A DNA stretch of 64,000 bases from Myxococcales bacterium (lineage in GTDB: Bacteria; Myxococcota; Myxococcia; Myxococcales; Myxococcaceae). Of the stretch, positions 1 through 64,000 are shown one piece after another. The notes under the pieces are model-generated. The model was not told the origin of the DNA and searched no databases. It saw only the letters and a list, made by a program, of their open reading frames with translations. The number at the start of each line of letters is the position of its first letter. Positions within the stretch are counted from its first letter, which is position 1. The DNA is taken from positions 1 to 64,000 of the forward strand of contig JADLDB010000160.1 in the NCBI GenBank assembly GCA_020846875.1, in the 5' to 3' direction. Made by a program: the position numbers and the translations under genes.

Positions 1-360
1 CAGGCGCGGCGCGAAGCGGAGGAGCAGGCGCGCCGTGACGCAGAGGAGCAGGCGCGACGCGAAGCGGAGGAGCAGGCGCGGCGCGAGGCGGAGGAGCAGG
101 CGCGCCGTGACGCGGAGGAGCAGGCGCGGCGCGAGGCGGAGGAGCAGGCGCGCCGTGACGCAGAGGAGCAGGCGCGACGCGAAGCGGAGGAGCAGGCGCG
201 CCGGGACGCGGAGGAGCAGGCGCGGCGCGAAGCGGAGGAGCAGGCGCGCCGTGACGCAGAGGAGCAGGCGCGACGCGAAGCGGAGGAGCAGGCGCGGCGC
301 GAGGCGGAGGAGCAGGCGCGCCGTGACGCAGAGGAGCAGGCGCGGCGCGAGGCCGAAGCG
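1..360 (+). repeat. 24-bp tandem coding repeats (QARREAEE-type units)
   Basis: Near-perfect 24-bp units, alternating versions with cgcgacgcgaagcggagg and cgccgtgacgcagagg, encode eight residues each. The unit length is a multiple of three, so copy-number change would keep the frame. The array probably continues to the left of the window. Confidence 0.9.
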
Positions 361-2808
361 CAGGAGCTCCGGGAAGCTCAGGATCGCGCCCGTCGCGAAG
401 CCGAAGAGCGACTCCGACTCGAAGCGGAGGAGCAGGCGCGGCGCGAGGCGGAGGAGCAGGCCCGGCGGGCGGCCGAGGAGCAGGCTCGCGAAGCGGAAGA
501 GACGGCGCGGCGCGAGGCGGAGGAGCAGGCCCGGCGGGCGGCCGAGGAGCAGGCTCGCGAAGCGGAAGAGACGGCGCGGCGCGAGGCCGAGGCGCAGGCT
601 CATCGCGAGGCGGAGGAGCGCGCGCGCCTGGAGGCGCAGCAGCGCGAAGCGGAAGAGACGGCCCGGCGCGAGGCCGAGGCGCAGGCTCATCGCGAGGCGC
701 AGGAGCGCGCGGCCAGAGAGGCGCAGCAGCGCGACGCCGAAGAAGCCGCCCTCCGCGAGGTGCAGGCCGCCCGGTTGAGGGCCGAGGAGGACGCTCGGCG
801 CGAGGAAGAGGAGCGCTTCCAGCGCGAAGCCCAGCTGCGCGCCGAGGAAGAGTCCCGCCGCGAGGCCGAGGAGGCCACCATCGAGGCCGCGCGCCTGCGC
901 AGCGAGCAGCTCCGTCGCGAGGCCGAGGAAGCCGCCCGTGTCGAGGCCGAGGAAGCCGCCCGCCTCCGCGCCGAAGAACAGGCTGCACTGGCCGCGCGTG
1001 AAGAGGCCCGCCTTCAGGCCGAAGACGCCGCCCGTCGCGTCGCCGAAGAAGCCGCCCGCGAGCAGGCCGAAGCCGCCGCCCGCCTCGCCGCCGAGGAAGA
1101 CGCCCGCCGCCAGGCCGAGGAGGCCGCCCGCGCCGCCGCCGCCGAAGAGGAAGCCTGGGCGCGCGAAGAAGCCGAGCTCCTCGCGAAGGCCCAGACCGCC
1201 CGTCGCGCTCGCCAGGAAGAAGAAGCCCGCCGCGCTGCCGAGGAGCAGCGCCTCGCAGAAGAACGCCGCCGCGAGGAGGAGGAGGAGGCTGAGCTGCTCC
1301 GCCGCGCCGAGGCCGCCCGCGTGGCCCAACTGCGCGCCGAGGCCGACCGCCTGGCCCAGTCCGCCAGGGAGGGCCCTACCCACGTCGGGCCGCCCCCTCC
1401 AGCCGCCGCGCCGGTCGCCCCGGAGCGCGCGAAGTCCCTCCTCGAGCGGATGAACGAGGCGCTCCGCCAGTCCGCCATCGGCGTCCGGCCCACGCCCATT
1501 CCCCTCACCAACGCCGACGCCATTCCCACCCGCACCCGCGACTACGGCACCGATCCGCACTACCAGGTGCCCCCCGGCTACCAGGATCCCCAGCCCCCGC
1601 GCCGTCCCCTGGTCCTCGGCGGACAAGGCGGGCCCAGCGAAGAGGCCGATCTCTGGAACATCGTCCAGCCGGCCAGCCCCCAGGCCGCGCCACCCACCTC
1701 CGTCCAGAGCTTCGAAGAAGCGCTGCGCCGCGTGGACTCCAGCCTCGAGGCCCTCGTCGGAGAGCCCGGCGCCCCCGGCGGTCAGTCAGAACCGCTGGTC
1801 GAGCCCATCATCGAAGGAGAGGTCGAGTCGCCGCCTCCCCTTGCGTCTGACGCCGCACGATTGGAGGATTTCGACGTGGGGGATCCTTCTGACCCAGCCG
1901 AGGCCGCCCGCCTCCGTCGCCAGCGTCTGCTCCGCCGCGCCATGGAGAACCTGGGCGCGATCCAGCAGCCGCAGGCTCCGCGCACCGAGGGCGCCCAGGT
2001 CGTCCCGCCCACGCCCGAGCCTTCGCCTGCCGCGCCTCCGCCACCGGCGCCGTCCTCTCCGTCCGGGCAGCGAAGCGTTCCCACGGCCACGGCCGGGGAG
2101 CAGCAGCTGGCCTCGCAGATCGAGGCTCGCTTCGAGGCGCTCAAGCTGAAGGACCACTTCGCCACGCTCGGCCTGTCGCCCAGCGCCACCCGCGAGCAGG
2201 TGAAGACGGCCTTCTTGAGCCTCGCCAAGGTGTTCCACCCCGATCGCCTGCCGCCCTCGCTGCCTCACCTGGCCCAGAAGATGAGCGGGGTGTTCGAGGC
2301 GATCCGCAACGCCTACGAGGTGCTGCACGACGACACCCGCCGTGCCGCCTACGCCAATCGCGGGGGACAGGCCGCGCAGTCCGCCGCGCCCGCTCCCAGC
2401 CAGCAGGCCGCCGACCTGATGAAGATGGCCGAGGTGTTCTTCAAGAAGCGCGACTACCGACAGGCCGAGCAGCACTTCCAGAAGGCCCACGCCCTCGACA
2501 AGGGCGGCCACTCGCTCGCCGCGGCCGCCTGGTCCATCTACATGGATCCCGCGCGCAAAGCCGAAGGCGGCGAAGCCCGCACCCTGATGCAGAAGGCGCT
2601 GGCCATCGATCCCGACTGCGATCGCGCCCACTATCAACTGGGGGTGATCGCCCGCGTGGAGGGCGACATGGAGTCGGCCGAGCGCCACTTCCGCGAGGCG
2701 GTGCGCGTCAACCCGCGCCACCTCGAGGCCAACCAGGAAATCCGCCTGATCGAGATGCGCCAGAAGAAGAAGGACTCGGGGAAAAAGGGCGGCGGCTTCT
2801 TCCGCTGA
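1..2808 (+). CDS. Coiled-coil / J-domain / TPR protein, 5' end outside window
   Basis: The frame is open from base 1, so the start lies outside; 935 residues are visible. Residues 1 to about 455 are an uninterrupted Ala/Glu/Arg/Gln helix of 8-residue units (QARREAEE and variants), expected to form a long charged helix or coiled coil. A Pro-rich linker follows. A J domain spans about residues 710-785, with the diagnostic HPD tripeptide at 746-748 (codons at 2236-2244). TPR-like helices cover about 805-915, and the tail is basic ([14 protein letters not shown]). J domains stimulate DnaK-type Hsp70 through HPD, so a co-chaperone or Hsp70-recruiting scaffold role is inferred. An internal ATG at 760 is not the start because the coding pattern continues unbroken upstream. 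It ends 2 bp from the convergent PilZ gene. Confidence 0.85.
445..582 (+). repeat. Two perfect 69-bp tandem copies inside the coiled coil
   Basis: Bases 445-513 and 514-582 read identical and encode a 23-residue unit with E-A-E-E-Q-A-R-R and E-E-T-A-R-R blocks. Perfect identity at synonymous positions suggests recent duplication or ongoing homogenisation. Confidence 0.8.
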
Positions 2809-2810
2809 CC

Positions 2811-3137
2811 TCAGCGCAGCTGGGCTTCGATCCGCGCGCGGTCCTCGTCCTTCATCGTGACGAACTCCACGCCCATGCCCGGCTTCTCACCCGCCTCCGG
2901 GAAGCGCCGCACCCACGCCACCCGCGCCTGCACCCGCACCGGGCTGGCCTGGCCGGGCAGGGAGAACTCCAGGTTCAACGGCTCGCCCTGCTCGAGCAAC
3001 AGGTCTGAAGTGAGGAAGGTGCCCCCGGCTGACAGATCCGCGCTGGTGAAGATCAACTGGCCCACCCCGTGGGCCTCGCGGGCCTGAAACTGGACGGCGA
3101 AGGCCTTTCGTTCATGCCGTCGCTGCTGGGGTGCCAT
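2811..3137 (-). CDS. PilZ domain protein
   Basis: A single-domain protein of about 108 residues. It shows the PilZ N-terminal RRHERKAF element, then DLSAGGTF (matching the D/NxSxxG c-di-GMP-binding signature) and a C-terminal beta-barrel strand ending GMGVEF. PilZ domains bind cyclic di-GMP and act as allosteric adaptors; this small stand-alone type is common in myxobacteria. The ATG at 3137 gives MAPQQRRHER, typical for the family. An in-frame ATG at 3182 would add 15 residues without a better ribosome site and would crowd the divergent neighbour. It converges with the J-domain gene and diverges from the pseudo-receiver gene. Which process it controls cannot be seen. Confidence 0.85.
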   Translation of the reverse strand: MAPQQRRHERKAFAVQFQAREAHGVGQLIFTSADLSAGGTFLTSDLLLEQGEPLNLEFSLPGQASPVRVQARVAWVRRFPEAGEKPGMGVEFVTMKDEDRARIEAQLR

Positions 3138-3199
3138 GGGGGCATTGGAAACGTTGACTTGCTGCGTTGCAAGGCGAAACATGCCCCGTCTTCCGCGCG

Positions 3200-3205
3200 A
3201 AAGGG
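3200..3205 (+). promoter_or_regulatory. Ribosome binding site deciding a TTG start
   Basis: AAAGGG lies six bases before the TTG at 3212. An alternative in-frame TTG at 3167 lacks a comparable site, and starting there would add residues outside the receiver fold. Confidence 0.6.
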
Positions 3206-3211
3206 CTCTCT

Positions 3212-6055
3212 TTGGCCAAGCAGCACCTGCTTCTGGTGGATGGGGACGCGAAGAGCCTTCGCGTGATGGAGGTCAGCCTGAAGAAGGCGGGCTTCCAGGT
3301 GACCACCGCCATCCACGGCAAGGACGCGCTGGAGAAGGTGCAGATCAGCCCGCCCGATCTCGTGCTGTCCGAGACGCGGATGGCGGAGATGGACGGCTTC
3401 GAGCTGTGCAAGGTCCTCAAGAGCGACGATCGCTTCCGCCACATCCCCTTCGTCTTCCTCACCAGCCAGAAGGCGGTGGAGTCGAAGGTGAAGGGTCTCG
3501 AGACGGGCGCCGAGGACTACCTGACCAAGCCCATCTACATCAAAGAGGTCGTCACGCGGGTGCGCATGATTCTCCAGAAGGTGGAGAAGGAGCGCATCGA
3601 GAAGAAGGAGACCCGCGCGGGCTTCACCGGCAGCCTGGCGGACATGGGCGTCGTCGACCTGGTGCAGACCTTCGAGATCGGCCGCAAGACGGGCGTGATC
3701 AAGCTGGAAGGCGAGCGCACCGGCACCGTGTACTTCAAGGAAGGCCGGGTGACCGACGCGGAGCTCGGGCGGCTGCGCGGCGAGAACGCCTTCTACCGGA
3801 TGTTGAACACCTTCGAAGGGCAGTTCGAGGTGTCCTTCACCCCGGTCGATCGCCCGGAGCGGATCGAGGTGTCCACCCAGGGCCTGCTGATGGAAGGCAT
3901 GCGCCGCCTCGACGAGTGGGGCCGCATGCTGGAGCAACTACCCCCGCTCGAGACCGTCTTCGAGCTCGACTACGATCAACTGGCCGATCGCCTGGCGGAG
4001 ATCCCCGACGAGGTGAACGGGCTCTTGCGCCTCTTCGACGGGCGCCGCTCGCTGGCCCGGGTGGTGGACGACTCGGACTTCGAGGATCTCGCCGCGCTGG
4101 GGATCATCTCCAAGCTGTACTTCGAGGGGCTGATCCGCGAGTCGGGTGCGGCGGCCGGTCCGGCCGGTGAACGGGTGAAGAAGCCAGGCATCGAGGAGTG
4201 GCTCAACACCGGCCCACGCCCGGTAGGCGCAGAGCCCGCGGCGGCGCCCGCGGTGACGCCGGCCGCGCCCATGCCCCCCGCCCAGCCGGCCGTCACCGAG
4301 GTGCCGATCGAGCTGGCGACGCCGCAGGAGCTGGTGACCGAGCCGGAGCTGCCGCCCCTGGGGGAAGAAGAGTCCGTCGAGCTGGAGCCGGAGCCGGTGC
4401 CGGTGCCCGTGGCCCCGGCCATCCCCCCGGTGGCCCCTCCGCCGGCCCAGTCCAAGGCCCCGGTGGTGGTGTTCGAGCCCAGGGCCCGGCCGCCCGCGTC
4501 CGCTGCGCCGCCTCCACCTCCGGCCGCGCCCGAGCCCTCGCAGTTCCTGGTGGAGTCAGCGCCTCGAGAGCTGGAGCGCGCCCGCAGCCGCCTGCTGGAG
4601 AAGTGGGCGGTGGTGGACGAGGAGGGCCTCGAGTCGCAGTCCACCTGGGCCCCGGTGGGTTGGAGCCGGTCGCCCGAGCCCTTCCGGCTCAAGCCGCCGG
4701 CGCCGGCGATCGCGCTCAAGCCACCTGTCTTCGGCGGCGCGGCCCTGGAGCGCTACGTCCTGCCTCCGGTGGCGAAGCCTGCCGTCCCCCCGCCCGCCGA
4801 GGAGCCCGAGCCCGTCGAGCTGACCGAGGAGCCGACCGACCCCGAAGGGATTCCCCCGCCGCACACCACGCCGCCCACCGCCATCTCCCCGACGCCGGCC
4901 CCCCCCCCGGCCCCCCATCCGCCGCCGCAGGCCGCCCCGGCTGCGCCGATGACGTCCTCTCCGTCGAGGCCGCCGATGGCTCCGGGGCCGATGACGTCCT
5001 CTCCGTCGAAGCCGCCACAGGCGCCCGCGCCGGTGACCTCGTCCCACCCCAGGCCGCCGGCCGCGTCACCGCCCTCGCGCCAGCCGACACCGGTAGGCAA
5101 GGTGTCGCCCCCGCGGGCCTCGCCGCCGTCAGCCCTGGAGGCTGGCTTCTTTTCCGACACCGAGGCCTCGCAGCCGTTGTCGGTAGAAAATCCGCTGCCC
5201 CCGAGGACCTCGAAGGCGCTGCCCATCGTGGTGGTGGCCGGCCTGGTGCTGGGCGTGCTGGGCACCGTGTGGGTGATGAGCGGCCAGCAGGCGACGCACG
5301 GGCAGGACGCGGGCGTCCCGGTGGTGGCGCCCCTGCGCGACGCCGGGACCGCGGTGGTGGTGGTGCTGGTGGACGCCGGAGGGGCCCAGGTGCCTCAGAC
5401 GGACGCCGGAGCGGTGGCTGTCGCGCTGGTGGACGCGGGCGCGGTGGCGGATGCCGGGGCGGTGGCGGTGGCCGCGGTCGACGCCGGTGCCGCGCGGGAC
5501 GCCGGGGCGCTGGCCGTGGCGCCGGTGGACGCCGGAGCGGTGGCCGCCGTGGGGAAGGACGCGGGCGCGGTGGCGGTGGCGGCGCCAGACGCCGGGGTGA
5601 TCGCAGCGGCTGCGAAGGACGCCGGGGTGGCGGTGAGCGCGGCAGTGAAGGACGCCGGCGTGACGTTGGCGGCGGCGCCGGACGCCGGAGGAGGCCCTTC
5701 CATGGCCGCGACGCTGGCCGACGCGCGCGCCGCGCTGGTGGCGCAGAGGTACCGCAAGGCGGTGACGCTGTTCCGCACCGCGCAGAAGGAGCGCCCGGAC
5801 GATCCGTCGATCCGCGCGGGCCTGGGCATCGCCCTGGTGATGTCCGATCAGGGCTACCGGGAGGCGGTGCCGTACCTCAGGGACGCGGTGAAGGACGATC
5901 CGGAGAACGCCTCGGCGTGGATGGCCCTGGGCGTGGCCCTGTACAACCTGGGGCGCGAGAAGGACGCCAAGGCGCCCTTCCAGGAGTACCTGAAGCTCAA
6001 GCCCAACAGCCCGGAAGCGCGGGACGTGCGCGAGACGCTGAAGATGATTCCGTAA
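3212..6055 (+). CDS. Pseudo-receiver / PATAN / transmembrane / TPR protein
   Basis: 947 residues. A receiver domain covers about 4-122, but the phosphoacceptor position is Glu (E54 in LVLSETRM) and the second acidic-pocket residue is Gly (VDGD, G11); T84 and K106 are kept. Next come a PATAN (DUF4388) domain (about 138-240) and a small helical region. A Pro/Ala-rich linker runs to about 660, followed by one membrane segment (about 669-690). Fourteen Asp-Ala-Gly-containing repeats cover about 697-828 and TPR-like helices about 836-943. The predicted layout puts the receiver and PATAN in the cytoplasm and the TPR outside. Glu at this site often mimics phosphorylation, so constitutive signalling or scaffolding is inferred. 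tsaD starts 12 bp downstream. Confidence 0.85.
5300..5695 (+). repeat. DAG-containing Ala/Val-rich coding repeats
   Basis: Fourteen Asp-Ala-Gly triplets, irregularly spaced by Ala/Val stretches (for example VDAGAVA, KDAGAVA, ADAGAVA), form a low-complexity spacer between the membrane segment and the TPR module of the preceding protein. Confidence 0.7.
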
Positions 6056-6067
6056 TAAAGCGTCCCC

Positions 6068-7066
6068 GTGCTGTGCCTGGGCATCGAGACGTCGTGCGAC
6101 GAGACGGCCGCGGCCGTGGTGAAGGACGCGCGCGTCGCCCTGTCCGACGTGGTGTCCACGCAGATCGACATCCACCGGCGCTGGGGCGGCGTGGTGCCGG
6201 AGCTGGCCAGCCGCAACCACGTGGTGCAGGTGATGCCCGTCATCGACGAGGCGCTTTCCCGGGCGGGCGTGGGCCTCTCGCAGCTCGACGTCATCTCGGT
6301 GACGAGCGGGCCGGGGCTGCAGGGCGCGCTGCTGGTGGGGCTGCAGGTGGCCAAGTCGCTGGCGCTGGCGAAGGGGCTGCCCTTCGTAGGCGTGAATCAC
6401 CTCGAGGGGCACTTGCTGGCGATTCGGTTGGCGGACGACGCGCCGGAGCCGCCGTTCCTCGGGCTGGTGGTGTCCGGAGGGCACACCACGCTGTACGAGG
6501 TGCCGGCCTTCGGCACGTACCGGAAGCTGGGCACCACGCGCGACGACGCGGCGGGCGAGGCCTACGACAAGGTGGCGAAGATCCTCGGGCTGCCGTACCC
6601 GGGCGGGCAGCCGATCGACGCGCTGGCGCAGACGGGCGATCCAAAGGCCATCCAGTTCCCCCGGGCGCTCAAGCAGCACGACGTGCTGGACTGGAGCTTC
6701 TCGGGCCTCAAGACGGCGGTGCTGGTGCACGTGAAGGAGCACGGCGTGCCGGCGGGCCAGGCGCTCAACGACTTGTGCGCGTCCTTCCAGGAGGCCGTGG
6801 CGGACGCGCTGACGAAGAAGCTCATCGCCGGCGCGAAGAAGGCGGGCGGAAGGCAGGTGGTGCTCTGTGGCGGCGTGGCGGCGAACTCGCGGCTGCGCGC
6901 CTTGGCCGAGGAGCGCGCGGTGGACGCGGGGTTGAAGCTCTACCTCCCGCCGAAGCGCCTGTGCACGGACAACGGGGCGATGATCGCCGTGGCTGGTGCG
7001 GAGGCCTTCAAGCGCGGACTGCGCAGCGCCTCGACGCTCAACGCCGATCCTTCGTGGCGGCTGTAG
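6068..7066 (+). CDS. tsaD: tRNA N6-adenosine threonylcarbamoyltransferase TsaD
   Basis: 332 residues, usual for the family. It transfers the threonylcarbamoyl group from TC-AMP to A37 of ANN-decoding tRNAs, acting with TsaB, TsaE and TsaC in the cytoplasm. The N-terminal LGIETSCDET signature and the metal-binding HxxxH pair (H111 and H115 in NHLEGH) are present, with the ASKHA glycines further along (SGGHTTLY). The start is a GTG, because the family begins a few residues before GIETSCDET. It sits 12 bp after the pseudo-receiver gene and directly before rsmA, so co-transcription is likely. Confidence 0.95.
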   Translation: MLCLGIETSCDETAAAVVKDARVALSDVVSTQIDIHRRWGGVVPELASRNHVVQVMPVIDEALSRAGVGLSQLDVISVTSGPGLQGALLVGLQVAKSLALAKGLPFVGVNHLEGHLLAIRLADDAPEPPFLGLVVSGGHTTLYEVPAFGTYRKLGTTRDDAAGEAYDKVAKILGLPYPGGQPIDALAQTGDPKAIQFPRALKQHDVLDWSFSGLKTAVLVHVKEHGVPAGQALNDLCASFQEAVADALTKKLIAGAKKAGGRQVVLCGGVAANSRLRALAEERAVDAGLKLYLPPKRLCTDNGAMIAVAGAEAFKRGLRSASTLNADPSWRL

Positions 7067-7070
7067 GAGG
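7065..7070 (+). promoter_or_regulatory. Strong ribosome binding site of rsmA
   Basis: AGGAGG overlaps the tsaD stop codon and lies seven bases before the rsmA ATG at 7078. It fixes that start although the frame is open far upstream. Confidence 0.8.
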
Positions 7071-7077
7071 ACGGCAC

Positions 7078-7896
7078 ATGGTCGATCACCCGCGGGACAT
7101 GCTCAAGCGGCTGGGGCTTCAGGCGAAGCACAGCTGGGGGCAGAACTTTCTGTCCGATGAGGTGGTGCTGGAGGGCATCGCCGAGCAGGCGCTCCTGCGG
7201 AAGGACGAGCCCTGCGTGGAGCTGGGCGCGGGCCTGGGGCATCTGACGCGGTACCTGCTGGCGACGGGGGCGAAGGTGACGGCGGTGGAGCGCGATCGCG
7301 ATCTCGCCGAGGCGCTGCGCCGGCAGAAGCTGGACGGCCTGGTCCTGGTGGAGGCCAACGCGTCCGAGCTGGACTTCGCGAAGACGGCGGGGGCTGACCA
7401 GGTGGTGGTGGTGGGCAACCTGCCGTACCACCTGACCAGCCCGATCCTCTTCGAGGTGCTGGATCAGAAGGCGCACGTGCCGCGGGCGGTCTTCACCCTG
7501 CAGAAGGAGGTCGTCGATCGCCTGGCGGCGAAGCCGGGCGGGCGCGACTACGGGGTGTTGACGGTGATGCTGGGCCTGTCCTTCGAGGTGGAGCGCTGCT
7601 TCGACGTGCCGGCGGCGCGGTTTCATCCTCCGCCGAAGGTGGACTCGGCGGTGCTGCGCCTGACGCGGCGACCCAAGCCCGTGGCGGAGGTGGCCGACGA
7701 GGCGCGCTTCCGCCGGGTGGTGAAGGCGGCGTTCGCCCAGCGCAGGAAGACGCTGTCCAACTCGCTCAAGTCAGACAAGGCGCTGGCGGAGCAGGTGGAC
7801 TTCGCGGCAGCGCTGGAGCGGGCGGGCATCGACGGGAAGAGGCGGGCAGAGACGCTGTCCGTGGAGGAGTTCGCCCGCCTCGAGCGGAGCCTGTAG
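7078..7896 (+). CDS. rsmA: 16S rRNA dimethyladenosine transferase RsmA (KsgA)
   Basis: 272 residues, normal for the family. It dimethylates two adjacent adenosines in helix 45 of 16S rRNA using S-adenosylmethionine, a late small-subunit maturation step. Visible features are the GQNFL motif (21-25), the SAM-binding motif ELGAGLG (48-54), the catalytic NLPY motif (114-117) and the C-terminal helical domain beginning near RFHPPPKVDSAV. The ATG at 7078 has a perfect AGGAGG seven bases upstream. The same frame stays open back to about 4198 inside other genes; that is a shadow of GC-rich codon use. It follows tsaD by 11 bp. Loss of the enzyme gives kasugamycin resistance in studied bacteria. Confidence 0.96.
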   Translation: MVDHPRDMLKRLGLQAKHSWGQNFLSDEVVLEGIAEQALLRKDEPCVELGAGLGHLTRYLLATGAKVTAVERDRDLAEALRRQKLDGLVLVEANASELDFAKTAGADQVVVVGNLPYHLTSPILFEVLDQKAHVPRAVFTLQKEVVDRLAAKPGGRDYGVLTVMLGLSFEVERCFDVPAARFHPPPKVDSAVLRLTRRPKPVAEVADEARFRRVVKAAFAQRRKTLSNSLKSDKALAEQVDFAAALERAGIDGKRRAETLSVEEFARLERSL

Positions 7897-7978
7897 GCGC
7901 TCAGGTGAAGGGGTCCCGTCCCGGCGAGGCGCCCGCGCTGAGCGTCCTCGGACAGGAACTCGTTGGCCTGGACTGGGG

Positions 7979-8761
7979 TCAGCGGCGCACGCCCGAGAAC
8001 CAGATGCCGCGGCCGAAGCCGCCGTAGGTGAACGTGCCGTGCGTCCAGCTCCAGCCGGGGAGATCCGAAACCATCTCGTGGAGGTCCTCCGGCTCGTAGG
8101 CGCGCAGCGTGCTGACCGTCCCGTCCCAGACGCTGACGGCGAGGGCCACCGGTGTCAGCCAGGTGAGCAGCGCGCGCAACAGCCGGCGATCGTCCGCCAG
8201 CACCGGCGCCGCGAACAGCGCCGGCAGGCCGGTCGACGCGAACGCCGCGAAGCGCAACGGGTTGCGAATGAGCCCCTCGGCCACGAAGACGCCCGGCGCG
8301 CCTTCGCACGCCCCGCGCAACACCTGCCGCGCCAGCGGGGGAGGGAAGTGGTGCAGCGCGTTGATGATCGCCCGCGCACGCCCTGCCCCCAGAGAAGAGG
8401 GGATCCTCGTCGCGTCCACCGGCTCCGGCGCGAAGTCGATCTGCCCGGGGCGCTCCTCGCGCAGCGCCTCCCAGTGCCGCACCTGAGGGAAGAGATCGGT
8501 GAGGAGGAAGTGCGCCGGCACGCCGCGCCGGGACAGCGCCTCCGAGAGCACCGCCGCCGGCCCCCCCGCCCCCGCGCAGAGATCCAGCACCTCTTGGGTT
8601 CCACACCGGTCCAGGAGCTCGGAGAACGGCGCCACCAGCCCGTCGAGGATGCGCCCCCACTTGAGCGAACGGGACAGCGACTCCACCACCGTGTCGCGCA
8701 GGACCTTGGGGGCCCACGGGGAGTCGTTGAACTCGAAGAGCTGGAGGCGGGGCAGCGGCAT
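7979..8761 (-). CDS. Class I SAM-dependent methyltransferase
   Basis: 260 residues. Motif I of Rossmann-type methyltransferases is clear (VLDLCAGAGG, about 58-67), and an acidic strand follows (LLTDLFPQV). The substrate is not recognisable: no catalytic motif of the DNA, rRNA or ubiquinone families stands out. The C-terminal half is unusual in having a hydrophobic stretch (about 190-220) before a compact aromatic tail (GWSWTHGTFTYGG). The ATG at 8761 gives MPLPRLQLFEF and matches the start of detectable coding character. It converges with rsmA across 82 bp and lies downstream of two small genes on the same strand. Confidence 0.75.
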   Translation of the reverse strand: MPLPRLQLFEFNDSPWAPKVLRDTVVESLSRSLKWGRILDGLVAPFSELLDRCGTQEVLDLCAGAGGPAAVLSEALSRRGVPAHFLLTDLFPQVRHWEALREERPGQIDFAPEPVDATRIPSSLGAGRARAIINALHHFPPPLARQVLRGACEGAPGVFVAEGLIRNPLRFAAFASTGLPALFAAPVLADDRRLLRALLTWLTPVALAVSVWDGTVSTLRAYEPEDLHEMVSDLPGWSWTHGTFTYGGFGRGIWFSGVRR

Positions 8762-8791
8762 GCGCGCCAGCGTAGCCCTCTGACTGCCCCA

Positions 8792-8805
8792 CTCCCCAAG
8801 GGGAG
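8792..8805. repeat. Short CTCCCC-AA-GGGGAG palindrome
   Basis: A perfect six-base inverted repeat with a two-base centre in the 53-bp gap between two minus-strand genes. It resembles the cores of other GGGGAGAGGG-type palindromes at 36283, 41354 and 63574. No T tract follows. Confidence 0.5.
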
Positions 8806-8814
8806 AGGAGAAAT

Positions 8815-8988
8815 TCAGTCCATCGGGTGGAGCTTCTTCAGGGCCGCCACCACCTTCTCGCGCGCCCCAAGCGGCCTGCGTCGGCCTGGCGCCGTCGGCT
8901 GCGGCGGCTTCTTCACCGCGCTGGTAGCCGCGACCGCCTTCGCCCGCTCGAACACCACCACCGGGACCTTCTTCGTCCGGGCCGTCAT
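8815..8988 (-). CDS. Small basic protein, 57 residues
   Basis: An ATG at 8988 opens a 57-codon frame ending at a TGA at 8815, three bases after the stop of the gene upstream, so the two are probably co-translated. The product begins MTARTKKVPVVVFERAKA, is rich in Lys/Arg and Pro in the middle, and ends VVAALKKLHPMD. I do not recognise a family. The composition could suit a nucleic-acid or partner-binding peptide. Support comes from spacing, frame length and codon style only. Confidence 0.5.
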   Translation of the reverse strand: MTARTKKVPVVVFERAKAVAATSAVKKPPQPTAPGRRRPLGAREKVVAALKKLHPMD

Positions 8989-8991
8989 CCC

Positions 8992-9270
8992 CTAGTACCG
9001 GCGCCGCTGAGCGATGGTGCGCAGCAGGCCCCCGTTCGCGTCGAGGAAGCGGCGAAAGTCGCCTTCGTCCAGCCGCATCCGCGTCAGCACTCCGCTGATC
9101 AAGTCCTCGAGCGGCCGCGCGTCCGCCTTCTTCAGCTCCATGGCGATCTTCAACATCGCCACGCCGTACAAGGGGCTCGCCGAGACCTCCGTCGGCACCG
9201 CCTCGTCGCCTGCTTCCGCCGCGGCCGACAGCGCCGCGATCCTCGACTTCCCCCTCCCGGGAATGGGCAT
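8992..9270 (-). CDS. Small protein of unknown function, 92 residues
   Basis: It begins MPIPGRGKSRIAALS at the ATG at 9270; an in-frame ATG at 9285 would add MYGHV. Neither has a good ribosome site. The central part (LYGVAMLKIAMELKKADARP) looks helical, followed by an acidic/basic helix and the tail RTIAQRRRY. No family is recognised. It precedes the 57-residue gene by three bases, so the two form a miniature operon. A toxin-antitoxin or regulatory pair is conceivable from size and spacing alone, but nothing in the sequences supports a specific assignment. Confidence 0.6.
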   Translation of the reverse strand: MPIPGRGKSRIAALSAAAEAGDEAVPTEVSASPLYGVAMLKIAMELKKADARPLEDLISGVLTRMRLDEGDFRRFLDANGGLLRTIAQRRRY

Positions 9271-9436
9271 GACGTGACCATACATGACATGGCACTACAC
9301 GTCAAACAACTGCTTGATCTTGCTGCGAAAATCCCGCGAAGCGTTGCGGGACGAGGGCGAGTGTGGTTGTGTGCCGAATTCGCTCCCGGGCCGGTAAATC
9401 GGCCTCGAAAACGACCCGCAAGACGCCGCGCGACGC

Positions 9437-10084
9437 ATGACATCGAGCCATCGGTACATCGTCGTGGAGGGCCCGATTGGGGTCGGCAAGTCGTCGCTGA
9501 CCAACATCCTCGCCGAGCGGCTGCAGGCCCGCCGGGTGATGGAGGTGGTGGAAGAGAACCCCTTCCTCGCCAGCTTCTACACGGACCGGAACAAGTACGC
9601 CTTCCAGACGCAGATGTTCTTCCTGCTCTCGCGCTTCAAGCAGCAGCAGGAGCTCTTCCAGCAGGACTTGTTCGCGGCCGTCACGGTGAGCGACTACCTG
9701 TTCGCGAAGGATCGGATCTTCGCGGCGCTCACGCTCGATCCCAACGAGCTGTCCCTCTACGAGCGCGTCTTCGACGAGATCGGCCCGCGCGTCACCAAGC
9801 CGGACCTGGTCATCTACCTCCAGGCGCGCCTCGACGTCCTCTTGGGCCGCATCAAGAAGCGGGCGCGCGAGTTCGAGCGCAGGTTCGACGCCGACTACCT
9901 GGAGTCGCTCTGCCGCGCGTACAACGACTTCTTCTTCCACTACGTCGACACGCCCCTGCTGGTGGTCAACACCAGCGAGATCGACTTCGTCAACAACCCG
10001 GAAGACCTGGAGAATCTCCTCTCGGTGGTCCGCCAGACGAAGAAGGGCATCGTTCACTACCAGCCCCTGCCCAGCAGGCGTTAA
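9437..10084 (+). CDS. Deoxynucleoside kinase (deoxyadenosine/deoxyguanosine type)
   Basis: 215 residues. It phosphorylates deoxynucleosides for nucleotide salvage. Visible are the P-loop GPIGVGKS (12-19), the substrate-binding acidic EENP motif (about 40), a DRIF(A) motif corresponding to the DRS/DRY element of the family, and the lid region R-rich segment KKRAREFERRF. The family also includes deoxyguanosine kinases and dTMP-kinase-like proteins, so base specificity is uncertain. It is followed after 120 bp by panB on the same strand, separate enough to carry its own promoter. The start MTSSHRYIVVEG is the only sensible one. Confidence 0.9.
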   Translation: MTSSHRYIVVEGPIGVGKSSLTNILAERLQARRVMEVVEENPFLASFYTDRNKYAFQTQMFFLLSRFKQQQELFQQDLFAAVTVSDYLFAKDRIFAALTLDPNELSLYERVFDEIGPRVTKPDLVIYLQARLDVLLGRIKKRAREFERRFDADYLESLCRAYNDFFFHYVDTPLLVVNTSEIDFVNNPEDLENLLSVVRQTKKGIVHYQPLPSRR

Positions 10085-10190
10085 AGGACTCCAGTAGACT
10101 CATCGACGAAGAAGCCCATCGGGCCGTGAGCGACCTCCACCAGGAGGCGGTCAACGGTGCAGTCCCGGTGACACATCCCCCGACGTATGC

Positions 10191-10196
10191 AGGAGG
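10191..10196 (+). promoter_or_regulatory. Ribosome binding site deciding the panB GTG start
   Basis: AGGAGG ends eight bases before GTG at 10205. The in-frame ATG at 10187 lies four bases upstream of this site and has no site of its own, so the GTG is preferred. Confidence 0.65.
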
Positions 10197-10204
10197 TGAA
10201 CCCT

Positions 10205-11095
10205 GTGAAGGACAAGGTCACCATCCACACGCTGAAGAAGTTGAAGCATGCAGGTCAGAGGATCTGCATGGTCACCGCCTACGACGCGACGTTCGCGCGC
10301 ATCCTCGACGAGGCCGGCGCCGACGTGCTGCTGGTGGGCGACTCCCTGGGCATGGTGGTGCAGGGGCACGACTCGACGCTGCCCGTCACCATGGACCAGA
10401 TGGTGTACCACTCGAAGGCCGTCACCCGCGGCGCGAAGCGCGCGCACGTGGTGGGCGATCTGCCCTTCATGAGCTACCAGAACGGCGTCGAGGACGCGGT
10501 GAAGAACGCCGGCCGGCTGGTGGCGGAAGGCGGCGTGGGCAGCGTGAAGCTGGAAGGCGGCGCGGAGTTCTCCGACGTCATCTCCCGCATCGTCCGCGCC
10601 TCCATCCCGGTGATGGGGCACCTCGGCCTCACCCCCCAGTCGGTGCACAAGATGGGCGGCTACGTGGTGCAGGGCCGCGACGAAGAGACGGCCCGCAAGC
10701 TGCTCGACGACGCGGTGGCCCTGGAGAAGGCCGGCTGCTACGCGCTGGTGCTGGAAGGCGTACCGTTGGAGCTGGCGAAGACGATCAGCGCGCGCCTGGC
10801 GATCCCCACCATCGGCATCGGCGCCGGCAAGCACTGCGATGGGCAGGTGCTGGTCTGCTACGATCTGTTGGGGATGAACCCGGACTTCAAGCCGAAGTTC
10901 GTCAAGCGCTACGCCAACCACTTCGAGGCGATCGGCGGCGCGGCGCGGGCCTTCTTCGACGAGGTGCGCGGCGGCGTCTTCCCCGACGAGGAGCACTCCT
11001 TCCGCTCCGCCACCATGCGGCTGGTCGCGTCCAACCCCGACGTGCAGCCCTCGGAGCGCGAGGAGAAGAGCGGCATCTACGGCGTGCCGGTATGA
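10205..11095 (+). CDS. panB: 3-methyl-2-oxobutanoate hydroxymethyltransferase PanB
   Basis: 296 residues from the GTG at 10205, or 302 from the ATG at 10187. It adds a hydroxymethyl group from 5,10-methylene-THF to alpha-ketoisovalerate, giving ketopantoate in pantothenate/CoA synthesis. Family landmarks are [10 protein letters not shown], the metal-binding VGDSLGMV loop, the VKLEGG strand and the C-terminal [14 protein letters not shown] block. The cytoplasmic enzyme is usually a decamer. Its stop overlaps the ATG of the next gene (ATGA), which in turn overlaps panC, forming a three-gene translationally coupled operon. Confidence 0.96.
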
Positions 11096-11601
11096 CGGTG
11101 GACGCGGTGGCGGCCTCGGCCGCCTGCGATCGCTGCGGCACCTTCAGCCCGGATCGGAAGCCCCTGGGGAGCCGGCAGCTCTGCCCGGCCTGCGTCACCC
11201 ACCTGGTGCAGGGCGCGCGCTTCTGGTCCTCGCGGTACCTCACCGGCGTCGGCGTGCTGCTCAACCCCACCGCGGCGGCCGTGCTGCTGGCGCTCAACTA
11301 CCAGCGCCTGGGGGAGGCGGCGAAGGCCCGGCAGGCGTGGATCAACGCGGTGGTGCTGCTGCTCTGCTACGGCGCCGTGCTCGCCACTGAAGTGCAGATC
11401 CCCAGGGGCGTGCTGCTGGGCGTGGGCATCGGCCTGGGGCTGTACCTGGGGCGGAGTTTCCACGAGACCTGGGAGCGGCTCAAGGCCGCCGGGGCGCAGT
11501 CCGCCAGCCGCGTCCTCCCGGTACTCTTCACCCTGCTGGTGCTGGCCGCCTTCGTGACGGCGCTGGTCTTCCTCACCCCTGGCGAGGGGCTCACGGAATG
11601 A
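11092..11601 (+). CDS. Zinc-ribbon-like multi-pass membrane protein inside the pan operon
   Basis: 169 residues. An N-terminal CxxC...CxxC pair (CDRCGTF and LCPACV) suggests a small zinc ribbon. Three or four hydrophobic segments follow, including [29 protein letters not shown] and [19 protein letters not shown] recognise no enzyme family. The start overlaps the panB stop (ATGA) and its own stop overlaps the panC start (ATGA), so it is made with both pantothenate enzymes. A role in pantothenate traffic is possible by position only; the sequence shows no transporter signature. Confidence 0.75.
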
Positions 11602-12449
11602 AGACGGTCACCACCCCCGAGGAGGTGCGGGCCTTCACCGCCGCGCTAGCGCGGGAAGGGAAGCGGTTGGCGCTCGTGCCCACCATGGGCTTCCTGCACG
11701 AAGGCCACCTGTCGCTGATGCGCGAGGGAGGGCGCCGCGCCGACGTGGTGGCCGCCACCATCTTCGTCAACCCCGCGCAGTTCGGCCCCACCGAGGATCT
11801 CGCTCGCTACCCGAGAGATCCGGAAGGCGACGCGAAGAAGTGCGCGTCGGCCGGCGTGGCGCTGCTCTACACGCCGGAGCCAGCGATCGTGTATCCGCCC
11901 GGCTACCAGACCTGGGTGACGGTGGACGAGGTGTCGAAGGGCCTCTGTGGCGATCGCCGGCCGGGGCACTTCCGCGGCGTGGCCACGGTGGTGACGAAGC
12001 TGCTCGCCCTGTTTCGCCCCCAGGTGGCGCTCTTCGGCGAGAAGGACTTCCAGCAGTTGCAGGTGATCCGCCGGCTCACCGCCGATCTCGAGCTGGGCGT
12101 GGAGATCGCCGGGCAGCCCACCATCCGCGAGACCGACGGGCTGGCGATGTCCAGCCGCAACGCGTACCTCTCGCCGGACGAGCGGAGGCGGGCGCTGGCG
12201 CTCTCCCAGGGGCTCTTCGAGGCCCAGGCGGCGGCGAAGGCCGGAGAGACGAAGGCGGCGGTGCTGCTGGCAAGAGTGCGCGCGCGGCTGGCCCAGGCGG
12301 AGGTGCGGGAGGACTACGTGGAGCTCCGCCACGCCGAGACGCTCGCGCCCCTGGAGGTGCTGGCGCCAACAGTCCCGGGGCGGCTGCTGGTGGCGGGCTT
12401 TCTGGGCAAGACGCGCCTCATCGACAACGTGGCCATCGCTCTGGGCTGA
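11598..12449 (+). CDS. panC: Pantothenate synthetase PanC
   Basis: 283 residues, standard length. It condenses pantoate and beta-alanine with ATP through a pantoyl-adenylate intermediate. The nucleotidyltransferase-superfamily HxGH motif is H34-E-G-H37 (TMGFLHEGH), and MSSRN serves as the KMSKS-like loop. The FGEKDFQQL and PTIRETDGLAMSSRN blocks are typical. It is coupled by ATGA overlap to the zinc-ribbon membrane protein. panD is not seen in this window. Confidence 0.97.
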   Translation: MKTVTTPEEVRAFTAALAREGKRLALVPTMGFLHEGHLSLMREGGRRADVVAATIFVNPAQFGPTEDLARYPRDPEGDAKKCASAGVALLYTPEPAIVYPPGYQTWVTVDEVSKGLCGDRRPGHFRGVATVVTKLLALFRPQVALFGEKDFQQLQVIRRLTADLELGVEIAGQPTIRETDGLAMSSRNAYLSPDERRRALALSQGLFEAQAAAKAGETKAAVLLARVRARLAQAEVREDYVELRHAETLAPLEVLAPTVPGRLLVAGFLGKTRLIDNVAIALG

Positions 12450-12492
12450 GCCGGTTGCTTTCGGGGCCCTTCCGCGGGGAGAGTCCACCCCC

Positions 12493-14613
12493 ATGCGTCG
12501 CCTCGTCCCTGTGCTCCTGTCGCTGAGTCTGGCTGCCTGCAACTGCTCTCCCTCCAAGCCATGCAGCACCACCGCCGACTGCGATCCCGGCTCTGTCTGC
12601 TCGCGCGGCGTGTGTCAGCGCTCCGGGGCGGGCGGGGGAGGGGGCGACAGCGACGGCGGCGCGGGAGGAGGAGGCGGCGTCGTCGGCGGCGGGAGCGGCG
12701 GCGGCGACGCGGGGACGAAGACAGCCACCAGCCTCGAGCTGACGCCTCCCAACGCGGGGCTCAGCTCGATCGATGGATCCCAGCCCACGCAGGCCTTCAC
12801 CGCCGTGGTGCACTACGACGACGGCACCTCCGGCACCACCGCCAACGCCGTCTTCGACGTGGACGTCCCGGTGGTGGGCACGGTGGGGCCGAATGACGGC
12901 CTCTTCACCGCGAGCGGCCGGGTGGGCGGCCCGGTGACGGTGCGCGCGCAGTTGGTGACGGGAGGACGCACGCTGTCCGCCTCCGCGCTGGTGACGGTGT
13001 CGCTCCAGCGCACCACGGTGGGTGTGGGCGTGCCGGTGGACGTGGGCGCGAAGTTCGGGGTGACGCCCGTGCAGGATCCCTCGCGCGCGGCCGGCGTGGT
13101 GTACCCGCTGGATAGGGTGGTCTTCCCCCAGAACGTCGCCCCGGCGGACGTGCAGTGGCTCACCGGCGTCTCGGGCGATCTGTTCCGCGTCACCCTCACC
13201 AAGCCCAACGTGCGGGTGGTGGGCTACGTGGCCGAGGACGGCGATCACCACTGGCTGGTGGATCTGGATGCCTGGCGCGCGCTGGCGCAGTCCAGCATCT
13301 CGAGCGACGCCACCCTCACCGTCGATCGCTGGGAGGCGTCCACCCAGCAGGTGATCTCCGGCGCGCCGATCACCCTGCGCTTCGTCCCCGCCGCGCTCAC
13401 CGGCAGCATCTACTACTGGGACATCCAGCGCGGGCGGATCGTCCGCATCGACGACGGCACCACCACCCGCAGCGAGTTCATGCCCAGCCCGCCGGTCGCG
13501 ACGGACAACAGCCAGTGCGTCGGCTGCCACGCGGTCAGCCCCAAGGGGCGCTACATGGCCGGGCGCCTGGGCGGCGGAGAGAACGTCGGCGCGGTGTTCG
13601 ATCTCACCGTCAACCTCACCGCCAACCCGCCGCCCACGGTGTGGCCGGTGGTGACGTCCACGCCCAACAGCCAGCACTGGTGGTTCTCCTCCTGGAGCCC
13701 CGACGAGACGCGCATGGTGCTGTCCATCAACGAGGGCGCCACCGGCGGCATGGCCTTCATCGATCCGCTCAACGGGCAGAGCGTGGCGGTCGCCAACGTC
13801 CCTGCGGGGAAGATGACGCACCCGGCCTGGTCGCCCGACGGGCAGAAGATCGCCTACGCGGTCAACCTGAACGGCTGGGGCGGGGACTTCACCGCCGCGG
13901 ATCTCCACGTGGTACCGGTGACCGCGCCCGACACCCTGGGGACGCCCAGCGTTCTGCACACCGGCGCTTCGCTGGCCGGCTCCACGCCGTCGGGCAACGC
14001 CGACAGCTACCCGACCTGGACACCCGACTCGAAGAAGGTGGCCTTCGCCCACGGGAACGGCTGCCGCAGCGAGACGCACCAGGCCGCGCTGTACCTGATG
14101 GACGCGGACGGCACCAACGTGGTCCGCCTGTCCAATTCCACCGGCGGGCCGTCGTCCAACGACTCCTTCCAGCCGCGCTTCTCGCCCTTCCGCGCCGGGG
14201 GCTACTACTGGCTCACCTACCTCTCGCGCCGGGACTATGGCAACGCGCAGGTGGGCACGCGGGGCAGCGGCTTCCAGCAGATCTGGGTGGTGGGCATCAA
14301 GGAGAACGCCGTGCCGGGCACCGATCCCAGCGAGGTGGCCTTCTGGCTGCCGGGCCAGGACACCCGATCGCGCAACATTGCCGCGTACTGGGCGCCGCGC
14401 CCCTGCCGCCAGGCCGGGGACTCGTGCACGGTGGGCAGCGAGTGCTGCAGCGGGGACTGCCGGGCGGGCACCTCAGGTGGGCCCCTGGTCTGCTCGCCCC
14501 CGCCGCCGGAGCGCTGCCGCAACGAGGGGGAGACGTGCGGGGCCACCGGCGACTGCTGCCCGGGCCGTGGGCTCGTCTGCTCGATGAACGTGTGCATCAT
14601 CGACATCCAGTGA
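12493..14613 (+). CDS. Lipoprotein with TolB-like propeller and one haem-c motif
   Basis: 706 residues. A signal peptide ends at a lipobox (SLAAC), so it is lipid-anchored. A Cys-rich segment, a Gly/Ser linker and a bacterial-Ig-like region (about 75-170) follow. A CXXCH haem-binding motif is at 342-346 (CVGCH). It is followed by WD40/TolB-like repeats with SPDET, WSPDGQKIAYA and WTPDSKKVAFA blades, and two C-terminal Cys clusters (GDSCTVGSECC, GETCGATGDCC). TolB-like propellers bind partners; the single CXXCH suggests covalent haem and possible redox chemistry. The partner is unknown. It stands alone 43 bp after panC. Confidence 0.8.
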   Translation: MRRLVPVLLSLSLAACNCSPSKPCSTTADCDPGSVCSRGVCQRSGAGGGGGDSDGGAGGGGGVVGGGSGGGDAGTKTATSLELTPPNAGLSSIDGSQPTQAFTAVVHYDDGTSGTTANAVFDVDVPVVGTVGPNDGLFTASGRVGGPVTVRAQLVTGGRTLSASALVTVSLQRTTVGVGVPVDVGAKFGVTPVQDPSRAAGVVYPLDRVVFPQNVAPADVQWLTGVSGDLFRVTLTKPNVRVVGYVAEDGDHHWLVDLDAWRALAQSSISSDATLTVDRWEASTQQVISGAPITLRFVPAALTGSIYYWDIQRGRIVRIDDGTTTRSEFMPSPPVATDNSQCVGCHAVSPKGRYMAGRLGGGENVGAVFDLTVNLTANPPPTVWPVVTSTPNSQHWWFSSWSPDETRMVLSINEGATGGMAFIDPLNGQSVAVANVPAGKMTHPAWSPDGQKIAYAVNLNGWGGDFTAADLHVVPVTAPDTLGTPSVLHTGASLAGSTPSGNADSYPTWTPDSKKVAFAHGNGCRSETHQAALYLMDADGTNVVRLSNSTGGPSSNDSFQPRFSPFRAGGYYWLTYLSRRDYGNAQVGTRGSGFQQIWVVGIKENAVPGTDPSEVAFWLPGQDTRSRNIAAYWAPRPCRQAGDSCTVGSECCSGDCRAGTSGGPLVCSPPPPERCRNEGETCGATGDCCPGRGLVCSMNVCIIDIQ

Positions 14614-14655
14614 CGGGTGTTGCTTTCCCGCGCGCGACCGGAGAAGAGGCGCCGC

Positions 14656-15123
14656 ATGGCGGAGAAGGTCGCGTCGGCCGAGAAGGTGATCTGCGAGAAC
14701 CGGCGCGCCCGCTTCGACTACGCCATCGATGACACCGTCGAGGCCGGGCTGATGCTGACCGGCAGCGAGGTGAAGGCGCTGCGCAACCACGAGGCGTCCT
14801 TGAGCGACTCCTACGCCCTGCCCGACAAGGGGGAGCTGTTCCTCTTGAACGCGCACATCGGGGCGTACACGCCGGCGGCGACCTTCGCCCACCTCCCCAC
14901 GCGCCCGCGCAAGCTGTTGATGCACAAGGCGGAGATCGAGAAGTGGGCGGCGAAAGTCCGCGAGCGCGGTTACACCATCGTCCCGTTGGTGATGTACTTC
15001 AAAGACGGCCGGGCCAAGGTGCGCCTGGGGTTGGGGAAGGGGAAGAACACCATCGATCGCCGCGAAGGGATCCGCGAGCGGGAGACCAAACGCGAGCTGG
15101 ACCGATTGAAGAGGCGGCGCTGA
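14656..15123 (+). CDS. smpB: SsrA-binding protein SmpB
   Basis: 155 residues. It binds tmRNA and brings it to stalled ribosomes for trans-translation. Visible are the N-terminal ICENRRARFDY, the conserved GSEVKALR block, the RKLLMH segment and the basic C-terminal tail (RERETKRELDRLKRRR), which inserts into the empty mRNA channel. The ATG at 14656 gives MAEKVASAEKVICENRRA; an upstream in-frame start at 14617 would add a non-conserved extension. The tmRNA gene itself is not found here. The next gene, an SspB homologue, starts at the base after the stop. Confidence 0.95.
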   Translation: MAEKVASAEKVICENRRARFDYAIDDTVEAGLMLTGSEVKALRNHEASLSDSYALPDKGELFLLNAHIGAYTPAATFAHLPTRPRKLLMHKAEIEKWAAKVRERGYTIVPLVMYFKDGRAKVRLGLGKGKNTIDRREGIRERETKRELDRLKRRR

Positions 15124-15642
15124 ATGGACGCACGGGTGGACGAGAAGAAGCAGCGCCTCCTGAGCGCCCTGGAGAGCGGCATGGCGCAGCTGCACCTCGA
15201 CGCCCGCCGCCCCGGGGTGTTGGTGCCCGAGAAGTACAAGGTGAACCACCACCTGGTGCTGAACGTCTCGTACCGCTTCGATCCGCCGGATCTCACCGTG
15301 TCCGAGTGGGGGGTGCGGGAGACCCTGTCCTTCGGGGGCAGCCGCTTCACCGTGGGCGTGCCGTGGAGCGCGGTGTATGCGATCGCCTCGCACGTCAGCC
15401 GCGAGTTCTGGATGTACCCGGACGACATGCCGCAGGAGCTGGCCGACGCGGCCACCGAGCGGATCAACACCGAGGAGCTGGAAGCCCAGCGCTCCGGCGG
15501 CCGGCCCAGCTCCGACGCCGGCGAGGCGAAGAACCCCCGAGCCATCCTGAGGGAAGTCATCCTCGACAAGCCCGAGAGCAGCCCCGAGGCCCCGAAGGAG
15601 CAGACCCCTCCGCGGCGCGGGCACCTGCGCATCGTCAAGTAG
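15124..15642 (+). CDS. sspB: SspB-like ClpXP adaptor
   Basis: 172 residues. The N-terminal half matches the SspB fold: LDARRPGVLVPEKYK, NHHLVLNVSYRF, PPDLTV, then an FGGSRFTVGVPWSAVYAI block. The C-terminal tail is long, charged and probably disordered (from about 115), ending in a basic/hydrophobic RRGHLRIVK that could be the ClpX-binding peptide, as in known SspB proteins. SspB binds ssrA-tagged proteins and tethers them to ClpX. The ATG directly follows the smpB stop, so tagging and delivery factors are probably co-expressed. The family assignment is firm; the tail role is inferred. Confidence 0.85.
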   Translation: MDARVDEKKQRLLSALESGMAQLHLDARRPGVLVPEKYKVNHHLVLNVSYRFDPPDLTVSEWGVRETLSFGGSRFTVGVPWSAVYAIASHVSREFWMYPDDMPQELADAATERINTEELEAQRSGGRPSSDAGEAKNPRAILREVILDKPESSPEAPKEQTPPRRGHLRIVK

Positions 15643-15754
15643 CCCTTTCCTGAGCGCGCATGAATGTCCCCCGGGGGGCGGGGCACACAGGCGTCGCGTC
15701 CGCACACGCCAGCAGGGCCGGGGCGAGTTTCCCGCGGACAGAGGGGAAGCGCAC

Positions 15755-17173
15755 ATGTCAACGTCGTCTTCCGGCGCGCGCCGCGCGACCGGGTGGGTGT
15801 CGTGTTGCCTCGCGGTGGCCTTGTTCGGCTGTACCCAGTCCCAGCCATCGGTGACGCTCAAGTTGCCGGCGCCGAAGCCGTCGCGCTCGGCTCTGGGAGG
15901 CAGTCCGGTGAATGGCGCCGCGCAGTTCGACGCGCCCGTCATCGATCCCAACACCTGGAGCGGCCAGCCGCCGGCGGGCACTGGCAGCTACACCATCGCC
16001 GCCACGCCGACGCTCACCGGCGGCCCCGCGTCCATCGCCGCCAGCGATCAAGGCTTCCAGTACGTGGTGATCGGCAACTTCAACGGCAACACCGGGACGG
16101 GGCTGGCGGTGCTGAGCGATCTGCCCTGGGCGCTGGGGCCCTCTCCTCTCGACGGCGTCCACCGCTTCGCCCTGATCTTCGATGTCACCACCGGCGACAC
16201 GATCGGCGAGGCCAGCTCGGGCACCATCACCCTCACCGCCGCGGGCGCGCAGTTGAACCAGCGCGTCACCGGCTCCCTGTCCGGCAGCTTCGTCATGTAC
16301 CCGCCGACGCCCCCGCCGCCCGGCTGTCAGTCCAACGCCGACTGCGCGCGCGGAGAGGTCTGCCAGGCCGGCGTGTGCGTGGTGGCGCCGTCGGGCTGCA
16401 CCTCCAACGCGCAGTGCGCCGCGGGCCAGGTGTGCCAGGCCGGCCAGTGCGTGACGCCGCCCCCTCCCGGCTGCGTGGTGGACGCGGACTGCGCCGCGGG
16501 TGAGGCGTGTCAGGCAGGCGTGTGCGTGGCGCTGCCTCCTCCCGGCTGCGTGGTGGACGCGGACTGCGCCCCGGGTGAGACGTGCTCCGCAGGCCTCTGC
16601 GTGCGCGGTCCCGCGCAGTGCACTTCGAACGCCCAGTGCGCCCCGGGCGAGACGTGCCAGGCCGGCGTGTGCGTGCCGCCGTCGCCCGCGTGCACCTCGA
16701 ACGTGCAGTGCCCGCGCGGCTGGGTGTGCCAGGCGGGGCAGTGCGTTTCCACCACCCCGCCGGCGACCTGCGGCGGCCAGCAGGGCTCGGGCGGCTACAG
16801 CGGCGGCTGGGGCGGGGTGGCCCAGTGCACCGCGGCCGGCTCGGGCTCGGTGGGCGTGTCCAACGGCCAGGCGTGGATCGACGACAGCAATGGGGCGCCG
16901 GCGTTGATCGTCGCGGATCCCTCGTCCTCCAGCGCGGGGGTGGTGATCGAGCTGGGCGCGTGCCCGTCGGGCGCGGGCCAGGTGGCGATCCAGGCGGGCG
17001 ACGCGGCGCTCTATGCGGAGGTCCCGGCCAGCGCCGACACGCAGCTCTTCGTGGCGAAGGCCGCGTCGGGCGGCACCATCACCTTCAGTTCGGTGGGCGC
17101 GGTGACGGCGGGCAGCTTCCAGCTCACCTTCTCGGGCGGCGGCACGGTGTCAGGCAGCTTCACCGTGCAGTGA
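15755..17173 (+). CDS. Lipoprotein with six Cys-rich repeats
   Basis: 472 residues. An Arg-rich signal peptide ends in a lipobox with Cys26 (ALFGC). A globular beta-rich region (about 40-185) is followed by six tandem 26- to 30-residue modules, each with four cysteines in the pattern C-x6-C-x5-C-x4-C (for example GCQSNADCARGEVCQAGVCV). The modules are separated by Pro-rich linkers and resemble the Cys-rich repeats of many myxobacterial surface lipoproteins. A C-terminal jelly-roll-like domain with one disulphide candidate closes the protein. It is probably outer-membrane or surface exposed. The function is unknown. Confidence 0.75.
   Translation: MSTSSSGARRATGWVSCCLAVALFGCTQSQPSVTLKLPAPKPSRSALGGSPVNGAAQFDAPVIDPNTWSGQPPAGTGSYTIAATPTLTGGPASIAASDQGFQYVVIGNFNGNTGTGLAVLSDLPWALGPSPLDGVHRFALIFDVTTGDTIGEASSGTITLTAAGAQLNQRVTGSLSGSFVMYPPTPPPPGCQSNADCARGEVCQAGVCVVAPSGCTSNAQCAAGQVCQAGQCVTPPPPGCVVDADCAAGEACQAGVCVALPPPGCVVDADCAPGETCSAGLCVRGPAQCTSNAQCAPGETCQAGVCVPPSPACTSNVQCPRGWVCQAGQCVSTTPPATCGGQQGSGGYSGGWGGVAQCTAAGSGSVGVSNGQAWIDDSNGAPALIVADPSSSSAGVVIELGACPSGAGQVAIQAGDAALYAEVPASADTQLFVAKAASGGTITFSSVGAVTAGSFQLTFSGGGTVSGSFTVQ
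16322..16755 (+). repeat. Six tandem modules encoding four-Cys repeats
   Basis: Units of about 75-85 bp encode GC-x4-DC/QC, C-x4-C patterns with linkers of PPPP or APS. Copies three and four share the longest nearly identical stretch (cccggctgcgtggtggacgc in both), suggesting duplication. Confidence 0.75.
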
Positions 17174-17182
17174 TCTGACCGG

Positions 17183-17212
17183 CCGGCCCTCCTCTTCCAC
17201 GGGGAGGGCAGG
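17183..17212. terminator. GC-rich hairpin between convergent genes
   Basis: GCCCTCC (17186-17192) and GGAGGGC (17203-17209) form a seven-base stem with a ten-base loop in the 65-bp gap between two converging genes. There is no T tract, so intrinsic termination is only plausible, in either direction. Confidence 0.45.
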
Positions 17213-17238
17213 CCGCCGTCGCGCCGGGGTGCCTGGCC

Positions 17239-17706
17239 TCAGGCGCTCCGGCGCTGCCAGCCGGAGAGCAGCTTCGCCGAGCGGCGCTGCACCTGGCGCT
17301 GGAGGAAGCCGCTCCAGCCCAGAAGCCAGCCGGCGGCTCCAAGGGCCTGCCGGCTCCAGCGGTAGAAGTCGAAGGTGTCGGTGTGCTGCACCACGCGCCC
17401 GTCGCGGAAGACGAAGGCCGCGTCGATCACGTTGTGCACCTTCCGCTTGCCGCCGAAGAGGTAGCGCGCTTCCCAGTGGGCGCTGCCCTTCGCGTCGTCG
17501 GCCTGTACGTCGCGGAAGGTGAGCGAGAAGCCCTGGGCGCGCTCGCAGAGCATGGCCCACATGTCACCGATGTCCCTGCCGCGGAGGTCGGGAAAGGCGC
17601 CGTCGCCAAAGCGCGCGTCGTCGGCGTAGACGGCGCGCATCGGGCCGGGATCCTGGCGCGCGAAGGCCTCGTAGAAGCCGGTGATCAGCAGGGCGTTGGG
17701 GTGCAC
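17239..17706 (-). CDS. NTF2-like / SnoaL-like fold protein
   Basis: 155 residues. The N-terminal pattern (NALLITGFYEAFARQDPGPMRAVYADDARFGD, in parts) is typical of the cone-shaped NTF2/ketosteroid-isomerase superfamily, with the DMWAML helix and HWEARYLFGG strand following. The C-terminal 35 residues (WLLGWSGFLQRQVQRRS) are amphipathic. Such folds serve as isomerases, hydrolases or binding domains, and no active site can be assigned. It begins one base after the stop of the universal stress gene on the same strand, so the two are probably co-transcribed. Confidence 0.75.
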   Translation of the reverse strand: MHPNALLITGFYEAFARQDPGPMRAVYADDARFGDGAFPDLRGRDIGDMWAMLCERAQGFSLTFRDVQADDAKGSAHWEARYLFGGKRKVHNVIDAAFVFRDGRVVQHTDTFDFYRWSRQALGAAGWLLGWSGFLQRQVQRRSAKLLSGWQRRSA

Positions 17707-17707
17707 G

Positions 17708-18151
17708 TCAGGCCTGGTGGGGGCGCAGCACGAGGACGGGGCAGGGCGCGTGGTGGACGACGCGATCGCTGACCGAGCCGAGGATGAGCCGCCGGCCGGC
17801 GCCCAGCCCGCGGGAGCCGACGATCACCAGATCCGCGCCCAGGTGTCCGGCCAGATCGCACAGGGTGTCGGCGGCCTTGCCCAGCTCGACGCGCGCGGTG
17901 GTGGGCACCTTCGGGCGCTCGGCGAGCAGCTCGTCCAGCACGCGCTGCGCCTTCTTCACGTCCTCTTCGGAGCGCGGGGCCGAGGTCATCACGTAGCCGG
18001 ACAGCGGGCCCACGGGGATGACCTGCGGTGGCTCGAGGGCGAACACCAGCGTCACCCGGCCCCCGAGCTGCTCGGCCAGCCCCTGCCCGTACCGCGCCGC
18101 CTCCAGGGACTCCTTCGAGCCGTCCACGCCGATCAGGATGTGCTTCACCAT
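17708..18151 (-). CDS. Universal stress protein (UspA family, ATP-binding type)
   Basis: 147 residues, one USP domain. It begins MVKHILIGVDGSKES. The C-terminal ATP-binding signature G-2x-G-9x-G-S is intact (GSRGLGAGRRLILGS), and the last strand is CPVLVLRP. Dimeric USPs of this type bind ATP and accumulate under energy or oxygen stress. It precedes the NTF2-like gene with a one-base gap. The other USP protein of the window (49.6-50.9 kb) is a three-domain form with divergent motifs. Confidence 0.92.
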   Translation of the reverse strand: MVKHILIGVDGSKESLEAARYGQGLAEQLGGRVTLVFALEPPQVIPVGPLSGYVMTSAPRSEEDVKKAQRVLDELLAERPKVPTTARVELGKAADTLCDLAGHLGADLVIVGSRGLGAGRRLILGSVSDRVVHHAPCPVLVLRPHQA

Positions 18152-18188
18152 GGCCGGACCATATACCCGGGCCCTTCTGGCGGCCGCC

Positions 18189-18752
18189 CTACTTCGTGAG
18201 GCGCGCGTTCAGGTGGACTTCTTCGCCGCCCTTCAAGGTGCCCTTCCAGTCCTTGAAGCCGGGCAGCTCGAGCACCACCGGAGTGTCGCCCACCCACAGG
18301 TTGTCGCCGGCCCAGGGCGTCACGCCCACCACCTGCCCGGCGATCCTGACCGCCGCGCCCGCAGGCTCGCTGGAGATGATCACCGGCCGCTTCTCACCGC
18401 CCGCCAGCAGCGAGTCGAGCGGGGTGTTGGTGCGCACCCGGTCGGGCGCCTGGCCCGGACGTGGCCGCGACGACACCAGCCCCGCCGCCAGGAGCACGGC
18501 GCCCACCGCGAGGGCCGCGATCAGGATCCGCACCGCCAGCCTCCGCGCGGGTTGGGGGAGGGGGGCGCGGTAGCCTTCTTGGAGCGGCTCGGGCCGGGCC
18601 GGGGCCTTCTCCGCCAGCTCCAGCACCGGCGCGGGCTCCACCGGAGGCGGTCCGCCCTCGCCTTCGATCCGGTTGAGGCGGCCCTCCAGCTTCCCGTCGG
18701 CGCTCAAGGAAGGGCCACCCTTGAGGAAGTCCGAAGGCTCGTTCTCCGACAT
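18189..18752 (-). CDS. Single-pass membrane protein with PEGA domain
   Basis: 187 residues. The N-terminal 70 residues are charged and Pro-rich and probably cytoplasmic. One membrane segment covers 72-93 (LAVRILIAALAVGAVLLAAG). A PEGA-type beta-sandwich covers about 122-185 (RPVIISSEPAGAAVRIAGQV). PEGA domains occur on surface and periplasmic proteins and are thought to be structural or binding modules. It is transcribed like its neighbours on the minus strand but separated by 37 and 125 bp gaps. Confidence 0.75.
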   Translation of the reverse strand: MSENEPSDFLKGGPSLSADGKLEGRLNRIEGEGGPPPVEPAPVLELAEKAPARPEPLQEGYRAPLPQPARRLAVRILIAALAVGAVLLAAGLVSSRPRPGQAPDRVRTNTPLDSLLAGGEKRPVIISSEPAGAAVRIAGQVVGVTPWAGDNLWVGDTPVVLELPGFKDWKGTLKGGEEVHLNARLTK

Positions 18753-18877
18753 GCGGCCAGTCTAGCCGGTTCGTCCGAGCGCGAGCAGGAGCTGTTGAAC
18801 GGGCCCTCAAACCCGGTAGCCGCAGAGGAGCTCGTTGGCCGGCTCCCAGCGCAGGAGCTGTCCTCCCTTGCTTTGCG

Positions 18878-19624
18878 CTACTTCTTCTTACCGCCGACGA
18901 TCACCGCACGTGACGCGACCTCGGTCGGCACGCGCGTGGAGTAGTGCACCACGCCTTCGTCATCGGTCCACCGGTACACGTCATTGCCGGGCGTCTCGGG
19001 CTTGGGCTCCGCGCGTGGGGCGCGCTCCAGGGAGGCCTGCTTCTCCAGCGCCGCCCTCTGGAGCTCGATCAGCGCGCGCTGCGTCGCCAGGGCCTGCTCG
19101 GCGACCAGCCGCTCCTCCGCCGCCCGCTGCCGCTCCTCCGCCACGCGCTGGCGCTCCTCTGCCACGCGCTGCCGCTCCTCCGCCTCCCGCTGCCGGGACT
19201 CGGCCAGGCGCCGATCGCTGGCCTCCCGCTCGACTCGCGCCGCCTCCGCGATCGCCCACTCCCGCTGGGCCGCCTCCCGTTCTCCCGTGTCGTCCGTCGT
19301 CGACGAGGTGGTGCCCATCCAGACTGGGCCGGCGACGTACGGCGTCCGGTACCCGGGCGCCAGGTAGACGGGCGGCACCGGGTACACCGGCGCCACGGGG
19401 TAGACCGGCACGCCATGGCTGGGCCGGAAGCCTCCGACGTAGCCCGTCCACGTGCCGGTGGACACGCCGGGCTCCCGGAAGCCGCTCACGTAGCCGCCCC
19501 AGGCCCCGCTGGAAGGCTGAGCCACGGGCACCTGCCCGCCGCCGTAACCGAAGGCCACGAAGCCGCGCACTTGACCGAAGGCAGGCCAGGCGGCCACCGC
19601 GAGGATGAGGGCGAGCGTCCTCAT
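18878..19624 (-). CDS. Secreted coiled-coil protein with DUF4124 domain
   Basis: 248 residues. A signal peptide (MRTLALILAVAAWPAFG) is followed by a Gly/Tyr/Pro-rich region with repeated GYVGGFR/GYVSGFR. A Glu/Arg-rich coiled coil (about 113-200) contains three VAEERQR-type heptads encoded by 21-bp repeats. A C-terminal DUF4124 motif is present (DVYRWTDDEGVVHYST). DUF4124 is found in exported proteins of unknown role in Proteobacteria and Myxococcota. The protein is probably periplasmic or surface-bound. Confidence 0.75.
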   Translation of the reverse strand: MRTLALILAVAAWPAFGQVRGFVAFGYGGGQVPVAQPSSGAWGGYVSGFREPGVSTGTWTGYVGGFRPSHGVPVYPVAPVYPVPPVYLAPGYRTPYVAGPVWMGTTSSTTDDTGEREAAQREWAIAEAARVEREASDRRLAESRQREAEERQRVAEERQRVAEERQRAAEERLVAEQALATQRALIELQRAALEKQASLERAPRAEPKPETPGNDVYRWTDDEGVVHYSTRVPTEVASRAVIVGGKKK

Positions 19625-19673
19625 GCCTGAAGAATCATCCTACCGAAGGGCGGGCGCAACTCCCGTCGGGCTG

Positions 19674-20018
19674 TCACCCGGCCGGCCTCGCCTGGGACAG
19701 CTCGCGCAGGTAGCTCCACTGGAAGATGCCGGTCCGGTGGAGATCTCCAAAGGTGAAGGACAGCGCGTAGTTGCCCACCGGGTGGACCTCGACGACCTTC
19801 ATCTCCACCGGAATCGACTCCACCTCGTAGGTGCGCTTGCCGCTCCACTCCTCGACGCACTCGGCGCACGGGCAGTACTGGCGCAGCGTGCGCGCGGCCA
19901 CCTTGGTCTGCGCCCCGTCGCTCCAGGTCAGCTCCAACAGTCGCTGATCGACGGACAGCGACACCTGCGTGGCGACGGGCGACTGCTGCGCGGGCTTGAG
20001 GCTGTTCCAGAAGCTCAT
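19674..20018 (-). CDS. DUF971 (GBBH-like) protein
   Basis: 114 residues. It matches the DUF971 / gamma-butyrobetaine-hydroxylase N-terminal-like domain: LELTWSDG, a Cys cluster (CPCAECVEEW, C49, C51 and C54), a V-x-VHPVGNYALSFTFGD strand and H-x-GIFQWSYLREL. This module occurs in Fe-S-related and Mrp-linked proteins. The cysteines could bind zinc or iron, but this is not shown. The ATG overlaps the stop of the upstream lipoprotein gene (ATGA on the minus strand), so it is translationally coupled to it. Confidence 0.8.
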   Translation of the reverse strand: MSFWNSLKPAQQSPVATQVSLSVDQRLLELTWSDGAQTKVAARTLRQYCPCAECVEEWSGKRTYEVESIPVEMKVVEVHPVGNYALSFTFGDLHRTGIFQWSYLRELSQARPAG

Positions 20019-20836
20019 GGCGGATTCACCGGTGGGGTGGGGGGGGGCGCCGGCGGGGGCGCGGCTTCTTCCACGAGCGCGATGACCGCGGCGGTGAGGC
20101 GATCGACGAGCCCTTCGATGAGCACGCCCTGGCGCGGGCCCTCGTTGGCCACCACGCCCTCGGTGTAGGTGACGTCGAGGCCGAAGTTCCGCCGCAGCGG
20201 CGTGATGCCGCCCAGGTTCACCGCGTAGTCCGGTTGGGTGGGGTAGCGCACCAGCCGGGCCTTCACCACCTCCGCGCTGGTGGTGAAGCGCTCGACCATC
20301 CCGGTGACGTGCTCGGTCTCCTCCACCGGCTGCGCGGCGCAGAAGAGCAAGGGCCAGATCAAGAGCCCCACGCCGAAGCAGAAGCCCTTGAGCGTCCGAT
20401 CCGACACCGTCACCTCGTTGCCCTCGATGATCGTCCGCACCACCACCGCCTCCCCCGACAGCAGGCTGGCCCCGCCCGTCGACGTCACCCGCCACGATGG
20501 CCGCGCCTTCTGCACCTCGAAGAGCAGCCGCTTGTGCAGCTCCACCAGGATCTGCGCGCGCGCGAAGAGCGGCTTTACGGTGATAACCGTGGTGACGGGC
20601 ACCGTCCCCGAGCCGTACGGCCCATAGCCATAGCCGCCGTACCCGTACCCCGGCGGCACCTCGGCGTAGTCGGTGCGGGTGGTGGTCTGCCAGTCGGCCA
20701 GCTCGAAGAACGGCTCGAGCACCACGTTCTTCGGCACGCCCGGATCCGGCGGCACCACGGACTTCTGCTGGGCCAGCTTCGCGGTGGCGCAGCCGGTGGA
20801 GAGGAAGAGCGCGATGAGAGCGAGCCCGCGACGCAT
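20015..20836 (-). CDS. Lipoprotein of unknown function
   Basis: 273 residues. A signal peptide with lipobox STGC places the lipidated Cys at 16. A Gly/Tyr-rich patch (YGYGGYGYGPYG) is followed by a mixed alpha/beta region. An unexpected hydrophobic segment (FCFGVGLLIWPLLFCAA, about 150-168) and a Pro-rich tail close the protein. I do not recognise the family, although size and layout resemble outer-membrane-assembly or efflux accessory lipoproteins. It is coupled to the downstream DUF971 gene by a four-base overlap. Confidence 0.65.
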   Translation of the reverse strand: MRRGLALIALFLSTGCATAKLAQQKSVVPPDPGVPKNVVLEPFFELADWQTTTRTDYAEVPPGYGYGGYGYGPYGSGTVPVTTVITVKPLFARAQILVELHKRLLFEVQKARPSWRVTSTGGASLLSGEAVVVRTIIEGNEVTVSDRTLKGFCFGVGLLIWPLLFCAAQPVEETEHVTGMVERFTTSAEVVKARLVRYPTQPDYAVNLGGITPLRRNFGLDVTYTEGVVANEGPRQGVLIEGLVDRLTAAVIALVEEAAPPPAPPPTPPVNPP

Positions 20837-20901
20837 CGGATGCGGATCTCCCTAATGCGCCTGCTGGTCCCCTACCAGCGGGAAGCGCGTACAGTCTCGT
20901 C

Positions 20902-21693
20902 ATGGCGAAGGAGCTCACCTCGGCGGCCCTGGCGCTGGTGCGCGGAGACGGCGACGCCCGCGAGGTGCTACTGGTCCACCCCGGCGGCCCCTTCTGGGCG
21001 AAGAAGGACGCCGGCGCGTGGACCCTGCCCAAAGGCGTCCTGGAGCCCGGGGAAGACGCCTTGTCCGCGGCGCTGCGCGAGTTCTCCGAAGAGACCGGCG
21101 CGGCCCCTCCGCCCCCTCCGTACGAGGAGCTCGGCGAGGTGATCCAGAAGAGCGGCAAGCACGTCCACGCCTTCGCCGCGCGGGGCGACCTCGAGGTGAC
21201 AGCGCTGAAGTCCAACGACGTGGAGCTCGAGCACCCGAAGGGCTCGGGCAAGGTCCTCCGCTTCCCCGAGGTCGATCGCGCCGCCTGGTGCACCCTGGAG
21301 CGCGCCCGCCGGCTGGCCAACCCCGCGCAGGTGCCGCTGATCGAGAAGGCGATGCGCGCGGCCGCTCAAGTGAGCTGGCTGCTGCGGGGGCTGGGCCTCA
21401 GTGGCACACTCCCGCCGCGTGGCGCCCTCCCGCTCCGAGGTGCTGGCCGTGGTCGAGCGCTCCCCCGCCGCGGTGGCGGTGCACGATCGCGCCGCCTGGC
21501 TGGCGATCTTCAGCGACGACGCGGTGGTGGAGGACCCAGTCGGCTCCGCGCCGGCCCCCAAGCGCGACGGCACCCTGGGCCGCTTCTACGACGCCTTCAT
21601 CGCCCCCCACGGCATCCGCTTCGAGATCCGCCGCGACCAGTTCCTCGCAGGGGACGTGTTCCGCGACGCGGTGATCCACACCCGGGTGCGTGA
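20902..21693 (+). CDS. Nudix hydrolase with anomalous C-terminal read-through
   Basis: The frame encodes 263 residues. The first about 155 form a complete Nudix hydrolase: the 23-residue box is intact from G45 to A67, with GVLEPGE, REFSEET and the terminal GA in the required spacing, preceded by WTLPKG. Nudix enzymes cleave nucleoside diphosphates linked to other groups, and this small type resembles dinucleoside-polyphosphate or 8-oxo-dGTP hydrolases. After about 21366 the frame shows no family features, becomes Arg/Pro-rich and overlaps the next gene by 293 bp. Either the natural stop was lost or a frameshift lies near 21360-21420. Confidence 0.8.
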   Translation: MAKELTSAALALVRGDGDAREVLLVHPGGPFWAKKDAGAWTLPKGVLEPGEDALSAALREFSEETGAAPPPPPYEELGEVIQKSGKHVHAFAARGDLEVTALKSNDVELEHPKGSGKVLRFPEVDRAAWCTLERARRLANPAQVPLIEKAMRAAAQVSWLLRGLGLSGTLPPRGALPLRGAGRGRALPRRGGGARSRRLAGDLQRRRGGGGPSRLRAGPQARRHPGPLLRRLHRPPRHPLRDPPRPVPRRGRVPRRGDPHPGA

Positions 21694-22234
21694 AGGCGTG
21701 AACGTGGAGGTGCCCGCGTACCTCCTCTACCAGGTGGCCGAGCGCGACGGCCGCCTCGCCGCCCGCCGGATGGCCGCGCACTGGCAGCTCTCGAAGATGG
21801 TGGGGCTGGCGATGCGCATGGGCCCGCGCGCCTGGTGGGCGATGACCTGGCTCTTCGTGGGGATGATCCGCCACCTCGGCCTGCGCTGGGTGGCGGCCTA
21901 CCTCGCGTCGCTGTGGCGCACGGTGGGGGCGCAAGGGATCGCGCTGCTCGAGTCGCTCCGGCGCGGCATCGAGGCGCGCAACGGGACGGTGCTGGGCTCG
22001 CTCTTCGAACCGGATGCGGCGATCGAGCTGGGCGAGCGCGTGGTGACGGTGGGCGCTCTGCTGGAAGCGCTGCCTCCGGGCACCACCCTGGCGGCCGAGG
22101 CGCCCGTGACTGCCGGGTACACCGTGTCCTTCCGCTTCACCCTGCGGGGCGCCCAGCCTTCCGAGGGGCTGGCGCTCCTCGAGGTCTCTGCCACCAGTGG
22201 GCGGATCGCCCGCGCCCGTTTCTTTCCGCCCTGA
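21401..22234 (+). CDS. NTF2-like superfamily protein, two-domain form
   Basis: 277 residues from the GTG at 21401; a second GTG at 21419 (APSRSEVLAVVERSP) is an equally good start. The N-terminal half is SnoaL/ketosteroid-isomerase-like (HDRAAWLAIFSDDAVVEDPVGS, in parts). The second half contains a hydrophobic stretch (WWAMTWLFVGMIRHLGLRW) and then another NTF2-like segment (LLESLRRGIEARNGTVLGSLFEPDAA). No catalytic residues can be named. It overlaps the tail of the Nudix frame by 293 bp; coding character clearly belongs to this frame from about 21420 on. Confidence 0.75.
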   Translation: MAHSRRVAPSRSEVLAVVERSPAAVAVHDRAAWLAIFSDDAVVEDPVGSAPAPKRDGTLGRFYDAFIAPHGIRFEIRRDQFLAGDVFRDAVIHTRVREGVNVEVPAYLLYQVAERDGRLAARRMAAHWQLSKMVGLAMRMGPRAWWAMTWLFVGMIRHLGLRWVAAYLASLWRTVGAQGIALLESLRRGIEARNGTVLGSLFEPDAAIELGERVVTVGALLEALPPGTTLAAEAPVTAGYTVSFRFTLRGAQPSEGLALLEVSATSGRIARARFFPP

Positions 22235-22240
22235 CGGCCG

Positions 22241-23035
22241 TCACCACACGAAGGGAACCAGCGCCTTCCGCTCCTTTGGGTAGTCGGGGAAGCGCTCGCG
22301 GTACCAGCGGTGCGAGGCCCACGCCCGGGGCACCAGGTTGGCCGCGCTCACCACCAGGATGAAGACGGACGCCAGCGACCAGGTGAAGAGGGCGAAGCCC
22401 GTCCACGCGAGCAGCTCGGTGAGGTAGCTGGGGCTGGTGACGAAACGGAAGAGGCCTCCCCGCGGAATCCGGTACTCGCGTACGCCCGCGGCGATTTCTT
22501 CGCGGGTGCGGAGGTCGCGGATGATCGCATCGGACTGGATGTTGAGCGCCAGGCTGATCGCCCACAGCGAAAGGCCACCCAGGAAGCGGGGATCGATCAG
22601 CCACTCCGGCCCGTAGTGCGGACCGAGCCGCGTGAAGAAGGTGGCGTGCAGGTAGCCGTGCAGCGTGGTGACGAGCCAGCCGGTGCCCAGCACCACCAGG
22701 CTGAAGGTGCCTTTCTCCCCGCGCGCCACGCGCATCGAGAAGGGAAAGAAGAAGCCGCGGTTCCCGTAGTGGAGGAGCCAGACGACGAGCAGCACCAGCG
22801 GGACCAGCTCGCCGCGGCGTGGCCCCCAGGCGAAGAAGACGAGGAAGCTTACCGTCGCCGGAAGCTCCATCAGGAACCACCCCAGCTTCGGGTTGACGCT
22901 CACCCCGAAGCGCTTCGACGCGAAGCGGCCGTAGGGGGACGGCAGAAACCAGGAGACGAAGAAGACGAAGCCGCCGAAGGCGAGGCCGATCGCCAGCAGC
23001 GTGTCGTAGGTGCCGTCCCCGGTGTACCAGGTCAC
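22241..23035 (-). CDS. Steroid 5-alpha-reductase C-terminal-domain membrane protein
   Basis: 264 residues with about six hydrophobic segments. The C-terminal half has the family's NADPH-binding hallmarks: IPRGGLFRFVTSPSYLTELLAW, then RAWASHRWYRERFPDYPKERKALVPFVW at the end (quoted in parts). Family members reduce delta-4,5 double bonds of steroids or polyprenols using NADPH. Bacterial substrates are usually unknown, though myxobacteria are notable sterol producers. The GTG at 23035 gives MTWYTGDGTYD; a GTG at 23068 would add 11 residues. The opposite strand downstream carries the converging NTF2-like gene six bases away. Confidence 0.85.
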   Translation of the reverse strand: MTWYTGDGTYDTLLAIGLAFGGFVFFVSWFLPSPYGRFASKRFGVSVNPKLGWFLMELPATVSFLVFFAWGPRRGELVPLVLLVVWLLHYGNRGFFFPFSMRVARGEKGTFSLVVLGTGWLVTTLHGYLHATFFTRLGPHYGPEWLIDPRFLGGLSLWAISLALNIQSDAIIRDLRTREEIAAGVREYRIPRGGLFRFVTSPSYLTELLAWTGFALFTWSLASVFILVVSAANLVPRAWASHRWYRERFPDYPKERKALVPFVW

Positions 23036-23189
23036 CTGCGCACCATCGCGGCTGAGTCGGCCGGGCACAATCGCAGGGTTCGGCCGGGATGGAGGCCGTC
23101 AGGGACGCGGTGGGGTGCGCGGCCAGCCCCTCGGCGCCTGGCGAGGGAGCATCACTGATGACATTTGCGGGCGCGACGCCCGCTGGCGC

Positions 23190-24446
23190 TCAGGGTGTGC
23201 CGCCGCACGTCTGCGGCCCCGTCGACGTGTTCCTCGGTGTCGGGCTGGCCACCGTGAAGTCGGAGCCGTTGTTCTGCGTGTCAGCACACCCGCCCGCGCC
23301 TCGCATCACCGACAGCGTCGCGCCCGGAGCAGGGGCGGGCGCTGCACCCTCGAAGCAACTGACGCCGCCGTAGCCCACGAAGTCGACGATCTCGCCGCCC
23401 ACCGGGCAGGCCCCGGAGAGCGCCGTGGTGCTGCGGACCAGCGCCACCTTGCCTGCGCCGGCTGCCAGGCCCACGCTGCCCACCACGTCCGGAGTTGGGA
23501 GCGGCATCGTGCCGCCCGAACCCGGCAGTTGCTGGACCAGCAGGTACCGTCCCGGCGTCACCGTCCCCGACAACGGCGTCACCTGCCACGTCGTGCCGCT
23601 CGCCGAGCTGTACTGCAGCGACCAGCCCGACAGGTTCACCGCCACGCCGCCGGGGTTGAACACCTCCACGAAGTCATGAGTCCAGGTCGCGCCCGCGTTG
23701 CCGCCCCCGCCGTAGACCTGGCCGATCACGACGCGCTGGTTGGGCGAGCCGCAGACGTTCGCCACGCCGCCCTCTCCGCAACTGAGCGGCGCCGTGCACG
23801 AGCCACAAGCGATCATCGCGCCGCAGCCGTTCGACACACTCCCGCAGTCCTTCCCCAGCTCCGCGCACGTCTTCGGCACGCAGCTCCCGCCGCCCCCGCC
23901 GCCGCCGAGTCCGCCGCCCGCGCCGCCGCCCGCGCCGCCGCCCGCTCCGCCGCCGAGTCCCCCGCCCGCTCCACCGCCGAGTCCTCCGCCCACGCCGCCG
24001 CCGAGTCCTCCACCCGCTCCGCCGCCGAGTCCCCCGCCCGCTCCACCGCCGAGTCCTCCGCCCACGCCGCCGCCGAGTCCTCCACCCGCTCCGCCGCCGA
24101 GTCCTCCACCCGCTCCACCGCCGAGTCCTCCACCCGCTCCACCGCCGAGTCCTCCACCCGCTCCACCGCCGAGTCCTCCGCCCGAGCCTCCACCGACGCT
24201 TCCGCCGCCCCCTCCCAGCCCAGTCCCCGTGGGGACGCACACGCCGAATCGGCAGCTGTCCCCCGCTCCGCAGGAGAAGCACGCCAGCCCGTTGCTGCCG
24301 CAGGCCTCCTGGGTGAAGCCTCCCTGGCACTCACCCAGGGCATCGCAGCACCCGCTGGCACACGTGGTCGGCCCGCACACGTCGCGCGAGGTCGAACCGC
24401 ACCCCGCGAGGAGCAGCGCGAAGGCGATGACGCTTGGGCGAACCAT
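23190..24446 (-). CDS. Lipoprotein with Gly-rich repeat stalk and lamin-tail domain
   Basis: 418 residues. A lipobox (LLLAGC, Cys16) is followed by a Cys-rich segment (CGPTTCASGCCDALGEC). A repetitive Gly-rich stalk covers about 74-185 (GGGLGGGAGGGLGGG). A second Cys cluster (SCVPKTCAELGKDCG) and a lamin-tail (LTD) domain follow from about 265 (VVIGQVYGGGGNAG, DFVEVFNPGG, LSGWSLQY, DFVGYGG). Extracytoplasmic LTD domains are often found on secreted nucleases and adhesins. A surface-anchored binding role is inferred; no enzyme domain is seen. Confidence 0.8.
   Translation of the reverse strand: MVRPSVIAFALLLAGCGSTSRDVCGPTTCASGCCDALGECQGGFTQEACGSNGLACFSCGAGDSCRFGVCVPTGTGLGGGGGSVGGGSGGGLGGGAGGGLGGGAGGGLGGGAGGGLGGGAGGGLGGGVGGGLGGGAGGGLGGGAGGGLGGGVGGGLGGGAGGGLGGGAGGGAGGGAGGGLGGGGGGGSCVPKTCAELGKDCGSVSNGCGAMIACGSCTAPLSCGEGGVANVCGSPNQRVVIGQVYGGGGNAGATWTHDFVEVFNPGGVAVNLSGWSLQYSSASGTTWQVTPLSGTVTPGRYLLVQQLPGSGGTMPLPTPDVVGSVGLAAGAGKVALVRSTTALSGACPVGGEIVDFVGYGGVSCFEGAAPAPAPGATLSVMRGAGGCADTQNNGSDFTVASPTPRNTSTGPQTCGGTP
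23890..24225 (-). repeat. 24-bp tandem repeats encoding GGGLGGGA units
   Basis: Repeated units on the plus strand (ccgccgagtcctccacccgc and variants) encode eight-residue Gly-rich blocks on the minus strand. At least three adjacent copies near 24100-24170 are nearly identical. Length changes by slippage would keep the frame. Confidence 0.85.
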
Positions 24447-24501
24447 GGGCGCTCGACCCGCGGCGCCGGTGCCGAGTGCAACCCGGAATTTTCCAATCTC
24501 C

Positions 24502-25018
24502 TTACTCGGCGCGCAGGCCCCGGAAGAAGGTGCTGCCCGCGTACGTCCCTCCCGAGCGGTACCTCACCCGGCAGATCCACTTCCCGTGCACGCTCAGGCG
24601 ACGAAACGGCGGGTTCTGCGTCACCGGCCACGGCGCGCTGTCCCGAGCCACCTCCCGGCCGTCACAGTCGAAGGCGATCAACTCCAGAGGCCATCATCGT
24701 CCGAGCGCCAGTCACCCGCCTCCAGCGAGAAGAAAGACACCGGGCGCTCGAAGGTGAACAGGGTGCCCTCTACGTTCGCCCGCCTGGGTCGTCCAGTTCC
24801 AGTCGATCAGCGCCAGCCCCTCCACGCATCCGGCCCAGAGACGAAGCGCAGCAGGTCCTGCACTCGCAGCGACGCCCCGGCCGAGATCTACATCGTCACC
24901 TCCGGGCCCACGCAGATCGTCACCTCCCTCAGAAGGTCCGATGCCCCTCGGGGCCGATCTCGAGCGACGAGAGGAGGGGAGCACTCGGCAAGAGCAACGG
25001 CACCAGCAGGGAGAGCAT
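24502..25018 (-). pseudogene. Decayed gene for a small secreted protein
   Basis: Protein-like sequence is spread over different minus-strand frames. A signal-peptide-like start at 25018 (MLSLLVPLLLPSAPLLSS) runs to EIGPEGHRTF and a stop. Another frame continues with ISAGASLRVQDLLRFVSGPD, interrupted by stops, then VEGTLFTFERPVSFFSLEAG and DWRSDDDG. A one- or two-base shift leads to PLELIAFDCDGREVARDSAP and ends GSTFFRGLRAE at the TAA at 24502-24504. At least two frameshifts and two stops are needed to read it through. The intact product would be about 170 residues with a beta-sandwich feel, like small anchor-domain proteins of myxobacteria. It lies 37 bp downstream of the amidase gene and may once have shared its transcript. 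Confidence 0.6.
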
Positions 25019-25054
25019 GCCGGAGGAGACGGACAACCCCAGGGCGCGGGCCAC

Positions 25055-25852
25055 CTACAGCCGCCGGTGCTGCAGCGCCGGAAGCGCCTTCCGCACCCGC
25101 GCCACCAGCTCGTGGTCCAGCTCGGCCACCGCCACGCCTTCCCCTTCGCTGCAGCGCGCGACCACCAGCCCCCAGGGATCCACCACCATCGCGTGGCCCC
25201 ACGTCATCCGATCCTTCGGGTGCCGGCCCTGCTGCGCCGGCGCGATCACGTACGCCAGGTTCTCGATCGCCCGCGCGCGCAGCAGCACCTCCCAGTGATC
25301 CTTCCCCGTCGCCAGCGTGAAGGCCGCCGGCACCGTGAGCAGCACCGCGCCCGCCTCCGACTGCTTGCGGTACAGCTCGGGGAAGCGCAGGTCGTAGCAG
25401 ATGGACAACCCCACCTTGCCAGCCGGGCTGTCCGCCACCACCACCTCCGTCCCGGGCGCCACCGCCGCCGACTCCCGGTAGCTCTGCCCATCGCCCACCT
25501 CCACGTCGAAGAGGTGGATCTTCCGGTACACTCCCAGCCGCGCCCCGTCCGGCCCGTGCAGCACCGAGGTGTTGTAGAGCCGCCCGCCCGGCCCGCCTTC
25601 CTCCAGGATTGAGCCCCCCAGCACCGTCACCCCCAGCTCCCGCGCCATCGCCCCCACCCAGCCAAACGTGGCCCCGTCCAGTCCTTCCGCGTGGTTGCTG
25701 CGCTCTGACTCCGGTCCCATCCACGAGAAGTTCTCGGGTAACCCGACGAATTTCGCCCCGCGATCCGCGGCCTTACGCAGCAGGCGCGCGGCAATCTCCA
25801 GGTTCTTCTGGCGATCGGCTCCGCTGGTCATCTGGACGGCGGCGATGAGCAT
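25055..25852 (-). CDS. Carbon-nitrogen hydrolase (nitrilase-superfamily amidase)
   Basis: 265 residues. The catalytic triad is visible: E40 (GLPENF), K111 (YRKIHLFD) and C152 (ICYDLRFPEL). The RFPELYR and YRKIHLFDVEV context is closest to the Nit1/Nit2-like branch, which includes omega-amidase and deaminated-glutathione amidase, so repair of deaminated glutathione is a reasonable guess. It is a cytoplasmic enzyme. It is transcribed away from rimP, and its start lies within the short region that also carries the rimP promoter candidate. Confidence 0.92.
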   Translation of the reverse strand: MLIAAVQMTSGADRQKNLEIAARLLRKAADRGAKFVGLPENFSWMGPESERSNHAEGLDGATFGWVGAMARELGVTVLGGSILEEGGPGGRLYNTSVLHGPDGARLGVYRKIHLFDVEVGDGQSYRESAAVAPGTEVVVADSPAGKVGLSICYDLRFPELYRKQSEAGAVLLTVPAAFTLATGKDHWEVLLRARAIENLAYVIAPAQQGRHPKDRMTWGHAMVVDPWGLVVARCSEGEGVAVAELDHELVARVRKALPALQHRRL

Positions 25853-25881
25853 TTGAACTCCCTCCGAGCAGGCTGTTTACA
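25853..25881 (+). promoter_or_regulatory. Candidate promoter of the rimP-nusA-infB operon
   Basis: TTGAAC (25853-25858) and TTTACA (25876-25881) are spaced by exactly 17 bases. The -10 match is weak, so this is a tentative call. It would start transcription near 25888, about 45 bases before the leader terminator. Confidence 0.35.
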
Positions 25882-25932
25882 GCGGGATGCCCCCTGGCGT
25901 AGATGCCCGCCTCGGTCATTTTCGAAGTACTG

Positions 25933-25964
25933 AAAAGTGGGCCTCTCGCCCACTTTTGTTTTTT
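25933..25964 (+). terminator. Intrinsic terminator in the rimP leader (attenuator candidate)
   Basis: A perfect ten-base stem AAAAGTGGGC / GCCCACTTTT (25933-25942 and 25948-25957) with loop CTCTC is followed by G and six Ts. It is the clearest intrinsic terminator in the window and is read on the plus strand. No plus-strand gene lies upstream within the intergenic region and rimP begins 32 bases later, so it most likely controls read-through into rimP-nusA-infB. Confidence 0.85.
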
Positions 25965-25996
25965 CAGGGCCCGACAAGGGTGTCGTCACGTGAGCC

Positions 25997-26572
25997 ATGG
26001 CTGAGTCGAACCCGCGACAGAGCATCGAGGACAAGGCCTGGGCCCTGGCCGAGCCGCTGCTCGCCGCGGAGGGGCTCGAGCTGCTCGACGTGGAGTTCGT
26101 CCGCGAGCACGGGTGGATCCTCCGCCTGTACATCGACGTCCCTGGCGACCAGGTGGGCGTCGATGAGTGCGCCATCGCCAGCCGCGCCGTGGATCGCGCG
26201 CTCGACGTCGAGGACTTCATCCCCCACGAGTACAGCCTCGAGGTGTCCAGCCCGGGGTTAAACCGCCCCTTGAGGAAGGCGAAGCACTTCGAGCAGGTGA
26301 AGGGCAAGCAGGTCCGAGTGAAGACGTACGGCCCGCTCTTCGAGCCCCCGCGGAAGAACTTCGTGGGCACCCTCACCGACGTGCAGCCCGAGGCCGTGGT
26401 GGTGGAGGTGGACGGCGCCGGCCCCTTCACCATCCCCCTCAAGGACATCGCCCGCGCCAACCTCGAGTTCGACTTCGAGGCGGACAAGGGCCAGAAGGCG
26501 GCGAAGCCCGGGAAGCCCGGGAAGCCAGGGAAGCACGGGAAGCTCGGCTCCCCGCCACCCGAGTCGCCGTAG
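25997..26572 (+). CDS. rimP: Ribosome maturation factor RimP
   Basis: 191 residues. It assists 30S maturation. The N-terminal alpha/beta domain (AEPLLAAEGLELLDVEFVRE, ILRLYIDVPG) and the VSSPGLNRPLRK signature before the C-terminal Sm-like barrel (FVGTLTDV, IPLKDIARANLEFDF) are clear. An added tail of repeated KPG units (about 165-191) is Lys/Pro/Gly-rich and probably disordered. It is the first gene of a run with nusA, rnpM and infB, the classical order across bacteria. The leader contains an intrinsic terminator. Confidence 0.95.
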   Translation: MAESNPRQSIEDKAWALAEPLLAAEGLELLDVEFVREHGWILRLYIDVPGDQVGVDECAIASRAVDRALDVEDFIPHEYSLEVSSPGLNRPLRKAKHFEQVKGKQVRVKTYGPLFEPPRKNFVGTLTDVQPEAVVVEVDGAGPFTIPLKDIARANLEFDFEADKGQKAAKPGKPGKPGKHGKLGSPPPESP

Positions 26573-26697
26573 CGCCGCCGTCGAAGAGCGCCAGCAGCAC
26601 CGAAGCCCACGCAACAAAGAAGAGCAGCACCCACAACCAAGCGCAGTGCACATACAGGTCCGCGAGCGCGGGCCGAGGAAGAGAAGGAGAAACTCCC

Positions 26698-28377
<1,680 letters not shown>

Positions 28378-28411
28378 TGGTCAGGCCGCTCGCTTCAGCG
28401 AGGACGGTGTG

Positions 28412-28678
28412 ATGACACAAGCCCACGCGCCGGAAAGGACGTGCGTGGGGTGCGGAAAGAAGCAGCCGAAGTCGCTGCTCCATCGGCTGGTGCTCAACGA
28501 GCAGCACCAGCCGGTGCTCGACAGGACGCAAGCCGCCCCTGGCAGGGGGGCGTACCTCTGCGGACCAGGCTGCCTCGCGGCGGCCATCAAGCGAAAGGCT
28601 CTCCAGCGGGCCTTCAAGATGCACGTGGCGCTGGATGTGGTGATCGACCTGGAGGCGGCCCTGCAGACGCGAAGCTGA
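28412..28678 (+). CDS. rnpM: RnpM / YlxR family RNA-binding protein
   Basis: 88 residues. It shows the family's N-terminal ERTCVGCGKK, a loop with the GRGAYLC signature and CLAAAIKRKALQRAF. The family sits between nusA and infB in many bacteria; the Bacillus member binds RNase P RNA and modulates its activity. The ATG at 28412 is preferred to an overlapping GTG at 28409. It lies 34 bp after nusA and 136 bp before infB. The gap to infB contains a T-rich stretch (28779-28786) but no convincing stem before it. Confidence 0.92.
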   Translation: MTQAHAPERTCVGCGKKQPKSLLHRLVLNEQHQPVLDRTQAAPGRGAYLCGPGCLAAAIKRKALQRAFKMHVALDVVIDLEAALQTRS

Positions 28679-28814
28679 AGCGCAGTAAGAGCTCTTCGTC
28701 CCTGACAGACGGTGCTGTGACGCCCCCGACACCGGGAGCCCATGGAACCGGCCGTTTCTCCCAGTCCATTCGCTGTTTTTTTCTTCCTTTCTGAAGTACG
28801 GGGGGCCCTGCCCT

Positions 28815-31640
28815 ATGTCCAAGAAGCGCGTTCACGAAATCGCCAAAGAGCTCAAGGAAGGCCACGGCATCGAGCTCGACAACAAGCAGGTCGTCACCGA
28901 GCTGCAGTCGCTCGGCTACGACGTGAAGAGTCACTCGTCGTCGCTGGAAGACGATCAGGCCGTCGCGGCGATCCAGAAGATCGTCGACAAGCGCAAGCCG
29001 AAGGCCCCGCCCGCACCGGTGGCCCCCAAGGGCTTCGTGGTCCGCCGCAAGGTGGGCGAAGGCCACACCACCACCGTCGTGGCGCCGCCGCACGCCCCCG
29101 TCGAGGTGGCGCCGCCTCCGCCGGCCCCCGTCGAGGCGCCCCTGCCGGCCGACTCGCACACCGCCGTCGCCACCGCGGTGCCGCCCGCCAACATGCCCCC
29201 GGCCACCGAGGCTCCCGCTGTGGCCGCCGCCGCGCCCGTCGCCGTGCCTCCCGTCGAGGCCACGGTGGTGCCTCCGCCCGCGGCAGCCCCTGCCGCCGTG
29301 GGCCCACGCGCCTCTGCGCCGCGCGCCGGCGTCCGCGCCTCGGCTCCCCGCCCCGGCGCCGTCACCACCGCCGCGCCGCCCCCGGTGGCCGTGCCGCCCA
29401 TCGTCCGGCCCGCGGGCACCGTCCCTCCGCGCGCCTCGGCGCCCCGGCCTGGCGTCACCGTGCGCTCGGCCGGCGTCGGCGCCACCGCCACCGGCCCCAC
29501 CACCCCGGCCGCGCCCACCCGCCCCACCGTCCCCACCGCCACCCAGGCCGTGGTGGTGAGCCGCCCCCTCATCCCCATCAAGCGCGTCACCCCCAGCCAG
29601 CCCCGGAAGTCCTTCCCCATGGCTCCGGGCAGGTCCGCCGTCGGCCAGGTGCGCGAGTTCAAGGTCGTCCCCAGCTTCGCCCCCGGTCAGCGGGAAGCGG
29701 GTGACGCCCGCGCCAAGGAGCGCGAGCGCAGGGGCACCGGCGCCCGCCGCGACCGCGACAAGGAGACCACCGCCACCACCGACATGCGGGAAATCATGTT
29801 CGGCCGCGTGGCGATCCCCATCCGCGGGAAGAAGCGCAAGCCCACCAAGAAGGGGATGAAGACGCAGATCACCGAGATGGCCGAGGAGAAGAAGGTCATC
29901 AAGGTGCAGGAGGGGATCACCGTCAGCGATCTCTCCCAGCGCATGGGCGTGAAGACGACCGAGCTCATCAAGAAGCTGATGCAGGGCGGCAAGATGGCCA
30001 CCGCCAACCAGATGATCGACGTCGAGACCGCCACCATCCTCGCCACCGACTTCGGCTGGACGGTGAAGAAGGTGGGCTTCGAGGTCGAGGACTTCCTGCC
30101 CCGGATCGAAGAGAAGCCCGAGGCGCTCATCGCCCGCCCGCCGGTGGTGACGGTGATGGGCCACGTCGACCACGGCAAGACGTCGCTGCTCGACGCGATC
30201 CGCCAGGCCAACGTGGCGGCCGGCGAGGCCGGCGGCATCACCCAGCACGTGGGCGCCTACACGGTGAAGTCCACGCAGGGCGACGTCACCTTCCTCGACA
30301 CGCCCGGCCACGAGGCCTTCTCGGCCATGCGCGCCCGCGGCGCCAACATCACCGACGTGGTGGTGCTGGTGGTGGCCGCCGACGACGGCGTGATGCCCCA
30401 GACGAAGGAGGCGATCAGCCACGCGCTCAAGGCCGAGGTGCCGATCGTCGTCGCCATCAACAAGATGGACCTGCCCGGCGCCAACCCGGACCGGGTGAAG
30501 AAAGAGCTCGCCGACGCGGGCCTGCTGCCCGAAGACTGGGGCGGTGAGACGATCACCGTACCGGTGTCCGCCAAGACGCGCATGGGCCTGGAGCTGCTGC
30601 TCGAGAACATCTCCCTGCAGGCCGAGGTGCTGGAGCTGCAGGCCAACCCCGATCGCCCGGCGGTGGGGACGATCCTCGAGGCGCGGCTGGAGAAGGGCCG
30701 CGGCCCGGTGGCCACCGTGCTGGTCCAGGAAGGCACCCTGAAGAAGGGCGACGCCGTGGTGTCCGGCATCAGCTACGGCCGGGTGCGGATGATGATGAAC
30801 GATCGCGGCGAGCTCATCGACGAGGTGAAGCCCGGCTACTCCGCCGAGGTGATCGGCCTGTCGACGGTGCCGGTGGCCGGTGACGTGGTCAACGCCGTGG
30901 CCGACGAGAAGGCGGCCAAGCAGATCTCAGATCACCGCGTCCTCAAGGGCCGGCAGGCCGAGGCCGGCAAGACGAGCCGCGAGACGCTGGACGATCTGCT
31001 GGCCCGGCAGAAGACGGCCGAGCAGAAGGAGCTCAAGATCGTCCTCAAGGCCGACGTGTCCGGCTCGCTGGAGGCGGTGGCCGACGCGATCAACAAGCTG
31101 TCCACGCCCAAGGTGAAGGTCACCATCGTCCAGAAGGGCGTGGGCATGATGACCGAGACGGACATCGGCAACGCCGAGGCCTTCGGCGCGGTGGTGGTGG
31201 GCTTCAACAGCCGCCCCGAGTCGGGCGCCGAGGCCGCCGCCAAGCAGAAGGAAGTCAAGTGGTCGACGTACGGCGTCATCTATGAGCTGCTCGACGTGGT
31301 GACGCACCAGATGGAAGACCTGCTCGAGCCGATCCGCACCGAGAAGAAGCTGGGCAAGGCCGAGGTGCGCAACCTCTTCAACGTGCCGAAGCTGGGCGTG
31401 GTGGCGGGCTCCGCCGTCACCGAAGGCGTGATCAAGCGCGCTGCCCACGCGCGCATCTGGCGGGCCAACAAGCAGATCTTCGAAGGCAAGCTGGCCAGCT
31501 TGAAGCGCTTCAAGGACGACGTGCGGGAAGTCGCCCAGGGCTACGAGTGCGGCATCGGCGTCGAGGGCTTCTCCGAGCTGCAGGCCGGCGACGTGATCGA
31601 GGCCTACGAGATCGAGGAGACGCGGCAGTCGCTCCACTGA
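28815..31640 (+). CDS. infB: Translation initiation factor IF-2
   Basis: 941 residues. This GTPase places initiator tRNA on the 30S subunit. An N-terminal IF2-N domain ([18 protein letters not shown]) is followed by a long Pro/Ala/Val-rich linker (about 60-280) typical of myxobacterial IF-2. A second IF2-N-like helical segment near 355-420 precedes the G domain: G1 GHVDHGKT at 449-456, [16 protein letters not shown] and NKMD. Domains II-IV follow, ending [11 protein letters not shown]. It is 174 bp from the gene before in coding terms only because of a leader of 136 bp, so a secondary promoter is possible. Confidence 0.97.
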
Positions 31641-31669
31641 AGTGAGGCGTTGTTGGCGTGCGCGGGCCC

Positions 31670-31692
31670 TTTCCTGACACACTGTCAGGAAA
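31670..31692. repeat. Perfect ten-base inverted repeat between infB and ylxP
   Basis: TTTCCTGACA (31670-31679) and TGTCAGGAAA (31683-31692) flank CAC. It lies 30 bp after the infB stop and 32 bp before the ylxP start. No T tract follows, so an operator or an mRNA processing/stability hairpin fits better than a terminator. Confidence 0.7.
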
Positions 31693-31723
31693 GCAGCCCG
31701 CGTGGTCGTCCGTCGGAGTCGTC

Positions 31724-32266
31724 ATGTTCGTCTGCGTCGCCCGCTTGACCCTCGACATCCCCGCCGCCGCGTCGCTCAAGGCGAAGCGGCAGGTGCTGCG
31801 CCGTGTCACCGATCGCGTCAAGGCGAAGTTCAACGTCGCCGTCGCCGAGGTGGAAGACAACGACGTGTGGAACCGGGCGGTGGTGGCCCTGGCGGTGGTG
31901 GGCAACGAGCGCCGCCACGTCAACGAGCAGATGGACAAGATCCTCCAGTTCATCGACGACCTCTACGTGGCCCCGGTGGCCTCGAGGGAGCTGGAAATCC
32001 TCGCCTTCGGGGAAGATCTGTTCGCCGGCGGCTCTGGGGTGGAACCCGGGCTCCTCACCATCCCCAGAGGCGAGCGCTCCCTGGCCGAGGCGGAAGGGCT
32101 GGGCGCGTGGGAGACGCGGCACGAGCGGCAGGTGCCTCCGCCCACCCCCTCGGCGCCGGGCGGCAAGAAGGGCGTGGTGAAGAAGGACAAGCTGTCGCTC
32201 GACGACGCCCGGGCGCTGGCCCGCGGCCTGCGCAACCGGCGGGAGTGGGAGAAAGGCAAGCCATGA
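31724..32266 (+). CDS. ylxP: DUF503 / YlxP-like protein with C-terminal extension
   Basis: 180 residues. The first about 95 are a standard DUF503 domain ([45 protein letters not shown] in parts), a small ferredoxin-like fold usually 90-110 residues long and encoded between infB and rbfA. It is thought to act in ribosome assembly. The extra about 85 residues are charged, Pro-rich and end in a basic helix ([18 protein letters not shown]-like). The ATG at 31724 was chosen because upstream codons encode non-conserved sequence across the inverted repeat. The stop overlaps the rbfA start (ATGA). Confidence 0.88.
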
Positions 32267-32622
32267 GCACCTCCATCCGCGTGGAGCGCGTCGCCCAGGA
32301 GATCCAGGCCGCGGTGGCCGACCTCCTCACCCGAGGCCAGCTCAAGGACCCAAGGGTGGGCTTCATCACCATCACCGGGGTGAAGGTGTCGCCCGATCTC
32401 TCCACCGCGCAGATCTTCTATTCGATGCTGGGCAGCGAAGAGGAGCGGGCCCAGACGCAGAAGGGCCTCGACGCCGCCAAGGGCTTCGTGCGCCGGGAGG
32501 TGACGCGGCGGGTGAAGCTGCGCGTCTCCCCCGAGGTCTTCTTCCGCTTCGACAAGTCGCTCGACGAAGGTGACAAGATCGAGCGCCTGCTCAAGGAGGT
32601 CCGGACCAAGGAGGGGTGGTGA
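32263..32622 (+). CDS. rbfA: Ribosome-binding factor A
   Basis: 119 residues. It is a KH-fold 30S maturation and cold-adaptation factor. Family landmarks are [31 protein letters not shown], and the end [24 protein letters not shown] (parts). It overlaps the ylxP stop by ATGA and ends 23 bp before truB. Together with rimP, infB and truB it makes a near-complete conserved translation-factor cluster. Confidence 0.96.
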
Positions 32623-32645
32623 GCCTGCCACCTCGAGGTGACGCG

Positions 32646-33518
32646 ATGAACGGCGTGCTGGTGGTGGACAAGCCGCAGGGCCTCACGTCCTTCGACGTGG
32701 TGCGGTTGGTCCGCCGCGCGCTGGGCGTGAAGAAGGCCGGCCACACCGGCACGCTCGATCCGCTGGCCACCGGCGTTCTGCCCGTCTGCGTGGGCGACGC
32801 CACGCGGATCGCCCAGTTCATCACCGAGGCCACCAAGGCCTACGACGCCACCGTCCGCCTGGGGATCACCACCGACACGCTGGACGCGGAAGGGAAGGTG
32901 GAGCAGCAGCGCCCGGTGCCCCCCGTCACCCGCGAGCTGCTCGAGGTGGCCCTGAGCCGCTTCCGCGGCGCCTTCCCTCAGACGCCGCCCATGTACTCCG
33001 CGGTGAAGGTGAACGGCCGCCGGCTGTATGAATTGGCCCGCGCGGGGGAGCAGGTGGAGCGCGCTCCCCGCCTGGTGACCGTCTTCGAGCTCACCCTGCG
33101 CGACTTCTCCGCCGACGAGCTCAAGCTGTCGGTGCGCTGCAGCAAGGGCTTCTTCGTGCGCAGCCTGGCGGCCGACCTGGGCGAGGCCCTGGGCTGCGGC
33201 GCCCACCTCACCGCCCTGCGTCGCACCCAGTCCGGCCCCTTCACCCTGGCCCAGGCGCTCCCTCTGGCCGAGGTGCAGGCCAAAGGCCCAGCGCTGGCGG
33301 CCTGCCTGGTGTCCCTGGCCGACGCCCTGGTCGACGTGCCCGAGCTGGTGGTGGGCGCCGCCGAAGCCGAGCGCGTGCGCCATGGCGGGCTGGTGGAGGT
33401 GCCCGCCTCCCTCGCCGGCCTCTTCCAGGTGCTGGGCCCCGCCCGCGAGTTGCTTGCCCTCGCCGACGCAGAGCGTGGCAGACTCCGCTACCGGCGGGTG
33501 TTGACCCGCGAGGGATGA
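32646..33518 (+). CDS. truB: tRNA pseudouridine(55) synthase TruB
   Basis: 290 residues. It makes pseudouridine 55 in the T loop of tRNAs. Catalytic Asp38 lies in the signature GHTGTLDPLATG. Other family blocks are VDKPQGLTSFDVV, PPMYSAVKVNG-type and the thumb/PUA-like C-terminal region. The ATG at 32646 lies downstream of a GAGGTG site, while an in-frame start at 32616 overlaps rbfA and adds non-conserved residues. Its stop overlaps the next gene (ATGA). Confidence 0.96.
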   Translation: MNGVLVVDKPQGLTSFDVVRLVRRALGVKKAGHTGTLDPLATGVLPVCVGDATRIAQFITEATKAYDATVRLGITTDTLDAEGKVEQQRPVPPVTRELLEVALSRFRGAFPQTPPMYSAVKVNGRRLYELARAGEQVERAPRLVTVFELTLRDFSADELKLSVRCSKGFFVRSLAADLGEALGCGAHLTALRRTQSGPFTLAQALPLAEVQAKGPALAACLVSLADALVDVPELVVGAAEAERVRHGGLVEVPASLAGLFQVLGPARELLALADAERGRLRYRRVLTREG

Positions 33519-33772
33519 ACGTCACCGTCATCATTCCCAAGCCGCTCCAGGCCGCCTGCGAAGGGCGGGCGCGGATCGAGCTGGGCGTGCCCCCCTCCAG
33601 CGACGTGGCCGATGTGCTCCAGACGCTCATGGCCCTGTACCCCGGCCTCAAGGCCTTCGTGGCCAACGAGAAGCGCCCCATGAAGCAGCACTTCGGGGTG
33701 GCTCAGGCCGGCCCCACGCTGTTCCTCTTCACCAGCACCTCCGGTGGCCTCGCCCCCGGGAAACGCGCCTGA
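33515..33772 (+). CDS. MoaD/ThiS-like ubiquitin-fold protein
   Basis: 85 residues. The pattern MNVTVIIPKPLQAACEGRARIELG ... VADVLQTLMALYPGLKAFV (parts) fits a beta-grasp sulphur-carrier fold. In contrast to working MoaD/ThiS proteins the chain does not end in Gly-Gly: the GG is at 78-79 of an 85-residue product ending LAPGKRA, so processing would be needed or the sulphur-carrier role is lost. It is coupled to truB by ATGA overlap. A link to tRNA thiolation is conceivable by position. Confidence 0.65.
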   Translation: MNVTVIIPKPLQAACEGRARIELGVPPSSDVADVLQTLMALYPGLKAFVANEKRPMKQHFGVAQAGPTLFLFTSTSGGLAPGKRA

Positions 33773-33832
33773 GATCAAGGGGCTGCGCGTCTTGAAGAAG
33801 CGGGAAGCGGGGCGTAGGGTGCCGCCTCACCC

Positions 33833-36268
33833 ATGCCTGACCCTGCCAGTCACGACGACCAGGAGCGGCCCGGGCCCCTTGTACCGCCGTGGAAGGGGCT
33901 GCCGCGCCCGCTGGTGTTGGGGGGCCTGCTGGTGGGGGTGGCGCTGGGTTCCGCCTTCCTGATGTCGCCGGGGCTGTCGGGCCGGCGGCTGCCGGACTTG
34001 ACCGAGGAGGACGTGGGGCGCCCCTTCCGCGCCTCTTCGGTGGCGGGCTTCAAGGCCAGCCGGGACTTCGAGGTGGCCGACGAGGCCCGCACCCAGGCGC
34101 GCCGGGAGGAGGCTCGCCAGCGGGTCCGCCCGGTGTTCGATCTCGATCCCTCCATCGAGTCGAAGGTGAAGAAGGGGGTGCGCGAGGCCTTCGGCGAGCT
34201 GCAGGACGCAGCCACCCTGCACCTGGAGAAGCACCCGCCGGCCGATCCCACCCGCCGGCCGGAGAAGGGCTCGAAGGAGGAGCAGGAGCTGCTGGCGGCG
34301 CTGTCCAAGGTGCGCGATCGCTTCGAGGCCCACGCCGTGCTGCCCGACGACGAGGACTTCGAGGTGCTGGCCCAGGCCCGCTTCGCGCCCGAGCTGGAGC
34401 AGGCGGTGGTGAGCCTGATCGAGCTGGCTTACCGCGCCAAGGTGGTGGCCAACCGGGACGAGCTGTCCCGCATCGACGCCAACGGGATCACCGTGCGCCT
34501 GCTGGGCGCCCCCACCGAGTTCGAGATGTCCACGGCCTCGCCTGCGGTGATGGATCTTCGCGAGGCGGCGGCGGAGCTGGATCGCTTCGCCTCGGTGCCG
34601 GGGAACCTCCTGCCCGAGGCGCCGGTGCCGCTGCGCCGCGCGGTGCTGCGCCTGGCCCGCAAACAGGTGCGCGTCAACCTCACCGTCAACATCGCGGAGA
34701 CGGAGTCGCGGCGCCGGCAGGCCTTCGAGGCGGTGAAGCCGGTGGTCATCAGCATCAAGAAGGGGCAGCGGCTGATCGGCGACGGCGAGCTGATCAACGA
34801 GACGCACCTGTTGGTGCTGAAGGGGCTGCGCACCCAGATGAACGAGCTGGATCTGCTCCAGCTCCAGCTGGGCGGGGCGGGGGTGGTGGCGCTCCTGGTG
34901 GCGGGCGGGTGGCTCTTCTTCCGAACCGCGCTGCGGCGCTTCCGGCCGTCGCGGCGGGACGCGGCCTTCATGGCGCTGCTGGCGCTGGTGCTGCAGGGCG
35001 CCCTGCACCTGTGGGTGTTGATCGCCGACGCTGTGCACGATCGCTACCCCTCGTTGCCGGTGGAGGCGCTGCACTTCGCCTTCCCGGTGGCCGCGGGCGC
35101 CATGCTGGTGCGCTTCGTGCTGTCCGAGGAGTGCGCGCTCTTCTTCGCGCTCATCTTCAGTGCGCTGGCGGGGGTGATGCTGGGCAACTCGCTGCCCTTC
35201 GCGCTCTTCGCGCTGCTCACCTCGCTGGTGGCGTCGGATCGGATCGCCCGGGCCAAGGATCGCGCGGGCATCTTCCGCTCGGGCGTGGCGGTGGGGGTGG
35301 TGGCCCTGGGCATGGTTGTCTTCCTGGGGCTCGCGGGCGGCAAGGGCGTGGGGGCCGAGACGGTGCTGGGCGGGGTGTTCGCCTTCGTGGCGGCGGGCAT
35401 GGCGGTGCCGATGCTGGTGCTGGCGCTGACGCCGCTGGTGGAGACGGCGTTCGGCTACGCCTCGGACATCAAGCTGCTGGAGCTGGCGAACTTGAACCAC
35501 CCGGCGTTGAAGGAGCTGGTGCTGAACGCGCCGGGCACCTACCACCACAGCATCGTGATGGGCTCGCTGGTGGAGGCGGCGGCCGAGGCGATCGGCGCCA
35601 ACCCGCTGCTGGCGCGCAGCTGCGCCTACTACCACGACATCGGCAAGGGCCGGAACCCGGCCTACTTCGGGGAGAACCAGAAGGGGGAGAACCCGCACGA
35701 CACGATGGCGCCGCCGATGAGCGCGGCGGTCATCAAGCGCCACGTCAGCGAGGGGCTGGACATGGCGCGGCAGTACAAGCTGCCGCAGCGGGTGGCGGCG
35801 GCGATCCCCGAGCACCACGGGACGCGGCTGGTGGGCTTCTTCTTCCACAAGGCGCAGAAGGAGCTGGAGGCGAAGGGGGAAGGGCGGGAGGGCCTGGTCG
35901 ACGTGCCCTTCCGCTACCCGGGGCCAAGGCCGCAGTCGCGCGAGACGGCGCTGGTGATGATCGCCGACGCCTGCGAGGCGGCGAGCCGGTCGATGGCGGA
36001 GCCGAGCGCCGAGAAGCTGCACGCGCTGGTGCAGCGGATGATCAACCTGATCTTCAGCGAGGGGCAGCTGGACGAGTGCGATCTGACGCTGAAGGATCTG
36101 CACCTGATCGCCGTGTCCTTCACGCGCACGCTGGAAGGCATCTACCACGCGCGGCCGTCGTACCCGGCGGGCGCGGTGGGCGGCGGGAAGCCTCCGGCGA
36201 GCGAGGTGGTGAAGCAGTCGCTGACGGTGGTGAAGGGCGATGGGCCGCAGAAGCGCGCCAACCCGTAG
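33833..36268 (+). CDS. pgpH: PgpH-type 7TM-HD cyclic-di-AMP phosphodiesterase
   Basis: 811 residues. An N-terminal membrane segment (about 28-47) is followed by a large extracytoplasmic 7TMR-HDED domain (about 50-330), then seven hydrophobic segments (about 345-555) and a C-terminal cytoplasmic HD domain. Metal/catalytic residues include H601-D602 (YYHDIGKG), an AIPEHHG block and a DACEA helix. PgpH hydrolyses c-di-AMP to pApA in Bacillus and Listeria. The neighbouring ybeY is the usual partner gene in this family, supporting the call. It starts 60 bp after the MoaD-like gene. Confidence 0.92.
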
Positions 36269-36767
36269 CTCGGGAACATCCTCCCTCTCCCCCGTCGGGG
36301 CAGGGGGCCGGGGTGAGGGGAAGGACCTCAACCGGATCCTCACCAACAAGAAGTCTGTGCACCTGACGAAGCTCTCCTCGCTGGCGCGCGCCTTCCTGGA
36401 CGAGCTCGGCCTGACCGCGGTGGAGCTCTCCTTGTCCCTCGTGACTGACGCGGAAATCCGCCGGTTGAACCGTGAGTGGCGCAGCCTGGACAGGCCCACC
36501 GACGTCCTCTCCTTTCCCGCGGGCGACTCCCCGGCACCGGGCCTCCTGCCGCTGGGCGACGTGATCATCTCCCTGGACACGGCGCGTCGGGCGGCGAAGA
36601 CGTTCCGCTCTACCCTGGAGCGCGAGCTGGCCCTCTACCTCGCGCACGGCCTGCTGCACCTGCTGGGGCACGATCACCACACCAGGACGGCCGCGCGGCG
36701 GATGGAGCGCGAGGAGCGGCGGCTCCTCGGCCACGCGGGCATGCTGTCGCGCTCGGACGAGCTCTGA
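36240..36767 (+). CDS. ybeY: Endoribonuclease YbeY
   Basis: A zinc-dependent single-strand RNase acting in 16S 3'-end processing and ribosome quality control. The metal site [11 protein letters not shown] starts at residue 136 in this numbering (H136, H140, H146), preceded by PTDVLSFP. The start is uncertain. The ATG at 36240 lies inside the end of pgpH and gives 175 residues, whose codons 12-28 cross a GGGG/CCCC palindrome. A GTG at 36357 would give a short 136-residue form. Family N termini are intermediate in length. It converges with a transporter gene 5 bp downstream. Confidence 0.88.
36283..36320. repeat. CCCTCTCCCC / GGGG-rich imperfect palindrome
   Basis: ccctctcccccgtcggggca followed by gggggccggggtgagggg forms an imperfect hairpin just after the pgpH stop. 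It resembles elements at 8792, 41354 and 63574 and may be a dispersed repeat or a weak terminator. Confidence 0.5.
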
Positions 36768-36772
36768 AGGGC

Positions 36773-38323
36773 CTACTTCACCCCGTGCATCAGCTTGTTG
36801 ATGAGGGGCGCGAGCAAGAGGTACAGCGCGGCGATGACGATGCCGATGAAGAAGAGCTGCTGGAAGACCTCGGCGTAGTTGGAGAGGCCCTGGGCCGCGG
36901 CGTAGTTGGAGAGGCCCTGGGCCGCCTCCGCGCCGTGGCCGCCGCCGCCCGAGGCGATGGCCGCGATGCGCCCGGCCACGTAGTTGGCCATGGCGATGGA
37001 CAGGAACCAGCCGCCCATGGCGAGCCCGGTCTCCTGCGGGCGGGCCAGCTTGGTGACCATGGCCAGGCCGATGGGCGACAGGCAGAGCTCGCCGAAGGTG
37101 TGAATGAGGAACGTCAGGGTGAGCCACAGCCACGACAGCTTCCCGTCGTCGCCCACGCTGTGGCGAATGGCGAACACCAGCACGTAGAAGCCCACCGCGG
37201 CGCCGGCCAGCCCGAAGCCGAACTTCCGGGGGATGGACGGGTTCAGCTTCACCTTGTCCAGCTTCGGCCACAGCGCGGCGAAGACGGGCGCGAAGATCAC
37301 GATGAAGATCGCGTTGACCGACTGGAACAGCTCGAAGGTGGGGCGCCAGCCGAAGATCTCCACGTCCGGCATGCGCACGAAGTCCTTCGCCAGGAAGTTG
37401 AGCGAGGAGCCGGCCTGCTCGAACAGCGCCCAGAAGAGGATGTTCGAGAGGAAGAGGATGAGCATCGCGATGTACTTGTGCAGTTGCTCCTTCTGGCCGC
37501 TGCGGATGCCGCTGAAGACGAAGTATCCGGCCAGGCCGATCATCATGAAGATCAGCAGGGTGCCGAGGACCTCGGACTTGCTGAGCAGCAGGTACACCGG
37601 CCCGACCAGCACCAGCGCGCCCACCAGCACCTGCACCAGCGGCATGAAGCCGGGGCGGTTGGCGGGCGCCTTGCCGACGTGGCCCAGCCAGCCCTTGAGC
37701 ACCTGGAACATGGCGAGGCCCAGCAGCATGCCTACCGCCGCGGTGAAGAAGCCCCAGCGGTAGCCGAACTTCTGGCCCACGACGTTGGCGCAGATGAGGG
37801 GCGCGAAGAAGGCGCCCAGGTTGATCCCCATGTAGAAGATGGTGAAGCCCGAGTCGCGGCGGGCGTCACCCGGGGCGTACAGCTTGCCCACCATGGTGGA
37901 GATGTTCGGCTTGAACAGCCCGTTGCCCGCGACGATCACCGCCAGGCCGAGGAGGAACGTCGTCAGATCCGGCGCCATCAGCATGGTCATGCCGACCGCC
38001 ATCAGCACGCCGCCCAGCATGATCGACCGCTGGTAGCCGAGGATCCGATCGGCCACGAAGCCGCCGAGGATGCCCGTCATGTACACCATCGAGGTGTAGC
38101 CGCCGTAGGTCAGGCTGGCGGCCTCCTTCGCGGCGGCCTCGTTGAGGTGCGAGAAGAAGGCCGCGGCGACATGCACCGCCAGCATGGCGCGCATGCCGTA
38201 GTACATGAACCGCTCCCAGAACTCGGTGCCGAAGAGGTTCCAGAGCGCCCTGGGGTGGCCCATCACCTCGCCGCCCGGAGGTGGAACGAACTCCTCGGTC
38301 CCGCTGCCTGCGCTGCTGCTCAT
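36773..38323 (-). CDS. POT-family proton-coupled peptide transporter (first copy)
   Basis: 516 residues with 12-14 membrane segments. The ExxER motif of POT proteins is E34-F-W-E37-R38, followed by FMYYGMRAML. The second PTR2 signature region is near GLFKPNISTMVGKLY. Such transporters import di/tripeptides with protons. The C-terminal part has a duplicated nine-residue unit (AAQGLSNYA twice) in a loop before the last membrane segment. It is transcribed divergently from the UPF0158 gene, and the second POT gene lies 620 bp away on the other strand. Confidence 0.92.
   Translation of the reverse strand: MSSSAGSGTEEFVPPPGGEVMGHPRALWNLFGTEFWERFMYYGMRAMLAVHVAAAFFSHLNEAAAKEAASLTYGGYTSMVYMTGILGGFVADRILGYQRSIMLGGVLMAVGMTMLMAPDLTTFLLGLAVIVAGNGLFKPNISTMVGKLYAPGDARRDSGFTIFYMGINLGAFFAPLICANVVGQKFGYRWGFFTAAVGMLLGLAMFQVLKGWLGHVGKAPANRPGFMPLVQVLVGALVLVGPVYLLLSKSEVLGTLLIFMMIGLAGYFVFSGIRSGQKEQLHKYIAMLILFLSNILFWALFEQAGSSLNFLAKDFVRMPDVEIFGWRPTFELFQSVNAIFIVIFAPVFAALWPKLDKVKLNPSIPRKFGFGLAGAAVGFYVLVFAIRHSVGDDGKLSWLWLTLTFLIHTFGELCLSPIGLAMVTKLARPQETGLAMGGWFLSIAMANYVAGRIAAIASGGGGHGAEAAQGLSNYAAAQGLSNYAEVFQQLFFIGIVIAALYLLLAPLINKLMHGVK
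36872..36925 (-). repeat. 27-bp perfect tandem duplication in the POT gene
   Basis: Bases 36872-36898 and 36899-36925 are identical (ggcgtagttggagaggccct then gggccgc). They encode AAQGLSNYA twice in the loop before the last membrane segment. Confidence 0.9.
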
Positions 38324-38381
38324 GGCGAAGCTCCCCTCGTAGCCCTCGAAAGGCGCGCACCTTCGTCGAGCGGGCCCGGTG

Positions 38382-38413
38382 AGTCAACGAAGCGCTTTCG
38401 GCCCGCGTTGACT
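38382..38413. promoter_or_regulatory. Inverted repeat AGTCAACG-N16-CGTTGACT in a divergent gap
   Basis: Perfect eight-base half-sites lie between a POT transporter gene and the UPF0158 gene. Each half-site contains TTGACT reading outward, a good -35 match in both directions, so it may be paired -35 elements or an operator. No convincing -10 is seen. Confidence 0.4.
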
Positions 38414-38477
38414 TGGGAAATCGACCGAGGCCGGCTTGCCCAGGGCGGACGGCTCCGGTATTGGCGCACGCTTGGAA

Positions 38478-38933
38478 ATGTCCGACGCGCCTCTCCAGCC
38501 GCTGCCGGTCGACCTCGAGGAGCTGTGTATTGCTCTGGAGGCGGAGGCGGGCGATCTGCGCTGGTACCTGGACCTCGCCTCGGGTGACGTGATCCTGGTG
38601 ACGCACGAGTACGAGGCAGCCGAGCACGCCGGGCTGACGGTAGACGAAATCGAAGGCACGCCGTCGCGCTTCCGCCGCATCCCTCCGGGCGATCCCGCGC
38701 ACGCGGTGGACGACATGAAGGCCTTCGCCGCCCAGCTTTCGGACAGCCAGCTCAAGGAGTCGCTGGAGCTGGCGCTCTCCGCTCCCCGGCCCGATCGCCG
38801 CTTCCGCGCGGTGCTGGGGTGGCTGCCCGATCAGCAGCAGCACTGGCACGACTTCCGCCACGCCCGGTGCGCCCGCCGCGCCCGCGCCTGGCTCGCCGCG
38901 CAGGGAATCGCGCCCATCGATCGCGCCGCCTGA
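38478..38933 (+). CDS. UPF0158 family protein
   Basis: 151 residues. It matches the UPF0158 pattern: an N-terminal VDLEELCIALE helix, then a YLDLASGDVIL strand, RFRRIPP near the middle and a DRRFRAVLG...HDFRHARCARRARAWL end (parts). The family is uncharacterised and cytoplasmic. An ATG at 38478 is used; an upstream TTG at 38436 adds 14 non-conserved residues. It is followed 13 bp later by a second POT transporter, so the two are probably one operon. Confidence 0.82.
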   Translation: MSDAPLQPLPVDLEELCIALEAEAGDLRWYLDLASGDVILVTHEYEAAEHAGLTVDEIEGTPSRFRRIPPGDPAHAVDDMKAFAAQLSDSQLKESLELALSAPRPDRRFRAVLGWLPDQQQHWHDFRHARCARRARAWLAAQGIAPIDRAA

Positions 38934-38946
38934 GCGGCTCCTCCCC

Positions 38947-40527
38947 ATGACTGACGCCGCCGCCGAGAAGCCGAAGGGCAAGCTGCCTTCGCAGATCCCC
39001 TACATCATCGGCAACGAGGGCGCCGAGCGCTTCAGCTTCTACGGGATGCGCAACGTGCTCACCGACTTCCTGGTGGGCTACCTGCTGATCGGCCTGTTGG
39101 AGTCCGAGCGTCAGACCGCGGCGAAGGAGATCTTCCACGTCTTCGTGATCGGCGTGTACTTCTTCCCGCTGCTGGGCGGCTGGCTGTCCGACCGCTTTCT
39201 GGGGAAGTACCGGACCATCTTCTGGCTCTCCCTCGTGTACTGCGCGGGCCAAGCCCTGTTCGCGCTGTCGGTCGACGACCAGCGCAGCTTCTACGCTGGC
39301 CTGTTCCTGATCGCGCTCGGCTCGGGCGGCATCAAGCCGTGTGTGTCGGCCTTCGTGGGCGACCAGTTCGATCAGTCGAACAAGCACCTCGCGAAGCTGG
39401 TGTTCGACGCCTTCTACTGGATCATCAACTTCGGCTCGTTCTTCGCGTCGCTCTTCATCCCGCGCATCCTGAAGGCAGGACACCCGCAGCTCGCGTTCGC
39501 GGTGCCCGCGGCGTTGATGGGGGTCGCCACCATCATCTTCTGGGCCGGCCGGAAGAAGTACGTGCATGTGCCACCGTCGCCGGCGGACCCGAATGCGTTC
39601 AGCCGCATCTGCCTCACCGCGCTGCGAGCCCCGGGACCGACGGGGAGCCGGCCGGGGCTGTGGCTCGCCGTCGTGGGAGGCGTCGGCGCGGTGGCCGCCC
39701 TGGCCACCTTTCCGCGCCTGGGGGTGGTGGCGGCGGTGCTCCTGGCGATCGTCGCGCTGATGGCCTTCGCGGGCGGCGGCGTGTGGCTGCAGCTCGAACG
39801 CGCACGGGGCAGGCACCCCGACGAGGACGTGGACGGCGCGCGGGCGGTGTTGCGCGTGCTGGTGATCTTCGCGCTCGTGACGCCGTTCTTCTCGCTCTTC
39901 GATCAGAAGGCGTCGACGTGGGTGATTCAGGGGAACGGGATGGTGCTCCCCGAGTGGACGATCCTGGGGTGGAGGCCGATCGCCGCCGCCGCGCAGATGC
40001 AGGCGCTCAACCCCGCGCTGGTGATGCTGCTCATTCCGCTCAACAACCTGGTGATCTTCCCCTTCCTCCGGAAGCGGGGCATCGAGCCCACGCCGCTGCG
40101 GCGCATGGGCACCGGCATCATCTTCGCCAGCCTGTCGTGGGTCGTCATCGGGCTGATGCAGGTGACGATGGACGGCGGCACGAAGCTGCACATCGCCTGG
40201 CAGGTGCTGCCCTACGCCTTGCTGACGCTGGGCGAGGTGCTGGTGTCGGCCACCGGTCTCGAGTTCGCGTACTCGCAGGCCCCGGGGAAGCTGAAGGGAG
40301 TCCTGCTCAGCTTTTGGAGCCTCGCCACCACCGTCGGCAATCTCTGGGTGCTGGTGGTGAACGGCACCGTGAAGGGGGAAGGTGTGACGAAGGCCATCAC
40401 CGACACCGGCTTCGGGGTCATCGCCTTCCAGATGTTCTTCTTCGCTGGCTTCGCCTTCGCGTCGGCGATGCTCTTCGTCTGGTACGCCAGGCGCTACACC
40501 GTCGTGGACTACTACCGGAAGGCCTGA
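38947..40527 (+). CDS. POT-family proton-coupled peptide transporter (second copy)
   Basis: 526 residues with about 14 hydrophobic segments. The ExxER motif is E24-G-A-E27-R28 (NEGAERFSFYG), with GSGGIKPCVSAFVGDQF as the second signature and FYWIINFGSFFAS in the following membrane helix. It is closest in style to proteobacterial and eukaryote-like PTR2 members. It differs strongly from the first copy in the loops, so the two are paralogues rather than a recent duplication. It lies 13 bp after the UPF0158 gene. Confidence 0.92.
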   Translation: MTDAAAEKPKGKLPSQIPYIIGNEGAERFSFYGMRNVLTDFLVGYLLIGLLESERQTAAKEIFHVFVIGVYFFPLLGGWLSDRFLGKYRTIFWLSLVYCAGQALFALSVDDQRSFYAGLFLIALGSGGIKPCVSAFVGDQFDQSNKHLAKLVFDAFYWIINFGSFFASLFIPRILKAGHPQLAFAVPAALMGVATIIFWAGRKKYVHVPPSPADPNAFSRICLTALRAPGPTGSRPGLWLAVVGGVGAVAALATFPRLGVVAAVLLAIVALMAFAGGGVWLQLERARGRHPDEDVDGARAVLRVLVIFALVTPFFSLFDQKASTWVIQGNGMVLPEWTILGWRPIAAAAQMQALNPALVMLLIPLNNLVIFPFLRKRGIEPTPLRRMGTGIIFASLSWVVIGLMQVTMDGGTKLHIAWQVLPYALLTLGEVLVSATGLEFAYSQAPGKLKGVLLSFWSLATTVGNLWVLVVNGTVKGEGVTKAITDTGFGVIAFQMFFFAGFAFASAMLFVWYARRYTVVDYYRKA

Positions 40528-40724
40528 GCCATGCGCTTCGCCGGCACCATCGCCCGCCTGAGGTCCTCTTCGACGATCCCACCCGCAGCGAAGGCAACGC
40601 GGTGCTGTGGGTGCACGCTCAAGTCACCCACGCCTGCGGGCCCTAACTTTTTGCTCCACGTCGCGACGAGGTTGCTACGTTCGCCTGCGGCCGCGGAATC
40701 CACCGCGGAAGGAGGGATTCAGCA

Positions 40725-41330
40725 ATGATGTCTCGTCGACTGCTCCTCGGTGCTGGCCTCGCGTTGGGTGCTTCCGGTTGCTGGGGTGGCTTTGGGCTGA
40801 CGAAGAAGCTGTACGACTGGAACGGCGGCATCGGCAGCAAGTGGGTGGTGTGGCTGGTCTTCTTCCTGTTCGCGATCATCCCCGTGTACGGCGTGTGCCT
40901 GCTGGTGGACTGCCTGGTGATCAACTCCATCGAGTTCTGGTCCGGCAGCAACCCCATGGGCCACAACGCGCCGACCGCGCCCGGCACTGCGGAGAAGGAG
41001 CGCACCATCGACAACGGCGACGGCACGAAGACGACCCTCTCTCGCGTCGACGGCACCACGATGCGCGTCGCCCGGCGGGATCCTGAAGGGCGCTTCCTCG
41101 ACGGCTTCGAGATCCAGATGGAAGGCGAGCGCGCCGGCCAGGTCCGCACCCTGGAAGGCGAGGTGCTGGTCACCAACGAGCGCCTGTCCGACGGGACCCT
41201 GGCGGTGACGTTCAACGGTGAGACCACCTTCGTCTCGCCCGCGCAGCAGGAGCAGATCGCCGCGTCGAAGAACTACGTGGCCGCCGCCGGTGAGCTGTTG
41301 CCGAACGGCCGCGCCGTGGCGATGCGCTGA
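40725..41330 (+). CDS. DUF3332 family lipoprotein or membrane protein
   Basis: 201 residues. A signal sequence with lipobox-like GASGC (Cys19) is followed by the DUF3332 core: FGLTKKLYDWNGGIGSKWVV, a hydrophobic stretch FFLFAIIPVYGVCLLVDCLV and NSIEFWSGSNP. The C-terminal half is a beta-rich extension (DGTKTTLSRVDGTTMRVA). The family is uncharacterised and exported. A GGAGG site lies nine bases before the first ATG. The 197-bp region upstream holds no gene that I can support. Confidence 0.8.
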   Translation: MMSRRLLLGAGLALGASGCWGGFGLTKKLYDWNGGIGSKWVVWLVFFLFAIIPVYGVCLLVDCLVINSIEFWSGSNPMGHNAPTAPGTAEKERTIDNGDGTKTTLSRVDGTTMRVARRDPEGRFLDGFEIQMEGERAGQVRTLEGEVLVTNERLSDGTLAVTFNGETTFVSPAQQEQIAASKNYVAAAGELLPNGRAVAMR

Positions 41331-41353
41331 CGGAGGAACGCCTCCTCACCCGG

Positions 41354-41378
41354 CCCTCTCCTCCGATGGAGGAGAGGG
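41354..41378. terminator. Perfect 11-base-pair hairpin between convergent genes
   Basis: CCCTCTCCTCC (41354-41364) and GGAGGAGAGGG (41368-41378) flank GAT between the DUF3332 gene and the 3' end of uvrA. It is symmetrical, so it could act for both, but no T tract follows on either strand. Confidence 0.6.
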
Positions 41379-41380
41379 AG

Positions 41381-44242
41381 TCAGCCCACGCGCTTGCCGA
41401 CGCGCTGCTTGCGCGCCTTCTCCAGCACGTGCTTCAGGTATTTCCCGGTGTAGCTCTGCTTCACGTCGGCCACTTCCTCGGGGGTGCCCACCGCCAGCAC
41501 TTCACCGCCGCCCGCGCCGCCCTCGGGCCCGAGATCGATCACCCAGTCCGCGGACTTGATGACGTCCAGGTTGTGCTCGATGACCAGCACGGTGTTCCCG
41601 GCCTCCACCAGCCGGTTGAGCACTGTGAGCAGCTTGCGAATGTCCTCGAAGTGTAGGCCGGTGGTGGGCTCGTCGAGGAGGTAGAGCGTCCTCCCGGTGG
41701 CCACCTTGGCCAGCTCGCGTGACAGCTTGATCCGCTGCGCCTCGCCGCCGGACAGGGTGGGGGACGGCTGGCCCAGGCGGATGTACGAGAGCCCCACGTC
41801 GTCCAGGGTGGTGAGGATCCGCATGATGTCGCGGTGCACCTCGAAGTGGTGCATCGCCTCGCGCACCGAGAGCTCGAGGATCTCCGCGACGTTCTTCCCC
41901 TTGTAGCGGACGCGCAGGGTGGCGTCGTTGAAGCGCTTGCCGCCGCACACCTCGCACGGCACGTACACGTCGGCGAGGAAGTGCATCTCCACCTTCTTCA
42001 CCCCGTCGCCTTCGCACGCCTCGCAGCGCCCGCCCTTCACGTTGAAGCTGAAGCGGCCCGGGGTGTACCCGTAGGCGCGCGCCTCGGGCGTCTGCGCCAG
42101 CACCTCGCGGATCGCGTCGAACACCTTGGTGTACGTGGACGGGTTGGACCTCGGAGTGCGGCCGATGGGGCGCTGATCGATGTCGATCACCTTGTCGAGG
42201 TGCTCGATGCCGAGGATCGCCTGGTGCCGGCCGGGCACCTCTCGCGACTCGTTGATGTGCTTCGCCAGCGCCGGGTAGAGGATCTCGTTCACCAGCGTGG
42301 ACTTGCCCGCGCCGGACACGCCCGTCACCGCCACGAAGAGCCCGAGCGGGATCTCCGCGTCGATGTTCTTGAGGTTGTTCTCCCGCGCGCCCTTGATGGT
42401 CAGCTTCGACTTGCCGGGCTTGCGGCGGGTGGCCGGCACCTCGATCTCCAGCCGGCCCGACAGGTAACCGCCGGTGAGCGACGCGGCGTTGGCCATCACC
42501 TGCTTCGGCGCACCCTCCGCCACCACTTCACCGCCGATCTCCCCGGCGCCGGGGCCGAAGTCGATGATCCAGTCGGCCTCCTCCATCGTCTCTTCGTCGT
42601 GTTCCACCACCAGCACGGTGTTGCCCAGGTCCCGCAGCCGCTTCAAGGTGGCGATCAGGCGCGCGTTGTCCCGCTGGTGCAGGCCGATCGACGGCTCGTC
42701 GAGGATGTAGATGACCCCGGTCAGCTCGCTGCCCATCTGCGAGGCGAGGCGGATCCGCTGGCTCTCACCGCCGGACAGCGAGGAGGCCGAGCGATCGAGC
42801 GTCAGGTAGGTGAGGCCGACGTCGGCGAGGAAGCCCAGGCGGCTCTTGATCTCCTTGTTGAGCTCGGCGGCGATCTGCGCCTCCGTCTTCGTCAGCGGCA
42901 TCGCGTCGAGGAAGTCGAGCGCGTCGGCGATGGTGAGCCGCGACATCTCCACGATCGACTTCCCGTGCACCTCCACCGCCCGGGACTCGGGCTTGAGCCG
43001 CTCGCCGGCGCAGGTGGGGCACGGCTTGTCGCTCAGGTACTTCATGTAGTACTGCCGCATCGCCTCGGAGCCGGTCGACTTGAAGCTGCGCATCAGCTTG
43101 TTGACGACGCCTTCCCACTCCATGCGCCAGCGGGCGTCGCCCCACTTCATCGTCACCTCGCGCCCGCCCGAGCCATAGAGCAGCACGTCCTGCTGCTTCT
43201 TCGGCAGCTTCTCCCACGGCGTGTCGAGATCGATGCCGAAGGACTTCGCCAGGGTGTCGACGAGATCGGCCGTCCAGCCTTCGCCGCGCGCCATGCCGGT
43301 GGCCCAGATCTCCACCGCGCCCTCGCGAATGGAGCGCGCTTTGTCGGGGATGATCAGATCCGGATCCATCTCCGGGCGGGTGCCCAGGCCGCTGCAGTCC
43401 TGGCACATGCCCAGCGGGTTGTTGAACGAGAAGGAGGCCGGCGTCAGCTCGGGGAAGGACAGCCCGCAGTGGTGGCAGGCGTTCAACTCACTCATCGGGC
43501 GATCCGCCGACCTCGCGCCCGTCTCGTCGGTGACGATCAGCACGCCCTTGCCTTCCTTGAGCGCCTGCTCCACCGAGTCGGTGAGCCGCGGCTTCAGGTC
43601 CGGCTTCAGGACGAGGCGATCGATCACCAGCTCGACGTCGTGCTTCGACTTCTTGTCGAGGTCGATCTTCTCCTCGAGGCCGCGCACCTTGCCGTCCACC
43701 CGCGCGCGGGCGAAGCCCCGCTTGAGCGCGTCGGCCAGGACGTCCTTGTGCTCGCCCTTGCGGTTGACCACCACCGGCGCCAGCAGCTGGAGCTTCGTGC
43801 CGGCGGGGGACTTGAGGATCTCTTCGACGATCTGCTGCGCCGACTGCTTGCCCACCTTGCGGCCGCAGTTGTGGCAGTGCTGCACGCCGATGTTCGCGTA
43901 GAGGACGCGCAGGTAGTCGTGCACCTCGGTGACGGTGCCCACCGTCGAGCGCGGGTTGTTCGACGCCGCCTTCTGCTCGATGGAGATGGTGGGGGACAGC
44001 CCGCGAATGGTGTCGTACTTCGGCTTCTCCATCTGCCCGAGGAACTGCCGGGCGTAGGCGGACAGGGACTCCACGTAGCGCCGCTGGCCTTCCGCGTAGA
44101 GCGTGTCGAAGGCCAGGCTGGACTTGCCCGAGCCGGACACGCCGGAGAAGACGACCAGCTTCTTCTTGGGGATCTCCAGGGTGATCCCCTTCAGGTTGTG
44201 CTCGCGGGCCCCGCGGACGGAGATGACTTCGGGTTCAGCCAT
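41381..44242 (-). CDS. uvrA: Excinuclease ABC subunit A
   Basis: 953 residues. It is the damage-recognition ATPase of nucleotide excision repair. Two ABC ATPase modules are present: Walker A GVSGSGKSS near residue 35 and GVSGAGKST in the second half, each with an LSGGE signature (SLSGGESQRIRLA; TLSGGEAQRIKLS). Zinc-binding cysteine pairs are CHHCG...CQDCSG in the first half and CEACEG...CEVCGG in the second. The start MAEPEVISVRGAREHNLKG is conserved. No SOS box that I could recognise precedes it. Confidence 0.98.
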   Translation of the reverse strand: MAEPEVISVRGAREHNLKGITLEIPKKKLVVFSGVSGSGKSSLAFDTLYAEGQRRYVESLSAYARQFLGQMEKPKYDTIRGLSPTISIEQKAASNNPRSTVGTVTEVHDYLRVLYANIGVQHCHNCGRKVGKQSAQQIVEEILKSPAGTKLQLLAPVVVNRKGEHKDVLADALKRGFARARVDGKVRGLEEKIDLDKKSKHDVELVIDRLVLKPDLKPRLTDSVEQALKEGKGVLIVTDETGARSADRPMSELNACHHCGLSFPELTPASFSFNNPLGMCQDCSGLGTRPEMDPDLIIPDKARSIREGAVEIWATGMARGEGWTADLVDTLAKSFGIDLDTPWEKLPKKQQDVLLYGSGGREVTMKWGDARWRMEWEGVVNKLMRSFKSTGSEAMRQYYMKYLSDKPCPTCAGERLKPESRAVEVHGKSIVEMSRLTIADALDFLDAMPLTKTEAQIAAELNKEIKSRLGFLADVGLTYLTLDRSASSLSGGESQRIRLASQMGSELTGVIYILDEPSIGLHQRDNARLIATLKRLRDLGNTVLVVEHDEETMEEADWIIDFGPGAGEIGGEVVAEGAPKQVMANAASLTGGYLSGRLEIEVPATRRKPGKSKLTIKGARENNLKNIDAEIPLGLFVAVTGVSGAGKSTLVNEILYPALAKHINESREVPGRHQAILGIEHLDKVIDIDQRPIGRTPRSNPSTYTKVFDAIREVLAQTPEARAYGYTPGRFSFNVKGGRCEACEGDGVKKVEMHFLADVYVPCEVCGGKRFNDATLRVRYKGKNVAEILELSVREAMHHFEVHRDIMRILTTLDDVGLSYIRLGQPSPTLSGGEAQRIKLSRELAKVATGRTLYLLDEPTTGLHFEDIRKLLTVLNRLVEAGNTVLVIEHNLDVIKSADWVIDLGPEGGAGGGEVLAVGTPEEVADVKQSYTGKYLKHVLEKARKQRVGKRVG

Positions 44243-44308
44243 GGCGGTGCCTTGTCTAGCGCCGCAGCGGGGGCGCTGCCCATACTTCGACCGGAACGCG
44301 CGTTCAGG

Positions 44309-44845
44309 TCAATGCCGATCTGTGATTGGAGGCTTGCTCGGCACGCCCGGCCGACACTGACGCTGGAATCCCTTCCGGGGCCAGAGCGCGTAGAGCCACA
44401 AGGGGAGAAAGGCGAGCGCCTCGACGGCGACGACGAATCCGCCTCGGGCCGACAGCATGTGCTGGCCGATCGGCGCGACCGGCAGCGGCTGCCAGGGAAA
44501 AAAGAAGCGCTCGTCGGACACCGGCCAGAAGCAGGCCACCCCGAGGCCTCCGTCGGTGAGCGCGTCCAGCAGCGGGTGCGTGGCCACGGTGAGGCCCACC
44601 AGCCACGCCAGCTTCGAGTCGCGGCGCCACGCCCACGCCGCCAGGCCGCACAGCGCGGCGAACGCGAAGGAATGCGTCGCGCCCCGGTGTCCGAAGGGGG
44701 CGGAGTAGGGGATGCGCAGGACGAAGGCGATCACGTCCACGTCGGGCAGGAGCGCCAACGCGCTGAAGGCGAGCGCGTGCCGCCAATCCCAGCGCCGCGC
44801 GCGGGCTACGGCGATCCCCACGGCGACGTGTCCGATGGCGGCCAT
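44309..44845 (-). CDS. YdjM/LexA-binding-type putative membrane hydrolase
   Basis: 178 residues with about four hydrophobic segments. The family pattern of membrane-bound metal-dependent hydrolases is visible: N-terminal GHVAVGIAVA, then LLPDVDVIAF, FGHRGATHSFAFA and THPLLDALTDGG, which supply His/Asp metal ligands. The cellular role is unknown in general. It is transcribed toward uvrA, 66 bp away, on the same strand. Confidence 0.82.
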   Translation of the reverse strand: MAAIGHVAVGIAVARARRWDWRHALAFSALALLPDVDVIAFVLRIPYSAPFGHRGATHSFAFAALCGLAAWAWRRDSKLAWLVGLTVATHPLLDALTDGGLGVACFWPVSDERFFFPWQPLPVAPIGQHMLSARGGFVVAVEALAFLPLWLYALWPRKGFQRQCRPGVPSKPPITDRH

Positions 44846-44899
44846 GCGCCCAGGGCCTATGCCAGAGGCGTGCCCGCCGCTCCCCGGGGCTGGCCAACT

Positions 44900-45272
44900 T
44901 CAGTCGGCGGGGAAGCGCGTCAGCTTCGCCGTGATGGGCGGGGCCGCCGCTACCCACAGCAGCCACACGCTGCCCTGCGACGAGTCCAGCACCGCAGAAC
45001 CGACGGAGTCCTCATTCCCCGTCCCGGTGGCGCGCGGGACGCCCTGCCGCTGGGCGCCTGCCGAGGTGAGGGACTGGAAGAAGACGGCCCTCAGGCCCTT
45101 GTTCCCCGTCTGCCCGGTGACCGCCCCCGGGTAGTAGAGGCCGCTCGGTGCCCGGCTCCAGGTGGCGCATGGACGCGCTGCCCACCTGGCGTGTCCCCGC
45201 TCCATTGAGGCCCCACGCCGCCACGTAGATGGCGTGGTTGGACCGTGGCTTCGCTCGGCCCAGGTCGTGCAT
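44900..45272 (-). pseudogene. Frameshifted remnant of a hypothetical exported protein
   Basis: Two minus-strand frames must be joined to give a sensible chain. SNHAIYVAAWGLNGAGTRQV and SMRHLEPGTERPL (45272 to about 45145) are followed after a one-base shift by YYPGAVTGQTGNKGLRAVFF and SVGSAVLDSSQGSVWLLWV, ending RFPAD at 44900. Both halves look like repeat-rich beta-propeller or PQQ-like segments. No signal peptide is seen, so the 5' part is probably lost as well. Confidence 0.5.
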
Positions 45273-45323
45273 CGAGTCTATTTGCAGCCATTCGGCACAA
45301 ACCAGGACACCTCCTCTCGAGGA

Positions 45324-47324
45324 ATGAGAAACGCCATGACCGCCTTGACGAAGCTCCGCAGCACGATGACGAAGTTGGTGAAGCAGGCCGAGGCAAAAGC
45401 CCGCGAGGTGAAGCGGCAGGTGGCGTCAGCGCGCGCTGACGGCTTCGACGCGACGCGCCCCGCGAGGGTGGCGCTGCACGCCGACGCGCCGGGGCCGATC
45501 AACGCCGACCTGGCCACGGTGCGCGCCACCAGCGCCCCGATCACGGCGGCGCGGCTGGCGGTGGCCAAGACGAAGGTGCCGGACCCCGACGGGCTCCAGC
45601 GCTTCCTCGAGGGCGCAGATCGCGTGTACCAGGAAGAGCTCGGCCGGCCCCTGCTGGGCGACGACACCGACGTCTCGGGCGTGGGCACCTTCGGGGCGCT
45701 GCACGTCAACGAGGGGTGGAGCCTGGAGCAGGTGCGCGCAGCGGTCCGCCAGTCCGACGAGTGGCGCGCGAAGCACCCCGGTGAGGACGCGGGCCCGGGG
45801 CCGGCCGGCGGGCGCAGCAGGAACCTGCTGACGGGCGAGGAGCTTGCAGCCACCGCCCAGGCGGTGAAGTACCTGTACCGCGAGGTGCTCGAGCGCAACC
45901 CCGACGTGTCCGGCCTGTCGCACTACTCGGCCTCGCTGCTCAACCAGCGCCTCGACGTCGACGGCCTGCGCGACGCGCTGCGCGCCTCCGACGAGTACCG
46001 GCAGCTACACGGGCAAGGCCCCGTCGAGCCCGGCCCGGTGGATCCCAACCCGCCGCCCGCGCCGACCCGCACCGGCCGCGTGCGTCTGGAGGGCAACTCG
46101 TTCGCCGACGATCAAGGGAAGTTCAACGCGCTGGGCGCCACGTACATGAGCGCGCTGTGGCAGTATCAGAACGACCGGCCCCGCCTCGAGCAGACGCTGG
46201 CCGAGATGAAGAAGAACGGCGTCGACTACATCCGCGTGCTGGGTACCGTCGGCGACTACGCGCGCCCCGACTACTGGGACGGGCGAGAGATCGACTGGCG
46301 CAAGCCCGAGTACCAGGACTCCATCAAGGGGCTCACCGATCTCGCGTACGACAAGTACGGCCTGCGCGTGGAGTGGACGCTCATCGGCGACGGGCAGAAG
46401 AACATCCCCAACGAGGCGGACCGCTTCAGGCTGATGGACACGTTCCTCGACATGTCGAGGGGCCGCGAGCAGAAGATCCTGCACTTCGAGGTGGCCAACG
46501 AGGCCTGGCAGAACGGCTTCGCGGGCGACGAGGGGGTCGACCAACTGCGCCGGCTGACCAGGTACCTCAATGAGCGCACCGAGGTCCTGGTCGCAGCCAG
46601 CGCGCCCGATGGCTACGAGCAGGCCGACGTGGAGAAGCTGTACGGGGGCGGGGTCGCCGATCTCGCCACCTTCCACTTCGATCGCGACGTCTCGAAGGCC
46701 GACGGCCACTGGCGCCCGGTGCGACAGCCCTGGGAATGGCAGTTCACCGGCGGGCAGAACGGCGTTCCTCGGGTGGCGACGAACAACGAGCCCATCGGCC
46801 CCGGCGCGTCGGTGGCGTCAGAGAACGATCCCAAGAAGCTCGTCGCGGCGGCGCTCGTCTCGTACCTCTCGGGGCTGCCCGGCTACGTGTACCACACGCG
46901 CGCCGGCGTCCGCGGCGACGAGGATTTCGCGTCGCAGGCGGGCTTCACTGCCTTCTCGGCGATGAAGCAGTACGTGCCCGCCGATCTCGCCTCGTGGACG
47001 CCGAAGAACGCGCACTGGGCTGACTCGCCCTTCAAGGTCTACGCCCGCGACGATCGCGGCGCGCTGATCGCCGATCGCATGTGGCCCGACCTCCCGGGCG
47101 GAACGGGCGCGGTGCGCAGCTACGCGGCGGTGAAGGGGAACGAGTTCTTCGTGCTGCCCATGGGCGTCAAGGACCGGGTCACCTTGGAGGCGCGGCGCAA
47201 CGTCGAGTTCGACGTGATCGACCCGATGAGCGGCCAGGTGGTGGCCACCAGGCGGCTGAGCGCCGGCGAGAAGTTCGATCTCTCGGGCGACGAGCTGTTC
47301 GTGCTCAAAGGCCGCTACGCCTGA
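45324..47324 (+). CDS. Clan-A-like glycoside hydrolase with two DUF4214-like modules
   Basis: 666 residues. After a basic N-terminal helix come two DUF4214-like modules (about 91-152 and 178-230; RVYQEELGRP...DVSGVG and YLYREVLERNPDVSGLSHY). A TIM-barrel domain starts near 255. Its likely acid/base is E393 (VANEAW) and likely nucleophile E489 (ATNNEPIG), as in clan GH-A enzymes acting on beta-glycans. A small beta domain closes the chain (about 590-666). No classical signal peptide is visible. The start is the ATG at 45324; the ATG at 45336 is also possible. The exact family (GH5-like or other) is uncertain. It converges with the antiporter with a 10-bp overlap. Confidence 0.7.
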   Translation: MRNAMTALTKLRSTMTKLVKQAEAKAREVKRQVASARADGFDATRPARVALHADAPGPINADLATVRATSAPITAARLAVAKTKVPDPDGLQRFLEGADRVYQEELGRPLLGDDTDVSGVGTFGALHVNEGWSLEQVRAAVRQSDEWRAKHPGEDAGPGPAGGRSRNLLTGEELAATAQAVKYLYREVLERNPDVSGLSHYSASLLNQRLDVDGLRDALRASDEYRQLHGQGPVEPGPVDPNPPPAPTRTGRVRLEGNSFADDQGKFNALGATYMSALWQYQNDRPRLEQTLAEMKKNGVDYIRVLGTVGDYARPDYWDGREIDWRKPEYQDSIKGLTDLAYDKYGLRVEWTLIGDGQKNIPNEADRFRLMDTFLDMSRGREQKILHFEVANEAWQNGFAGDEGVDQLRRLTRYLNERTEVLVAASAPDGYEQADVEKLYGGGVADLATFHFDRDVSKADGHWRPVRQPWEWQFTGGQNGVPRVATNNEPIGPGASVASENDPKKLVAAALVSYLSGLPGYVYHTRAGVRGDEDFASQAGFTAFSAMKQYVPADLASWTPKNAHWADSPFKVYARDDRGALIADRMWPDLPGGTGAVRSYAAVKGNEFFVLPMGVKDRVTLEARRNVEFDVIDPMSGQVVATRRLSAGEKFDLSGDELFVLKGRYA

Positions 47325-49537
47325 GCTGCCCCGGTGACCAGGTGCTCGATCGCGCGCGCCTGCTCGAGATCCGTCAGCACGAAGAGCACGTCGTCCGCGC
47401 GGATCGCGGTCTGGCCTCCCGGGACGATGATCTCACCGCCCCGCAGGATCTTCACCACCAGCAGCCCGGGTGGGATCGCCAGCTCGGCGAGCCGCTGACC
47501 GACCACGGGTGAGGCTGGCGGGACGGGGATCTCGATGAACCGCGTGGGCGTGCTGCCTGGATCGCCACGCCGCGCGTCGACGATCAGCGCCTCCGTCTCG
47601 ATGGCGCTCACCCCGGACGCGAGCAGCATGAACCGGGCCATCGCGTACGCGAGCTCGACGTCGCCCTGGACGATCCGGGTCCGCGGCAGGGCGGACAGGG
47701 CGCTCAGCACCGAGTCGTGGTGCACGCGGGCGATCACCTCGAGCCGCGGATTCATGTGGTGCGCGTTCTCGATCGCGCGGCGCGTGGCCACGGGCTGCGT
47801 CGCGGTGACGAGGAACATCCGCGCGTCCTTGATGCCGGCGCGGCCCAGCAACTCGGGGTCCTCTCCATGGCCGTGCAGGACGTGCACGCCCTGGGCGCGC
47901 AGCGCCTCCGCCGTTGTCTGGTCCTGCTCGATCACGACGAAGGGGATCTCCCGCAGCCGCAGGAAGCGGGTGAGCACGCTGCCGACGTCGCCATGGCCGA
48001 GGAGCACGACGTGATCGCGAAGCGGCCCTTCGCCCCCGGCTGGCATGGAGTCGACGGCGTCCGCCCCGGCTGCCTTCGGCGGGACGGGCTGCTCGAATGG
48101 CTCGAGCAACGCCGCCCGCACGTCGGCTTCGTCGGCGGCGTGCGCGAGCACCGTGACCTGATCCCAGCCGAGCAGCCTCGTGTTGCCGGTCGGCGCGACG
48201 ACCTCGTCACCGCGCGTGACGAGCGTCAGGATCGCGCCCGGCGGGAGGGTGAGATCGCGAATTCGTGGGCCGGGCCGGCCCTTCGGGTCCGGCAGATCGA
48301 CGACGATCAAGTCGAGGTGGCTGTGCGCCATGGTGACGAGCTCGAGGCCGTAGCGGGGCTGCGGACGCGACGGCGTCGACAGGCCGAGCCTTCGCGCCAG
48401 CGTGCCGAGCGTCGAACCCTGAATCGCCACCGACAGGATGACCGCGAAGAAGACCAGGTTGAACACGTCCTGCCCGGCCTGGATCCCGGCGGCCATCGGA
48501 TACGTCGCGAGGACGATCGGTACCGCGCCGCGAAGGCCGGCCCAGCACATGAAGACGCGCTCCTTCGCCGCGAACCCCATCCCCAGCGTGCCCAGCCAGA
48601 CGGCCGCCGGCCGGGCGACGAACGTCAGCGCCAGAAACAAGAGGACGCCGTCGAGCCACAGGGTGCTCCACTGGCTCGGAAAGACCAGCAGCCCCATCAT
48701 CACGAACACACCGATGTTCGCGATCATCGAAAGTGCCGCCGAGAAGTTCCGGATCCCCTGCTGGTAGATGAACTTCCGGTTCCCCATGACCAGGCCCGCG
48801 GTGAAGACCGCGAGCATCCCGCTGGCGCTCGCCGCCTCCGCGAGGCCGTACGTCAGCAGGACCACGGCGAGCAGCAGCACGTAGTAGTAGCCCCGATCCT
48901 GCGGGTTGAGCCGGTCGAAGATCGCGACGGCGGCGCGCGCGAGCAGCCAGCCCACCACTGGACCGGCGAGGAACTTCCAGGCGAACACGGCCAGGATCGT
49001 CCAGCCCATGCCTGCGCCGGAGGTCAGCGCTTCGACGACGACGAGCGTGAGCAGGATCGCCATCGGATCGTTCGCCGCGCTCTCGACCTCGATCGTCGAC
49101 GCGAGCCGGGGCCCAAGCGACTGGCGACGGAGGATCGAGAACGTCGCGGCCGCGTCAGTCGACGAGATCACCGCGGCCAGGAGGAGCGATCGCTCGAAGG
49201 CCCAGCCCAGCCCGAGACGAAGGACGCAGAACACCGCCGCCGCCGTCAGCACGACCCCCCAGGTCGCCATCCCACCCGCGGGGAGCAGCACCGACTTGAG
49301 GATGCTGCGCTTCGTGACCAGCCCACCGTGAAACAGGATGAACACCAGGCCCGCGTTGGCGAGCTGGTTGGCCAGCTCGACGTCGTCGAAGTGCCACAGC
49401 CGGAGGACATCGCTGCCGGCCAGCAGCCCGAGCCCCAGCGCTACGAGGATGACCGGCACGCTGAACCGATCGAGCCAGACAGCCGCCAGGACGACCCCCA
49501 GCAGCAGCAACGGGCCGATGATGTAGACCGTCTCCAT
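47315..49537 (-). CDS. Cation/proton antiporter with TrkA-type regulatory domains
   Basis: 740 residues. The first about 400 carry 12 or more hydrophobic segments of a CPA-type Na+(K+)/H+ exchanger, with the ion-site region ESAANDPMAI (the ND pair) and the ISSTDAAATF motif. A TrkA-C-like domain (about 400-480) follows. A Rossmann RCK-N domain starts near 510 (VVLLGHGDVG), and a second TrkA-C lies at 655-740. This matches potassium/proton antiporters of the CvrA/NhaP2/YbaL style, gated by nucleotides. The triple-USP gene lies upstream on the same strand, 61 bp away, giving a likely operon. Confidence 0.9.
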   Translation of the reverse strand: METVYIIGPLLLLGVVLAAVWLDRFSVPVILVALGLGLLAGSDVLRLWHFDDVELANQLANAGLVFILFHGGLVTKRSILKSVLLPAGGMATWGVVLTAAAVFCVLRLGLGWAFERSLLLAAVISSTDAAATFSILRRQSLGPRLASTIEVESAANDPMAILLTLVVVEALTSGAGMGWTILAVFAWKFLAGPVVGWLLARAAVAIFDRLNPQDRGYYYVLLLAVVLLTYGLAEAASASGMLAVFTAGLVMGNRKFIYQQGIRNFSAALSMIANIGVFVMMGLLVFPSQWSTLWLDGVLLFLALTFVARPAAVWLGTLGMGFAAKERVFMCWAGLRGAVPIVLATYPMAAGIQAGQDVFNLVFFAVILSVAIQGSTLGTLARRLGLSTPSRPQPRYGLELVTMAHSHLDLIVVDLPDPKGRPGPRIRDLTLPPGAILTLVTRGDEVVAPTGNTRLLGWDQVTVLAHAADEADVRAALLEPFEQPVPPKAAGADAVDSMPAGGEGPLRDHVVLLGHGDVGSVLTRFLRLREIPFVVIEQDQTTAEALRAQGVHVLHGHGEDPELLGRAGIKDARMFLVTATQPVATRRAIENAHHMNPRLEVIARVHHDSVLSALSALPRTRIVQGDVELAYAMARFMLLASGVSAIETEALIVDARRGDPGSTPTRFIEIPVPPASPVVGQRLAELAIPPGLLVVKILRGGEIIVPGGQTAIRADDVLFVLTDLEQARAIEHLVTGAAQA

Positions 49538-49598
49538 CAGAGATCTTCCGGTCTGCCGGGACCGGTCCGGTGGTCACCACGTCGCATTCGTGCACCTT

Positions 49599-50945
49599 TC
49601 AGGCAGCCGTTACCGGGACAAGAAGAACCGGCACCTTCGCCTTCTCACTCACCGCCTGCGCTACCGAGCCGAGGAGCGCTCGGGCTACCACGGAGCGGCT
49701 CCGCGCCCCGAGGACGATGAGGTCGGCGCCAATGCGGTCCGCCAGCGCGAGCACCTGGTCCGCGGGCGCCCCTTCGAGCACGTGCCTCTCCAGGCGCACC
49801 GGTGAAGCTACGTCCCTGGTGGCCGTGAGCCGCGAGAGCGCGTACCACGCCTGCTCACGGATCCGCCGAGCCGCTGCCTCGGTGGGGCCCGCAGGCGGGA
49901 TGACGTGAGCGAGGTGAACCGTGCCATTCTCCGCGACGATGCTGAGCGCCTGGGCCACCGCGCACTCACCGGCCTCCGAGAGGTCGGTCGCTACGAGGAC
50001 GGTGCGCGGTTCGCGCAGAGCTGGTCGAGGAGCAGCGCCCGCCGGTGGCACACACGCGACGCTCACCGGAGCGGCACGCAGCACCCCGCGCGCGACCGAG
50101 CCGTACCAGAGCTGCTCCAGCAGCGAGCTCGTCCGCTGGCCCACCACGACCAGGTCGAAGTCGCCCTGGTCCGCGAGGCTCGCGAGGTTGGCATCTGCGC
50201 TCCCGCGCGCAGCAACCACCCGGTGCCTGGCCCTCGGCTCGCTCGGGGGGGCGGTGCGCTGCAGCTCGCGCACGAGCGACTCCTCGGCCTCGGGCGACAG
50301 GCGGTGCTCGCTCTCGGGCGGCCTCAGGCCGAGGCGCTCGTGCACTTCTGCAGGTGAGGCGACCAGGACGACGTCGACCTCGACAGGTCCCGCCGCGCCC
50401 AGCGCGCTGGCGAAGGCACGGGCCGCCTGGGACGCCCGCCCCAGATCCGCGCCGACGAGCAGGCGCAGGGGCCGCTCTCCTCGCAACCACGACAACAGGC
50501 GGTCGGGGGCCCGAAGCGTCAGCGTCGGGACGGTGCTCTGCCGCGCCGTGCGCTCCGCCGTCGTACCGAGGAAGACTCGCCCGCCCGTGGAGCTGCCAAC
50601 GACGAGCGCCGTCGCCACCTCGAAGCGCGCGACGGAGGTGAGCGCATCCACGACGCTGCCGGCGGCGAGGTGGACCTGAACCTCCGCTCCCATGCTCGTG
50701 CGGAGCCGCTCGGCTTCCTCGTCCAGCTCTGCGCGAACGCGACCGAGGATGTGTTCCTCATCCGTGCCGAGGACGATTGGCGCGCGCGGGTCCTCGGACA
50801 CGTGCACGAGGCGCAGCGACGCCCTCAGACGCTTCGCCAGGAGCGCCGCCACGTCGGCCAGCGGCTGGCTGTTGGGTGTCAGCGTCGTGCCGAAGACAAT
50901 CGAGGTCGCCCTGCCGCCGGGTGAGGTGTGCTGGCCTGGACGCAC
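49599..50945 (-). CDS. Triple universal-stress-domain protein
   Basis: 448 residues with three USP-like domains (about 15-150, 155-300 and 305-448). Each ends with a (V/I)VxGxxxx...-type strand and a VPxLxxP-like closing strand. The ATP-binding G-2x-G-9x-G-S signature is incomplete: domain three has GARSRSVVARALLGS with the second Gly changed to Ser, and the first domain has GSSTGG spacing. Nucleotide binding is therefore uncertain. The GTG start at 50945 is set by AGGAGG eight bases upstream. USPs beside cation/H+ antiporters are known as possible regulators of transport under stress. Confidence 0.85.
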   Translation of the reverse strand: MRPGQHTSPGGRATSIVFGTTLTPNSQPLADVAALLAKRLRASLRLVHVSEDPRAPIVLGTDEEHILGRVRAELDEEAERLRTSMGAEVQVHLAAGSVVDALTSVARFEVATALVVGSSTGGRVFLGTTAERTARQSTVPTLTLRAPDRLLSWLRGERPLRLLVGADLGRASQAARAFASALGAAGPVEVDVVLVASPAEVHERLGLRPPESEHRLSPEAEESLVRELQRTAPPSEPRARHRVVAARGSADANLASLADQGDFDLVVVGQRTSSLLEQLWYGSVARGVLRAAPVSVACVPPAGAAPRPALREPRTVLVATDLSEAGECAVAQALSIVAENGTVHLAHVIPPAGPTEAAARRIREQAWYALSRLTATRDVASPVRLERHVLEGAPADQVLALADRIGADLIVLGARSRSVVARALLGSVAQAVSEKAKVPVLLVPVTAA

Positions 50946-50953
50946 GTGCAGGT

Positions 50954-50959
50954 CCTCCT
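50954..50959 (-). promoter_or_regulatory. Ribosome binding site fixing a GTG start
   Basis: AGGAGG (cctcct on the plus strand) lies eight bases before the GTG at 50945 of the triple-USP gene. Confidence 0.75.
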
Positions 50960-51007
50960 CAGGGATCTTCGTCCCGTTGGAGGTGGCGGCCCGACCACCT
51001 CAGATCC

Positions 51008-51024
51008 TGCAGCGAGCTGCTGCA
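51008..51024. promoter_or_regulatory. Inverted repeat TGCAGC-N5-GCTGCA in a divergent gap
   Basis: A perfect six-base palindrome with a five-base spacer lies 63 bp upstream of the triple-USP start, in a 247-bp region between divergent genes. The size fits a regulator site; nothing identifies the regulator. Confidence 0.35.
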
Positions 51025-51192
51025 CCCTTCGCGGCGATTGGCGCTCGGTATTCTGCCGATTCCACCCGGGGGGGACCAGAGGAAATGGGGCGGGGAGCGC
51101 CCTTCCCACCATGCAGGGCGTCATAACCCTGTGTGAGAGCGGGCGAGGTGACTTCGTGCCTCGGCGGGCGCGCCCAGGTACACTCGCGACCC

Positions 51193-52269
51193 GTGGGGCT
51201 CCCGCTCGTCCTCGCCGTGGTCCTCTGGGCGGCGCCGTCCGCCAGGCAGGAAGCCGGCACGCACTACCAGCGCGGCATCTCGCTCTACAAAGAGAGCAAC
51301 TACTCGGCGGCGCTGTCCGAGTTCAAGGCCGCCTACGCCGCGCTGCCCAGCTGGGAGGTGCTCTTCAACATCGGCCTGTGCCAGCGGCGGCTCTTCCAGT
51401 ACGGCCAGGCGATCCAGACCTTCACCCGCTACCTCGCCGCGGGCGGCGCGAAGGTGCCGAAGGATCGCCGCGCCGCCGTCGATCAAGAGCTGCAGCAGAT
51501 CCGCGCGCTCACCGCACCGATCGCGGTGATCGTCAAGGGCGCGCCCGCGAAGGTGCTGGTGGACGGAGAGGCGCTGGGCGCGACGCCGCTGACCGAGATG
51601 GTGCTGCTCGGTCCGGGCAAGCACGTCATTCGCGCCGAGCGGGAAGGGTGCTCGCCCGACGAGAAGGCGATCGAGGTCGTCTCCGGCCAGGCTCAGGCGG
51701 TGGAGCTCGATCCCCGCTCGCTCACCGCTCCGGGAAAGGTCAGCGTCGAGTGCGCCCCGGCGACGGCCATGGTCGCGGTGGACAACGGCGCCGAGCGGGC
51801 GTGTCCCTTCGAGGTCGACCTTCCGCCTGGCACCCACGAACTGGTCGCGCGCGCCGACGGCCACGCGCTCTTGCGCACGGAGGTGATCGTCCAGCCAACG
51901 GAGCCGCGCGCCGTGAAGCTGTCACTGGTGCCGATGGCCGCGCCGTCCAGGCCGTTCCCCGTGCTGGGCGTCAGCCTGCTCGCCGGCGGCGTGGTCGCTG
52001 CGGGCGTGGGCGCCGTGTTCGCGCTCCTCGCGCGCTCCGCGTCCAACGAGGTGAGCCAGCTCTCCTCGATGGGCGGGACGTGGGATCTGACGGCCGCGGC
52101 CACGGAGTCGGCCGGCAAGCGGGACACCGCCCTCGCCTGGTCGTTGATCGGCGTGGGCAGTGCGCTGGCCGCCACCGGCATCGTGCTCATCGCGATCAAC
52201 CCCGGCTCGTCCACCGAGGTGTCGTTGATCCCCGGCCCCACAGGAGTCTTCGCGTGCGGAACGTTCTGA
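51193..52269 (+). CDS. Secreted TPR / PEGA-type protein
   Basis: 358 residues. The GTG at 51193 gives a signal peptide MGLPLVLAVVLWAAPSA. Two TPR-like helical pairs follow (about 20-95; GISLYKESNYSAALSEFKAAYA). Two PEGA-like beta modules come next (IAVIVKGAPAKVLVDGEALG and VECAPATAMVAVDNGAERA). Two membrane or hydrophobic segments close the chain (FPVLGVSLLAGGVVAAGVGA and WSLIGVGSALAATGIVLIAI). Upstream codons also stay open to 51133 but encode no signal peptide. It overlaps the next lipoprotein gene by 16 bp. This TPR-PEGA layout is common in myxobacterial genomes; its role is unknown. Confidence 0.75.
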   Translation: MGLPLVLAVVLWAAPSARQEAGTHYQRGISLYKESNYSAALSEFKAAYAALPSWEVLFNIGLCQRRLFQYGQAIQTFTRYLAAGGAKVPKDRRAAVDQELQQIRALTAPIAVIVKGAPAKVLVDGEALGATPLTEMVLLGPGKHVIRAEREGCSPDEKAIEVVSGQAQAVELDPRSLTAPGKVSVECAPATAMVAVDNGAERACPFEVDLPPGTHELVARADGHALLRTEVIVQPTEPRAVKLSLVPMAAPSRPFPVLGVSLLAGGVVAAGVGAVFALLARSASNEVSQLSSMGGTWDLTAAATESAGKRDTALAWSLIGVGSALAATGIVLIAINPGSSTEVSLIPGPTGVFACGTF

Positions 52270-53594
52270 TCCTCGCGCTCGGGCTGTCCGGGTGCTCCTT
52301 CTACGCGCCCACCATCGCCGACTGCACGCTGGCCTGCGGGGAAGGCGGCTGCCCGGGTGGCTTCACCTGCCGGGGCAACTTCTGCCGGCCCACCAGCGGC
52401 CCCGAGGTGGACTGCGCCTGTCGCGCAGGCAGCTCCGAGGCCTGTGGCACCGACGTGGGCGAGTGCGCCTTCGGCCAGCGCACCTGCTCGGCGTCCGGCG
52501 AGTGGGCTGACTGCGCCGGCGGCACCGGGCCCACTGAGGAACTCTGCGACGGGAAGGACAACGACTGCGACGGCCTCACCGATCTCGGCCCGGTGACCGA
52601 GGTGCTGCAAGACACCGCCCCCTACGAGGGCCACTGGCGCCTCCACGCCGACGACGCCGGCTTCACCCTGGTCACACCGCGCGCGCTCCCCGACGCCGGC
52701 GCCGACTTCAAGGCCATGTACTTCGACCCGCTGCTCGCGCCGCGCGGCGAGTCGCCCGTCTTCACCAGCGGCTTCAAGCGCATCGCCTCCGCCTCCGAAG
52801 GGTCCACCATCTACGTGGGCTACTCCAACGGCACCGACGTCGAGCTCACCCGGCTCGGCGCGCGTGGGCAGATCCAGCAGGTATGGCACCTTCCCGACGC
52901 CGGCTACTCCACGCGGATCCAGACCTGCCTGGGACCGCGCGGGCTCCTCAACATGTGGGTGTCCCAGGACGAGACGGTGCGCATCGCGAAGTGGCCCGAC
53001 GACGGCGGCGCGGCCAACGTGTACGATCTGGCGAAGATCCCCGGTGGCAGCATCTACTGGGTCGACTCCAGCACCGACGGCCAATTCGCGGTCATCGAAG
53101 CCAACCTGGACGACGGCGGGACGCTGGACGCGGTGCAGGACATCGACGAGCCGGCCCCGCGCACCCTCGCCGCGCCGTACTGGGTGACCGAGCGCTTCCG
53201 CATGCGCGACTCGAAGCTGGTCCACCTCGACATCCTCGACTTCACCGGCAAGAAGGTGATCTTCTGGCTGGACTTCGCCACCCAGGCGAACACCGACTAC
53301 TTCGTGGTGGAGCAGGTCGGCCGCTGGCACGACAGCGACTTCATCTTCGACGACAACCAGGACGTGATCGCCGCGTACGGCGACGAGGCCACCCAGCGGA
53401 TCGTCCTCGCCCGCATCGAGGGGCGCACCGACACCGATCTGCAGGTGACGCGCATCATCCCCGCCGACGTGGTGGTGCCCAGCGGCGCCTTCTCCGGGAA
53501 CATCAAGCTCGAGCATGTCCCAGGCGACCCGATGTACGCCGTCTTCTGGGCCACCCGCACGCGCATCTACGCCCGCCGCTTCTGCGCGCCCTGA
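52254..53594 (+). CDS. Lipoprotein with MopE-type metal-binding motif
   Basis: 446 residues. The GTG start is supported by AGGAG seven bases upstream (52242-52246). A lipobox LGLSGC places the lipidated Cys at 14. A Cys-rich N-terminal region contains CDGKDNDCDG, the acidic motif typical of MopE-like putative metal (calcium) binding. The rest is beta-rich, probably a propeller (VYVGYSNGTDVELTR-like blades), ending CAP. It overlaps the TPR/PEGA gene by 16 bp, so the pair is co-translated. A surface-exposed partner is inferred. Confidence 0.78.
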   Translation: MRNVLILALGLSGCSFYAPTIADCTLACGEGGCPGGFTCRGNFCRPTSGPEVDCACRAGSSEACGTDVGECAFGQRTCSASGEWADCAGGTGPTEELCDGKDNDCDGLTDLGPVTEVLQDTAPYEGHWRLHADDAGFTLVTPRALPDAGADFKAMYFDPLLAPRGESPVFTSGFKRIASASEGSTIYVGYSNGTDVELTRLGARGQIQQVWHLPDAGYSTRIQTCLGPRGLLNMWVSQDETVRIAKWPDDGGAANVYDLAKIPGGSIYWVDSSTDGQFAVIEANLDDGGTLDAVQDIDEPAPRTLAAPYWVTERFRMRDSKLVHLDILDFTGKKVIFWLDFATQANTDYFVVEQVGRWHDSDFIFDDNQDVIAAYGDEATQRIVLARIEGRTDTDLQVTRIIPADVVVPSGAFSGNIKLEHVPGDPMYAVFWATRTRIYARRFCAP

Positions 53595-53654
53595 AGCGCG
53601 CCGCTGGACGCCGGTCGCCGGGAATGAGACTGTGTGAGAGTGGTTACTATCGGC

Positions 53655-54431
53655 ATGTCTCTTTCGAGCGAAGAGCGGCTGTGGGCGGCGGCGCGGGCAG
53701 TGGCGCGGCGCCTCGGCCCCGGCTTCACGATGGAGGACATCGCCTTCGAGGCGGGCGTGTCCCGGGCGACGGCGTACCGGGTCCTCGAGTCTCAGCGCGT
53801 GGTGGTGGAGCGGCTGACCGCGGAAGGGGTGGTGAGCGCCGGCGACACCAGCTTGCGCGCGCGCGTCCTGGCGGCCACTCGCGAAGTCGTCTCTCGCCTC
53901 GGCTTCGACGGGCTCACGATCGCGGCTGTGGCGGAGCAGGCGGGCTGCGGTCAGGCCTCCGTCTACCGGCTGTTCGAGTCGCGCGAGGCGTTGCTCCGGG
54001 CCTGGGGCGACGGCTTGGCACCCCGACGGGCGGCGCGGGGGTTCGCGGTCGACGAGGACTCGCCGCTGGAGCCGGCGCTGGCCGGCCTGGGGCAGGAGCT
54101 GATCGAGGCGCTGCGCTCGGACGGCGGCGTGCTGTCCGCTGCGCTGGTCGCCTCCGGTGACTCGCGCCAGTGGATGCTCGCGGCCCGCCGGCGCCACCGG
54201 GGCACCATCGCGGCGCTGCGCGAGGCCTTCGCCGGACGGATCAAGCGCGGAGAGCTCGAGGGCGATCCCGCCGAGCTGGCGGTGGCCTTCTGTGGACTCC
54301 TCCTCACCTTCGGGTGGCTCGCGCCCGCTATTGGCGAGCCGGTGGACGAGGACGCAGCGGCGCTGGCCAGGCGCGTGGCCCGCCGCTTCCTCGCGGGTGT
54401 GCGGCCGCGCGGCCGCAAGGAGGCGAGATGA
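53655..54431 (+). CDS. TetR-type regulator with two DNA-binding domains
   Basis: 258 residues from the ATG at 53655; a GTG at 53634 would add MRVVTIG. Residues about 5-53 form one TetR-N helix-turn-helix (FTMEDIAFEAGVSRATAYRV), and about 60-108 form a second (LTIAAVAEQAGCGQASVYRL). Each has its own preceding helix and following recognition-helix context (VLESQ, LFESREALL). A ligand-binding-type helical region follows (about 115-258). Normal TetR proteins are about 200 residues with one HTH. The stop overlaps the ATG of the next gene (ATGA), so it probably controls the enzyme it is coupled to. Confidence 0.88.
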   Translation: MSLSSEERLWAAARAVARRLGPGFTMEDIAFEAGVSRATAYRVLESQRVVVERLTAEGVVSAGDTSLRARVLAATREVVSRLGFDGLTIAAVAEQAGCGQASVYRLFESREALLRAWGDGLAPRRAARGFAVDEDSPLEPALAGLGQELIEALRSDGGVLSAALVASGDSRQWMLAARRRHRGTIAALREAFAGRIKRGELEGDPAELAVAFCGLLLTFGWLAPAIGEPVDEDAAALARRVARRFLAGVRPRGRKEAR

Positions 54432-56854
54432 GAGGCCACGTTGAGCTCCCGGCGCCGGCGGAGCCCGGCCTGGGCGGGAAGGGCGAAGGCCTCTCGCGGC
54501 TGCTCGCGCTGGGGCTCCCGGTCCCACCGACGGTGGTGATCCCGGTGGAAGTCTTCCACGCCGCGCTCGCGGGCGCGACCAAGGACGACGAGGCGCGGTG
54601 GCTTTTGGAGGGGCCGCTGCCTGAAGGGGTGACGACGGCGATCGACGCGGCGCGGCGCCGGCTGGGTGAGCTGCCGCTGGCGGTGCGCTCCTCGGCGCTG
54701 GGCGAGGACGGGGGCGACAGCTCCTTCGCGGGCGCGCACGAGACGGTGCTGGACGTCCGCGGCGCGGAGGCCGTGCTGGCCGCGGTGCGCACCTGCTGGG
54801 CCTCGGCCTTCTCGGAGCGGGCGCTGAGCTACCGGCGGGAGCGGGCCGCAGGCCAGGCGCCGGCGATGGCGGTGGTGCTGCAGCGCTTCGTCGAGCCCGA
54901 CTTCGCAGGCGTCGCCTTCACCGTCGATCCGGTGAGCGGCGAGGCCGGCCCTGTCGTGGAGTACGTCGCGGGCCGCGGGGACGCGCTGGTGTCCGGCAGG
55001 GTGGCGCCGGTGCGCGCGAAGGCGGGCTCCGCGCCCTGGGTGGCCCGCGTGCTGCAACTGGTTGGCGAGGCCGAGGCGAAGCTGGGCGGCCCGCAGGATC
55101 TCGAGTGGGCGGTGCGCGACGGCGACGTCTTCCTGCTTCAGGCGCGCCCCATCACGACGCTGGCGAAGAAGCGGCGCACGCCGATCTGGGCCAACACCAA
55201 CGCGGCCGAGGTGATGCCCGGCGTGCTGACGCCGATGAGCGTCTCGGTGGCGAAGCTGTACGTGAAGGCGCTGCTCGGGCCCATGCTGTCGCCATTCCAA
55301 CTGGACAGCGAGCGCCTCGACGTCGTCGGCGTCATCGCCGGCCGCATGTACTTCAACCTGAGCGCCATCATGGCGTGGATGAGCTCGTTACCGGGAGTGC
55401 GCGCCGACGACGCGACGGTGTGGGCCCGCTTGCTGGGAGGATCTGGGGCGGAGCTCGCCGGGGCCATCGCCCGCCTGGAGCCGAACGAGCTGCCCACCGC
55501 CCTCGTCTCACCGTGGCGCGCGCTGCGGGGCGCCCTCGTCAGCATCAGCATGGTGCTGCGCCACCACCGGGCTGACGCCTCGCGAGCGCTGGCAGCGGTG
55601 GCGCGGGAAGCGGACACGCTCGAGGCCGTCGACGTCACGGCCCTGGGCGAGGCCGCGCTGGTGCTGCACCTGAAGGCAGCGCTCCACGGCGCCTTTGGGC
55701 CCGACGACACGGTGGTGGCCTGCGCGGGCGTGGGAATGGGCGCCCTCGAGGCCCTGCGGAAGCTCTGCGCCCGCTGGTTCGACGATCGGCAAGGCGCGCT
55801 CGCGGGACGGTTGATGACGGGCATCGGAGGCTTCGCCAGCGCCGACGCGGGCATGGCGATCGATCGACTCGCGATGCACGCGCGAGCGCTCGGCGTCTTC
55901 CTTCCGGAGGAGGAGGAGTGGCCCGCGGCCCAGGCCCGGCTGGAGCGGGACGAGGCGGGCCGTGCGTTCCTCGCCGAGTGGCGGGCGTTCCTGGTGAAGC
56001 ACGGGCACCACGCGAGAGGAGAGAGTGACGTCGCGGCGCCGCGCTGGCGCGAGGATCCCGGTCCGGTGCTGTCCGCGGTACGCGCGGCGCTGGCGCAGAC
56101 GGGGCCCGGGCTCGCGGCGCGAGAGCAGCTCCGCCAGCAGGAGCGGGCGGCGCTGATCGAAGAGCTCAGGTCGCGGCTGGGCCCGCTGCGGCGGGCGATC
56201 TTCCGGGCGGTGCTGCGGCGGGTGGACGCGGGGCTGACCGCGCGGGAGAACGGCCGCTCCGAGGCGGTGCGGCGGGTCGCGATCGCCCGGGCCAGCCTGC
56301 TGGAGCTCGGCCGCCGCTTCGTCTCCTGTGGCCGGCTCGGCAGCGCGAGCGACATTTTCTTTCTCTCCCTCGACGAGCTCGAGGGGACCCTGGACCTCGC
56401 GCCCCTCGTCGCGCGGCGGCAGGCCGAGCTCGCCCGCTGGAAGGCGGTGACGCCGCCGGGCGTGGTCATGGGTGAGTTCGATCCGCGCGACGCGATCGCC
56501 CCGCCGAAGCCCACCGGCAGCGCCACGATGACGGGCATCGCGGCCAGCCCGGGCGTGGTAGAGGGCATCGCGCGGGTGCTGGTGGAGCCGTCCGGCGGTG
56601 ACGCGATCCTCCCCGGGGAGATCCTCGTCGCGCCCTTCACCGATCCCGGGTGGACCCCGCTCTTCATCAACGCGGCCGGCCTGATCACCGACTACGGCGG
56701 GCTCTTGAGCCACGGCAGCGTCGTCGCGCGCGAGTACGGTTTGCCAGCGGTGGTCAACACCCAGGCGGCGACGGTCAGCATCCGCACCGGGCAGCGCGTG
56801 CGCGTCGACGGGAACCGCGGCGAGGTGGTGCTGCTCGACTCACCGGGCGCCTGA
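54428..56854 (+). CDS. Rifampicin-phosphotransferase-like / PEP-synthase-family kinase
   Basis: 808 residues. The N-terminal ATP-grasp domain has LPLAVRSSALGEDGGDSSFAG (parts), AGVAFTVDPVSGEAG and DLEWAVRDGDVFLLQARPIT (parts). A large helical middle region (about 255-700) differs from PEP synthase. A C-terminal phosphohistidine swivel domain contains GGLLSHGSVVAREYGLPAVV with His762. No PEP/pyruvate TIM barrel follows. This order (ATP-grasp, helical substrate domain, His domain) is that of rifampicin phosphotransferase, which adds ATP beta-phosphate to the drug. The substrate here is unproven. It is coupled to the upstream TetR gene and converges with a methyltransferase gene with a 15-bp overlap. 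Confidence 0.8.
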   Translation: MRGHVELPAPAEPGLGGKGEGLSRLLALGLPVPPTVVIPVEVFHAALAGATKDDEARWLLEGPLPEGVTTAIDAARRRLGELPLAVRSSALGEDGGDSSFAGAHETVLDVRGAEAVLAAVRTCWASAFSERALSYRRERAAGQAPAMAVVLQRFVEPDFAGVAFTVDPVSGEAGPVVEYVAGRGDALVSGRVAPVRAKAGSAPWVARVLQLVGEAEAKLGGPQDLEWAVRDGDVFLLQARPITTLAKKRRTPIWANTNAAEVMPGVLTPMSVSVAKLYVKALLGPMLSPFQLDSERLDVVGVIAGRMYFNLSAIMAWMSSLPGVRADDATVWARLLGGSGAELAGAIARLEPNELPTALVSPWRALRGALVSISMVLRHHRADASRALAAVAREADTLEAVDVTALGEAALVLHLKAALHGAFGPDDTVVACAGVGMGALEALRKLCARWFDDRQGALAGRLMTGIGGFASADAGMAIDRLAMHARALGVFLPEEEEWPAAQARLERDEAGRAFLAEWRAFLVKHGHHARGESDVAAPRWREDPGPVLSAVRAALAQTGPGLAAREQLRQQERAALIEELRSRLGPLRRAIFRAVLRRVDAGLTARENGRSEAVRRVAIARASLLELGRRFVSCGRLGSASDIFFLSLDELEGTLDLAPLVARRQAELARWKAVTPPGVVMGEFDPRDAIAPPKPTGSATMTGIAASPGVVEGIARVLVEPSGGDAILPGEILVAPFTDPGWTPLFINAAGLITDYGGLLSHGSVVAREYGLPAVVNTQAATVSIRTGQRVRVDGNRGEVVLLDSPGA

Positions 56855-57493
56855 CGGGCGCAGCTCCAGCCGGCGGGCCTTCTCCGCGCGCTTCGCCGAC
56901 AGCTCCACGCCCACCGCGTCCAGCCCGTACCGGTTGGCCACCGCCAGCATCGTCCCCACCCCGCAGAACGGATCGACCACCGTCCGGCACTTCGTGTACG
57001 AGAGGAGGAACTTCGCCACCGCCTCGCAGGCCTCCACGCCCATCGCGCGCGCCCACGGCAGCTCTCCCAGCCGGGGCAGCACGTCGGCGGTGGACTGGCC
57101 CTTCTCCAGCGACAGACCGTGGCTGAAGCACAGCAGGTGCGCGTACGCCGGCCGCCCGAAGGTCGTCACCCCTGCCGGCGCGCGGCACACCACCTTGTGC
57201 CAGAGGCAGTGGCTGCCCGCCGCCTCCGCCCCCGCGGCGACGAGGTAGCCCTTGTCTACCCACCGCCCGTCCCGCTTCACGTCCGTCTGGAAGAAGATCG
57301 CCACCGACTGCTCCTCCACCTGCCGGCAGCACAGCGCCGCCACTTCCTGGAACCAGCGGCGCCACCCGTCGAAGCCCAGGCCCGGCAGCTCGGACGAGTC
57401 TGGCAGCGAGGTGACGATGGCGTGACCCACCGGCAGCTCGTGTTCCTTCAGCCACGCGACGCCGTCGGAACAGTGGACGATGCGAGAAGCCAT
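56840..57493 (-). CDS. SAM-dependent methyltransferase, DPFCGVGT type
   Basis: 217 residues. A DPFCGVGTMLAVANRYG motif (about 175-191) and the following GVEL are motif I/II of amino- and RNA/DNA methyltransferases. The N-terminal region (GHAIVTSLPDSSELPG) contains a weak counterpart to the catalytic (D/N/S)PP(Y/F) loop, with LPDS in place of PPY. Trp/Cys-rich segments lie between. Target recognition is absent, so this may be an RNA methyltransferase rather than a restriction-modification enzyme. The ATG at 57493 is chosen over an upstream GTG at 57526. Confidence 0.72.
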   Translation of the reverse strand: MASRIVHCSDGVAWLKEHELPVGHAIVTSLPDSSELPGLGFDGWRRWFQEVAALCCRQVEEQSVAIFFQTDVKRDGRWVDKGYLVAAGAEAAGSHCLWHKVVCRAPAGVTTFGRPAYAHLLCFSHGLSLEKGQSTADVLPRLGELPWARAMGVEACEAVAKFLLSYTKCRTVVDPFCGVGTMLAVANRYGLDAVGVELSAKRAEKARRLELRPSGAR

Positions 57494-57603
57494 GCCGGCT
57501 AAGCCTCGCGCCTCGAGCCGGGCCACGCCACACTCACGAGGCGCGATCTCTTCCTTCCTCTGGGCTATGACGCCCGGGCACTCTTCTTGCGAGGGGGAAC
57601 ACC

Positions 57604-60600
57604 ATGCTTCGTCGACTGTGGCTCGTGGGACTCGTCCTGGGCGTCGGCGCGTGTACCTGCGGAGACAAGGGTAAGACGCCCACCGACGTCCTCACCGCGC
57701 CGGGCGAGCAGCGGCCGCTCGATCTCAAGCCGCTCCCCCAGGCGCCCAGCATCGGCGTGCAGCAGGATCAGCTGCCCGGTGCGGGGAAAGATCTCACCGT
57801 CGTGGTCGCGCGGCCGCAGGGCGCGCAGCTGGGCGAGGTGCGGCCCTCCGTCACCTTCTCCCTCCCTGTGAAATCGCTGGAGATGGTCGAAGCCCAGCGC
57901 GCCGGCGACGCGGCGAAGCCCTTCGCGAAGCTGGAGCCCGCCGTGGAGGGCGAGTGGCGCTGGCTGGGCTCCGCGTCGGCCGAGTTCGTGCCGAAGGGCC
58001 TGGTCCCATACTCCACGCAGTTCACCGTCACCGTGTTCAAGGGGCTGCGCGCGCTCGACGGCGCCGAGCTCAAGGAGGACTACGTGTTCTCCTTCTCCAC
58101 CCCCAAGCTGGAGCTGCAGGACGTCTCCCCCGCGCAAGGGCACCGCTGGCTCACCCCGGACGCCACCATCTCGCTGCTCTTCAACCAGCCGGTGGACAGG
58201 GCCGAGCTGGAGAAGGCCACCAAGCTGACCGCCAACGGCGCGGCGGTGGCCCTCAAGGTGACGAAGGAGATCTCCATCCAGGACGAGCGCCGGGCGCAGA
58301 TCGAAGAGGCGCGCAAGCAGGGCCGGAGCTACCAGGCGCTGTCCGACGACGACCGCGGCTACCGCAACAAGCAGACCCGCTACACGCTCACCCCGTCCCA
58401 GCCGCTGCCGCTCAACGCCGCCCTGTACCTGACGCTCGACGCTTCGCTCCACGGCAAGGAAGGCCCGCTCCCCTGGAGCGCCGGCCAGACGGTGGAGTTC
58501 CGCACCTACGGCCCCTTCACCCTCGACTCTGCGCGCTTCTGCCAGGACTACGAGTGCCCGTACGGCCCGCTGGTGATCTTCACCTCCAACATGGCCGAGC
58601 TGGCCACCTTGAAGGAGCGCCTCACCATCAAGCCGGCGGTGGAGCTGGACTGGGACAGCGCCGAGGCCTGGGCCCCGCACTCCCAGTGGGAGATAGATCG
58701 CAGCCCGTACGTCTCCATCCCCGGGAAGTTCAAGCCCGGCACCCAATATGCGGTGAAGATCCGCAACGGCGCCGCGGACGTCTTCAAGCAGGCCGACGCG
58801 AAGGGCCTCGACGCGACGCTGCGCACCGATGACTTGCGCCCCGCGCTGGTGATCGGTGGTGGCCTGGGGATGATCGAAGCCTCGAAGGAGGCGCCGCGCC
58901 TGCCGGTGGAGGTGTCCAACCTGAACACCCTCAAGGTGCGGATGTGGAAGCTGTCCGTGCCCGAGCTGGTGAAGGGCCTGTCCCACCTCAACTACGACGA
59001 CAGCCCGATCTTCACCCGCGCGCCCGACTTCAGCGAGGCCGAGGCGCTCAAGTACCCGAGGAACCTCGCGCGCGTGCACCCGCTGGAGCTGCGCAAGGTG
59101 CTGGGCGCCGAGGCCCTCACCGGCGTGGCGCTCGTCTCCGTCGACTCGCCGCAGCTCGAGTACCACCCGAAGGACGGCTACCGGCAGTTGGTGCAGGTGA
59201 CCGACCTCGCCGCGCACATCAAGATCGGCCCCAAGTCTTCGCTGGTGTGGGTGACGCGCCTGTCCGACGGCAAGCCGGTCGCCGACGCCGACGTCACCGT
59301 CTACGACGAGTCCGCCAACGCCGCGTGGACCGGGAAGACCAACGCCGAAGGCTTCGCCGACGCCCCCGGCTCCGTGGCGATGAAGCTCAAGAGCGTCCGC
59401 TACGACTGGGAGTACCCCTTCGCGCTGGTGGTGGCCCAGAAGGACGGCGATCTGTCCGCCACCGCCAACACCTGGTCCTCCGGCGTGGAGGCCTACGAGT
59501 TCGGCCTCTCCCAGGGCTGGGAAGGAGAGACCCCCGAGAGCACCGGCTTCCTCTTCACCGATCGCGGCATCTACCGCCCCGGCGACGAGGTCTTCATCAA
59601 GGGCGTGGTGCGCTACCGGACCCTCGGAGAGCTGCGCTCGCCGGCCGCAGGCAGCCTGGTCACCGTGGCCGTCAGCGACTCGCGCGGCGAGAAGGTGAAG
59701 GCCGAGAACGTGAAGGTGACGAAGTTCGGCACCTTCTCCACGAAGGTCACCATCCCCAAGGAGGCGCCCACCGGCTACTTCCGCGTGGAGGCCAGGGGCA
59801 GCGCGCCCGGCGGCAACGTGGAGACGTCGAGCAGCTTCCGCGTTGAGGAGTACCGCGCGCCCCAGTTCCGCGTGGACGTGGAGACCCCGAAGAAGTCGCT
59901 GGTGGCCGGGGACGTCTTCGAGGGCAGCGTGTTCGCCCGCTACCTCTTCGGCGGCGCGATGAATGACGCGCAGGTGAAGTGGAGCGCCCACAAGTCCTCC
60001 ACCAGCTTCCACGCGGAGATCGCCCCCGACTTCACCTTCTCTCAGGAGACCTGGTGGTGGGACGACAACCACCCGGAGGACGCCTCGGGCTTCTTCGCCA
60101 GCGGCGAGGGCCGGGTGGACAGCAAGGGCGCCTTCGCGGTGAAGGCCGGCACCACCGACGCGCCGGGTGAGAAGCCGTACGAGTACACCCTGGAGGCCGA
60201 GGTGACCGACGTGAACAGGCAGACCGTCGCCGGCCGCGCCTCCGTCACCGTGCACCCCGGCCAGTATTACGTGGGCCTGCGCAGCCCGTCCTACTTCATG
60301 TCCGTCGGCAACGAGTACAACCTGGAGACGCAGGTGGTGGACACCGCCGGCCAGCGCGCGAAGGGCCGAGCGCTCACCGTCACCGTCACCAGCCGCACCT
60401 GGAAGTCGGTGAAGAAGAAGGACGCCTCGGGCGGCTTCTCCACCGTCAGCGAGCCGGTGGAGCTCGAGGTGAAGAAGTGCGCGCTCACCAGCGCCGACGC
60501 GGTGGTGCCCTGCGCCTTCAAGCCCGACAAGGCCGGCTTCTACATCGTCCGCGGCACGGTGAAGGACGACCAGGGCCGCACCCACTCCTCGTCGCTGGGC

Positions 60601-63570
60601 GTGTACGCCACCGGCAGCGACTGGGTGGCCTGGCAGCGCACCGACACCGATCGCGTGGAGCTGATCACCGACAAGACCACCTACGACGTGGGCGACGTGG
60701 CGAAGGTGTTGATCAAGTCCCCGTACCCGGAGGCGAAGGCGATGGTGACGGTGGAGCGCGAGGGGGTGCTGTCGCGGCGCCTCGTCGATCTCAAGGGCAG
60801 CGTGGTGACGGTGGACGTGCCGATCACCGAGGACATGGTGCCCAACGTCTTCGCCGGCGTGCTGATCATGCGGCCCCGCGTGGCCCAGGGCGGCGTGGAG
60901 ACCGGCGACGATCCCGGCCGCCCCAACGCGCGCATCGGCCTGGTGAAGCTGGGCGTGGAGCGGAAGACCAAGCGCCTCGCCGTGACTGTCAAGACGGACA
61001 AGATGGACTACCAGCCGCGCGACACCGTCAACGTCTCCATCGACGTGAAGGACGCCGCGGGCAAGCCGGCCTCGGGCGAGGTGACGCTGTACGTGGTGGA
61101 CGAGGCGGTGCTGCGGCTGACCGGCTACCAGACGCCCGATCCGATCGCCGCCATCTTCCCCGAGCGGCCGCTGTCGGTGCGCCTGGGCGAGCCGCTCCTG
61201 CACCTGGTGCGCAAGAAGAGCTACGGCGAGAAGGGCGAGCCGTCGGGCGGCGGCGGCGGGCGAGGGGAGGGCGGCGGCTTCCGCAGCGACTTCAAGACCA
61301 CCGTCCTCTTCAACCCCACACTGGAGCTCGCCGACGGCGCCGCGAAGACGTCCTTCAAGCTGCCCGACAACCTCACCACCTTCCGGCTGATGGCGGTGGT
61401 GATCACCCAGAGCGATCGCTTCGGCTCGGGCGAGTCCTCCATTCAGGTGAACATGCCGGTGATGGCCCTTCCGGCGCTGCCCCGCTTCGCGCGCGTGGGC
61501 GACGCCTTCGAGGCCGGCGTGGTGGTCCACAAGCACGGCGCGGCGGCCGGCGACGTGACGGTGACGGCGGAGGTGCAGGGCGGCGCGAGCCTGACCGGGC
61601 CTGCCTCGCAGACGGTGCCGGTGGCGGACGGCGCGCCGAAGGAGGTGCGCTTCGCCTTCAAGGCCCTGGCCCCGGGCAAGGCCACCTTCCGCTTCAAGGC
61701 CACCGCGGGCGGCGCGTCCGACGGCGTGGAGGAGAAGATCCCCCTGGAGCTGCCGGTGGAATTGGACGCGGTCGCCACCTACGGAGACACCACCGGCGAG
61801 CGCGTGGAGGGGATCGTCCCGCCGAAGGACGTCTACGAGGAACAAGGCGGCCTGACGGTGTCGATGGCGTCGACGTCGCTGGGCGGCTTCGACCAGGGCT
61901 TCCAGCAGTTGATTGAGTACCCGTACGGGTGCCTCGAGCAGCAGGCCTCCCGGCTGGTGCCCTTCATCGCGCTGCGGGAGATCGCCGGGCAGTTCGGCGT
62001 GCCCTGGCCCGGGCCGGACGCGAAGAAGCAGGCGAAGGAGAACGAAGCCAACGCCTGGCTCGACACCTACCTGTTCCCCACGCTGGACGTGTCCGACAAG
62101 AAGCACCCCGACGAGGTGATCAACTCCACCGTGAAGTCGATCCTCGCCCTGCAGGACGGCGACGGCAGCTTCCGCTACTGGCCGTCGTCGTGGTGCGCGT
62201 CCTCGTGGACCAGCGCCTACGCCACCCTGACCCTGGCCCGCGCGAAGGAGGTCGGCTTCACCGTGCCCGCCGATCGCCTGGCCCGTGCGGAGGGCTTCCT
62301 CAACAAGGTGGTGGGCGGCTCCTGCCACCCGTGCGAGCTCTGGTGCGACGACGAGACGCGCGTCTTCGCCGCCTACGTGCTGGCGCGCATGCAGAAGCCG
62401 AAGGCGTCCAGCTACGCCGAGTTCTACGCCCGGCGGGAGAAGCTCTCGCTGTTCGGCCGCGCGCTCCTGGCCAACGCGATGTTCGTCGGGGGAGGCGACC
62501 GCGCCGACGCCAAGGCGCTGCTCCAGGAACTCCTCAACTTCGCCAAGGAGTCGCCCAGGGGCGTGCACCTGGAAGAGGTCAACTCGAGGACCTACGCCAC
62601 GTACTTCCAGTCGGACACGCGCACCACCGGCGTGGTGCTGCAGGCGCTCACCGACATCTCGCCCGATCACCCGTACGTGGGGAAGATGACGAAGTACCTC
62701 ACCGGCGTGCGGCAAGGCGACGGGCAGTGGCGCTCCACCCAGGAAGCGGCCTTCTCGCTGATGGCGCTCACCGAGGTGCTGCGCACCAAGGAGAGGGAGA
62801 CGCCGGACTTCAAGGCCTCGGTAGCGATGGGCGCCGCTCCGCTGCTGGAGGAAGCCTTCAAGGGCCGCTCGATGGTGACGAAGACGAAGGCCCTTCCGAT
62901 GAAGGAGTTGCTGTCGAAGGCGGCCGGCGCGGAGCAGAAGCTGATCTTCAAGAAAGAGGGAACGGGCGTCCTCTACTACTCCGCGCTGCTCAAGTACGCG
63001 CCGAAGCAGTTGCCCACGTCGTCTCTCGACAACGGGCTCTTCGTGCAGCGCTGGTTCGAGCCGTACGCGGGCGGCGGGCAGACGACGAAGTTCTACGCGG
63101 GCGACCTGGTGCGAATCCGCGTGCGCGTGGCGACCAACCAGGAGCGCCACTGGGCCGCTTTCGAGGTGCCGCTGCCGGCGGGCCTGGAGCCGGTGGACAC
63201 CTCGCTGGCCACCACCGCGAAGCTGACCCGCGCGCCGGACGAAGAGGAGCGGGACGTGGGCTACGAGGACGAGGGGTACGAGGACGGCTACGAGGGCTCC
63301 GCGGAGGGGGGCGACTTCGACGATCCCTGGCGCTACTCCTTCTGGACGCCCTTCAACCACACCGAGATGCGCGACAGCCGGGTGGTGGTGTTCGCGGATC
63401 ACCTCCCGCCGGGGGTGCACGTCACCAGCTTCGTGGCCCGTGCCACCACGCCGGGCACCTACATCCTCAAGCCGGCGAAGGGAGAGCTCATGTACGAGCC
63501 CGAGGTGTGGGGGCGCAGCGAGGGTGGCAGCTTCGAAGTCGTCCTGCCGCAGACGGTCAGCCAGAAGTGA
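57604..63570 (+). CDS. Bacterial alpha-2-macroglobulin lipoprotein
   Basis: 1,988 residues. A lipobox GVGAC anchors the N terminus. MG-type beta-sandwich domains fill the first about 1,150 residues (for example RGIYRPGDEVFIKGVVRY near 655). The thioester motif is intact: GCLEQ with Cys1443 and Gln1446 (codons at 61930-61941). An alpha/alpha-toroid TED follows (GDGSFRYWPSS, TTGVVLQALTDI) and a receptor-type domain closes the chain (HLPPGVHVTSFVARATTPGTY). It traps proteases in the periplasm, as in E. coli YfhM. A GAGGGGG site precedes the ATG. pbpC follows after 65 bp, the usual pairing. Confidence 0.96.
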   Translation: MLRRLWLVGLVLGVGACTCGDKGKTPTDVLTAPGEQRPLDLKPLPQAPSIGVQQDQLPGAGKDLTVVVARPQGAQLGEVRPSVTFSLPVKSLEMVEAQRAGDAAKPFAKLEPAVEGEWRWLGSASAEFVPKGLVPYSTQFTVTVFKGLRALDGAELKEDYVFSFSTPKLELQDVSPAQGHRWLTPDATISLLFNQPVDRAELEKATKLTANGAAVALKVTKEISIQDERRAQIEEARKQGRSYQALSDDDRGYRNKQTRYTLTPSQPLPLNAALYLTLDASLHGKEGPLPWSAGQTVEFRTYGPFTLDSARFCQDYECPYGPLVIFTSNMAELATLKERLTIKPAVELDWDSAEAWAPHSQWEIDRSPYVSIPGKFKPGTQYAVKIRNGAADVFKQADAKGLDATLRTDDLRPALVIGGGLGMIEASKEAPRLPVEVSNLNTLKVRMWKLSVPELVKGLSHLNYDDSPIFTRAPDFSEAEALKYPRNLARVHPLELRKVLGAEALTGVALVSVDSPQLEYHPKDGYRQLVQVTDLAAHIKIGPKSSLVWVTRLSDGKPVADADVTVYDESANAAWTGKTNAEGFADAPGSVAMKLKSVRYDWEYPFALVVAQKDGDLSATANTWSSGVEAYEFGLSQGWEGETPESTGFLFTDRGIYRPGDEVFIKGVVRYRTLGELRSPAAGSLVTVAVSDSRGEKVKAENVKVTKFGTFSTKVTIPKEAPTGYFRVEARGSAPGGNVETSSSFRVEEYRAPQFRVDVETPKKSLVAGDVFEGSVFARYLFGGAMNDAQVKWSAHKSSTSFHAEIAPDFTFSQETWWWDDNHPEDASGFFASGEGRVDSKGAFAVKAGTTDAPGEKPYEYTLEAEVTDVNRQTVAGRASVTVHPGQYYVGLRSPSYFMSVGNEYNLETQVVDTAGQRAKGRALTVTVTSRTWKSVKKKDASGGFSTVSEPVELEVKKCALTSADAVVPCAFKPDKAGFYIVRGTVKDDQGRTHSSSLGVYATGSDWVAWQRTDTDRVELITDKTTYDVGDVAKVLIKSPYPEAKAMVTVEREGVLSRRLVDLKGSVVTVDVPITEDMVPNVFAGVLIMRPRVAQGGVETGDDPGRPNARIGLVKLGVERKTKRLAVTVKTDKMDYQPRDTVNVSIDVKDAAGKPASGEVTLYVVDEAVLRLTGYQTPDPIAAIFPERPLSVRLGEPLLHLVRKKSYGEKGEPSGGGGGRGEGGGFRSDFKTTVLFNPTLELADGAAKTSFKLPDNLTTFRLMAVVITQSDRFGSGESSIQVNMPVMALPALPRFARVGDAFEAGVVVHKHGAAAGDVTVTAEVQGGASLTGPASQTVPVADGAPKEVRFAFKALAPGKATFRFKATAGGASDGVEEKIPLELPVELDAVATYGDTTGERVEGIVPPKDVYEEQGGLTVSMASTSLGGFDQGFQQLIEYPYGCLEQQASRLVPFIALREIAGQFGVPWPGPDAKKQAKENEANAWLDTYLFPTLDVSDKKHPDEVINSTVKSILALQDGDGSFRYWPSSWCASSWTSAYATLTLARAKEVGFTVPADRLARAEGFLNKVVGGSCHPCELWCDDETRVFAAYVLARMQKPKASSYAEFYARREKLSLFGRALLANAMFVGGGDRADAKALLQELLNFAKESPRGVHLEEVNSRTYATYFQSDTRTTGVVLQALTDISPDHPYVGKMTKYLTGVRQGDGQWRSTQEAAFSLMALTEVLRTKERETPDFKASVAMGAAPLLEEAFKGRSMVTKTKALPMKELLSKAAGAEQKLIFKKEGTGVLYYSALLKYAPKQLPTSSLDNGLFVQRWFEPYAGGGQTTKFYAGDLVRIRVRVATNQERHWAAFEVPLPAGLEPVDTSLATTAKLTRAPDEEERDVGYEDEGYEDGYEGSAEGGDFDDPWRYSFWTPFNHTEMRDSRVVVFADHLPPGVHVTSFVARATTPGTYILKPAKGELMYEPEVWGRSEGGSFEVVLPQTVSQK

Positions 63571-63573
63571 CAA

Positions 63574-63596
63574 CTCTCCCCCCTCCCTTGGGAGAG
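63574..63596. terminator. CTCTCCC / GGGAGAG hairpin after the macroglobulin gene
   Basis: CTCTCCC (63574-63580) and GGGAGAG (63590-63596) form a seven-base stem around CCCTCCCTT. No T tract follows. It may reduce read-through into pbpC or simply be a member of the dispersed palindrome set. Confidence 0.4.
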
Positions 63597-63635
63597 GGCC
63601 AGAGAGCGGGGAGACCCTCCTTGAAGCGAAGACGG

Positions 63636-64000
63636 ATGAAGTTGGCGCTGGTGGTCGCGCTCGCGGCGCTCACCCCGGCCATCGCCTTCATCGCCGCGCC
63701 GCTCCCCGAGGGGCTGCTGGACTACCGCCCCATCCTCTCGGTGAAGCTGCTCGATCGCGACGGGGGCCTCTTGCGCGAGCTGCGCAGCGCCTCCGACGGC
63801 CGCTCGACGCCCCTGGCCCCGGCGGAGGTGCCCGAGCACGTCCGCGCGGCCTTCCTCGCGGCGGAGGATCACCGCTTCTACGGCCACCTCGGCGTCTCTC
63901 CCACGGCCATCCTCCGCGCGGCCTGGCAGAACCTTCGCGCGGGCCACGTCGTGTCGGGCGGCAGCACCATCTCGATGCAGCTCGCGCGCACGCTTATCCC
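63636..64000 (+). CDS. pbpC: Penicillin-binding protein 1C (N-terminal part, runs off the window)
   Basis: The visible 121 residues start MKLALVVALAALTPAIAFIAA, a signal anchor. The transglycosylase (GT51) motifs appear: AEDHRFYGHLGVSPTAILRA (motif 1, with the catalytic Glu) and VSGGSTISMQLARTL (motif 2). GT51 polymerises lipid II. Class 1C PBPs are typically encoded beside alpha-2-macroglobulin, as here, and the pair is thought to couple wall repair to protease trapping. A TTG at 63621 after a GGGAG site would add five basic residues and may be the true start. Confidence 0.92.
   Translation, partial: MKLALVVALAALTPAIAFIAAPLPEGLLDYRPILSVKLLDRDGGLLRELRSASDGRSTPLAPAEVPEHVRAAFLAAEDHRFYGHLGVSPTAILRAAWQNLRAGHVVSGGSTISMQLARTLI

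Follow-up and report, generated by a model that had tools for sequence, protein, structure and literature searches.

A TetR-family regulator with two DNA-binding domains and its coupled rifampicin-phosphotransferase-like enzyme in a Myxococcales bacterium

We describe a two-gene unit in a soil-dwelling Myxococcales bacterium, a relative of Archangium, in which a TetR-family regulator with two DNA-binding domains in one chain is followed, with a four-nucleotide overlap, by an enzyme that has the domain order of the rifampicin phosphotransferases (RPHs). The unit lies in a stretch of 64,000 nucleotides, which we call the window. The architecture of the two proteins, their conservation, the coupling of the genes, an associated DNA motif and the catalytic residues of the enzyme were computed here. 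We narrowly favor the reading that the pair is an autoregulated, ligand-inducible modification unit, in which a four-headed repressor dimer would occupy four half-sites.

The regulator gene (53655..54431, forward strand; 258 amino acids plus stop) runs from an ATG at 53655 to a TGA at 54429-54431. The original prediction, that one chain holds two complete TetR-N helix-turn-helix (HTH) units, is borne out by the profile search: the Pfam domain TetR_N is found twice, and the protein as a whole scores 59.6 bits against the curated cut-off of 24, as expected of a TetR-family member. Domain 2 (residues 67-119; 53853..54011, forward strand) reaches 44.5 bits, while domain 1 (residues 5-56; 53667..53822, forward strand) reaches 22.8-23.3 bits, less than 1.5 bits under the cut-off. 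When the HTH1 fragments of nine relatives are scored alone, they range from 21.8 to 50.4 bits; the cut-off is passed by eight of the nine (25-50 bits). An AlphaFold model based on a 15-sequence alignment (mean pLDDT 87; DNA-binding domains mostly around 90) contains two full four-helix domains at these positions, followed by a single ligand-binding and dimerization domain (residues 122-249; 54018..54401, forward strand) that is all-helical, as in the TetR family. The PDB matches listed for this model by Foldseek are all ordinary TetR proteins, about 175-203 residues. One DNA-binding domain per chain is the typical TetR plan rather than a strict requirement, and the regulator departs from it with two, a feature conserved in its relatives.

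To define the extent of this family, a profile of eight members was searched against 195 genomes of the phylum. At E <= 1e-47, 15 proteins match the full profile, or both DNA-binding domains where a contig end cuts the copy; the best ordinary TetR proteins in the same search reach 1e-25, and most of their matches start around profile position 60. By this comparison the regulator is part of a discrete subfamily whose 15 members are set well apart from ordinary TetRs. Among the matches listed in a collection scan, the named relatives include Archangium lansinium, Polyangia MAGs and a Caldilineaceae MAG. Within the 15-member family the majority fraction is 0.75 for residues 26-44, compared with 0.68 in the corresponding part of domain 2 and 0.48 across the ligand domain. 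The best conserved stretch of all is the recognition helix of domain 1 (regulator residues 37-44; conserved positions G34, S36, R37, A38, L40, Y41 and R42), which is kept even in member G107, where most of the remaining domain has been lost. We considered HTH1 as a decayed copy and dropped the idea, since HTH1 is better conserved than HTH2. Because eight of nine relatives pass the cut-off, the recognition helix is the best conserved stretch and the model shows a full domain, the combined profile, conservation and modeling evidence indicates that HTH1 is a genuine DNA-binding domain despite its score.

More distant double-domain regulators, matching the profile over its full length (E 2e-35), occur in Chloroflexota and Dormibacterota; a sampled phylum search found the type in 15 of 201 genomes. 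Their genes overlap a gene for an ABC ATPase, which is followed by an ABC-2 permease, and these regulators presumably control the ABC-2 exporters. A literature search, mostly without subscription journals, found no TetR protein with tandem DNA-binding domains except Mce3R, a fusion of whole TetR-family regulators (TFRs).

The enzyme gene (54428..56854, forward strand; 808 amino acids plus stop) begins within the regulator stop codon in an ATGA overlap of 4 nucleotides (54428..54431, forward strand) that would allow translational coupling; the overlap and the enzyme length are as originally predicted. In nearly all 15 members the regulator lies directly upstream of the same type of enzyme, and in the members examined this downstream gene is RPH-like, usually with an ATGA overlap or nearly so; G107 is an exception in its spacing. 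In two copies, L107 and L106 (G106 and G105), the neighboring dikinase gene does not stay in one reading frame, which may reflect a pseudogene or an assembly error. Pairwise distances between regulators and between enzymes are correlated (Mantel r 0.91 for 13 pairs, all pairs used); with one pair per genus the correlation is r = 0.52 (p = 0.006). The enzymes of the other members fall into two groups, one near the window enzyme and the other made up of longer proteins more similar to RPH, which score 737-797 bits with the RPH model.

The two genes stand among unrelated neighbors. Upstream, on the reverse strand, a protein with three tandem universal stress protein domains is encoded at 49599-50945. 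Downstream, a convergent gene (56840-57526, reverse strand), whose product has a C-terminal match to DNA methylase (N6_N4_Mtase), overlaps with its end the last 15 nucleotides of the dikinase gene, and a bacterial alpha-2-macroglobulin of 1988 residues follows at 57604-63570 (forward strand). We read the pair as a putative inducible unit for detoxification or modification. Disposal of a small molecule that is toxic or unwanted is favored because regulators of this type pair either with an exporter or with a modifying enzyme, and because the unit is isolated among unrelated neighbors. The unit had been proposed to modify an antibiotic or to phosphorylate a metabolite; it may indeed act on an antibiotic, with rifamycin an unlikely substrate.

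A different purpose is possible, although we consider it unlikely: the enzyme may be biosynthetic or catabolic, comparable to the prodigiosin ligases PigC and RedH or to phenol-type kinases such as HpeHI, with the regulator sensing a metabolite and the unit having no role in defense. The enzyme scores 381.6 bits for the NCBIfam model of RedH and 353.7 bits for that of PigC, as good as its 308.5 bits for RPH, and far below the PigC/RedH equivalog cut-offs of 1300/1350 bits; PRK06241.2-2 gives 401 bits, again far below its cut-off. HpeHI, a two-component phenolic dikinase that is RPH-like, can start aromatic breakdown (PMC12167813). It and phenylphosphate synthase belong to the same chemistry family, converting ATP to AMP via a swiveling histidine, but their domains are split over two chains and their genes lie in aromatic catabolism operons (PMC12167813). 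Against such a role for the window enzyme, the two-gene unit has no biosynthetic or catabolic genes next to it, and the apparent control of exporters by the sister regulators favors the handling of xenobiotics.

The predicted operator of the unit (53625..53662) has the form TGAGAC-N26-GTCTCT and overlaps the regulator start codon; it lies in the same place in relatives. Its outer half-sites are TGAGAC on the left (53625..53630, forward strand) and AGAGAC on the right (53657..53662, reverse strand; GTCTCT on the forward strand, within regulator codons 1-3). An inner half-site TGAGAG lies 10 bp inward on the left (53635..53640, forward strand), and a weak one, CGATAG, on the right (53647..53652, reverse strand), so that only the outer arms are strong and clearly symmetrical in the window. 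Scored over 19 pairs, the window operator matches at 10/19 (p 0.65), no better than shuffles; scoring of the whole palindrome is insensitive for this site because only the arms are conserved.

The 15 upstream regions align on TGAGAC at about -29 and on GTCTC across the start codon. Eight of the 15 have an exact GAGAC-N23-27-GTCTC at -27 to -29, and a ninth, G106, is one base off, giving a palindrome of 36-38 bp over the start codon in 9/15. In the five Archangium-genus copies other than G106 the site is 37 bp long and displaced upstream by about 15 bp. Nannocystis follows this plan too, with TGAAAC as its arms and an overall length of 37 bp, and in one of the 15 members, G182, the motif is absent. 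In nine non-Archangium members, conservation within the site is highest in the outer arms. In the Archangium-genus copies L061, L062, L104, L105 and L106 a second, shorter palindrome (e.g., TGAGAGAGACATCTCTCA) lies upstream as well as the 37 bp one. Two further patterns are seen. TGAGA recurs at +10 bp within each half, with a mean of 2.29 of 5 matches versus 1.49 expected; at z 4.1 this offset ranks first of the 12 compared, the next reaching 2.1. In addition, of 11 genes that start Met-Ser, 10 use TCT for this serine, a codon that accounts for 3.7% of the serines in these genes (p~5e-14; the operator p-values are descriptive, the pattern having been found on the tested loci, which share ancestry, and three of 14 operators come from one genus). 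The right arm across the start codon would force this rare second codon, and the bias therefore points to a constraint on the DNA, not on the protein. In the window genome (7.06 Mb), TGAGAC-N23-27-GTCTC has a single forward-strand match, at the regulator start; a reversed control motif also occurs once, so that a single occurrence is about what chance would give, and the evidence lies in the position. The looser GAGAC-N23-27-GTCTC gives tens of matches per genome in most of 20 genomes and defines no regulon. The earlier guesses of self-regulation and of an operator with four half-sites thus gain support from the conserved palindrome, the +10 bp repeats and the TCT bias.

The Chloroflexota double-HTH relatives also have palindromes of ~35 bp. 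In the Chloroflexota and Dormibacterota copies L120, L122-L125, L127-L129, L131, L134, L137 and L148, a near-symmetrical site of this length (e.g., GATACTTGACGAGACGNGAYGTCTTGTCTAGTATC) contains TTGACG-N17-TAGTAT and stands immediately ahead of the start codon, a position that suggests leaderless messages.

How might two DNA-binding domains per chain be used? The inner half-sites are 11-12 bp apart, which is the span of a normal TetR dimer; the outer ones lie one turn beyond on each side, and their separation of about 30 bp exceeds the reach of a single ordinary dimer. The N-terminal arms of TetR proteins such as SimR and MSMEG_3765 are known to touch flanking DNA. The spacing, together with an extra N-terminal domain on the outward flank, leads us to infer four heads on four half-sites; repression, induction, reaction and purpose are likewise proposals. 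The regulator would dimerize via its single ligand domain, bringing four DNA-binding domains into the dimer. Domain 2 of each chain would read the inner half-site of the 36-38 bp palindrome, and domain 1, on the outward-facing N-terminus, the second half-site copy, which lies one helical turn farther from the center, in the plan TGAGAC-N4-TGA...TCA-N4-GTCTCA. The bound site would cover the promoter region and the start codon, blocking transcription of both genes, until a small molecule in the ligand pocket makes the repressor leave and the coupled enzyme can be produced. The enzyme would then move the beta-phosphate of ATP via His762 onto a small-molecule hydroxyl, with AMP, phosphate and the phosphorylated compound as products. 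The most likely inducer would be the enzyme substrate itself or a compound related to it, which the reaction may detoxify or trap.

Alternatively, domain 1 may not be a specific DNA binder at all but a structural cap or remnant, with the palindrome bound by two ordinary-style dimers via domain 2, or by one dimer with flank contacts. QacR, for example, binds as two dimers. The single-HTH TetR protein MSMEG_3765 is reported on a palindrome of 36 bp (PMC10663510), so operator length alone is no proof of four heads. The strength of the inner palindrome on its own in Archangium, the second inner-type site upstream there, and the window HTH1 score slightly below the Pfam cut-off all point the same way. 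We nevertheless find this explanation rather doubtful: the strong conservation of the domain 1 recognition helix, even in G107, and that of the outer arms count against it.

It is improbable that the TGAGAC/GTCTCA element is a promoter or the site of another factor instead of the operator of the regulator. The element does sit where the promoter of a leaderless or short-leader message would, and TGAGAC by inspection resembles a shifted -35 hexamer; a promoter scan found no consensus sigma-70 promoter. Such a reading leaves unexplained the right arm within the coding sequence, the symmetry and the TCT codon bias, and the motif is absent near all 41 ordinary TetR loci (41 kb) and near all four RPH-like genes without this regulator.

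The enzyme is probably a small-molecule dikinase and not an RPH, judging from its alignment and profile scores. A Pfam scan identifies PPDK_N (ATP-grasp; 54470..55156, forward strand) and PEP-utilisers, the swiveling phosphohistidine domain (56525..56836, forward strand), with a helical substrate-binding region between them (55190..56497, forward strand). No PEP/pyruvate barrel domain is found by the scan, and PEP synthase was rejected as an identity on that ground: PEP synthase and pyruvate phosphate dikinase share the ATP-grasp and phosphohistidine domains with the window enzyme but differ in having the barrel. The model (pLDDT 78, of moderate confidence) has only RPH crystal structures as full-length matches in the fold search, and the domain composition proposed at the outset is thus confirmed. 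The RPH residues K22, R117, T136, E297, Q309, R311, R666, E667 and H825 are all present, as K18, R87, T106, E226, Q238 and R240 in the ATP-grasp domain, the catalytic R606 and E607 in the helical region, and H762 (codon 56711-56713) in the swiveling domain; RPH Lys670 is Arg610. The likeness to RPH thus holds for domain order and catalytic residues but does not extend to family membership. Identity to RPH-Lm is 27.3%, while the validated clade shows >42% (PMC4844700), the score for the NCBIfam RPH model lies well under the cut-off of 999 bits, and the ATP-grasp region is shorter. The rifampicin contacts Gln336, Gln337, Tyr351, Pro356, Phe479 and Met673 are replaced by A, E, A, K, a gap and A, and T354 is not kept either. 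Stogios et al. described distant clades that have the Arg-Glu-Lys of block 9 but lack the pocket as phosphotransferases for other substrates, and a distant clade member that they tested conferred no resistance (PMC4844700); the window enzyme fits this description. It falls in a dikinase class that is large and mostly without known substrates (PMC4844700). We therefore rejected a true rifamycin phosphotransferase, and a rifampicin resistance unit is very improbable despite the shared fold and catalytic set and the higher RPH scores of the longer enzymes in relatives.

Compared with ordinary TetR repressors (TetR, QacR, RutR, MexL), the regulator shares the fold of domain 2 plus ligand domain, the position beside the gene that it would control and a palindromic operator at its own promoter. 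It differs in the extra complete N-terminal DNA-binding domain and in a predicted operator of 36-38 bp with outer arms, placed over the start codon. Mce3R, a double TFR, likewise has two HTHs per chain; it consists of two whole TFRs fused (406 amino acids) and binds as an asymmetric pseudo-dimer to a 25 bp non-palindromic site (PMC11667970). The window regulator, in contrast, doubles the DNA-binding domain only, has one ligand domain in 258 amino acids where a Mce3R-type protein has two complete TFRs in ~400, and its site is palindromic. It is tempting to propose, at a little under an even chance, that these proteins are a branch of TetR repressors not described before, present in Myxococcota, Chloroflexota and Dormibacterota. 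Such a branch would combine a duplicated DNA-binding domain, one dimer bound to four half-sites on one DNA face over 36-38 bp, and an operator within its own first codons, and its partner would be either a small-molecule dikinase or an ABC exporter, the two being interchangeable.

Few bacterial switches have been studied as well as the TetR repressors, which are also a standard tool of synthetic biology. To our knowledge, the plans described so far have one head per chain or, in Mce3R, fuse two whole repressors. A natural tandem-head TetR would give a longer, more specific operator and would test how evolution adds DNA-binding domains. The coupled repressor may also offer a handle on the substrate of the dikinase, because the compound that releases it would be the best candidate substrate.
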